DNA of 36,823 nucleotides, from the NCBI GenBank assembly GCA_027037615.1, contig JALVZN010000051.1:1-36823 (forward strand), read 5' to 3'. Source of the stretch: Caldifarciminota bacterium (GTDB lineage Bacteria > Hydrothermota > Hydrothermia > B15-G9). This document shows, in pieces, positions 1 to 36,823 of this stretch (its first letter is position 1; each line of letters begins with the position of its first letter). A program made the translations under genes and the position numbers. The notes beneath the pieces were generated by a model, which was not told the origin of the DNA, did not search any database, and worked only from the letters and a program-made list of their open reading frames with translations.

Positions 1-3000
1 CAGTGCTGTCACGAAGACCATCTCCATCCGTATCAAGATTCAATGCACCAGCTACCGCACCAGGCCCAACATACACCGTCTCCCAGCCATCATATCCGTC
101 AACAAGCTTATCACCATCTGTGTCATTATTGGTAGCATCTGTCTCAGTCCCATCAGTCTGACCATTGTAGTTAACATCTTCGCCAAATCCATCGACCAGA
201 TAGTCACCGTCAGTATCTCTTTCAAACAATGCGTCATCAATGGTGGTATTGCCATCGGCGCGGAAGACAGCCAAATCGGTGCCAGAAGAAGTGATCGGAG
301 CACCAAGACCAAGTTGTGTTCCATCCTGAAGGCTGTCAAGATCAGTCGAAGCAAGTGTAGGCTCTGTCACAGTCGAATATCCGCCAATATTTGAAGCGGC
401 GACAGAGTTCCAATCATCGACAACCCATGTCCAACGACCTGTATTGTTGTCGTAAGAAAGGTGGCCATAGCCAAACTCGCCAGGACGATCGCCGGCACTG
501 TAATCCAGACTTGCATCTGCATCGTCGTAACCGTCAGCAAGGCCATCATCATCCGTATCCTGATCGTTAGGATCGGTGTGAATGAACCAATCCTCAACAT
601 TGTCAGTTATACCATCGTGGTCGGTATCCTGAATATGGAGCGGATCGGGATCTATACAATCGGTATAGAAATCTCCATCGGTATCGGGATTCCTCGGGTC
701 TGTCTCAGTAGCATCAACTACACCATTATGATTAGCATCCTCAGTGCCGTCGTAGCCACATCCAGACCCATCATCATCGCCATCTGTGTCAACCATGAGA
801 GGATCTGTCCAGTGATGGAATGAGCTTGGTATAGGCGAGTTAGCGCCACGCTCAATGTTATCAGGCAAACCATCGCCATCTGTATCGTCGTTCATCGGGT
901 TGGTCCTTCTCGGCACCCAAACCGTATCGCCGGCAGCCACTTCGTCGCCATCGTAGAGGCCATCGCCGTCGCTATCCACTGAGTTGCGCAGCGTGCCCTC
1001 ATAACTTTCGATACCATCAGTCAATCCGTCGTTATCGGCGTCGTTCGGGGTATACATCGCCCACTTGAAGCCTTTACATGGGTTAAATCCAGCCTGCGGT
1101 CCGTTTATGTAGTAACCGTCCATCTCGGACAGGTCACTCATTATGTCAGCATCGGAAGATGTGGTAGGCGGAAGACCACCAAGATGGTCAGAGTTACTGG
1201 ATGCATAATACGAATCAATGTTATCCCAGATGTAAGAGAAGCTTGAACTTTCTATATGAACCCTCGTTGTATAGAAGACAATCGAATCAAGCGGTGCACC
1301 GGGGTTCGTTCCGCCAAGGGAATCTGCACTCGCCTTGAAGCCCCATTTGCCCTTCTTGGCCCACCTTGTAGCGTGAATTTCCTGATCGTCGTTAAGTCCA
1401 TCACCGTCAGAGTCAAGATCAAGAGCATTCATTATACCGTCACCATCGTAGTCGAGAGAGCCATCGACAAATGTCCAATACATCACAAAGAAGGAATCAG
1501 CATTCGTGTTGTCTATAAGCTCACTATAAGCGGAGTCAACAACTGCATGACCATCCTCTACACCATCACCATCCGTATCGACATTCCTCGGATTAGTCGC
1601 AAGGAAACCGCCCATCTTGCCGGTATAGAGACCCGACCTCGGAGTGGCTCCACTGAACAGGCATGAGGCATAACCGAGGGTAAGCTCTCCGACGGAATCG
1701 CCATCTGCGGGATTGAACTGGCCATCGCCGTTGACATCCACAAACCCGTCAACCAGCCCGTCGCCGTCCGTGTCCCTGTTGAGAGGATCGGAAGAATACC
1801 ATGCTCCATACCAGGCACTAGCAGAATCATAGCCAGCGGCCGGGTTCGGCGAATTGGGCACAGGATCAAGGTCGATCACATTGGGCATGTATTCATCGCC
1901 ATCCCACAGCCCATCGTCATCAGTGTCACGGTCATAAGGATTGGTACCTATGTAATTTTCGAGGCCAGTAGGCAGACCATCGCCATCAGGATCATCAAGA
2001 CCAACATCAGTCCATATCGGATCCCATGGATCTGCCATCGCTATACCATCGTGGTTCTGAGCGGCAACTTCCACATAGAATGTATCGGGAACGCCGTCGT
2101 TATTGTAATCCCTTATTACAGGCTCATTGAAGACCACCGCACTATCATGACTGCCATGATAGTTGCTCGAAACAACTGTCGGGTAGTAGATAGAATCGGC
2201 ATCGGGGCCTTCAAAGATAGGCAGATAATGGCCTATCCAGACGGTATCAGAACCAATAACCGCATAAGTCACGAATATGCTATCGTTATCGGTATTTGGA
2301 TTGTAGGGATCAAGGCCAAGACTAAGCTCGAGGGTATCAGAAAGACTATCGCCATCACTATCAAGCTTCGCAGGGTTGGTTCTCTGGAAACCGGTCTCAG
2401 CGAGATTCAGATCGTTTCCAGCCTCCCAGCCATCTGTTAGGCCATCCCTATCAAAATCGCTCCTGCGCGACGCAGCTATCGCTGAGTCAGCAGGCCAACC
2501 CATATCATCTTCGAAGAACTGCTTTTCGTTTGGCAGCTTATTGTCTGAATATTTCCATCCGGGATCGTAACTGCCATCAAACAACCCATCGTTATCGCTG
2601 TCAATATCTCTTGCATCCACTATGCCGTCGCCATCTGTGTCCGTCATCGTTCCACCGTCGTAAACACCATCATGATCGCTATCAATCAGATTGCTGTGCG
2701 TCGAATCATCCGACGCCTCTGTCAGATCATCAATGCCATCGGCATCTGTATCGGTAACATAAGGATTTAATCCATTCTCAAGCTCAAATTCGTCAGACAA
2801 ACCATCACCATCCGTATCAACAGCATCAGGATTCACTCGCTCAAAATACCCGGCATTAGAACCATTCGTCAAATTAAGGTCATTTCCGGCCTCCCAACCA
2901 TCCGTCAGGCCATCTACATCTGTGTCTGCCTTACGGGAATCCGTGCCAAAAGTATCCTCATTCGGCACCCTATCATCTGCATATTTCCATCCGGGATCGT

Positions 3001-4816
3001 AACTGCCATCAAACAGCCCATCGTTATCGCTATCAATATCCCTTGCATCTACTATGCCATCGCTATCTGTGTCCGTCATCGTTCCACCGTCGTAAACACC
3101 ATCATGATCGCTATCAGTCAGATTGCTGTGTGTCGAATCATCCGACGCCTCTGTCAGATCGTCAATGCCATCACCATCTGTGTCCGTCGACAGAGGATTC
3201 AGCCCATTCTCAAGCTCAAATTTGTCGGACAGACTATCGCCATCTGTATCAACAGCATCAGGATTAACTCGCTCAAAATCCCCGGCATTGGAACCATTCG
3301 TCAAATTAAGGTCATTTCCGGCCTCCCAACCATCCGTCAGGCCATCTACATCTGTGTCCGACTTACGGAAATTGGTATGGAATGTATTTTCATTCGGCTT
3401 CTCGTTGTCAGCGTATGTCCATCCGGGATCGTAATCTCCATCAAACAAGCCATCATTATCGCTGTCCAGATCCCTTGCATCGGGCAAACTGTCGCCATCA
3501 GCATCACTCGGGCCAATGGAATCAATAACAAGGTATGCATCATGGCCTGATGCAGTTACGACAACCACATTAGAATCATTATCGAGTTTAACCTCAACAG
3601 AATCAGGAATACCATCGCCATCCGTATCGTTGTTGTTGTAATTAAGCCTATATTTAATCTCGCTTTCATCCACAACACCGTCACCCGTTCCGCCATCATT
3701 ATCGGTATATCCATATGCGCTTGTGTGGAAGAAATTTTCCTCTGAGCCGTCCGCCAGACCATCTCCATCCGAATCCATATCGCGGAAATTGGGAACGCTG
3801 TCACTATCTGTATCATCCGTCTTCTCATAGCCTTTAGGAGCGTAGCTGCTACTATCGCCATCCACGATGCCATCGTTATCAGCATCCGGATCGAGCGCAT
3901 CGATAACTCCGTCTTTGTCAACATCCGTGGCGGCAAGGAATCCGGTGACGGTATCAACATACATCGTACCATTCCACTGCATGGTTGAGGCGCCGCCGGA
4001 AGCAACAGTTCCCGCCAAAATAGCAGCATCATCGGCACACTCAGTGGCATCATCGATTCCATCACCGTCGCTATCCGTCGTATCCGGGTTAAGACCGAGT
4101 TTTATCTCAAGTTCATCGCTAAGTTTATCGCCATCTGTATCCGCTTTTTTAGGATCAACATTCCATTTTGCATAAGTGTAAACCTCTTCTCCGTCCCCTA
4201 AACCATCTCCATCTGTATCTGCATTATAAGGATCTGTACCGGTTCCCCCAGCTCCATACTCATATTTGTAATTTCCGCCACCATTGTTAAAGGTAAACCT
4301 AACCCCGCTGGCGCTGCGCACATCGTAGCCGTAGTAATGACCGTCAAGCAAACCGTCGTTATCGGAGTCTATATCGAGAGGATTAGGGATACCATCACCA
4401 TCGGCATCATTTGGAGTTGCTGTTGTAACGGTTCCTGTGAAAGCTGTATCGCCCATCCACTCAGCATTGTCTCTTATACCATCGCCGTCAGTATCAGGGT
4501 TTCTTGGATCGGTTTCATTTCTATCTATAACACCGTTCTTATTTGCATCCTCGAGTGTATCAGGAACACCGTCATTATCAAAGTCACCCTGCGGATGTGC
4601 GACCGACGGTGTGTAAGGTGTCCCATCGGGATTCACCAGGCCAAGCATTATATCCTTGTCATCAGACAATCCATTTCCGTTAGTGTCAGGGATTTTTACC
4701 TGGGCAGCCGCCTGCCCTATCCATAGAACTCCCAAGAGTCCTGCAACCAGGAAGAGCCTCCACAGACTCTTCTTCCTCCTATCTGGGGCTCTGCTGCCAC
4801 CACCACCTTTTGACAT
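1..4816 (-). CDS. Giant secreted thrombospondin type 3 (calcium-binding) repeat protein, 5' part; continues past the window edge
   Basis: The minus frame from the ATG at 4816-4814 stays open to position 1, giving about 1605 residues without a stop. The start has a strong Shine-Dalgarno sequence (AAGGAGGT, 6 nt spacing). Residues 1-38 form a signal peptide: a basic stretch (DRRKK), a hydrophobic core (LFLVAGLLGVLWIG) and an AAA cleavage site. The mature protein begins at once with DTNGNGLSDD and then carries dozens of Asp-rich loops of the type DTDGDGIPD, DSDNDGLFDG and DADNDGIVDG. These are the signature of thrombospondin type 3 / EF-hand-like repeats, which bind calcium and form extended extracellular rods. 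Larger 144-residue units repeat in tandem. The C-terminus is outside the window, so a sorting domain there cannot be checked. Surface, adhesion or cell-envelope scaffolding is the likely role. The repeat class is certain and the function is inferred. Confidence 0.93.
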   Translation of the reverse strand, partial: MSKGGGGSRAPDRRKKSLWRLFLVAGLLGVLWIGQAAAQVKIPDTNGNGLSDDKDIMLGLVNPDGTPYTPSVAHPQGDFDNDGVPDTLEDANKNGVIDRNETDPRNPDTDGDGIRDNAEWMGDTAFTGTVTTATPNDADGDGIPNPLDIDSDNDGLLDGHYYGYDVRSASGVRFTFNNGGGNYKYEYGAGGTGTDPYNADTDGDGLGDGEEVYTYAKWNVDPKKADTDGDKLSDELEIKLGLNPDTTDSDGDGIDDATECADDAAILAGTVASGGASTMQWNGTMYVDTVTGFLAATDVDKDGVIDALDPDADNDGIVDGDSSSYAPKGYEKTDDTDSDSVPNFRDMDSDGDGLADGSEENFFHTSAYGYTDNDGGTGDGVVDESEIKYRLNYNNNDTDGDGIPDSVEVKLDNDSNVVVVTASGHDAYLVIDSIGPSDADGDSLPDARDLDSDNDGLFDGDYDPGWTYADNEKPNENTFHTNFRKSDTDVDGLTDGWEAGNDLNLTNGSNAGDFERVNPDAVDTDGDSLSDKFELENGLNPLSTDTDGDGIDDLTEASDDSTHSNLTDSDHDGVYDGGTMTDTDSDGIVDARDIDSDNDGLFDGSYDPGWKYADDRVPNEDTFGTDSRKADTDVDGLTDGWEAGNDLNLTNGSNAGYFERVNPDAVDTDGDGLSDEFELENGLNPYVTDTDADGIDDLTEASDDSTHSNLIDSDHDGVYDGGTMTDTDGDGIVDARDIDSDNDGLFDGSYDPGWKYSDNKLPNEKQFFEDDMGWPADSAIAASRRSDFDRDGLTDGWEAGNDLNLAETGFQRTNPAKLDSDGDSLSDTLELSLGLDPYNPNTDNDSIFVTYAVIGSDTVWIGHYLPIFEGPDADSIYYPTVVSSNYHGSHDSAVVFNEPVIRDYNNDGVPDTFYVEVAAQNHDGIAMADPWDPIWTDVGLDDPDGDGLPTGLENYIGTNPYDRDTDDDGLWDGDEYMPNVIDLDPVPNSPNPAAGYDSASAWYGAWYSSDPLNRDTDGDGLVDGFVDVNGDGQFNPADGDSVGELTLGYASCLFSGATPRSGLYTGKMGGFLATNPRNVDTDGDGVEDGHAVVDSAYSELIDNTNADSFFVMYWTFVDGSLDYDGDGIMNALDLDSDGDGLNDDQEIHATRWAKKGKWGFKASADSLGGTNPGAPLDSIVFYTTRVHIESSSFSYIWDNIDSYYASSNSDHLGGLPPTTSSDADIMSDLSEMDGYYINGPQAGFNPCKGFKWAMYTPNDADNDGLTDGIESYEGTLRNSVDSDGDGLYDGDEVAAGDTVWVPRRTNPMNDDTDGDGLPDNIERGANSPIPSSFHHWTDPLMVDTDGDDDGSGCGYDGTEDANHNGVVDATETDPRNPDTDGDFYTDCIDPDPLHIQDTDHDGITDNVEDWFIHTDPNDQDTDDDGLADGYDDADASLDYSAGDRPGEFGYGHLSYDNNTGRWTWVVDDWNSVAASNIGGYSTVTEPTLASTDLDSLQDGTQLGLGAPITSSGTDLAVFRADGNTTIDDALFERDTDGDYLVDGFGEDVNYNGQTDGTETDATNNDTDGDKLVDGYDGWETVYVGPGAVAGALNLDTDGDGLRDST
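2557..3420 (-). repeat. Tandem 432-bp (144-codon) repeat units inside the TSP3-repeat gene
   Basis: The anchor atccgggatcgtaa recurs at 2557, 2989 and 3421, exactly 432 bp apart each time, and tttccggcctcccaacc recurs at 2883 and 3315, also 432 bp apart. Two full units (2557-2988 and 2989-3420) are flanked by partial units: similarity continues to about 3500 on one side and to about 2410 on the other, where the same anchor is offset by 468 bp. Each unit encodes the same order of motifs: DIDSDNDGLFDG, a WKYAD-type segment, a DGLTDGWEAGNDLNL segment, a VNPDAVDTDGDGLSDEFELE segment, then DGIDDLTEASDDSTHSN. The near-identity at nucleotide level implies recent duplication or gene conversion. Confidence 0.9.
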
Positions 4817-4961
4817 GCAACTACCTCCTTGTTCTCTCAATAATTGTTTTACTATGGCTCCAGCCACTTCCATTGCAAACCTCCATTTTTTTTCTGCCCG
4901 CAGTCATTGTTTATCCGCCATTGACATACATTTAGTAAAATCTCGGATATTCAGTTTTTCT

Positions 4962-4991
4962 ATTATTAAGGCTGTTTTTCAACAGTGTCAA
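4962..4991 (-). promoter_or_regulatory. Sigma-70-type promoter for the TSP3-repeat gene
   Basis: On the minus strand TTGACA (4991-4986) is followed after 18 nt by AATAAT (4967-4962). The -35 matches the consensus fully and the -10 at five of six positions. It leaves an untranslated leader of roughly 140 nt before the ATG at 4816. The spacer contains a small inverted repeat (CTGTT-GAAAA-AACAG). The rest of 4817-5033 shows no gene. Confidence 0.55.
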
Positions 4992-5033
4992 GTCAAATAG
5001 GCACATACACAATGGCACTCAACACATATAATT

Positions 5034-5615
5034 TCAGCCATTTTCAGCAAATTCTGCTTCCACCATCTCAAGGACTATATGGCCAATCATCTCATGCGAT
5101 TCCTGTATCCTCGCAGTGTCCCTGGACGGCACATGAATTACAAGGTCACAAAGCTCTTCCACTTCGATCTCACGCTCTCCGGTGAGATAAATCACCCTCA
5201 ACCCTTTATCGACAGCCGCTCTCACAGCACGATTCACATTTGGCGATCTACCTGAGGTGGATATAGCAACGAGGACATCTCCCTCCACACCATAAGCCTC
5301 CACCTGCCTCGCAAAAACATTCTCATACCCATAATCGTTCGAGGTCGCCGTCACGATCGAAGGATCGGAAGAAAGCGCTATCGCCGGTATCGCAGCCCTC
5401 TCCCTCTTGAACCTTACAACAAGCTCAGCTGCAAAGTGTTGGGCATCAGCAGCGCTTCCACCATTCCCGCAAAAAAGCACCTTGTGACCGCTTTTTACTG
5501 CATCAAAAATGATCTCCGACGCCTTTACAAGATCGTCGGGATTAAGTTTCTTCTTTACTTCTATGGATTCGTTGATTCGAGCTATTACAAGCTCTCTCCT
5601 GGTTTCTTTGTCCAT
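5034..5615 (-). CDS. gmhA: D-sedoheptulose 7-phosphate isomerase (phosphoheptose isomerase), SIS domain
   Basis: This 193-residue protein has the length and layout of GmhA, which converts sedoheptulose 7-phosphate to D-glycero-D-manno-heptose 7-phosphate in the cytoplasm, the first step of ADP-heptose synthesis for lipopolysaccharide. A short helical N-terminus is followed by the SIS phosphosugar motif GNGGSAADAQHFAAELV (about residues 50-66), the second loop STSGRSPNV, and the C-terminal RIQESHEMIGH segment, which holds the conserved Gln/His metal ligands. The start is set by GGAGGAG upstream, and the ATG overlaps the tatD stop by one base (TAATG), so the two are translationally coupled. It is the last gene of the long minus-strand array. 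Other SIS-domain isomerases are possible but less likely given the loop match. The truncated GT9 gene at 29968 supports heptose use by this organism. Confidence 0.92.
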   Translation of the reverse strand: MDKETRRELVIARINESIEVKKKLNPDDLVKASEIIFDAVKSGHKVLFCGNGGSAADAQHFAAELVVRFKRERAAIPAIALSSDPSIVTATSNDYGYENVFARQVEAYGVEGDVLVAISTSGRSPNVNRAVRAAVDKGLRVIYLTGEREIEVEELCDLVIHVPSRDTARIQESHEMIGHIVLEMVEAEFAENG

Positions 5616-6406
5616 TATGCTCCTCCATCGTGAATCTTGAAAACTTCAACTGCGTTTGAGTATGTGATTCTGGCCATGCTCTCCACATCAACACCTCTCA
5701 ATTCTGCAACTTTAGTTAGCGTATAAACCACAAAAGAAGGCTCATTCCTTTTGCCTCTAAATGGGACAGGGGTGAGATAAGGGGCATCGGTTTCAACAAG
5801 CAACCTGTCATCGGGAACGGCCATGACGACATCGAGGATTTTCCCTGCCTTTTTGAAAGTGACATTGCCTGCAAAAGATATCCAGAAACCCAATTTGAGC
5901 GCCTCAGTGGCCTCATCAACTCCTCCACTAAAACAATGAAAGACCCCTTTGACATCTCCTGAATAGTCCCTGAGGACATCAAAAACATCATCAAAGGCGT
6001 CGCGCACATGGACGATTATCGGGAGTTCATGTTCAATGGCAAGTTCGATCTGAGACCTAAACGCACGATGCTGCGATTCGCGGGATGAGTAATTTCTATA
6101 AAAATCCATGCCTATCTCACCGATGGCCACGATGTATGACCGATCACCGGACAATAGAAAGCTATTGAGGACATTGAGCTTCTCCTGAGCGAAACTGTCA
6201 GCTTCGTGAGGATGAACCCCGACGGCGGCGTAAACAGTATCGGGGAACCCTTTTGCAAGTTCGATGGCAGCCACGGAATCATGAATATCCGTTCCCGGAA
6301 CGACAATCTTAGAAACTCCATTGTCCTTTGCCCTGAAAACAACAGCGTCCACATCATCCTTAAACTTCGTATCGTTTAAATGGGCGTGGGTATCAAAAAT
6401 CTGCAT
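5615..6406 (-). CDS. tatD: TatD-family metal-dependent hydrolase/DNase
   Basis: The 263-residue protein is a full-length TatD-family TIM-barrel hydrolase. All expected metal-site motifs are present in order: DTHAHL at the N-terminus (His7 and His9), GEIGMDFYR with the bridging Glu, HVRDAF, HCFSG and the C-terminal TDAPYL aspartate. Family members act as 3'-5' exonucleases or D-aminoacyl-tRNA deacylases in the cytoplasm, and the substrate of this one cannot be told from sequence. It starts 11 nt after the bactofilin gene and ends overlapping the gmhA start, so it sits inside one transcript. No clear Shine-Dalgarno sequence precedes its ATG, which suggests coupling to the upstream gene. Confidence 0.93.
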   Translation of the reverse strand: MQIFDTHAHLNDTKFKDDVDAVVFRAKDNGVSKIVVPGTDIHDSVAAIELAKGFPDTVYAAVGVHPHEADSFAQEKLNVLNSFLLSGDRSYIVAIGEIGMDFYRNYSSRESQHRAFRSQIELAIEHELPIIVHVRDAFDDVFDVLRDYSGDVKGVFHCFSGGVDEATEALKLGFWISFAGNVTFKKAGKILDVVMAVPDDRLLVETDAPYLTPVPFRGKRNEPSFVVYTLTKVAELRGVDVESMARITYSNAVEVFKIHDGGA

Positions 6407-6417
6407 TTCAGGCGAAA

Positions 6418-6789
6418 TTATTTAGATGGCTGAGCTGATTTTCCGGGCGCAGTCTCACTCATCGTGCATGTCCCATCAAATATGACCCCATCCTCGACAA
6501 TGAGGCCCTTGCAGTAAAGGTCACCTTTAAATCTTGCACCGGACTGGAATTCGACCTTCTGAGCGATTACCATTTTGCCCTGTATGTGCCCACCTATCTT
6601 CGCATTTTGAGCAAAAATCTCGCCTTCTATCATGCCCGTTTTGCCCACAACGAGCGTCCCCTCGATCTTTATGTTGCCTTTAAATTTACCATCGATGCGG
6701 GTTCCACCTTTCACTTCTATGGTTCCCTCAAATACACCACCCTCACCGACAATCGTATCCATTTTTTCATAAGCTTCTTTTCCCTTCAT
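6418..6789 (-). CDS. Bactofilin (polymer-forming cytoskeletal protein, DUF583)
   Basis: This 123-residue protein has a short charged N-terminal tail, then a core of regularly spaced Gly and hydrophobic residues typical of the right-handed beta-helix of bactofilins: GEGGVFEGTIEVKGG, IDGKFKGNIKIEG, GKTGMIEGEI and GARFKGDLYCKG, with a short C-terminal tail. Bactofilins polymerise without nucleotides on the inner face of the membrane and organise cell shape, stalks or envelope enzymes. The stop codon of the PorU gene lies inside the Shine-Dalgarno region (AGGAGGT) of this gene, 14 nt before its ATG, so the two are tightly linked. Assignment is by pattern and length and is quite secure. Its specific client is unknown. 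Confidence 0.9.
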   Translation of the reverse strand: MKGKEAYEKMDTIVGEGGVFEGTIEVKGGTRIDGKFKGNIKIEGTLVVGKTGMIEGEIFAQNAKIGGHIQGKMVIAQKVEFQSGARFKGDLYCKGLIVEDGVIFDGTCTMSETAPGKSAQPSK

Positions 6790-6803
6790 GACTTCATTAC
6801 CTC

Positions 6804-9800
6804 CTATTTTGCTATTGCAAATCGCTGAACATATGATTTACGCACACCATTGGCTTCACTCTCAATTGTTACAAAGTATAAGCCATTGGACGGCATTTCT
6901 CCATCCAGATCATAGCCGTTCCAGACAATTTCGTTGTAGCCGGCGGACAGCAACCGCTCGCCGCTGTCCCATATTTTTCTACCGCCAAGCGTCCAGATCT
7001 TCACTTCTACAAGCGCAGAAATGGAGAGGCGGAAACTTATGATTACATTTCCATCAGAGGTAATGGGATTGGGGTACACGAGCAAATCGCTGATGGCTAA
7101 TCTGTCTTCGCCCGTAACATAGAAATTCCACACTCTGGAATATGGATTTTCATAAATATCGTATTCCCTTATGGTTAAACTCTGTTGCCCCTCTTCACCA
7201 AAATTAAGGGTGTAGTAGGCTGAGCCAGATGTGTCGCTGTCCATATCGTATTCAAACAGCTGAGTAAGGTCAACAGGATTTGGGTTCAAGCTATACCAGA
7301 GGCTCAGTCCCGGTTCGTTCGGCCTGACAGCACGGGACAGATTTATGCCAAGATCGTCCACAACTTTAATTTCAACGGGGATGTTGTTCCTTACGGTATC
7401 CCCATCAGCCAATTTTCTTCCTTTATATAACAGCTCGATAGAGGCGCCCATCGTATCTATTATGATCCTGTTTTCACGGATGATAACCCTATTGTCGGCA
7501 TTGCCTGCCGATCCCCACACCGATGCGGGATTGTAGATTATCAGATTGGCCTGTGTGCCGGTGTCCACGCTGACAGGTACCCAGAACGCTCCATGTGCGG
7601 AATCCCCTTCAAAACTGGCTTTTCCGACGAAAAACGGGGCAGGCGGTTTGGTATAGTGTATAACTGTGACGCCGTCAGGAGAATGGTATGTGATGTTTTT
7701 CCTCGTGCCGAGAGCGTTCACATAGAGGAACCTGCTTGATGAATTGGTAAGGCCATGCGCTGACCATGCACTCCTTCGGCCACGCTGAAGCGTGTCGTCG
7801 GCCGTAACATCTAACTCTGGATACACGAACGAGTAAGGGGTCGCTGGATCACCGAACAGAACGAAATAAAAGCCTCGAGAGTTGATTATCCCATGCGTCA
7901 GGAGTTCGCCAAAAGGATGTGGGAGGCTGTCAGTCCTGAGCACGCTCACCATGCCCTCGAAAACACGCATATTGGTAGAATGGAACTCCCCGACGGTAGA
8001 GGAAACAGCTGCGATGGCACCGCCCGGCCTGAGCGTCCAATCCTCGGTTATGGATCTCGGATATTTTATCCTGTCAAATCCGCCAACTTTACAGGAAGCC
8101 ACAAATACAAATGGGTTCTTTCTGCCCGCATTTATCTTTCCGGCATCTCTCTGCAAATCAAAGAGTTTCTCGTGTGACAGCTGAGCAGGATGGCCATGTA
8201 TGAATATCACAACCATCGACGCCCCTCTGTTGAACTCGCTTATGAAGGCCTCAGATGCTCCAAGCCTCACTCTCGGCGCTGGACGCGGAAATTCGATCTC
8301 GTAAACATGGGAAACATCCATCGTATGCGGTATCCAGTAGTTGTAAATCATGTTTATGTAATACATGTGCTGCGTGTCACCACCTATGTTCTGGTTCTCG
8401 CCATATTCGTCGTCGGCGACAAGCAGCACCCTATCCCTCCACAATCCAGTGGCGTCGCCGGACTCGTAAACCCGAACCTTCTGGAGGTAATCGCTCAGCT
8501 CGCTCCTGTATCTGATAGGTATCCTACCGATGAATATGTCAGGGTAATCGTCTCCGTTCATATCGGCGTAGAAGATGTCAAGCGCACCGAGCTGGGATTC
8601 TATGTTGAGCAGATAAAAAGGCTCATAAGGAGGCACAAAGTTGCCGAATGTCGTGGTATAACCTTTGTAATCATAGTGGCCGTCACCGACAAGCGTCAGG
8701 TAAAGCAGAGAATCGTCGTTATCGTAAACATATCTGACGAAATTCCGTATTGCGACAGGGTCTTTGATGCCAAAACCGAACTCGTCGAAGATATTTTCAG
8801 TTGTCACCGTCAATATGCTGCCGCTCCCGACCTCCCAATGCCCATCCGAGGTCGGCAACATGATGTGATCCCTGCGCCAGTTAGCGTATCTGGAAAAAAC
8901 GCCCTTGAAAACGGAAGGAACAACGGCGAGGTAGCGAACCCCGTTCACATCCTGCTCCCTGAGATGTGATGGGAAATAGAGCCGCATGTAGGCCGGCTTT
9001 TTGGTAGATGATTCAAGGTAAAAGACATCACCTGCGTCAACGGTGGCTCCAAACCGTCCATTTGACACAGCGAAAACGGACGGAGCAACGCCGTTTGAAA
9101 CCTTCCACGCCCTCACAACAGATTGATGGACAGACAGCTCAACATCACCATGAGCCGACTCAAAGAAGATCGAGGTGTCGGCCTGAGCCGATGTCGTGGC
9201 CGTGTATTTGATGTTGAAATAGTCAAGGAACACATAATCGCTCCGACTCCGCCACAGCGTATCGAATTCCGACGGGTAGATGACAAGCGTCAGCTCGTTG
9301 GAAGCTCGAAGGTGATGGTAGTCAACCACAACCTTCTTAGACATGAGGCCACTCAGTGATGTCGTAGCAATCGAATCCCCGTTGAGGATAACATCGACAT
9401 ATCTCATCTGGTATTTGTCTCCGCCGATAAGCTGAATCTCAAATGTGCCGTTTGAATCAGCAACACCGCTCAGGTTGAAGCGAAAACTCATTGACGCCGT
9501 CCTGCTACCAGCATCCCGCTGTATCATCTCGCCAATCCACCATAACCCTTTCTGAGCGATGTTAAATAGCTCCTGCTCATGGCGATAAAACCTTGTGCAT
9601 GTGGTGAGCTGACTTCCACTCACCCCCTGTGAAGGCCTCAATATCAGCCCTTCGCCCGGCCGTGCATACAGGCCAAGCCAGTAAAAATTCGTGTCTGAAT
9701 ACGGATGGTTGAAATAATCGTATTCCTCACCGTTCCAAATATACCTCTGCATCGGAATTCCGTAGAAAAGCAGCCTGTCACCAGGGCCGAACACGCCATC

Positions 9801-10649
9801 TCCGCCATCATCCAGCAAAAATCCGACACGTTTCATAGTCAGATTAGCTGAATCCACATCGGACGGCAGCATTACGCCGCCCAGGGAGTAAAGGGCAATC
9901 TGATCCGATGGAATTTCGTTTATGCCGAGTTTCTGAAGATCGTCAAAATCGACCTCATAGATACCCTCACCATAGACTGCGATCTTGACCCATGTGGTCG
10001 CATTGGAAAACGGATCTCGCCAATCGAGCGGGCTTGCTTTGTTGATACGCCAACTCTTTCCGATAGCATAATTCACAAAATTTAACCTCTGAATTGCCTC
10101 CAGATGCAAATTTTCTCCCTTAACATCGTGCGGTTTGCCGTCAAATGTGACCTTAACTCTGATTTTTCGCAAAATTTTCAGTGTGTTACGGCCGGGATTG
10201 TATCTGATCGGGTATATGGCGACCTCAGCGTATCTGAGCCCCCCGATAACACCGGTTCCCAGCACCTTATAATCCACATCGGGAAATTCCCTGTCCTTAA
10301 GGTAGTCCTCCGACATCTCATACCTTTTGCTCATGCCGTCGTCTTCAAACCTCGGAATTGGAAGAAGCGGAGCCTTCAGATAGATTTTTTCCACATCAAG
10401 CCGCTCGACAGAAACATTAAACCCGCCCGTCTGAGGAAGGATGAACATGAGCTTGCGGTAGTATTGCGGCGGCGATCCGACATCTCCATCGATGAGCAAC
10501 TCGTCAGAAAGTATGTTGAGGAACTTCCCTTTATCCGTCACAACGGTGGTCGTATCCATCGAACTGAGCTCATACTCGCCCACAAATCCTTGAGAATCCG
10601 ATGAAATAAGCCGAAAAGCGGCAAAAAATAAGAGTATAAAGTTACCCAT
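6804..10649 (-). CDS. porU: Type IX secretion sortase PorU-like, gingipain family (peptidase C25)
   Basis: The 1281-residue protein begins with a hydrophobic signal segment (residues 3-14) and a start backed by AGGAGAG. A gingipain-type propeptide region of about 200 residues is followed by beta-rich domains and the C25 catalytic domain. Visible motifs there are LVGDGHYDYKG, IGRIPIRYRSEL, IHGHP with His818 and His820, and FVASCKVGG with Cys853, the expected His/Cys pair. The last 90 residues form a FlgD-like/type IX C-terminal domain (LLVYPNPITSDG at its start, then NEIVWNGYDLDG and NGLYFVTI). PorU removes the C-terminal signal of secreted cargo and attaches the cargo to lipopolysaccharide on the cell surface. 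Length and architecture favour PorU over a secreted gingipain, but a cargo peptidase of the same family cannot be ruled out. Neighbours are sugar permeases upstream and bactofilin downstream. No other T9SS component is in the window. Confidence 0.85.
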   Translation of the reverse strand: MGNFILLFFAAFRLISSDSQGFVGEYELSSMDTTTVVTDKGKFLNILSDELLIDGDVGSPPQYYRKLMFILPQTGGFNVSVERLDVEKIYLKAPLLPIPRFEDDGMSKRYEMSEDYLKDREFPDVDYKVLGTGVIGGLRYAEVAIYPIRYNPGRNTLKILRKIRVKVTFDGKPHDVKGENLHLEAIQRLNFVNYAIGKSWRINKASPLDWRDPFSNATTWVKIAVYGEGIYEVDFDDLQKLGINEIPSDQIALYSLGGVMLPSDVDSANLTMKRVGFLLDDGGDGVFGPGDRLLFYGIPMQRYIWNGEEYDYFNHPYSDTNFYWLGLYARPGEGLILRPSQGVSGSQLTTCTRFYRHEQELFNIAQKGLWWIGEMIQRDAGSRTASMSFRFNLSGVADSNGTFEIQLIGGDKYQMRYVDVILNGDSIATTSLSGLMSKKVVVDYHHLRASNELTLVIYPSEFDTLWRSRSDYVFLDYFNIKYTATTSAQADTSIFFESAHGDVELSVHQSVVRAWKVSNGVAPSVFAVSNGRFGATVDAGDVFYLESSTKKPAYMRLYFPSHLREQDVNGVRYLAVVPSVFKGVFSRYANWRRDHIMLPTSDGHWEVGSGSILTVTTENIFDEFGFGIKDPVAIRNFVRYVYDNDDSLLYLTLVGDGHYDYKGYTTTFGNFVPPYEPFYLLNIESQLGALDIFYADMNGDDYPDIFIGRIPIRYRSELSDYLQKVRVYESGDATGLWRDRVLLVADDEYGENQNIGGDTQHMYYINMIYNYWIPHTMDVSHVYEIEFPRPAPRVRLGASEAFISEFNRGASMVVIFIHGHPAQLSHEKLFDLQRDAGKINAGRKNPFVFVASCKVGGFDRIKYPRSITEDWTLRPGGAIAAVSSTVGEFHSTNMRVFEGMVSVLRTDSLPHPFGELLTHGIINSRGFYFVLFGDPATPYSFVYPELDVTADDTLQRGRRSAWSAHGLTNSSSRFLYVNALGTRKNITYHSPDGVTVIHYTKPPAPFFVGKASFEGDSAHGAFWVPVSVDTGTQANLIIYNPASVWGSAGNADNRVIIRENRIIIDTMGASIELLYKGRKLADGDTVRNNIPVEIKVVDDLGINLSRAVRPNEPGLSLWYSLNPNPVDLTQLFEYDMDSDTSGSAYYTLNFGEEGQQSLTIREYDIYENPYSRVWNFYVTGEDRLAISDLLVYPNPITSDGNVIISFRLSISALVEVKIWTLGGRKIWDSGERLLSAGYNEIVWNGYDLDGEMPSNGLYFVTIESEANGVRKSYVQRFAIAK

Positions 10650-10676
10650 TTGAATCTCTCCTGATGATGAATTGGA

Positions 10677-11510
10677 TCACTCTTTCAAGCCTGTCCTCGC
10701 ATAGCTTTCCACTATGTGCTTCTGGGCTATGAAGTAGAGTATGACAAGGGGGATTATGGCAATAGTGGACGCAGCCATCAAAGCAGGGTAGTTGGAGCTT
10801 TCCCCCTGAGCAAAATAGGCCAATCCAACCTGCACAGGCCTCATTTTATCGCTGTTGGTGACCATCAATGGCCACATAAATGAATTCCAGCTCGCTATGA
10901 TCGTGAATATTGATACGGTGACAAGTGCCGGTTTGGTCAGAGGCAGAATTATCTGCCACAGGAATCTGAAACGGCTGCATCCATCGATGACAGCCGCATC
11001 ATAAAGGTCTTTCGGTATGCTCCGAAAGTGCTGTCTCAACAGGAATATAGCGAATATGTTGACGCTCCACGGCACAAAAAGTGCATAATAAGTGTCTATC
11101 CAGTTCAGTTTCTGCACAATTATGTAAAGCGGAACCACATAAACAGGTATTGGAACGATCATGAGGGAGATGATGGCAGTGAAAAGCGTCTCCCTCCACT
11201 TAAATTTGAACCATGAAAACGCATAAGCGGCAAGGATAGCCGTTATCAGCACGCTGACAAGGTTCAAAAGTGTGACAACCGTCGAGACATAGATGTATCT
11301 GGCAAAATTAACCTTCGTAAACGCCTGTTTGTAGCCTTCTAAAGTGAACGGATGAGGTATCCATGTCGGAGGTATCCTTATAGCGTCTGCCTGCGTTTTG
11401 AAGGAGGTTATGAGCATCCACAAGAACGGCAGGAGCATCCAAACAGCCCCTGCTATGAGAATCGCATAAACCAGAAACCTCTCTATCCTGTGTATGAGCT
11501 TATATTTCAT
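10677..11510 (-). CDS. ABC sugar transporter permease, MalG/UgpE type
   Basis: The 277-residue protein has six predicted membrane helices, starting with AILIAGAVWMLLPFLWMLI. It carries the MalG-type N-terminus and the cytoplasmic EAA loop AAVIDGCSRFRFLW followed by ILPLTKPAL, which docks the ATPase subunit. It would pair with the permease encoded just upstream to form a carbohydrate or glycerol-phosphate importer channel in the inner membrane. The ATG follows a GAGGG Shine-Dalgarno sequence and overlaps the upstream gene by 11 bases. The usual solute-binding protein and ATPase genes are absent here, so they must be encoded elsewhere or the system uses a shared ATPase. The substrate is unknown. 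Confidence 0.92.
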   Translation of the reverse strand: MKYKLIHRIERFLVYAILIAGAVWMLLPFLWMLITSFKTQADAIRIPPTWIPHPFTLEGYKQAFTKVNFARYIYVSTVVTLLNLVSVLITAILAAYAFSWFKFKWRETLFTAIISLMIVPIPVYVVPLYIIVQKLNWIDTYYALFVPWSVNIFAIFLLRQHFRSIPKDLYDAAVIDGCSRFRFLWQIILPLTKPALVTVSIFTIIASWNSFMWPLMVTNSDKMRPVQVGLAYFAQGESSNYPALMAASTIAIIPLVILYFIAQKHIVESYARTGLKE

Positions 11511-12441
11511 AATGCACCCTCTTTTCGCTGTATTTCTTCTGGAAAATTGTTATCACGAGTATCAGCAAGAAGAAGACGAAGGCGATGGCCGAGCCATATC
11601 CGACCTCATATTCCTCAAATCCTCTCTGGAACAGGTAGTAGATGATGACCATCGTGGAATGGAGCGGCCCGCCGGGCGGCGGCCCCGTCATCGTCCAGAC
11701 AGGTGCGAACATCTTGAACGACGAGATAGTGGTCATTATCGTGACATAGAAGGTTGTCGGTGACAGAAGCGGCAGAGTAACATTCTTGAACGCCTGCCAT
11801 GGAGTAGCTCCATCAACTCTGGCTGCATCGTAATAGACAGGCGGGATGTTCTTCAGGCCAGCCAGGAATATGATCACATTGTAGCCGATGCTTCGCCATA
11901 CGCCCAATAAACTCAGGGAAAACAGCGCCAGAGACGGCCCCTTCAGAAGGAGCGGCAATTTTACGCCAAAAATCAGCTCAAATATGCCGCGCGGCTCCTC
12001 AAGCCACCTCAACGGATGCATCCCTATCAGCTCCAGCAGGTAGTTGAACAACCCCCTCGACGGATCGTAAAGCCATTTCCACACAACAGATACAGCCACA
12101 ATGGATGTAACCACAGGCAGGTAGTAGATAGTGCGGAATGTGCCAAGCGCCTTAACACCTTTGTTGAGAAGTATAGCGAAAAACAGCGAGATAATGATCG
12201 CAAGCGGCACGGTAAAAAGCACATAGTAGAATGTATTCAGCATTGAGCGCCAGAAAAGAGGATCCTGAAGCAGAACATAGTAGTTGTATAGCCCAACAAA
12301 TCCCTTCTCGCCGGCGATCCCCCACTCGTAAAAACTGAACCTGAAGGCGAGAATAATCGGCAACACTTTGAACACCAGGAGTATCACCAAAGCCGGAGAC
12401 AGTAACAGCAATGGATACAGCCAATTAGTTTTCCTGCTCAT
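11500..12441 (-). CDS. ABC sugar transporter permease, MalF/UgpA type
   Basis: The protein has about 313 residues with six predicted helices, beginning at LYPLLLLSPALVILLVFKV. The EAA loop reads YYDAARVDGATPWQAFKNV followed by TLPLLSPT, the signature of carbohydrate-family inner-membrane permeases. A TTG 15 nt upstream (12456) is also in frame, but the ATG at 12441 sits 6 nt after GAGAGGG and is the better start. It forms the heterodimer partner of the MalG-type permease, whose gene overlaps its end. It follows the DUF4321 gene by 18 nt. Substrate class is inferred from the family only. Confidence 0.9.
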   Translation of the reverse strand: MSRKTNWLYPLLLLSPALVILLVFKVLPIILAFRFSFYEWGIAGEKGFVGLYNYYVLLQDPLFWRSMLNTFYYVLFTVPLAIIISLFFAILLNKGVKALGTFRTIYYLPVVTSIVAVSVVWKWLYDPSRGLFNYLLELIGMHPLRWLEEPRGIFELIFGVKLPLLLKGPSLALFSLSLLGVWRSIGYNVIIFLAGLKNIPPVYYDAARVDGATPWQAFKNVTLPLLSPTTFYVTIMTTISSFKMFAPVWTMTGPPPGGPLHSTMVIIYYLFQRGFEEYEVGYGSAIAFVFFLLILVITIFQKKYSEKRVHYEI

Positions 12442-12459
12442 TTTCTGCCCTCTCAATTT

Positions 12460-12723
12460 TTAGAATTTGTGAAGCAAATAAATCATCAAGAACATAAAGA
12501 TAATCGCAAGTAAGTTAAACGAAATCATAAGTTTAAGTCCGAAATCCACTATAAGCAAATTCACCTCAAAATAGTTGAACCCAACGGAAACCTGATTTAC
12601 CAGCAAATCCCTCAGGGGTGACTCAGGCAGAAATCTATGGATTAACGCACCTATAACATCTCCGGTTATTGTGCCCAGTATTATGGCGGTTATCACTTTT
12701 TCAGTAGTTCGTCGCATCAACAT
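12460..12723 (-). CDS. Small two-helix membrane protein, DUF4321-like
   Basis: An 87-residue protein with an N-terminal hydrophobic segment ([19 protein letters not shown]), a short polar linker and a C-terminal hydrophobic segment ([20 protein letters not shown]). The order 'membrane helix with Gly pairs, [25 protein letters not shown]-type middle, membrane helix' resembles DUF4321, a family of small membrane proteins without known function. The ATG at 12723 has GGAGAG 8 nt upstream. That Shine-Dalgarno sequence lies in the 16 nt between the gene and the tRNA-Leu gene, so the mRNA must be released by tRNA processing. Family assignment is moderately sure and the role is unknown. Confidence 0.72.
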
Positions 12724-12739
12724 GGCTTCAACTCTCCAA

Positions 12740-12822
12740 TGCCCGGGGCGGGACTCGAACCCGCACGGGGTTTCCCCCAGGGGATTTTAAGTCCCCTGTG
12801 TCTGCCATTCCACCACCCGGGC
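12740..12822 (-). tRNA. tRNA-Leu (anticodon UAA)
   Basis: The 83-nt minus-strand sequence folds as a class II (long variable arm) tRNA. The acceptor stem GCCCGGG/CCCGGGC is fully paired, the discriminator is A, the anticodon stem GGGGA/TCCCC encloses the loop CTTAAAA (anticodon TAA), the variable arm is TGGGGGAAACCCCGT, and the T arm GCGGG-TTCGAGT-CCCGC is canonical. CCA is not encoded. It lies 12 nt after tRNA-Cys and 16 nt before the DUF4321 gene. Confidence 0.95.
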
Positions 12823-12834
12823 AAATAACATACA

Positions 12835-12907
12835 AGGCGGCGCCGGGATTCGAACCCGGGATTAACGGTTTTGCAAACCGTCGCCTTAGCCACTTGGCTA
12901 CGCCGCC
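12835..12907 (-). tRNA. tRNA-Cys (anticodon GCA)
   Basis: The 73-nt minus-strand sequence has acceptor stem GGCGGCG/CGCCGCC with discriminator T, as usual for cysteine. The anticodon stem ACGGT/ACCGT holds the loop TTGCAAA (anticodon GCA), and the T arm CCGGG-TTCGAAT-CCCGG is standard. CCA is not encoded. It sits 39 nt after the fmdB stop codon with no terminator in between, so it probably shares a transcript with the protein genes. Confidence 0.95.
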
Positions 12908-12946
12908 AACAATTCCGCAAAATTATAACATGTAAATAAGCCCGTA

Positions 12947-13336
12947 TCAAGGAATTTCAGACTCGTCTTCCCCTGCCGCAGAGGGTTCAGAGTCAGCAAG
13001 AGGCACCTCGCCGTCCAACTTGCCGCTCTCGATCCTGTCTATAACTTCCTCAAACTCAGGCCCCAGCTCGTCGCCAAGCTCCTGCCCCATCTTTTTAGCA
13101 AACTTGGCAAGGGCTTTAGGATCGTCCGGGTCGAGATTTTCGATATCGGTCGATTCAGCTAACCGTTCCAGCCGCGCCTCCTCGGACTCGATGTATCTAA
13201 TTCTGGAAATCAACTTCTTTACATTCTTGCTCCCACATCGGGGACATTTAGGCTCTTCATGCCCTCCGACAACATTCAACTCATAGACGACAAACTTTTT
13301 CCCACAATCGAGGCAAAGATATTCGTAGATCGGCAT
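12947..13336 (-). CDS. FmdB-family zinc ribbon protein with acidic C-terminal tail
   Basis: The 129-residue protein starts with the FmdB signature: [15 protein letters not shown], then [14 protein letters not shown]. The four cysteines form a rubredoxin-like zinc ribbon in the first 45 residues. The remaining 85 residues are an extended acidic region ([20 protein letters not shown], ending EDESEIP). FmdB was named as a putative regulator of the formamidase genes, but for most members the role is unknown. The gene begins 9 nt after the NrdD-like ORF and has no clear Shine-Dalgarno sequence, which suggests coupling. The ribbon is certain and the function is open. Confidence 0.88.
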
Positions 13337-13345
13337 AGCTGTCGG

Positions 13346-13507
13346 TCAATTCTTCTTCACATTGACATACTTTCTCTCTTTGAATTCCTGCTTTTTGCCC
13401 TCATTCCAGTTCTGGACAGGCCTGTAATAGCCGACGATTCTCGAATAAACCTCTGTCGGCATTACAAGGGCTTTGACCTTGCGGCTCTCTTTCACTGCTG
13501 TTTTCAT
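13346..13507 (-). CDS. 53-residue stand-alone NrdD-like glycyl-radical-loop protein
   Basis: This ORF is too small for most gene callers, but it has AAAGGAGGA upstream of its ATG, which overlaps the slipin stop codon (ATGA). The protein contains TEVYSRIVGYYRPVQNWNEG and KKQEFKERK. That matches the C-terminal glycyl-radical loop of class III anaerobic ribonucleotide reductase (NrdD), where the Gly in the VGYYRPV segment carries the radical. The catalytic barrel is absent. The cysteine pair that precedes the loop in full NrdD is replaced by KALVMPT, so no zinc site is left. Such orphan peptides are usually labelled 'anaerobic ribonucleoside-triphosphate reductase', although they cannot act alone. 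By analogy to YfiD/GrcA, which replaces a damaged glycyl-radical loop in pyruvate formate-lyase, it may be a spare part. That is inference. Confidence 0.8.
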   Translation of the reverse strand: MKTAVKESRKVKALVMPTEVYSRIVGYYRPVQNWNEGKKQEFKERKYVNVKKN

Positions 13508-14514
13508 TTCAAATCCTCCTTTTTCTTGCTTATTTTGTAAAGCACCTCTGAAATCCTGTCAACGGATCCCATAAGTTCAACGGGGAAAAATATTTTTGAG
13601 GACTTAGATTCCGATATCTTCTCGAGGGTTTCAATGTATTTAATTGCCACGAGATAGCGCATCGCCATGTCAGGATCGGCCCTCATTATGCTGGCTATAA
13701 TCGATCGAATTGCTTCTCCTTCAGCGGAGGCAATTTTCACAGTGGCTTGAGCTTCACCTTCGGCTTTAAGTATGGCCGCCTGCTTCTCACCTTCAGCACG
13801 GGTTATAAGTGCATTTTTATCACCTTCCGCTCTCCTCTCAACAGCTTGTCTGTAAGCATCTGCCTCTATCAGCTGAGCTTTACCTTTCCTTTCAGCAACG
13901 GCGCTGGCCTCCATGGCCTCCAACATTTCCGGCGGTGGGGTTATCCTCTGTATCTCAAAATTGGCTACGCGGATACCCCAATCTCTCGCTTTTTCCTGCA
14001 CCTCTTCGATAACCCCTGCCTCAATGGTAGACTTTTTCTCTATCGCGGCATCCAATTCATATTTCCCAATATGTTCGTTAAGACTCGTTTCCGCGAGCTG
14101 TTCTATGCCATCAGGGATATTGGCAATGCGATACGCCGCAAGGAGTGGATCCACGATCTCGTAGAATATCAAAGCATCGACCTTGATAGGCACATTCTCT
14201 TTCGTTATCGCTTGAATTTCGGGAAAATCAAGGATTTGAATCCTGAGATCGAGGTAAGGAGATTTAACCCGCTCATAAACCACTTTGCCGTTGATGGATT
14301 TTGTTCTAACGATATAGACCTCTCTTGGCCGTTCGTGCAGGAATCTAAAAAGAATATGTAGTCCCGGAGGAGCAATCCTGCTAAAAGAGTTAAATCTTTC
14401 AACAATCATGATATGCGCTTCGGGGACTTCCTCCACTTGTATGAACAAAAACATTGATGCAGCCATTACGATAAGAAAAAATAAAACTATGCTAATTATT
14501 ATCCCGATAGACAT
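13504..14514 (-). CDS. SPFH/Band 7 membrane protein (slipin/QmcA-type stomatin homologue)
   Basis: The 336-residue protein has one N-terminal membrane helix (IIISIVLFFLIVMAASMFLF), a Band 7/SPFH domain (about residues 27-190, including ITKENVPIKVDALIFYEIVD and WGIRVANFEIQRITPP), and a long Ala/Glu-rich coiled-coil with repeats such as RAEGEKQAAILKAEGEAQA. The C-terminus is lysine-rich. SPFH proteins form large membrane rings or microdomain scaffolds. The gene is directly downstream of its usual partner NfeD (23-base overlap), has AGGAGGT 5 nt before its ATG, and is coupled to the NrdD-like ORF by an ATGA overlap. Family assignment is secure. Confidence 0.93.
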   Translation of the reverse strand: MSIGIIISIVLFFLIVMAASMFLFIQVEEVPEAHIMIVERFNSFSRIAPPGLHILFRFLHERPREVYIVRTKSINGKVVYERVKSPYLDLRIQILDFPEIQAITKENVPIKVDALIFYEIVDPLLAAYRIANIPDGIEQLAETSLNEHIGKYELDAAIEKKSTIEAGVIEEVQEKARDWGIRVANFEIQRITPPPEMLEAMEASAVAERKGKAQLIEADAYRQAVERRAEGDKNALITRAEGEKQAAILKAEGEAQATVKIASAEGEAIRSIIASIMRADPDMAMRYLVAIKYIETLEKISESKSSKIFFPVELMGSVDRISEVLYKISKKKEDLK

Positions 14515-15109
14515 CGCTACCTCCTATCGTGTCAGAATTTCTTAACGGCATAACAAGCAGAACATACCTTGACGAGATAGCCCCACCAAGAAATTGGGAA
14601 ATTCCGCCAAGCATTCTCTCCCTGACGGCTTTCACAACAACATCGGTTCCCGCCCTGATTTTCATTCCTCTCAACGAGACAGCAGGCAGAATGAGGCCAA
14701 ACACTTTAACCAGACCTTCGGAATTATGTTCTATATTCTTAACAACCAGCCCCTTTTGATTTATAAGCCGCTCTAAAGTCAGTTTATCCTTGACTTTATC
14801 AGGTATGTTGGATTTTTTCACGCGCTTCATATAGCCTTTGTTTATTAGCATCGAAAAAAACATAAGTGCAAGAAAACTAACAACAGTAAAAACAATAAAT
14901 TGCCATAATAATCCCACCTTTAATAGACTCAGAATTCCCGCGAAAACTGCCCCCACGGAATGCCAGATGGCGATAGGCTTCGGATAAAGTGCATCAGCAA
15001 TCATTGACACTATTGCAATACAAAACCACACTATCGCAACAACAAGCCACTGGGAATTTTGATGTGAGTTGGCATTAGCAATAACCGTCCAAATAAGTGA
15101 GCCTGTCAC
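14492..15109 (-). CDS. NfeD-like membrane protein (short form)
   Basis: The 205-residue protein has about four membrane helices in the first 110 residues (for example WLVVAIVWFCIAIVSMIADAL and WQFIVFTVVSFLALMFFSMLI), then a soluble beta-rich region of the OB-fold type seen in NfeD (GLVVKNIEHNSEGLVKVFG, LRGMKIRAGTDVVVKAV). NfeD proteins partner with slipins/stomatins, as the overlapping downstream gene shows. No ClpP-like protease domain is present, so this is the short form. It uses a GTG start that overlaps the upstream stop (GTGA). An unusual feature is the long C-terminal extension after the OB-like region. Confidence 0.82.
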   Translation of the reverse strand: MTGSLIWTVIANANSHQNSQWLVVAIVWFCIAIVSMIADALYPKPIAIWHSVGAVFAGILSLLKVGLLWQFIVFTVVSFLALMFFSMLINKGYMKRVKKSNIPDKVKDKLTLERLINQKGLVVKNIEHNSEGLVKVFGLILPAVSLRGMKIRAGTDVVVKAVRERMLGGISQFLGGAISSRYVLLVMPLRNSDTIGGSDVYRDNN

Positions 15110-16002
15110 TCTTCCCCCACCTCCTCAAGGGAAAGCGATATGCTTTTCCATTTATATCCCACTATTGTCCTGTCCTTTTTGTCGAAAAACAGGTCAAGCC
15201 GGCCAATACTCGTAAGCCTCTCGTATGTTCTCACGACTATGCCATGTGTGTAAGGCGATTCATAAGGTTCGCGCATCCCCCTGCCATCAAAACCGCCGAC
15301 GATAACATCGATATCAGGCACAGAATCGATGAGAAGCGTATCCCTCGCAAGCCCGATATGGGTCAAGGCCACAACGATGTCAACTTTTTTCTCGTCTCTG
15401 AGAAAATGTGCCATCTTTCGCGCAGTTTCAACCTCACGGCTGAAAAAGTAGTTATCTCGCGTCCAGAATGGCATGAATATGAAACTCGCTTCGGACACGA
15501 GCCCGAACACCCCGACCCTAACGCTGTCGAAATCGAAGATCTTATAAGGCACGACATAAGGCGGATTCTGGAGGGTATCATCTGCCCGACGGAGATTGCT
15601 GCAAAGAAACGGGAAATCGGCCTTTTCTCTCATCCTCACAAGCGAATCCGGCCCCATCATCAACTCCCTGACGCCAGGTTCCATCGCATCATACCCTGCC
15701 CGATTCATGTAATCCAGGACAGGCTGAACAGTAAACCACAGGCCAACCGGGCCGCCGCCAACGGCCTCACCGGCATCAAGCAAAAGGACATAAGCTCCCT
15801 CTTTCTGAGCTTCATCTCTGACCGCCGAAATGGCCGCAATGGCGGCATCAGCACCGCCCACTGGAGGCGGAAAATCGGGATTTATCCATGTCGCGGGCTG
15901 CGGAGCAACTGCTCCATGTATGGTGTTGGTGTGTAATATGATTATCCTGGCGGTATCGCCAATTGAAGCCACAAGGGACAGGGTTATCAACAAATGCATC
16001 AT
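15106..16002 (-). CDS. Secreted 5'-nucleotidase/UshA-like metallophosphoesterase with a degenerate active site
   Basis: The 298-residue protein has a short signal peptide (MMHLLITLSLVASIGDTA) and the N-terminal fold pattern of the UshA/5'-nucleotidase family: ARIIILHTNTIHGAV, a GGADAAIAAISAVRDEA segment, LLLDAGEAVGG, and VDIVVALTHIGLARD. The metal-binding residues are largely gone. The usual HTNDxHG reads HTNTIHG, the GNHE motif reads GVRE, and the late GGHSH motif reads GGFDGRG. Only the THIGL histidine remains. The protein also lacks the C-terminal substrate-recognition domain of UshA. It is therefore probably a binding protein or pseudo-enzyme in the periplasm. It overlaps its neighbours on both sides (ATGA upstream, GTGA downstream). 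Confidence 0.78.
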   Translation of the reverse strand: MMHLLITLSLVASIGDTARIIILHTNTIHGAVAPQPATWINPDFPPPVGGADAAIAAISAVRDEAQKEGAYVLLLDAGEAVGGGPVGLWFTVQPVLDYMNRAGYDAMEPGVRELMMGPDSLVRMREKADFPFLCSNLRRADDTLQNPPYVVPYKIFDFDSVRVGVFGLVSEASFIFMPFWTRDNYFFSREVETARKMAHFLRDEKKVDIVVALTHIGLARDTLLIDSVPDIDVIVGGFDGRGMREPYESPYTHGIVVRTYERLTSIGRLDLFFDKKDRTIVGYKWKSISLSLEEVGEE

Positions 16003-16556
16003 TCCAGTATCTCCTTTGGAACTTCGGTTGTAGAGAGCCTGAGCACATCCTGAAAGTGCTTTTCGAAATAATCAGCAATCGCTTTCGATTTGATCATGAC
16101 AGACGCCTCGTTATTTCTGGCGAGCGCAAAATAGCTCCAGTTGTGCGAGCCCACAAATGTTATGTAACCATCGATTATTATCAGCTTATCGTGACTGGTT
16201 ATGTCTATCGGATCGTAATAGACCTTTACGCCGGCAGATTTGAGGCTATCCCCAAATTCCTTGTTTTTCAATGTGTTGCTTACATTCCATGATGACGCAT
16301 CGAGAATTACGACAACATCAACCCCTCTCTGCTTCGCCTTGATTATCTCGTTCAAAAGCACCGAGTTGGGATCATCTTTATACTTTCTGTAATACCTCGC
16401 AGAAAACATGAAAATGTGCAAAGTCTTTTTGGCTTTCTGGATTTCTTTTATCAATGTGGGGTAATAATCCCTGTTGGGCAGTGGCACGACATCGTCAGCA
16501 GGCAACGCTAAAAGCAAGGCAGGCAAAAGCAAAGTAAGGTATAACAGTTTTCTCAT
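15999..16556 (-). CDS. Secreted phospholipase D-like protein with a single HKD motif
   Basis: The 185-residue protein has a clear signal peptide (LLYLTLLLPALLLALPA) followed by one PLD domain. The catalytic motif is SHDKLIIIDGYITFVGSHN, which fits HxKx4D with the downstream GS-N, and NNEASVMI follows. One HKD per chain means the enzyme would act as a dimer, as in the bacterial endonuclease Nuc and mitochondrial PLD6. The substrate may be phospholipid or nucleic acid. It is the first gene behind the promoter at 16583-16611, has GGAGGA 6 nt before its ATG, and overlaps the next gene by four bases. Periplasmic export is supported by the signal peptide. Confidence 0.88.
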   Translation of the reverse strand: MRKLLYLTLLLPALLLALPADDVVPLPNRDYYPTLIKEIQKAKKTLHIFMFSARYYRKYKDDPNSVLLNEIIKAKQRGVDVVVILDASSWNVSNTLKNKEFGDSLKSAGVKVYYDPIDITSHDKLIIIDGYITFVGSHNWSYFALARNNEASVMIKSKAIADYFEKHFQDVLRLSTTEVPKEILE

Positions 16557-16582
16557 GATTTTCCTCCACTTTTGGAAGTTAA

Positions 16583-16611
16583 TTTATAAAGCTTATCCTC
16601 CTTTTCTTCAA
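16583..16611 (-). promoter_or_regulatory. Sigma-70-type promoter heading the long minus-strand gene array
   Basis: On the minus strand TTGAAG (16611-16606) and TATAAA (16588-16583) are separated by exactly 17 nt. The predicted leader is about 20 nt and contains the GGAGGA of the PLD-like gene. The remaining sequence between 16557 and 16704 shows no gene. Confidence 0.6.
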
Positions 16612-16704
16612 AATCAAAAACAAAATGCAAAAGGGAACAGCTGCACAAAAGCTACATGCCGTAACTCACCATTCCCCAATCGGTGACAATTCTATCAGAA
16701 TAAA

Positions 16705-17448
16705 TCACTTACTTGATTTGACGGCAAGCGCATGCATGGTCACAGGCGACCACGAACCGAGAACAATGTAATTGTCTTCGATGTCGTCATGAATCAGATA
16801 ATTGGAAGGCGGGGTATGATCGACCCGTGTCATGAAGTAATGGCGCCATCCATGATAATACGACTCCCCGTTCCATGTAACCAGAAGGGAATGTTCCCTA
16901 CCGGCCTGCCAGTTCAGCATCGTGATAAATTCGGAAGCAGAATGACTTGAGCACCAGCTCTTCACATCGTTCCAATCGGCAAGTCTGTAATCGGAGCCGA
17001 ATTCGGCCTGAACGGCAGCATTCAGGTCAGCAGTGTCAGGATAAGATTGACTCGTGATAGCAAACGGGAACACTTCTATGGTAATCTGATGCGGCGGTGA
17101 CCATTCGGACAGTGCTCCGTGAGCATCCTTTGCCTGTGCCCTGACAGAGTATGTGCCGGGCTCGGAATAAGTGTGAGATGTGCCCCTGTTCTCGTTCGGT
17201 GGCATGAAATAGTTTGTCCAGCCGCTTATGGTGCCATCCCCAAAGTCGAACCTCACAGCTACACTGTCACCATCGGGATCAGTCACATCAGCCGTAAAGA
17301 AATAGCTTCCGCCGACACAGCCCCTTGCATTTCCGTTAGGTGCGGAAGATATCGAAGGAGGATTGTTTTCGGGTGTCTCCGTTTTATTACAGGAGGCCAC
17401 CACCGTAATCATCATCACAATTCCCATAACGCTCAGAAATCTACGCAT
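16705..17448 (-). CDS. PKD-domain lipoprotein
   Basis: The 247-residue protein starts with a lipoprotein signal (MRRFLSVMGIVMMITVVASC) whose lipobox VVASC places the lipidated cysteine at residue 20. One PKD domain follows (about residues 30-125): YFFTADVTDPDGDSVAVRFD, FDFGDGTISG and the end motif EPGTYSVRAQAKD. The C-terminal 120 residues are not recognised. They include a region rich in Trp, His and Tyr (SYYHGWRHYFMTRVDHTPP). PKD domains usually mediate protein or polysaccharide contact outside the cell. The start is supported by GGAGGTG 6 nt upstream. The gene diverges from the Fur-family gene across 108 bp and may share its control region. Function beyond surface binding is unknown. Confidence 0.85.
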   Translation of the reverse strand: MRRFLSVMGIVMMITVVASCNKTETPENNPPSISSAPNGNARGCVGGSYFFTADVTDPDGDSVAVRFDFGDGTISGWTNYFMPPNENRGTSHTYSEPGTYSVRAQAKDAHGALSEWSPPHQITIEVFPFAITSQSYPDTADLNAAVQAEFGSDYRLADWNDVKSWCSSHSASEFITMLNWQAGREHSLLVTWNGESYYHGWRHYFMTRVDHTPPSNYLIHDDIEDNYIVLGSWSPVTMHALAVKSSK

Positions 17449-17520
17449 AACATCACCTCCGTCGCTGCCTTATTTTATTGCTCTGAAGTCTCAAATTTCC
17501 ATTTTTGGCCCTTGAATTCC

Positions 17521-17549
17521 TTGACTTTATCCGAGTCGTAACATAAAGT
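17521..17549 (+). promoter_or_regulatory. Promoter of the Fur-family gene, placed for a leaderless mRNA
   Basis: TTGACT (17521-17526) and TAAAGT (17544-17549) are separated by 17 nt. Only 7 nt separate the -10 from the ATG at 17557, and no Shine-Dalgarno sequence precedes that ATG, so transcription would start at or next to the start codon. Confidence 0.5.
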
Positions 17550-17556
17550 TTTCGAC

Positions 17557-17994
17557 ATGAGTCAGGATATGGTGAGGCTTAAGGAAGAACTTGAAATGCG
17601 AGGCCTTAAATTCACGAGGCAGCGTAAGATAATCGCTCAAAAGATCTTTTCGATGAAAAAACATTTCACAGCAGATGAGCTCTACAACTCCCTGAAGAAA
17701 AAATATCGTATATCACGCGCAACGATTTACAGAACCCTCGATGTGCTTTCGAGCCTCGGCCTTGTGGAGGTTCACAACTTCGGTCAGGGGAAAAGATATT
17801 ACGAATCGATCAGCGGGAAAAAGTCGCACTGCCATTTCATCTGCACAAGCTGCATGAAGATAATTGAATTCCCTTCGGATGAGATCGAGAAGATCATAAC
17901 AAACATGGCATCCCAACACAATTTCAAGATCAACAGATACAGCATAAATGTTTACGGCTTATGCGAAGAGTGTGCCCGAAAAAGGAAAAAATGA
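17557..17994 (+). CDS. Fur-family metalloregulator (Fur/PerR/Zur type)
   Basis: The 145-residue protein has the Fur layout: a winged helix with MRGLKFTRQRKIIAQ, HFTADELYNSL and the recognition helix ISRATIYRTLDVLSSLGLV, then the dimerisation and metal domain. It carries a sensory cluster SHCHFICTSC (His91, His93, Cys96, Cys99) and a second CxxC (Cys136, Cys139), so the structural zinc site is complete. The metal or peroxide specificity cannot be fixed from sequence. PerR would need Asp at the position corresponding to D104, and the local residues do not settle it. The gene diverges from the PKD lipoprotein gene, a possible target. The ATG at 17557 lacks a Shine-Dalgarno sequence and lies 7 nt from the -10 element. 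Confidence 0.92.
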   Translation: MSQDMVRLKEELEMRGLKFTRQRKIIAQKIFSMKKHFTADELYNSLKKKYRISRATIYRTLDVLSSLGLVEVHNFGQGKRYYESISGKKSHCHFICTSCMKIIEFPSDEIEKIITNMASQHNFKINRYSINVYGLCEECARKRKK

Positions 17995-18070
17995 TGCACG
18001 AATGCAGCGGGGACGGTTACACCTCATGATTTTCATGATGACAGTTAACATTCCTTTGGCAGAATGCGTC

Positions 18071-18172
18071 TTAAACAACCACCGCCTCACACCGATCCAT
18101 CCACGGACGGAGCTCTCTGAGTAGCTCCCGCTCAATAAGTTTCCTGCCCTTTATCTCATCTTTCCCCATCAT
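18071..18172 (-). pseudogene. 5' remnant of a DUF4143 ATPase gene (33 codons, then stop)
   Basis: Reading from the ATGATG at 18172, the translation begins MMGKDEIKGRKLIERELLRE and ends EAVVV followed by TAA. Its first 32 codons align with the intact ATPase gene starting at 19731 (about 93% nucleotide identity by eye). The similarity stops just before the Walker A region, so no functional domain is left. The promoter upstream of the remnant is intact, so a short peptide might still be transcribed. Confidence 0.85.
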
Positions 18173-18402
18173 AGCGCACCAATTTTACCTCTCACTCCAC
18201 AATAGTTCAACTTTTGTGGAGCCAAAGTCCAGAAAAGTTCAAAATAAGGCAGCAGATTCTGGTAGCTTCAGGGTAGCGTCAACGGGCTCAGGGAAAATTT
18301 CCTTATCCTTTTAACTTACTTCCGTGCCTCTTAAGGAGGTTGCACAATGCAAACAAATATCCTGATCGCTTTTGTGATTTCAGGGAACCGCAAAGATAGC
18401 AT
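18078..18402. repeat. Left copy of a ~325-bp direct repeat (ATPase start, divergent promoter, GH57 start)
   Basis: This block aligns with 19637-19963 at an offset of 1559-1561 bp. The control region between the two gene starts is almost identical, including the palindrome at 18195-18221 and the ATPase promoter. Similarity fades inside the GH57 signal-peptide codons on the right and ends abruptly in the ATPase codons on the left. Confidence 0.93.
18347..18402 (+). pseudogene. 5' remnant of the GH57-type glycosidase gene
   Basis: An ATG preceded by AAGGAGGT, with the same spacing as the intact gene at 19908, opens a frame reading MQTNILIAFVISGNRKD. It matches the intact signal peptide (MQANILMVFVLLSGTAK) and then diverges. 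The frame runs on to 18544, but that extension is antisense to the ATPase 3' end and is not a real gene. Confidence 0.8.
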
Positions 18403-18453
18403 CTTAGATTGGCGGATTGCGAGATCCGTCCCGTGTTTGAAATTCGATACCCC

Positions 18454-19731
18454 TCAGGACAGGAGTGGGGCAGGCAGCATCAGGACATCGGCTCCATCGA
18501 TTTTATCCCTTGCCGAAACCGATTTTGTAGCCACAATTGCATGAGGCGGTTGATATCTCCTGCAAAAGCTCCTTAAAGAAGTCGGCACAGCCGTCCTGTC
18601 CTTGAACTTAACCTCAATCGGGATGGTCAATTCGCCGCTCAGCAACAGGAAATCCACTTCCACACCGCTCTTTTTGCGCCAGAACCTCAGGCGCTGGTGC
18701 GGATTAAGCCTGCGAATGAGGCCGAGAAAAATCCCGTTCTCGGCATAGATGCCCGCTTCTTTCGGACGATGGCGTAATGGCGAGAAGTTGCCCAGCCCCC
18801 AGCTTATCAATCCAGTATCGACAATGTAAACTTTGGGCGCCTTTTTGATTTCCGTGCGGGGATTTTTCCCGAAAGGATACAACCTTTTCACAAGGAAAAG
18901 TGCCTCGAGCAAACTGACATAACTCTGAACCGTTTTCACGCTCACGCCGACATCACGAGCCAGCTCGGTCAGGTTAAGGAGATTGCCAGCGGTCCCGATC
19001 AAAGCCAAAAACACCTTCTCGAAAGTGGCGGCATCACGGCCGGAGAGGAGCAGTCTCATGTCACGAACGGCATAAATCCTGAAAATCTGGCCCAAAAGCC
19101 TCGTTTTGACATCGACCTCCTCCGCAAGCACCACTTCAGGAAACCCTCCATACACGAGATATTCCGAATAAAGCTCCATGATGCGCTCAGGAAGGCGAAA
19201 TTTCGGCAGGTCAGGCGCTGTTACATCAACCTCTGGCAGCATGTTCATGTAATTGTTCTCTCCCTTAAACCTCAGGAATTCCCTGAAGCTCAAAGGGTAA
19301 AGCTCAAACTCGACAATCCTGCCTATCATGGAATCCCTGAAATTGCTCAAAAGCGCTGTGCTGGAAGAACCTGACAAAAAAAGTTTGATCTCAGGATGGT
19401 GATCCACCGCCAGTTTGACAAAATTCGAGGGATTATTCATCAAATGGAACTCGTCTATCAAAACCACGCCGTGCCCACCTATGAAACGCTTAAGCGCCTT
19501 CGGGCCGGCATCCATGATGTCCCTGTCATCGGGGTCCTCCATGTCAAAATAGAAAACATCATCGCGGGACTCCAGGATCTTCTGTGCGATGAGCATAAGC
19601 AGTGAGGTTTTGCCGACCCGTCTCGCCCCCAGGATGACCACCGCCTCACGCTGATCCATCCACAGACGGAGCTCTCTGAGTAGCTCCCGCTCAACAAGTT
19701 TCCTGCCTCTTATCTCATCTTTCCCCATCAT
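18454..19731 (-). CDS. AAA-family ATPase with DUF4143 domain
   Basis: The 425-residue protein has an N-terminal P-loop domain with Walker A GARRVGKTSL (residues 35-44), Walker B VVLIDEFHLM (89-98) and FLSGSSSTAL as sensor 1, followed by the family motif ELYPLSFREFLRF. A winged-helix segment (ELARDVGVSVKTVQSYVSLL) and the DUF4143 region with YIVDTGLISWG come next. The C-terminus keeps a PD-(D/E)xK-like pattern, VEVDFLL followed by IPIEVKFK. These ATPases are common, occur in many copies per genome and have no agreed function; links to mobile DNA or toxin-antitoxin-like behaviour have been suggested. The promoter places a -10 9 nt before the ATGATG, so the mRNA looks leaderless. It diverges from the GH57 gene and is flanked by the duplicated control region. 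Confidence 0.93.
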   Translation of the reverse strand: MMGKDEIRGRKLVERELLRELRLWMDQREAVVILGARRVGKTSLLMLIAQKILESRDDVFYFDMEDPDDRDIMDAGPKALKRFIGGHGVVLIDEFHLMNNPSNFVKLAVDHHPEIKLFLSGSSSTALLSNFRDSMIGRIVEFELYPLSFREFLRFKGENNYMNMLPEVDVTAPDLPKFRLPERIMELYSEYLVYGGFPEVVLAEEVDVKTRLLGQIFRIYAVRDMRLLLSGRDAATFEKVFLALIGTAGNLLNLTELARDVGVSVKTVQSYVSLLEALFLVKRLYPFGKNPRTEIKKAPKVYIVDTGLISWGLGNFSPLRHRPKEAGIYAENGIFLGLIRRLNPHQRLRFWRKKSGVEVDFLLLSGELTIPIEVKFKDRTAVPTSLRSFCRRYQPPHAIVATKSVSARDKIDGADVLMLPAPLLS

Positions 19732-19740
19732 AGCGCACCA

Positions 19741-19769
19741 ATTTTACCTCTTGCTCCACAATAGTTCAA
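19741..19769 (-). promoter_or_regulatory. ATPase promoter, leaderless geometry
   Basis: On the minus strand TTGAAC (19769-19764) and TAAAAT (19746-19741) are 17 nt apart, with 9 nt from the -10 to the first ATG. The weak AGAGG in the spacer lies too far upstream to serve as a Shine-Dalgarno sequence and would fall outside the transcript. The same promoter is conserved in the left repeat copy at 18182-18210. Confidence 0.6.
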
Positions 19770-19798
19770 CTTTTGTGGAGCCAAAGTCCAGAAAAGTT
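19754..19798. promoter_or_regulatory. Operator-like palindrome with a third half-site over the ATPase promoter
   Basis: The left arm ctccacaatagtt (19754-19766), one central base, and the right arm aacttttgtggag (19768-19780) form a near-perfect 27-bp palindrome (12 of 13 pairs). A third half-site, gtccagaaaagtt, follows at 19786-19798. The palindrome covers the -35 element and part of the spacer of the ATPase promoter. It is preserved in the decayed copy at 18195-18221. As RNA it could also form a hairpin. Confidence 0.55.
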
Positions 19799-19907
19799 CA
19801 AAATAAGGCAGCAGATTCTGGTAGCTTCAGAGCAGCGTCAACGGGCTCAGGATAAAATATTTCCATATCCTTTATCATTACCCCATAACTCTAAGGAGGT
19901 TGACGGG

Positions 19908-22900
19908 ATGCAAGCCAATATTTTGATGGTTTTTGTCCTTTTGTCGGGAACGGCCAAGATTGCCTTTGTTCATCATGGGAATCAATCGCTTGCGGACAAC
20001 GGTTCCCTGGCAATGCAGCAGGGCGACCCCGGCTATGTCGGCAACAGCTACCATCGCACGCTCGACACCCATTTTTATTACGGGAAACCCATCGACATCC
20101 ACATGAGCGGCCCGCTGGCTCAATCTTACGGATGGATGCAGAACGGACACGACATCCTCGGCCGATTGCGCAATTCCGACCTCGTTTATATCGTTGGCGG
20201 CTCTTACGCCGAAAATATCCTGCCTTACGCAGACCGAGAAGTCAACGAATTTTCGATGTGGTATGTTCAGCAGGTCTATGATTCGCTTATCAAAGGCGTT
20301 GGCTATCCTGACTTGCCGAATGTGATCTGGATTCCGGAACGGGTCTGGAAATCGCAGAACCTCATGCCTTACTCGCTCATCGAAGTTTTGAACCAGAAAT
20401 ATGGCAAATTCGATGGCAACGGAAACTATCTGGCGCCGTGCATCCTGTTGGACGACAATGTCCACGAGTGGTATTCTCACACATTCCCCGACGGCACCGA
20501 GTGCCACAATTCGCACAAGGTGCACATCATGTATGACAATTCGGGCAACTATGTCTTCGTGGTGTTTATCCAGCAGCATGCGCGCAACGACTGGGTGTGG
20601 AACGAGGTCTGGAACACATGGACAGGCTCCGAGCACCTCCCTGCGCTTGCCAACGATGCTGATCAGGAGCAGGTCTGCGTCTATGGCGACGACTGGGAGA
20701 AGGCGGCCGGCGTCGCGGGCTGGGATTTCGGCAATCCGGGCGCACCGGCCAACTCTTACGACGCCAACATCGCATGGGCATCCAGTCAGAACTGGATTCA
20801 ATTCGTGCATGTGGCCGAAGTCGCCAGATGGTGGGGCGTCGATAAGCTCTTAGACAACGATCCGAACAACGATCCACCGGCCATCAACATCGACTACGCA
20901 GCTTATCCAGAGCTCCACAGCTGGACGGGCGGCAATTACGACAACTGGTATAACGATTTCAAGAACACGCAGGCATACGGATGCGGGCTCGCTCCCGACC
21001 TCAACGGCAACGGGGTCAATGGCGATTATGAGGATCTCTGGAAAGAGACCTACAATGCGCTCATGTCTGCGCCTGACAACCGCATCTCAAAACTCGGCTG
21101 GGTGACACTTTCCGGAATGCTCTACGAAACCGCATGGCACACAGGTCCCGGCGGCGAGCTGGTCTATTGGGGTCGAAATCTATGGAATCACACGCGTTAC
21201 GGCATACTGTTTGCCGAAGCTGCAAACTGGCTCGATACATGCGCAAGCGTCAACGGCGGACACATCTATGTGGCGGATTTAGATGGCGATGGCATCGACG
21301 AATATGCAATCTACAACTCGAAGATATGGGCGGCGTTCGACAGGCGCGGCGGGCGCGCACTCTTGGTGGCGACATCAGATGGCGATGTCGTTGTGGGCAA
21401 CTTGATGTCGAACTGGGGCAATGAGGGCGATTACGACGATGGTGGGCATCCCGGCCTGTTTCACGATTCGCAGGCCGAAAACTCATGGTTCAATGTGACC
21501 ATCGATTCATCGGGCGATACGGCCATCCTGACACTTTCAGAAGCCTACGATTACAACGGAAATCCATCGACCGATCTCACCAAAACGATCAAACTCGCAT
21601 CAAACGACAGCTATCTCATTGTCCAATACCAGTCCACATGGACCAACTGGACCAAGGCAGGGGTCACGCCGGACATCTGGAATGTGCTTCTGAACGGCTA
21701 TGAGCTCGGTTTCACGAGCGGCATTTCGCCCAACGGATGGGTCTATTCCGGCTGGCAGAACGACCGCACAGGGGCAAAAGCGGTTTTCTTGTGGGCTTCA
21801 GGCAACGGATTGGTGTATCACAACTTAGGCAAAATGGCGTCTGTGGCAGAGAAAATCGAGCTTGGCAACGGCACGAACTACACCGTCTATTTCTATGCGG
21901 GCCGCGGCCAGCCCGATGTCAATGCTCAGGGGCCCGGCGATCAGGAAGGGCCGTTTATCGTTCAGACATGGCAATACCCTGAAGATCAGATCATGGAGAC
22001 GGATTCCGTGCTCGTGGTGTCGAACATCTGGGACATCGGCGGCGTTCAGGGAGCATGGATTCGCTACGGTGTCAACGGGAACTGGTCCTATCCTGACATC
22101 GCAATGGTTCAGGACGACGGCGACACGCATGACTGGGACGGCGACGGTCAGCCCGACCCAAACCTCTGGGGCGGCTACATTCCGCCTCAACCTCTTGGCT
22201 CGCATGTGGAATACGCCATCCGCGCACTTGACAGCTCAAGCAACGAATCATGGGACAACAATTACGGCCAGAACTACGATTATTTTGTCGGAGTCGTCAA
22301 TTTTGACATGGACGGCCAATTAGACAGGGTAGCCACCCTTGCATCCGAGAACGGCGGCATGCACCTCTGGTATTATTTCAGCAGCGACACCTCACGCCTC
22401 TACTTCGCAACCGAGGCGGCCGGAAACGGTTCGGATTCCTACGCAAACGACCACTTCATATTTGTTGCGTTTTCGGACGATTCAACCCTCATGGATGCGC
22501 CATGGGCCAAGAGCGGCAAGGTGGGCCACTATTCGTTTTTCCTTGCGGACGAAAACGATAACGATTTCGTCGGGTGGTTTGACTCCACGGGCAACCTGTT
22601 GAACGACACGACGAAATTCAGGTGTGCAGCTGGGGCCACGGAGAACGACATCCTCGAAGGCGTCCTGTATCTGGACAACATTTTCAACGGCAAGGAGATA
22701 CCACAGGATGTCTGGGTGGCCGTCGGGACATATCAGACACAGGACGGGGGAGCACTTCAGTGGCAGGTGCCAAGACCACCATCCGGCACAATAGACTCCA
22801 TCATCTCCAAAAACGAATTTCTACATATAAATTTCACAACCGGCGTCATCGAAGAGCCCTCCGACAGAGGCCTGCCATCGATCTTTGCGATAAAAGCCTA

Positions 22901-23138
22901 TCCTGTTCCGTTCGGGAACCAGTTAAACCTGAGCTTCAAGCTGTTGAGAAACAGCGACATCCACATAAGGCTCTACAACATATCCGGCAGAATGGTCAGG
23001 AACCTGTTTGACGGCGAACTCGAAAAAGGTCAGCACGACATGAGTTTTGAATGCGACACATTGAGCAGAGGGATTTACTTCATAACCATAACGGACGGCG
23101 AGGAAACCCGCTCGGTAAAAGCCGTGAAGATAGAATGA
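19908..23138 (+). CDS. Secreted GH57-type glycosidase with C-terminal type IX sorting domain
   Basis: The start at 19908 has AAGGAGGT 7 nt upstream and gives a 1076-residue protein with a short signal peptide (NILMVFVLLSGTAKIAF). The N-terminal half shows GH57 landmarks: KIAFVHHGN at the start of the barrel, VIWIPERVW with the likely nucleophile Glu144, and VYGDDWEKAAG with the acid/base at Asp261 or Asp262. GH57 enzymes act on alpha-glucans (amylase, amylopullulanase, 4-alpha-glucanotransferase). A DLDGDGIDEYAIYN segment, beta-rich domains and a FAIKAYPVPFGNQLNL to GIYFITITDGEE C-terminal domain follow. The last is a type A sorting domain for type IX secretion. The gene is divergently paired with the DUF4143 ATPase gene, and its 5' end is duplicated at 18347. 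The exact substrate is unknown. Confidence 0.85.
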   Translation: MQANILMVFVLLSGTAKIAFVHHGNQSLADNGSLAMQQGDPGYVGNSYHRTLDTHFYYGKPIDIHMSGPLAQSYGWMQNGHDILGRLRNSDLVYIVGGSYAENILPYADREVNEFSMWYVQQVYDSLIKGVGYPDLPNVIWIPERVWKSQNLMPYSLIEVLNQKYGKFDGNGNYLAPCILLDDNVHEWYSHTFPDGTECHNSHKVHIMYDNSGNYVFVVFIQQHARNDWVWNEVWNTWTGSEHLPALANDADQEQVCVYGDDWEKAAGVAGWDFGNPGAPANSYDANIAWASSQNWIQFVHVAEVARWWGVDKLLDNDPNNDPPAINIDYAAYPELHSWTGGNYDNWYNDFKNTQAYGCGLAPDLNGNGVNGDYEDLWKETYNALMSAPDNRISKLGWVTLSGMLYETAWHTGPGGELVYWGRNLWNHTRYGILFAEAANWLDTCASVNGGHIYVADLDGDGIDEYAIYNSKIWAAFDRRGGRALLVATSDGDVVVGNLMSNWGNEGDYDDGGHPGLFHDSQAENSWFNVTIDSSGDTAILTLSEAYDYNGNPSTDLTKTIKLASNDSYLIVQYQSTWTNWTKAGVTPDIWNVLLNGYELGFTSGISPNGWVYSGWQNDRTGAKAVFLWASGNGLVYHNLGKMASVAEKIELGNGTNYTVYFYAGRGQPDVNAQGPGDQEGPFIVQTWQYPEDQIMETDSVLVVSNIWDIGGVQGAWIRYGVNGNWSYPDIAMVQDDGDTHDWDGDGQPDPNLWGGYIPPQPLGSHVEYAIRALDSSSNESWDNNYGQNYDYFVGVVNFDMDGQLDRVATLASENGGMHLWYYFSSDTSRLYFATEAAGNGSDSYANDHFIFVAFSDDSTLMDAPWAKSGKVGHYSFFLADENDNDFVGWFDSTGNLLNDTTKFRCAAGATENDILEGVLYLDNIFNGKEIPQDVWVAVGTYQTQDGGALQWQVPRPPSGTIDSIISKNEFLHINFTTGVIEEPSDRGLPSIFAIKAYPVPFGNQLNLSFKLLRNSDIHIRLYNISGRMVRNLFDGELEKGQHDMSFECDTLSRGIYFITITDGEETRSVKAVKIE

Positions 23139-23202
23139 AGTCCATGCAAATCTAACAATATCAGCATTTATGAACGGATTTTCATGTATCACGCTATGCC
23201 CA

Positions 23203-23208
23203 TAAAAT
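23203..23208 (+). promoter_or_regulatory. -10 element of the DUF1015 gene, leaderless geometry
   Basis: TAAAAT ends 7 nt before the ATG at 23216, the same placement as in front of the Fur-family and ATPase genes. The -35 region is poor. AAAAGG lies only 1 nt from the ATG, too close to act as a Shine-Dalgarno sequence. Confidence 0.4.
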
Positions 23209-23215
23209 AAAAGGC

Positions 23216-24460
23216 ATGGTTAGGGTAAAACCGTTCAGAGGATTAAGGCCACCGAAGGAGCTGGCAGCGCTTATAGCCTCGCTGCCGTATGATGTCATGA
23301 GCACGGAAGAGGCCAGAGAGATGGCCAAAGGGAATCCTTATTCCCTGCTTCACATCACCCGTGCCGAGATAGACCTCCCGCCTGGCATCGACGAGCACTC
23401 AGAAGAGGTTTACCGCAAATCGAGAGAGAATTTCCAGAAGTTCCTGAAAAACGGATGGTTAGTTCAGGACAAGGAGCCTCATTTTTACATCTACGCCCAG
23501 ACCATGAACGGACGCACTCAATACGGGATAGTCGGAGGCGCACACTACATGGATTACTACGAGGGACGCATCAAAAAGCACGAATTGACACTCCCCGACA
23601 AGGTGGAAGACCGCACAAAACACATACTCGTCAACAACGCACAGTTGGAGCCCGTTTTTCTGGCATTCCGCGATGTGCCTGAGCTCACTCAGATAATGAT
23701 GGATTGGGTGAAAAACCACGAGCCGGAATACGATTTTGTGGCGGACGACGGCATCGGCCACCATTTCTGGGTGATAACCGATCCAGAGGTCAACCGGGCT
23801 ATCGAGGAGCTGTTCGCCACGAAGGTGCCGCATACCTACATCGCAGACGGACATCACAGGACAGCTGCTGCTGCGCTTGTGGCAAAACGCAAGGCAGAAG
23901 CGAACCCGCATCACACAGGCGAAGAGGAATACAACTACATAATGGCCGTCCACTTCCCGCACAACCAGCTGAAGATCCTCGAATACAACCGTGTTATAAA
24001 GGATCTAAACGGCCACACGCCTGAGGAGTTCCTCAACCTGTTAAAACAGCACTTCGATGTTCAGGAGTGGAAAGAGCCCTATAAGCCCGACAGGGAATGC
24101 ATGTTCGGCATGTATCTCGACGGCAAATGGTATAAGCTGATGGCCAAATCTCACACATGCAGCACGGATCCGGTCGAAGGCCTCCATGTCAGCATCCTGT
24201 CGAAATATGTGCTCTATCCGCTTCTCGGCATCAAAGACCTCAGGCGGTGCAAGAGAATCGACTTCGTCGGCGGAATTAGAGGCCTCAAAGAGCTTCAACG
24301 CAGGGTGGACAGCGGAGAGATGGCGATTGCGTTTGTGCTGTATCCCACGAGGATAGAGGAGGTAATGCGGATAGCTGACGAGGGCAAGATAATGCCCCCG
24401 AAAAGCACATGGTTTGAGCCAAAACTGAGGAGCGGACTGGTTATACACAAGTTGGATTGA
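23216..24460 (+). CDS. DUF1015-family cytoplasmic protein
   Basis: The 414-residue protein matches DUF1015 over its full length: the start VKPFRGLRPPKE, SLPYDVMSTEEAREMA, NPYSLLHITRAEID, the family signature YIADGHHRTAAA in the middle, and the C-terminal RIDFVGGIRGLKELQRRVD. It has no signal peptide or membrane segment. The family is widespread in anaerobic bacteria and archaea and is often found near amino acid or serine metabolism genes, but its biochemical role is not settled to my knowledge. The invariant GHHR motif suggests a catalytic or metal site. It starts 77 nt after the GH57 gene and has its own -10 element, so it is probably a separate unit. Confidence 0.85.
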   Translation: MVRVKPFRGLRPPKELAALIASLPYDVMSTEEAREMAKGNPYSLLHITRAEIDLPPGIDEHSEEVYRKSRENFQKFLKNGWLVQDKEPHFYIYAQTMNGRTQYGIVGGAHYMDYYEGRIKKHELTLPDKVEDRTKHILVNNAQLEPVFLAFRDVPELTQIMMDWVKNHEPEYDFVADDGIGHHFWVITDPEVNRAIEELFATKVPHTYIADGHHRTAAAALVAKRKAEANPHHTGEEEYNYIMAVHFPHNQLKILEYNRVIKDLNGHTPEEFLNLLKQHFDVQEWKEPYKPDRECMFGMYLDGKWYKLMAKSHTCSTDPVEGLHVSILSKYVLYPLLGIKDLRRCKRIDFVGGIRGLKELQRRVDSGEMAIAFVLYPTRIEEVMRIADEGKIMPPKSTWFEPKLRSGLVIHKLD

Positions 24461-24559
24461 CATCAACTTAGCGGCAGACGACCGATCCGCTATCGACAGC
24501 GCCGCAACTCAGCTGAGCCTTGCAACAGGTTCAGCGTGTTCAGGTTAGCTTGAAATCCC

Positions 24560-25771
24560 TTACTTCACAATGATGAGCTTCCTGAGTGTGCCGTCCTTGC
24601 CGCGCCACAGGTAAACGCCGGGCTTTGCAAGCGACGATGTATCGCGTGCAACTACCCTTCCGGTGACATCAAAGACAGCAGGAGTGGGCTTTTGCGAAGG
24701 CAACGGCAATCCATGGACATCTTCCTCAACTGACTGAAGCCTTTTGTGGAATTCCAGAGAATCTATAACCGCGCCATCGGTCGCCCTGATGGCCTTGATG
24801 GACATGACAGTATCGGTAACAGTCACAAGCACATAGTGATAGCACGATGCTGAATATGCCACCCACGAGGCGGAGCCGGGTGTATAAAGCGGAGCGCCAC
24901 CGCCGCCTGTAACGATGTAAGTCACGCCATTTATGGGGACAGACCTCTGGTAAAAGTGGTTGTGGCCGTTGAAAACGATCGGCACGCCGTATGATTCCAA
25001 AATGTCACACCACGCAGCCCTGACATCGTAGTCGGAACCGTGCCCTCCAGCACTGTAAGGCGGACGATGGAAATAAACCACCACCCATTTTGACGAATCC
25101 TGAGTTATCTCCTCCAGCCTTTGTTGCAGGTATGTCCTTTGCGATGAATAGTCGATCGTCTCAGTGTTAAGTGCTATGAAAACCACATTTCCATACTCAA
25201 AGGTGTAATACCGTTCGTTTTCCGGAAGGTGGAAAAACTGGCGATAGATGTAGGAAGGGGTATCGTGATTGCCAATCGTGGGCATAATAGGCGAGTTGTG
25301 CAGAAGATCGGCCTCAATGGCGAAGAACTCATACCAATCGTCGATGTCGTTTCCATGTCCAACCATGTCGCCCGTATTGATGACAAAATCAGGATCCTGC
25401 TGTGCTATCGCATCGACAACCATTTGATGGGCAGCGGAATCTGACCTGTTATCGCCATAGACTACAAACCTGATGGTATCGGCGGACAGAGGAGCGGTGC
25501 GAAAACTGTAAATCGGTGTGGAATAACTGCTTCCAGCGACCTTGTAGATGTAGCGATGTCTCGGAGTTAGGCCTGTCAACTTAAAGGAATGGGCTATAAC
25601 TGAAGCTGTATCCCAGACCGTGTCAGTAAGCGACCCGACGCCATAAGCTATGAACCCCGAATCGGCAACAACGCTATACCACGATATGGTTATGGTGGTG
25701 GAGGTTGAATCCTCCCAATTCATATACGGCCCCAATCTCAACTGTATGAGGGCAAAGAAAACGGTTAACAT
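24560..25771 (-). CDS. Secreted purple-acid-phosphatase-like metallophosphoesterase with C-terminal sorting tail
   Basis: The 403-residue protein has a very short signal segment (MLTVFFALIQ), an N-terminal fibronectin III-like domain of the purple acid phosphatase type (TITISWYSVVADSG to YKVAGSS), and a complete metallophosphoesterase core: VYGDNRSD, VINTGDMVGHG, TIGNHD, VYFHRPPYS and FNGHNHFYQR. All metal ligands are present. The C-terminus (FDVTGRVVARDT to GVYLWRGKDGTLRKLIIVK) resembles the second half of a type IX sorting domain and lacks the usual YPNP opening. The start is supported by GAGGAGG 6 nt upstream. It converges with the DUF1015 gene, and the 99 bp between them hold only a short palindrome (ctcagctgag) and no clear terminator. 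Confidence 0.9.
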   Translation of the reverse strand: MLTVFFALIQLRLGPYMNWEDSTSTTITISWYSVVADSGFIAYGVGSLTDTVWDTASVIAHSFKLTGLTPRHRYIYKVAGSSYSTPIYSFRTAPLSADTIRFVVYGDNRSDSAAHQMVVDAIAQQDPDFVINTGDMVGHGNDIDDWYEFFAIEADLLHNSPIMPTIGNHDTPSYIYRQFFHLPENERYYTFEYGNVVFIALNTETIDYSSQRTYLQQRLEEITQDSSKWVVVYFHRPPYSAGGHGSDYDVRAAWCDILESYGVPIVFNGHNHFYQRSVPINGVTYIVTGGGGAPLYTPGSASWVAYSASCYHYVLVTVTDTVMSIKAIRATDGAVIDSLEFHKRLQSVEEDVHGLPLPSQKPTPAVFDVTGRVVARDTSSLAKPGVYLWRGKDGTLRKLIIVK

Positions 25772-25849
25772 CTCGTGCCTCCTCGTATAAGCTATCGGCT
25801 TAACAGCTCATTGTTGCAAAAGCTTATTTTCACAAAAAAAACACTTTGA

Positions 25850-25865
25850 TGTGATACAGATCAAA
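25850..25865. promoter_or_regulatory. CRP/FNR-family-like binding site
   Basis: TGTGA-tacaga-TCAAA matches the CRP consensus half-sites with one mismatch in ten. It lies between the divergent phosphatase gene and the membrane-protein operon, centred about 90 bp upstream of the operon's predicted transcription start, a spacing seen for class I activators. No CRP gene is in the window. Confidence 0.3.
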
Positions 25866-25912
25866 AATCGGCGACAAAGAAATTACGGTTCCCCTCATTC
25901 ACAACAAACTCC

Positions 25913-25940
25913 TTGAAGTAGAAGCAAGTTACCTTATAAT
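25913..25940 (+). promoter_or_regulatory. Promoter of the four-gene membrane-protein operon
   Basis: TTGAAG (25913-25918) and a perfect TATAAT (25935-25940) are 16 nt apart. Predicted transcription starts near 25947, leaving a leader of about 50 nt with GGAGGG before the ATG at 25996. This also rules out the upstream in-frame TTG at 25945 as a start. Confidence 0.65.
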
Positions 25941-25995
25941 AGACTTGCGCTTTTTTGCTGAAATATGGGTCAAAAGAAAAATTGGAGGGTTCCTG

Positions 25996-27099
25996 ATGAC
26001 AGGGGTCTTACTTATAGCATTTTTGATAGGGCAAAGTGCCCCCAATGGGTTTACTTTCAAGGCCTTTGACACTCCTAACGATCAGGGAAATTCTATCACG
26101 CTTGAATGGTCAGGGGATACAACTCCGATCAAGATAGTAAGGATATTCCGAGCCGACAATGCAGTAGGGCCATTCACCCCCATAAAGATACTCTTCGGAA
26201 ACATCCACTCCTACGATGACAAGGATGTGAAAGACGGCAAACCTTACTACTACAAAGTCATTCTGATTACAACGGAGAATGAGATCATATCGTCACCTGT
26301 TCTCGGGCCGGTAAGCAGCAAGCCGTCATGGTTCGACATGTCAAAACTCCCACTCTTCATCGTCCTCGCATTCTACATACTGGTGCTGCTTTATTACATC
26401 CTGTCCGCTCGAAAAGGGAAAGAGATCAAGTTAAGGCCAATAGCCGGGTTAAACGCAATAGACGAAGCGGTCGGCCGTGCGGCTGAGATGGGTCGCCCGA
26501 TACTTTTCACCACGGGCTTGCTCAGCATCGACAACCTCTCAACCATAGCGGCGCTTAACATCCTCGCACATGTGGCTAAGAAAGCAGCACAATACCAGAC
26601 GAGGCTGATCGTCCCGAACTACAACCCTGCCGTCTATACCGTCGCAGAAGCCATTGTCAGAGAATCATATCTTGCTGCTGGTCGTCCGGATCTTTTCAAC
26701 AGCGACGACATATTCTACATTTCCAGCCGTCAGTTCGGATATGCAGCTGGCGTCACAGGTGTCATGCTGCGTGAGAAAACAGCTGCACACTTCTTCATGG
26801 GGTACTACTTCGCAGAGGCTCTCCTGCTGACCGAGGTCGGCGCCTCAACTGGCGCAATTCAGGTCGCTGGAACCGACGCAATCACCCAGTTGCCGTTCTT
26901 CATCGTAACATGCGACTACACTCTGATCGGAGAAGAGCTCTACGCTGCAAGCGCTTATCTCTCGAAAGATGCACTGCTCGCAGCCACGATCAAAGGTCAG
27001 GACATCATGAAAGCGGTCATAATCGCTTTCCTAGTGATATTCTTCTTCGTTGCGATTGGCGCCGAAAGCCTGGCCATGAAAGTGGCCAACCTGTTATAA
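25996..27099 (+). CDS. Membrane protein with fibronectin-like N-domain and DUF6754-like core
   Basis: The ATG at 25996 follows GGAGGG by 6 nt and gives 367 residues. A signal peptide (MTGVLLIAFLIGQSA) leads into a fibronectin III-like extracytoplasmic domain (about 20-105, ITLEWSGDTTPIKIVRIFRA to YYYKVILIT). A membrane helix (PLFIVLAFYILVLLYYILS) is followed by a conserved cytoplasmic region: LRPIAGLNAIDEAVGRAAEM, GRPILFTTGLLSID, LIVPNYNPAVYTVAEAIVRE and FFMGYYFAEALLLTEVGA. A C-terminal helix (AVIIAFLVIFFFVAIGA) ends it. The central region resembles DUF6754. No function is known to me. It is the first gene of a four-gene operon. Confidence 0.82.
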   Translation: MTGVLLIAFLIGQSAPNGFTFKAFDTPNDQGNSITLEWSGDTTPIKIVRIFRADNAVGPFTPIKILFGNIHSYDDKDVKDGKPYYYKVILITTENEIISSPVLGPVSSKPSWFDMSKLPLFIVLAFYILVLLYYILSARKGKEIKLRPIAGLNAIDEAVGRAAEMGRPILFTTGLLSIDNLSTIAALNILAHVAKKAAQYQTRLIVPNYNPAVYTVAEAIVRESYLAAGRPDLFNSDDIFYISSRQFGYAAGVTGVMLREKTAAHFFMGYYFAEALLLTEVGASTGAIQVAGTDAITQLPFFIVTCDYTLIGEELYAASAYLSKDALLAATIKGQDIMKAVIIAFLVIFFFVAIGAESLAMKVANLL

Positions 27100-27113
27100 C
27101 AGGAGGTTAAACA

Positions 27114-27734
27114 ATGAAGCGATTTCTGAGTAGAACATTACCTCTTTTGATGGTGTTAATTTTCGGTGTTCTCGGTGCCATCCAGTATTTTGTGCCACAC
27201 AAAGTCTCACAGGTTTATTACAGAACCATTTTGACATGGGCCATCGGTGTATCGTCCATGGCTGTCATAATGGCTGCCATCAGCTTCTTGAGATACCACT
27301 ACAAAAAGATCATGAGCTCCGAGGGCGATACTCTCTATTCATCGATAGCCCTTGTGGCGTTCCTGGCAATGCTCGGATTTGGCGCATTCGGAACCGATAA
27401 GGGCAGCCTGTTCTATCAGTTCTATCAGAACATTTTCGTCCCGATAAACTCGACAATGTTCTCACTGTTAGCATTCTACATGGCATCCGCATCTTACAGG
27501 GCGTTCAGAGCCAAGACATTCGAAGCCGCTTTGCTGCTCACAGCGGCAATCATCGTCATACTCGGCACAACCCCCATCGGAAGCTCCATACTCCTCGACA
27601 AAGTCACGATGTGGATAATGAGCATACCAAATCTTGCACAGAAACGCGGCATATTGATAGGAGTCGGGCTTGGTGCTACGGCAACTTCTTTGAAAATAAT
27701 TCTCGGCATTGAAAAGAACTGGCTTGGAGGATGA
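27114..27734 (+). CDS. Polytopic membrane protein of unknown function (module gene 2)
   Basis: The 206-residue protein begins 14 nt after the DUF6754-like gene behind AGGAGGT. It has about five to six membrane helices (PLLMVLIFGVLGAIQYF, WAIGVSSMAVIMAAISFL, SIALVAFLAMLGFGAFG, INSTMFSLLAFYMASASY, AALLLTAAIIVILGT) and a glycine-rich C-terminal segment (GILIGVGLGATATSLKIILG). The central helix motif INSTMFSLLAFYMASASYRAFR looks conserved-type but matches no family I know. Its stop overlaps the region where the next gene starts. It is likely a structural partner of the neighbouring proteins in the inner membrane. Confidence 0.78.
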   Translation: MKRFLSRTLPLLMVLIFGVLGAIQYFVPHKVSQVYYRTILTWAIGVSSMAVIMAAISFLRYHYKKIMSSEGDTLYSSIALVAFLAMLGFGAFGTDKGSLFYQFYQNIFVPINSTMFSLLAFYMASASYRAFRAKTFEAALLLTAAIIVILGTTPIGSSILLDKVTMWIMSIPNLAQKRGILIGVGLGATATSLKIILGIEKNWLGG

Positions 27735-27736
27735 AA

Positions 27737-28609
27737 ATGGGCAAATTTGATATTTCCAACATAGACAGAAGATGGATTTACATAACAATTTTGTTGGGAG
27801 CCCTGCTTCCGCTATTCGTTCCGATAACATTCGCTCCGAAGATCTCGCCTGAAGTCAAAGCGGTTTACGACTACATCGATAAACTGCCTCCGGGATCAGT
27901 TATACTGCTCTCGTTCGACTACGGTCCGAGCACTTTGCCCGAAACCGAACCGATGGCGGAAGACATAATGAAACACGCCTTTATAAACGGCGTTCGTGTC
28001 ATCGGGATATCCCTCACCGAGGAAGGGGCTCTCCTCGCCCTTAAAGCTTACAACAATGTCGTCAAAGAATTTGAGAATTACGGAACGATAAAGGTCAATT
28101 ACGGCTACGATTTCGTGTTTCTCGGTTACAAAAGCGGTCGTCAGGCCGTCATCCTGAGCATAGGAGAGGATATAAGAAAAACATTTCCGACCGATTATCA
28201 GGGCACCAGCATTGATGACATCCCCATGATGTTCAATGTTAAGAACTACAAGGACATCTCGCTGGTAGTCGATATCTCCTCAACAAATACGCCCAATGAC
28301 TGGATAACTTACGCTTATTCAAGGTATAAAGTTCCGGTGGCCGTCGGGGTCACAGCGGTGCTTGCAGCAAACTATTATCCGTTCATTCAGACAGGGCAGA
28401 TCATAGGCTTGATCGGAGGCGTTAAAGGTGCGTCCGAATACGAGTACCTCGTAAACCAGAAAATTCAGTCCAACTGGGGGATGAAACCGAAACGAATGCC
28501 CGCAATGCGCAACATGTCAGCTCTTACTGTCGCAGAACTGTTGATAGTGCTGTTCATCATACTTGGTAACATCGGTTACTTTTCCCAAAAAGGCAATAAA
28601 AGGAGGTAG
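27737..28609 (+). CDS. Membrane-anchored protein with a large extracytoplasmic alpha/beta domain (module gene 3)
   Basis: The start at 27737 has GGAGG with 6 nt spacing. A second ATG at 27731 overlaps the previous stop but touches the Shine-Dalgarno sequence, so 27737 is preferred (290 residues). One N-terminal helix (IYITILLGALLPLFVPITF) is followed by a domain of about 220 residues with alternating strands and helices (GSVILLSFDYGPSTLPETEP, NGVRVIGISLTEEGALLALK, VNYGYDFVFLGYKSGRQAV, ISLVVDISSTNTPNDWITY, QIIGLIGGVKGASEYEYLV). A C-terminal helix (VAELLIVLFIILGNIGYF) closes it. The fold looks Rossmann-like, as in substrate-binding or flavodoxin-type domains. I recognise no family. It is in one operon with two membrane partners upstream and one downstream. 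Confidence 0.78.
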   Translation: MGKFDISNIDRRWIYITILLGALLPLFVPITFAPKISPEVKAVYDYIDKLPPGSVILLSFDYGPSTLPETEPMAEDIMKHAFINGVRVIGISLTEEGALLALKAYNNVVKEFENYGTIKVNYGYDFVFLGYKSGRQAVILSIGEDIRKTFPTDYQGTSIDDIPMMFNVKNYKDISLVVDISSTNTPNDWITYAYSRYKVPVAVGVTAVLAANYYPFIQTGQIIGLIGGVKGASEYEYLVNQKIQSNWGMKPKRMPAMRNMSALTVAELLIVLFIILGNIGYFSQKGNKRR

Positions 28610-28615
28610 CCAGTC

Positions 28616-29248
28616 ATGGCTATAAGCTCATCGATATGGGTATGGATAGCAGCATTTTTGACACTGGCAGTATTTTCATTCCTTTACAAAGACAACATCA
28701 TTTACAAAATGGTCGAAGCACTTTTTGTGGGAGTTAGTGCTGGATATTCAATCGTCATCATATTGAAACATTCCTTTGTGCCAAATATCTGGACGCCGCT
28801 TTTCGTCAGCCACAACCTTCTGTATCTGATACCGTTCCTGCTTGGACTTCTTTTCTTTGCAATGCTATCTCGGAAAACTGCTTATCTAACCCATATTCCT
28901 TTCGCTTTCCTGATCGGAAGCGGTGCCGGTTTTGCGCTGCCGCTTGTGTTTCAGACAAATGTCATGGCTCAGGTGAAAGGCACAATGCTGTTCGCTCCAA
29001 GTCACTACTCATCATTGGGAGCCTTCGTCAACGCTCTCATAATCTTCATCGGGGTTCTGACAGTGCTGTTCTATTTCTTTTTCTCAAGGGGCGAGAAAAC
29101 TAACAGGAGCATCATAGTCAAGACCGGGATAGCCTTCATCATGGTGGGATTTGGAGCATCGTTCGGTTACACGGTGATGGCCCGTCTATCCCTACTCGTG
29201 GGAAGGCTATACTTCTTATTTGGGACATGGCTGGGAATCCTTCATTGA
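28616..29248 (+). CDS. Polytopic membrane protein of unknown function (module gene 4)
   Basis: The 210-residue protein has AAGGAGGT 8 nt before its ATG and starts 6 nt after gene 3. It has about six membrane helices: SIWVWIAAFLTLAVFSFLY, VEALFVGVSAGYSIVIIL, LLYLIPFLLGLLFFAML, IPFAFLIGSGAGFALPLVF, FVNALIIFIGVLTVLFYFFF and KTGIAFIMVGFGASFGYTV. The segment KMVEALFVGVSAGYSIV resembles the N-terminal region of other uncharacterised membrane proteins of anaerobes. No enzyme motif is visible. It ends the operon 64 nt before the sigma-54-type promoter of the pilin gene, with no terminator seen between. Confidence 0.77.
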   Translation: MAISSSIWVWIAAFLTLAVFSFLYKDNIIYKMVEALFVGVSAGYSIVIILKHSFVPNIWTPLFVSHNLLYLIPFLLGLLFFAMLSRKTAYLTHIPFAFLIGSGAGFALPLVFQTNVMAQVKGTMLFAPSHYSSLGAFVNALIIFIGVLTVLFYFFFSRGEKTNRSIIVKTGIAFIMVGFGASFGYTVMARLSLLVGRLYFLFGTWLGILH

Positions 29249-29312
29249 TTTTTGATTTGCAAGGTGCAAATACAGGGGGCTGCCGAAAGTGTGATTATAG
29301 GCCTCTTGCGGA

Positions 29313-29329
29313 TTGGCACACTTATTGCA
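29313..29329 (+). promoter_or_regulatory. Sigma-54 (RpoN) -24/-12 promoter of the pilin gene
   Basis: TTGGCAC (29313-29319), 5 nt, TTGCA (29325-29329) matches the sigma-54 consensus TGGCAC-N5-TTGCW exactly, with the GG and GC dinucleotides 12 bp apart. Transcription would start near 29340, about 42 nt upstream of the pilin ATG. Confidence 0.85.
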
Positions 29330-29381
29330 AGAATAATATAGTGGTTCTTTGACAAGAAAGAAAAAAACAGGAGGTAGAACC

Positions 29382-29897
29382 ATGAGGCGTAAAGGCTTTA
29401 CGCTCATAGAGCTTATGATCGTGGTGGCAATCATAGCCATCCTGGCGTCAATCGCCATACCGCAGTACAAGAAGTTCCAGCTCAAAGCCAAGACATCTGA
29501 GGCTAAGAGCAATATCGGCGCAATCAGGAGCGCTGAGGAGACATACTCCGCTGAGCACGATGTGTATCTGAAAGCACAGGCGAGTCCGGGCACGGTGCCG
29601 GGTGCTCAGGCTGCTGATTGGCCTGCCGATGCCGGTGGATTTGATGACATAGGCTTCAAACCTGCTGGCAAAGTTTATTACAGCTACTGGGTAGGTGAAG
29701 ACACAACAACTGCTAATACCAACGACAATGGAACTGTTGTGGCTAATGATAGTGTCAACATCTATATCATGGCAGAAGGCGACCTTGACGAGAACGGCGG
29801 AGCTGGTGAGGCCCCCGCACTCAATGCTAACGATGGTGTGTTCTATGCAAGCGACGAAGATCCCAAGATTAACGATATGCATCCGGGCAAATTCTAA
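29382..29897 (+). CDS. Type IV pilin-like protein (prepilin, PilA/GspG type)
   Basis: The ATG at 29382 has AGGAGGT 7 nt upstream and gives 171 residues. The N-terminus [20 protein letters not shown] is a textbook class III signal: prepilin peptidase cuts after Gly5, Phe becomes residue 1 and Glu10 becomes the essential Glu5. A hydrophobic helix to about residue 28 is followed by [26 protein letters not shown], typical of pilins and pseudopilins. The C-terminal half is unusual. It is rich in Asp, Asn, Gly and Ala (for example [20 protein letters not shown]), with no cysteines and no obvious disulfide loop. It may form fibres for twitching, adhesion or electron transfer, or act in secretion. 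The sigma-54 promoter favours PilR-type control of a true pilin. It is monocistronic, ending in a strong terminator. Confidence 0.93.
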
Positions 29898-29925
29898 TAC
29901 GATTATCTCATCTACAGCCGTCAGA

Positions 29926-29958
29926 GGGAGAGGATTTGTTCCTCTCCCTTTTTATTTT
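29926..29958 (+). terminator. Rho-independent terminator of the pilin gene
   Basis: The arms gggagagga (29926-29934) and tcctctccc (29940-29948) form a perfect 9-bp stem with a 5-nt loop, followed at once by TTTTTATTTT. It lies 28 nt after the pilin stop codon. Confidence 0.9.
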
Positions 29959-29967
29959 CCTTGAGCC

Positions 29968-30621
29968 GTGTTTACGGTGTGTTTTCGTGGTACTTCCCCA
30001 TCTCAAGTCCCTCCAGGACAAGTTGTAAACATCTCAAAATTCAAGTCCCTGCCCTTTGTGGATTTCGATCTCATCCCGATTGAACAGGCGAAACGCAGGC
30101 TTTCGAGCCTCAGAAGGCCGATCATCGGCATATTCGATGGCGGCAGCGTGCCACACCGCATCTGGCCATACGACAGGGTGTTACGGCTGATAAAAAGGTT
30201 GAACGAAAGGGGCTACTCGGTGGTCGTTGTCGGCGGCAGAATCGAATTACCGCTATCGCAGATTATCAAAAAGGAGCTCAAACTCCCGAACGACCGTTTC
30301 CTTGACCTCATCGGAAAAACCAGTCTGTCGGAGACCGCGGCCGTCCTAAGTCAATTAGACTTACTGATTTCAACGGATTCATCTCTGCTCCATCTGGGCT
30401 ATGCCGTTGAAACAAAAACAGTTGCATTGTTTGGCCCCGGAATACCCGAAAAATGGGCTCCAAGAGGGCATGGACACATCGTGATTCGCAAAAATCTGCC
30501 GTGTAGCCCGTGCACGAAGTTCGGCTATACGCCTGCCTGCCCCTACGGTTACAGGTGCATGAAGGAGATAAAGGTGGACGATGTGATGGCCGGCGTCGAA
30601 AAGGCGATGAAAGGGGAATAG
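29968..30621 (+). CDS. Glycosyltransferase family 9 (heptosyltransferase-type), C-terminal half only
   Basis: The 217-residue frame contains the C-terminal nucleotide-sugar-binding half of a GT9 heptosyltransferase: RPIIGIFDGGSVPHRIWPYD, YSVVVVGGRIELPL, ISTDSSLLHLGYAVETKTVA, LFGPGIPEKWAPRG and a Cys-rich C-terminus (LPCSPCTKFG, CPYGYRC). Full GT9 enzymes have about 330-350 residues; the N-terminal acceptor-binding domain is missing. The frame opens with a GTG at 29968 that has no Shine-Dalgarno sequence and lies only about 10 nt after the pilin terminator. The first 30 residues (FRGTSPSQVPPG) do not look like a normal start. It may be a truncated remnant or a split enzyme whose partner is elsewhere. 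GmhA at 5034 shows that a heptose pathway exists. Activity alone is doubtful. Confidence 0.75.
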   Translation: MFTVCFRGTSPSQVPPGQVVNISKFKSLPFVDFDLIPIEQAKRRLSSLRRPIIGIFDGGSVPHRIWPYDRVLRLIKRLNERGYSVVVVGGRIELPLSQIIKKELKLPNDRFLDLIGKTSLSETAAVLSQLDLLISTDSSLLHLGYAVETKTVALFGPGIPEKWAPRGHGHIVIRKNLPCSPCTKFGYTPACPYGYRCMKEIKVDDVMAGVEKAMKGE

Positions 30622-30622
30622 G

Positions 30623-30644
30623 GGCGGAGGAAAGCCCCTCCGCC
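30623..30644. terminator. Possible bidirectional terminator hairpin between convergent genes
   Basis: The arms ggcggagg (30623-30630) and cctccgcc (30637-30644) form an 8-bp stem with a 6-nt loop, right between the GT9 stop and the AGCS stop codons. Neither strand has a clear U-tract, so its strength as a terminator is uncertain. Confidence 0.4.
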
Positions 30645-30647
30645 TCA

Positions 30648-32054
30648 TCATTTAACGGGTTTGAAGTTGTCGGGATTGCTGATGTAAGCCTTAAGTTCTC
30701 TCATGGCCACCCCACTTAAGAGGAAAAGCGCCACAAGGTTGGGCAGCGCCATGAAGCCGTTGAACACATCCGAGATGTTCCACACGATACCGAGGCTGGC
30801 CACTGCACCTATCGGTATGAGCACAATCCACAGGATTTTATACCAGAAGATGACTTTCGGGCTGTCGAACAGGTATTCAATTCCCTTCTCCCCGTAGAAA
30901 TACCAGCCGATAAGCGTGGAATATGCGAAGAGCGCAAGGCCAAGGTTGACGATCCAGCTGCCGACATTGCCAATTCCGAGCTGGAACGACTTTGCCGTCA
31001 GAGCGGCGCCGTTCAGCTCACCTGTGGAATAAAAACCTGCGACGATTATGACCAATGCCGTCATCGTGCAGATGACGATGGTGTCGATGAACGGGCCGAG
31101 CATTGCGACGATGCCCTCGCGGGCAGGCAGATTGGTTCGAGCCGCCGAATGTGCCATCGGTGCGGTTCCAAGCCCGGCTTCATTCGAGAAAATCCCTCTC
31201 GCAAATCCCATCCTCATTACATAGAGCACAGCCGTTCCAAGTATCGCCCCGCGCGCAGCGTGACCTGTAAATGCCTCTGTGAATATCAACTTGAAGGCGT
31301 CCAACAACTTATCGTAATTGATGACGAGTATTGTCAGGGCGCCGAGCACATAGAAGACGCTCATCGTCGGGGTCAACCTTGATGCGACCTGAGCTATCCT
31401 CTTGATGCCTCCGATGATGACGAGCCCTGTGAGAGCCGCCAGAACGAGCCCTATGACAAGCTTGACATAGAAAAGGGTGTTAGCTGATGCGTTTGCGCCT
31501 GAAATCAATCTGCTCAGCGCATCTGCAACGGAATTCGCCTGCACAGTGTTGCCAATTCCGAACGCCGCAATCGCTGTGCTAAGGGCGAAGAAAACCGCAA
31601 GCCACTTAAAGTTCCAACCGTAGCGCTCCTTGATCCCCATCTCGATGTAATACATCGGGCCACCTTTAACGCTGTCCTTCGTGACCTTACGGTATTTGAC
31701 CGCAAGCGTTGCTGAGGTGAATTTCACTGCCATTCCAAAAAGAGCGGATATCCACATCCAGAAAACGGCGCCTGGCCCACCAGCGTATATGGCGGTGGCA
31801 ACGCCCGCAATGTTGCCCGTGCCGATGGTCGCCGAAAGAGCTGTTGAAAGCGCCTGAAAATGCGTTATGTGCCCCTCGTGCTCAGGACGGTCGAATTTGC
31901 CGCTGATCAGGCCTATCGCATGTTTGAAAAGGCGAATTTGCACGAATTTGGTCCTGATGCTCAAGTATATGCCTGTAAGCAGGATGACGATGATCATCGG
32001 CAGGCCCCACACAAAATCCGAGAGCCAGTTCACCAAGCTTTTCAACACTTCCAT
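30648..32054 (-). CDS. Sodium/alanine-glycine symporter, AGCS family
   Basis: The 468-residue protein has the length and about 11 helices of AGCS transporters (AlsT/DagA). Family motifs are VWGLPMIIVILLTGIYLSI near the start, GNIAGVATAIYAGGPGAVFW, GGPMYYIEMGIKERYG, FGIGNTVQANSVADAL, and GFARGIFSNEAGLGTAPMAH followed by FIDTIVICTMTALVII. Members import alanine or glycine with sodium across the inner membrane. The ATG has AGGAG 7-8 nt upstream. It lies 63 nt after an SSS symporter gene on the same strand, but a strong terminator separates them, so it may be expressed alone or by read-through. Substrate choice within small neutral amino acids is not resolved. Confidence 0.94.
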   Translation of the reverse strand: MEVLKSLVNWLSDFVWGLPMIIVILLTGIYLSIRTKFVQIRLFKHAIGLISGKFDRPEHEGHITHFQALSTALSATIGTGNIAGVATAIYAGGPGAVFWMWISALFGMAVKFTSATLAVKYRKVTKDSVKGGPMYYIEMGIKERYGWNFKWLAVFFALSTAIAAFGIGNTVQANSVADALSRLISGANASANTLFYVKLVIGLVLAALTGLVIIGGIKRIAQVASRLTPTMSVFYVLGALTILVINYDKLLDAFKLIFTEAFTGHAARGAILGTAVLYVMRMGFARGIFSNEAGLGTAPMAHSAARTNLPAREGIVAMLGPFIDTIVICTMTALVIIVAGFYSTGELNGAALTAKSFQLGIGNVGSWIVNLGLALFAYSTLIGWYFYGEKGIEYLFDSPKVIFWYKILWIVLIPIGAVASLGIVWNISDVFNGFMALPNLVALFLLSGVAMRELKAYISNPDNFKPVK

Positions 32055-32074
32055 TTCACCACTCCTGTTTTTAG

Positions 32075-32110
32075 AAAAAGAGCGGCAGGCTGAACCACCA
32101 CCTGCCGCTC
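32075..32110 (-). terminator. Rho-independent terminator of the SSS symporter gene
   Basis: On the minus strand GAGCGGCAGG (32110-32101) pairs with CCTGCCGCTC (32089-32080), a perfect 10-bp stem with an 11-nt loop, followed by TTTTT (32079-32075). It lies directly after the stop codon of the symporter gene. Confidence 0.85.
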
Positions 32111-32117
32111 AACCTTC

Positions 32118-33542
32118 TTAATCCTTAACGCCACGAATTGAGTCTATGATGTAGCCTAAGAAAAGGAAGAAAATCGCCGATGCGACGCTTCCATAAGTCT
32201 TATCGATGTGGAACCAGCCAAGCCTGTTGGCTATCACACAGATGAAAATCACTATCGTGCCGCCGATGAACGCCATCTTCACGCCGAGTTTGCTCGTCCA
32301 CGGCCTCAGATAAATGCCAGCAAGTATGACTATTGCGCCTATCGCACGAATCGCATAAGAGACATAGGCGGAATCGAGAATTGCGCCTTTTATGATGATT
32401 GCAAGCGGGATGGTGATGAGGTTTATCCATATCACAAGCTGCCTTGAGGATTTCAACAGCGTTGCGTCATCGGCATCCCGTTTCAGGAGGTTATGGTAGA
32501 TGTCCCTGATGGTTATCGTAACGACGGCGAAGTTCACCGGGCCAACGGTCGAAAGTATTGCGGCCATGATGCCGGCTATGGCAATTCCGCCTATCACAGG
32601 ATGGATGAAATTGGTGCTCATCAAGAGCTTCGGCAGCACCTGTTTTGTGTTCTCTATGGTCGAAGGATCGAAGAACCTGCCCGTTCTGGCTATCAAGCCG
32701 AGGAAAGCGACCATCACGCCGAACGGTGCAATTATCAAACTTGAAAGGACAGCGGCTTTTTTCGCCACGCTCGGCGTTTTCGCGGCGAAGACAGGCTGAA
32801 TGCTTGCCTGTCCGGCCATCCCACCGAGTATCCCACCAAGGAGCAGAGAGAAGGCGTAGCTTATGTTCGTGCTGAACGGGTTATAGAAATTGGACGGCGA
32901 GCCTGTTGCGATCAGTGCCTGCTGCAACCCGTGAAAGCCTCCGATCCTGTGCATGCCTATGACAAAGGCGAGTCCAAGCCCGAGGAACATGGTCACCACA
33001 TGTATGACACCGGTAATCGCTATGGCGTGCATTCCCCCCATGTATGTGTAGAAAGTGATTATCACGGAAGCGATTATCACTCCCCAGAACCAGTTTATGT
33101 CGAACAGCCTTGAGACCACACCGGCGAAGGTCTGAAGCTGCACATAGGAGAGGGTGATGTAGGCTATCAGAAATGCGATGGCGGAAATCGTGCGCACATC
33201 CCGACCGAACAGGTGCTCCAGCATCTCACTTACGGTGTAAACCCCATATTTGCGGTAATGATAGGCCACTGTGAAGCCGATTATGACCATTCCGGTAGCT
33301 GTGGCGAGGTTGTAAAGCATCGGCTGAAGCGTCCCGATCTTGAACGCCTTTTCGCTGACGCCGATGGTGCTCATCCCACCGAGCCATTCAGCTGCAACGA
33401 CAACCGCACATGTGATCACGCCGAGGTTACGACCTGCAATCAGGAAATCTGCGGATGTCCTTGTGGCAAGCTTTTTGGTGAAGACCGATACCAACATGAC
33501 AAACAGGAAATACGCCGTGACTATTGCTATGTACACGATCAT
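32118..33542 (-). CDS. Sodium/solute symporter, SSS family
   Basis: The 474-residue protein has about 13 helices and SSS features: YFLFVMLVSVFTKKLATRTS, then ADFLIAGRNLG, AAEWLGGMSTIGVSEKAF and the mid-protein LLLGGILGGMAGQASIQPVFAA, with AAILSTVGPVNFAVVTITIR later, which corresponds to the sodium-site helix 8. Family members import sugars, proline, pantothenate, acetate or other solutes. The sequence does not identify the substrate. The start has AGGAG 7 nt upstream. It diverges from the UMF1 gene over 137 bp and ends at a strong terminator. Confidence 0.92.
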   Translation of the reverse strand: MIVYIAIVTAYFLFVMLVSVFTKKLATRTSADFLIAGRNLGVITCAVVVAAEWLGGMSTIGVSEKAFKIGTLQPMLYNLATATGMVIIGFTVAYHYRKYGVYTVSEMLEHLFGRDVRTISAIAFLIAYITLSYVQLQTFAGVVSRLFDINWFWGVIIASVIITFYTYMGGMHAIAITGVIHVVTMFLGLGLAFVIGMHRIGGFHGLQQALIATGSPSNFYNPFSTNISYAFSLLLGGILGGMAGQASIQPVFAAKTPSVAKKAAVLSSLIIAPFGVMVAFLGLIARTGRFFDPSTIENTKQVLPKLLMSTNFIHPVIGGIAIAGIMAAILSTVGPVNFAVVTITIRDIYHNLLKRDADDATLLKSSRQLVIWINLITIPLAIIIKGAILDSAYVSYAIRAIGAIVILAGIYLRPWTSKLGVKMAFIGGTIVIFICVIANRLGWFHIDKTYGSVASAIFFLFLGYIIDSIRGVKD

Positions 33543-33671
33543 CTCTCATCTCCTGGTTTTGTTGTTCTGATGGGACAAAATCTTACTGGAACTCAGCAGG
33601 TTTCTCAAATCTTATCGGCTTATACCCCATGTTATCCGCAACTTACCGTTCATGTATCGGGTTTCCATGTG

Positions 33672-33677
33672 TATAAT
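33672..33677 (+). promoter_or_regulatory. -10 element of the UMF1 gene, leaderless geometry
   Basis: A perfect TATAAT lies 8 nt before the ATG at 33686 and only 2 nt before the ATG at 33680, so the second ATG fits a transcript that starts at the codon. The -35 (TTCATG, 18 nt upstream) is weak. No Shine-Dalgarno sequence is present. Confidence 0.5.
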
Positions 33678-33685
33678 CAATGACT

Positions 33686-34951
33686 ATGAAAGCATTAAAG
33701 AAACTCGGGTTAACCAGGGACAGTCTTGCGTGGGCGCTATACGATTGGGCCAATTCAGCTTATGCCACGGTAGTCCTTGCCGCAGTGCTGCCGGCTTATT
33801 ACGCATCTTATGTGGCATCCCCGTTGCCTGCATACCTGAGAACGGCATACTGGGGTTATACCAATTTCATAGCAACGGCCCTGATAGCCATAATCGCCCC
33901 GATAATCGGAGGCATTTCCGACAGGTCCGCCAGCAGGAAAAAGTTCTGGATAGGGTTCGCTCTGCTCGGAATACTCGGAACCGGATTGCTCTACTATGTC
34001 GATAAAGGCGATTACCTCATGGCATCCGCACTGTTCATTGTCTCAATGCTCGGGTTCGGAGCCGCAAATGTGTTCTACGACAGCTTCCTCATTCAGGTTT
34101 CATCGCACAAAACATCCGATTTCGTGTCCAACCTCGGCTACGCTCTGGGCTACATCGGCGGCGGCATATTGCTGGCCATAAACCTCCTGATGATTCAAAA
34201 ACCGCATCTGTTCGGGCTTGAGAACCCGGTTCAGGCTATAAAGATAGGCTTCGTGCTCGTTGCGTTGTGGTGGCTTGTGTTCTCCATACCGTCGTGGATG
34301 CTGATACATGAGGAACGAGAGGAGCACCACATCCCGCTTAAAGAGGCCGCCCTCGATGGAATTGTGCATTTCGTGCGGATATTCAAGGAGATAGTGAAGA
34401 TTAGGAATGTCCTCATTTTTCTGATCGCATACTGGCTATACAACGATGGCATATCGACAATCATCAAGATGGCTGTGGTTTATGGCAAAGAGATAGGCAT
34501 CGGGAACGACGCCTTAATTCTGGCAATATTGATGGTTCAGTTCGTGGCGGCTCCGTTTGCCCTGTTGTTCGGCGTCATAACGCGCTTCATCCCGACCAAA
34601 TTTGCGCTATTTATCACGCTTGCAGTGTATTCAATCATCGCCGTTTTCGGCTATTACATGAAAGATGCGCACGACTTTTTTATTCTTGCCTTTCTGGTGG
34701 CGACGGTGCAGGGAGGGGCACAGGCGTTGAGCCGCAGCATGTTTAGCAGGTTGATACCTCCGGAGAAGAGGGCCGAATATTTCGGTTTCTTCTCCATGTC
34801 AGGCAAGTTTGCGAGCATATTTGGGCCGCTCCTCATGGGGATAGTGACACAGGAGACGGGCTCCGGCAGGAACGGCATCCTCATTCTGGTCGTGCTGTTC
34901 GTGCTTGGAGGGATTGTTCTCGGTTTTGTGAAGGAGAAACCGGCGACATAG
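33686..34951 (+). CDS. MFS transporter, UMF1/Atg22-like family
   Basis: The 421-residue protein has 12 predicted helices and UMF1 family motifs: LAWALYDWANSAYATVVLAA, IIAPIIGGISDRSASRKKFW (motif A) and SHKTSDFVSNLGYALGYIGG. Later segments include YWLYNDGISTIIKMAVVYGK and GGAQALSRSMFSRLIPPEKR. Yeast Atg22 exports amino acids from the vacuole; bacterial members are of unknown substrate. An ATG two codons earlier (33680) is in frame but lies between the -10 element and the expected transcription start, so 33686 is preferred. It ends opposite the next MFS gene at a shared hairpin. Confidence 0.92.
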   Translation: MKALKKLGLTRDSLAWALYDWANSAYATVVLAAVLPAYYASYVASPLPAYLRTAYWGYTNFIATALIAIIAPIIGGISDRSASRKKFWIGFALLGILGTGLLYYVDKGDYLMASALFIVSMLGFGAANVFYDSFLIQVSSHKTSDFVSNLGYALGYIGGGILLAINLLMIQKPHLFGLENPVQAIKIGFVLVALWWLVFSIPSWMLIHEEREEHHIPLKEAALDGIVHFVRIFKEIVKIRNVLIFLIAYWLYNDGISTIIKMAVVYGKEIGIGNDALILAILMVQFVAAPFALLFGVITRFIPTKFALFITLAVYSIIAVFGYYMKDAHDFFILAFLVATVQGGAQALSRSMFSRLIPPEKRAEYFGFFSMSGKFASIFGPLLMGIVTQETGSGRNGILILVVLFVLGGIVLGFVKEKPAT

Positions 34952-34954
34952 GCC

Positions 34955-34981
34955 GTTGCGGGCGGCTTCGCCGCCCGCAAC
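34955..34981. terminator. Bidirectional terminator hairpin between two MFS genes
   Basis: The arms gttgcgggcgg (34955-34965) and ccgcccgcaac (34971-34981) form a perfect 11-bp, GC-rich stem with the loop cttcg. It fills the space between the stop codons of the convergent genes. A U-tract is missing on both strands. Confidence 0.65.
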
Positions 34982-34989
34982 AATATAAT

Positions 34990-36177
34990 TCACTTCCTCT
35001 TTAGAAGCAGCAGTATTCCAGCTCCAGCGATGAATGATGTCACCGCGCCGTAATAGAACGGAGCCGACGGCGCAATCTTATCCCACAGCAGACCAGCAAT
35101 CACACTGGCAGGCAGCAGAGACAGGCCCATAAGGGTGTGGTAGAGGCCGTAAGCTGTCCCTAACCTCTCAGATGGCACGAAATCGGACACAACGGCCCTG
35201 CCAACTCCTTCCGTCATGGCATAGTAGATGCCATAGACGATGAGGATGAGAAATGCATAATCCATATGCTCATGCTTTATTAAGGCGAGCGAGATATAGA
35301 CAGCAGCGAACACGAGATAGCCAGCGCCTAAGACGAATTTCTTGCCGATTTTGTCGGACAGTGCACCAAGCGGCGTCGCAAGCAAGGCGTAAGACACATT
35401 GAAAATGAGGTATAACATGATTGTGCTTGACTCCGAGAAGCCAATATTTCTGAGCCTCAAGATGATGAATGCATCGCTTGAATTCCCTATTGCAAAGATC
35501 ACAGTGAACACGAGCAGGATGTAGAATTGCGCGGGGAAGCCCCGAAACGACAGCGTCTGACGGGTGCGATGATCCGTCGCCTCCGCCCTGTGCTTTTCCC
35601 TGACGAAAAATATCAGAACGAAGATGGCGATGGCGCCGGGGATGGCCGTCAGGTAGAAAATCGTCCGCAGGCCTTCGGGATTGAATTTGAGTATCAGGTA
35701 TGCGGTCAGTGGGCCGAGTATGGCGCCCAGGGTGTCAAGTGTCCTGTGAAATCCAAACGCCATTCCGGTCGCACCAGATTGAGTTGACTCGGCGATCAGG
35801 GCGTCTCTTGGCGATGTGCGGATCCCCTTCCCGACGCGATCGAGGAACCTGCCGATCAGCACATGCCACCATCGGGTAGAAAGTCCCATGAGCGGCTTCA
35901 CAACATTGGAAACGGTATAACCTGTCAGGATTAGCGCTTTCCTTCTGCGGATCCTGTCGGAGAGGTATCCGGAAAACACCTTCAAAAGACTGGCTGTGGC
36001 CTCCGCAAATCCTTCTATGAGCCCGATGGATGTCGCCGTGGCCTTCAGCACGGACGACAGGAAAAGCGGTATTACAGGGTAGATCATCTCAGATGAGATG
36101 TCCGTGAAAAATGACACGATGCCGAGCGCAACTACATTCTTGCTTATCTTCGCTTTTTGGCCTTCTCTTGCTTCCAA
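34990..36177 (-). CDS. MFS transporter
   Basis: The 395-residue protein has 12 predicted helices. Motif A appears as FSGYLSDRIRRRKALI, and IGRFLDRVGKGIRTSPRDAL is the typical segment of a subfamily of bacterial MFS proteins with unknown substrate. The second half keeps the motif-A-like LGALSDKIGKKFVLGAG. The start is a TTG at 36177 with AGGAGGT upstream, which is more convincing than any later ATG; the in-frame N-terminus MEAREGQKAKISKNVVALG supports it. It overlaps the upstream unrecognised gene by 34 bases. Substrate cannot be inferred. Confidence 0.9.
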   Translation of the reverse strand: MEAREGQKAKISKNVVALGIVSFFTDISSEMIYPVIPLFLSSVLKATATSIGLIEGFAEATASLLKVFSGYLSDRIRRRKALILTGYTVSNVVKPLMGLSTRWWHVLIGRFLDRVGKGIRTSPRDALIAESTQSGATGMAFGFHRTLDTLGAILGPLTAYLILKFNPEGLRTIFYLTAIPGAIAIFVLIFFVREKHRAEATDHRTRQTLSFRGFPAQFYILLVFTVIFAIGNSSDAFIILRLRNIGFSESSTIMLYLIFNVSYALLATPLGALSDKIGKKFVLGAGYLVFAAVYISLALIKHEHMDYAFLILIVYGIYYAMTEGVGRAVVSDFVPSERLGTAYGLYHTLMGLSLLPASVIAGLLWDKIAPSAPFYYGAVTSFIAGAGILLLLKRK

Positions 36178-36823
36178 TTCACACCTCCTACCTGTGGCAT
36201 TATGCTTGCCTTGTTGTTGACAGCGGTCGATTCCGCCGCAAAGCTCCGAGATGTTGAATCGATGATAGCAGACATTGAGGATCCGTTATTTGAAATATTT
36301 TTGCTGATGAACTCGATAAATCCGTTGATCTTTTCATCCACAATAGAATCTTTAATGACGGCGGTAATGGCATCCCTCAATTTGGCCAACCTGTTAATAA
36401 TTATGTGCTTTGCCGTATTAAGTTTGTCACCACCTTTTCCAACTCGTTTTACGCATTTCTGTATGTCATAAGCATAGTCGCTATAATAACCTAACAGAAA
36501 GAGATAGTAAGGCAGAGCCAAATCGGATTCTCCGGGTGAAATCTTCTGAGAAATATACCTGCTCGAAAGCTCCGTAACATACCTATGAACCCTTATAGAT
36601 GTGCAACTGGCGGAATCGCTCATCCTTGCGTTTACCACGGTGCCTTTGAATATCTCCTTTAACCTGTATATGATACTCTTATGGCTCTCGATTGGCCCTC
36701 GTTTTCCTTTTAGAATTGTTCTGTCACATAAGATCTTTTGAGAATCTTCCGCATAAGTGCCACTCCAGTGAGTCATCCTCTTTACATAGTAGGACATATA
36801 AGAAAGGTTTATGCTTGCCAGAC
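36144..36823 (-). CDS. Unrecognised protein, C-terminal part; 5' end outside the window
   Basis: The frame is open from the stop at 36144 to the right edge. An internal ATG at 36797 would give 217 residues, but no Shine-Dalgarno sequence precedes it and the frame continues upstream (LASINLSY before that Met), so the gene probably begins beyond the window. The visible part is soluble, basic at the C-terminus (WKQEKAKKRR) and mostly helical, with segments such as LPYYLFLLGYYSDYAYDIQK and IIINRLAKLRDAITAVIKDS. It has three scattered cysteines and no signal, membrane or catalytic motif that I recognise. It overlaps the MFS gene by 34 bases, so the two are co-transcribed. Confidence 0.6.
   Translation of the reverse strand, partial: LASINLSYMSYYVKRMTHWSGTYAEDSQKILCDRTILKGKRGPIESHKSIIYRLKEIFKGTVVNARMSDSASCTSIRVHRYVTELSSRYISQKISPGESDLALPYYLFLLGYYSDYAYDIQKCVKRVGKGGDKLNTAKHIIINRLAKLRDAITAVIKDSIVDEKINGFIEFISKNISNNGSSMSAIIDSTSRSFAAESTAVNNKASIMPQVGGVNWKQEKAKKRR

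Follow-up and report, generated by a model that had tools for sequence, protein, structure and literature searches.

The window, a stretch of 36,823 nucleotides, is a contig from the metagenome-assembled genome of a WOR-3 bacterium (NCBI: Caldifarciminota). An ORF check of the window located four consecutive, tightly packed open reading frames, all on the plus strand, called here A, B, C and D (Table 1). Gene A starts with an ATG codon, and the motif GGAGGG is located 6–12 nt upstream of it. The A–B intergenic gap is 14 nt and the C–D gap is 6 nt; gene C has two candidate starts, at 27731 (4-nt overlap with B) or at 27737 (2-nt gap), and the second is more likely because of its better spacing from GGAGG. 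With this start, the gaps of 2–14 nt given in the first-pass annotation of this DNA are correct. The same annotation had proposed that one promoter with a perfect -10 element serves the four genes. TATAAT is present at 25935–25940, with TTGAAG 16 nt upstream; as similar sites are expected by chance in the region (10 observed, compared with 6.4 ± 2.5 expected), an operon promoter at this position is graded as plausible.

Table 1. Features of the ABCD module, in coordinates of the window
Feature	Position	Strand	Evidence
Promoter-like site TTGAAG-N16-TATAAT	25913..25940	+	Consensus scan, 10/12 matches
Gene A, DUF6754 protein, 367 aa	25996..27099	+	PF20539, E 3e-105
A, extracytoplasmic fibronectin-III-like domain, residues ~16-108	26041..26319	+	PDB profiles, Foldseek, modelled beta strands
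A, transmembrane helix 115-139, positive charges after helix	26338..26412	+	Model, family hydropathy
A, predicted cytoplasmic Rossmann-like (beta/alpha)6 domain, residues 150-323	26443..26964	+	AlphaFold2 model
A, C-terminal transmembrane helix 326-355	26971..27060	+	Model, family hydropathy
Gene B, polytopic membrane protein, 206 aa	27114..27734	+	Conserved beside A in the phylum; no family or PDB match
Gene C, membrane-anchored, predicted periplasmic Rossmann-like domain	27731..28609	+	AlphaFold2 pLDDT 95.3, charge pattern
Gene D, polytopic membrane protein, 210 aa	28616..29248	+	44-member alignment; no significant family or PDB match

The pilin gene that had been noted downstream is indeed present (29382–29897), 133 nt after the module and with its own promoter-like site. 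It adjoins the module in this genus only, so the linkage is not conserved; a role in the module is unsupported, and both the pilin as a fifth component and the module as part of a type IV pilus system were rejected. Two other genes of the window were recorded. On the minus strand, divergent from the operon, positions 24560–25771 encode a purple-acid-phosphatase-like metallophosphoesterase with a fibronectin-III (FN3)-like stretch. On the plus strand, positions 29968–30621 carry a glycosyltransferase-9 (heptosyltransferase) gene that covers just the second part of the family profile and is possibly truncated.

Protein A is a full-length member of the DUF6754 family. Its residues 109–355 match Pfam PF20539 with E 3e-105 and 351 bits (cut-off 27), and the match was found in all 52 members of the A family. 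No function has been assigned to the DUF6754 family, and neither DUF6754 nor PF20539 is named in the literature searched. In the AlphaFold2 model of A (mean pLDDT 91.9) an FN3-like domain comes first, and two transmembrane helices then flank a (beta/alpha)6 domain. The FN3-like domain gave profile matches to titin and to Fn3-like chains, in agreement with Foldseek, where most matches of A were to FN3 domains. The description of A as a DUF6754-like protein with a fibronectin-like outer domain was thus correct. The outer domain shares with fibronectin type III the fold and a weak sequence similarity; however, this is a common adaptor fold, uninformative on function, and it is missing from some A relatives. 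Protein A is tightly conserved and has many invariant residues, and its conserved residues are not enriched at strand ends, where Rossmann folds bind ligands. A few genomes (G043, G045 and G059) have additional, solitary A genes, and A may therefore also act alone.

No credible Pfam or NCBIfam family was found for B, C or D, and B and D had no credible match in the PDB either. In an alignment of 44 members of the D family, 19 residues are invariant. In the AlphaFold2 model of C (pLDDT 95.3), a transmembrane helix precedes a (beta/alpha)6 domain, and a long helix forms the C terminus; compared with the PDB and with viral models, C gave generic Rossmann-type fold matches only, and its conserved residues are slightly enriched at strand ends. 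The Rossmann-like domains of A and C have the same order of helices and strands. Homology between them is not supported, as the profile scores (14–21) overlap those of unrelated decoys (10–24). From the positive-inside charge pattern, the two domains are predicted to stand on opposite faces of the membrane, that of A in the cytoplasm and that of C in the periplasm. The source genome encodes Omp85, hence the organism is diderm; the one reported isolate of the WOR-3 phylum, sy37, has inner and outer membranes, few ABC transporters, and about half of its genes annotated as hypothetical (PMC12285271).

These folds raise the question of whether ABCD is a membrane-bound enzyme for redox, lipid or glycan chemistry, acting through one of the Rossmann-like domains or through both. 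Nucleotide-binding and sugar-nucleotide enzymes are among the weak best Foldseek matches of C and A, and the many invariant residues of A would fit a catalytic protein; but the matches are generic, their TM-scores are low (target-side values reach about 0.5 at most), and no catalytic or nucleotide-binding motif was found in the proteins. We regard an enzyme as quite improbable.

Nearly all sequenced members of WOR-3 keep the ABCD order. From 60 regions around DUF6754 hits we identified 63 contiguous modules with this order across the phylum, a count that includes the window and its sister contig; the median gaps within modules are 6, -4 and -4 nt. About 20 further complete modules were obtained from 20 more regions, which represent unsampled families and new genera of sampled families. 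With the 63 modules, the four-gene arrangement first described for the window is beyond chance. In a scan of named genomes with one of the proteins, only a near-identical WOR-3 contig was matched.

Among 60 relatives, A was present in 55 genomes and B, C and D in 57 each. Three genomes lack all four genes (G042, G044 and G053), and two lack A only (G036 and G055), in which B–D run off contig ends, with B fragments at these ends. The copy numbers of the four genes are equal in 49 of the 60 genomes, with between-gene correlations of 0.88–0.97. In a phylum-wide sample, DUF6754 was found in 116 of 120 genomes; it is present in one to seven copies per genome, mostly in complete four-gene sets. The source genome has three ABCD sets, that of the window and two in tandem on another contig (C107). 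Both tandem sets are complete but for the first A, which the contig end truncates, and an ARPP-1 gene stands between them. In one genome that has intact copies elsewhere, a shortened D and a 60-residue C remnant (L100:5568–6366) are apparently a decaying module.

The distance matrices of A, B, C and D correlate pairwise with r values of 0.72–0.85, compared with 0.143 for the best of 500 permutations; this correlation reflects a shared history that includes the species phylogeny, and it supports the integrity of the module rather than contact between its proteins. Stronger evidence than gene order is provided by family f9 (genera g13 and g17), in which A and B are together while C and D are elsewhere, and in which one copy of each gene is nevertheless retained; of the eight f9 genomes, two (G026 and G035) have C only as a fragment at a contig end. 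In most f9 genomes a small coiled-coil, lipoprotein-like gene (about 85 aa) lies directly upstream of D (L087–L099). In genus g17, a gene for a complex I chain-3 (NuoA-like) protein is just upstream of the unlinked D (L090:5569–5940 and L094:6135–6506), with no other complex I genes adjoining.

Conserved neighbourhood could also result from slow turnover of gene order, the four proteins being mere neighbours that form no complex. Lipoate ligase and signal peptidase II genes recur near the module as well, but ABCD persists while other neighbours change, the copy numbers match, and f9 keeps all four genes after their unlinking, which makes this explanation highly improbable. On these sequence-based grounds, namely the conserved operon, the presence of either all four genes or none, equal copy numbers, co-evolution, and joint retention in f9, A–D are very probably subunits of one dedicated inner-membrane complex, as the first-pass annotation had suggested from spacing and topologies. 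The two findings that would have spoken against it, a lack of co-occurrence in other genomes or membership of each gene in a separate known pathway, were not encountered.

In a tree built from concatenated modules, type I (28 modules, support 0.93) is distinct from type II (34 modules, with a low support of 0.23), to which the module of the window belongs. Types I and II are two ancient versions of the module. A type II module is followed by a type I module in tandem in eight loci (L004, L026, L067, L070, L071, L077, L083 and L176), of which L004 and L026 represent a single array, shared by two close genomes; II–I tandems occur in several families, and II–II tandems in other loci.

No neighbour of ABCD is constant, hence the module is self-contained. 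Recurrent but varying neighbours are signal peptidase II, lipoate-protein ligase, ARPP-1, and MutL together with a barrel-sandwich (RnfC_N-like) protein. The latter two are unsupported as obligate partners, as they are present in G044, which has no ABCD; the pair adjoins ABCD only in families f15 and f20, and in one genus it is absent along with ABCD. The gene for the MutL (GlmL-like) ATPase is in itself near-universal in WOR-3 (L115–L121, L130 and L132), where it often comes after the glycine-cleavage gene GcvP2 and a small conserved gene. Three genomes have a second, divergent MutL (L137, L138 and L139), always followed by its own divergent RnfC_N-like copy, and since they are consecutive in all three the divergent copies form a pair.

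Another recurrent cluster, found downstream of ABCD in seven loci (L163, L169, L171, L176, L071, L077 and L065), encodes a DUF4388 protein, two companions without known family and two small membrane proteins (about 122 and 116 aa); in those stretches that extend far enough, it continues with ExbB, ExbD, ExbD and TonB. The presence of the DUF4388 protein and its two companions of unknown fold after several modules would suit an envelope sensor, in which C and the FN3-like domain detect an outside ligand, a peptide or the state of the envelope, and the cytoplasmic domain of A signals to cytosolic partners. An FN3-like outer domain and the position of domains on both faces would agree with this function; however, no kinase, cyclase or DNA-binding partner is common to the modules, and two large polytopic subunits exceed the needs of a sensor, which we consider unlikely.

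ExbB–ExbD–TonB genes adjoin ABCD genes in several arrangements in families f16, f18, f20, f24 and f30, and one f9 genome has ExbB–ExbD–ExbD–TonB after its unlinked C. Within 10 kb of a module there are about 8 ExbB hits where about 2.8 are expected, a modest excess in which related genomes are counted separately and for which the expectation is rough. ABCD might accordingly be an accessory of this proton-motive-force motor, with a part in trafficking towards or away from the outer membrane. Such a function appears improbable, since these genes are missing beside the majority of modules, ExbB copy number does not track that of ABCD, and all three ABCD-less genomes have ExbB. ABCD and ExbB/ExbD/TonB thus share a gene cluster in a minority of cases, but there is no homology between ExbB, ExbD or TonB and A–D, and the two systems occur independently.

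The module was compared with other known systems. None of the four proteins had a PADLOC match to anti-phage defence, and no match was found on phages, plasmids or viral contigs; a defence function and a mobile or viral module were both rejected. ABC and TRAP solute transporters with an extracytoplasmic binding domain resemble ABCD in having a periplasmic alpha/beta domain and polytopic subunits, but ABCD has no ATPase, no DctM/DctQ-like subunits and no match to a binding-protein family. No ATPase is encoded in the operon, nor is an ABC ATPase among the 25 commonest neighbour Pfam families, and B and D match no known permease family in Pfam, NCBIfam or the PDB, as would be expected of TRAP or other secondary transporters. 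Searches with Pfam, NCBIfam and PDB profiles detected neither a transporter family nor an ion-binding or ligand motif in A–D. The initial observation that none of the four proteins carries a recognised transporter or enzyme motif thus held, and none of them could be placed in a known pathway. Such a complex is not mentioned in the WOR-3 literature searched. In conclusion, judged on Pfam, NCBIfam, PADLOC, the PDB and the searched literature, ABCD belongs to no known kind that we could find.

The module combines two polytopic subunits with binding-type folds on either side of the membrane and has no ATPase, and ABC transporters are few in the isolate of the phylum. From this layout we propose tentatively that ABCD is a solute transporter of the inner membrane or a gated channel, with binding domains facing both sides. 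A–D would assemble as a stoichiometric complex, in which B and D may form the membrane-embedded core and path, C would hold its Rossmann-like domain in the periplasm, and A would place its FN3-like domain outside and its Rossmann-like domain in the cytoplasm. The complex could move or gate a small polar ligand across the inner membrane. This ligand would be bound on the outer face by C, with the FN3-like domain of A, and then bound, released or sensed on the inner face by the cytoplasmic domain of A; as no ATPase is encoded with the module, an ion gradient is proposed to drive the complex. Types I and II, which are often in tandem, may have different ligands or may work as a pair. It is conceivable, though rather doubtful, that ABCD represents a class of inner-membrane machines for transport or coupling that has not been described before, in which Rossmann-like domains stand on each face of the membrane and the two ancient versions act as a tandem pair; in a phylum with an isolate poor in ABC transporters, it would replace these in part.

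Whatever its activity, ABCD appears to be a previously undescribed four-protein inner-membrane machine: three of its proteins are outside any family found, and the fourth is known only as DUF6754, a family whose full-length member A has B, C and D as constant partners. The gene set defines the exact four chains to model, co-express and assay, and its conservation marks an important function of the envelope in this deep-branching phylum.
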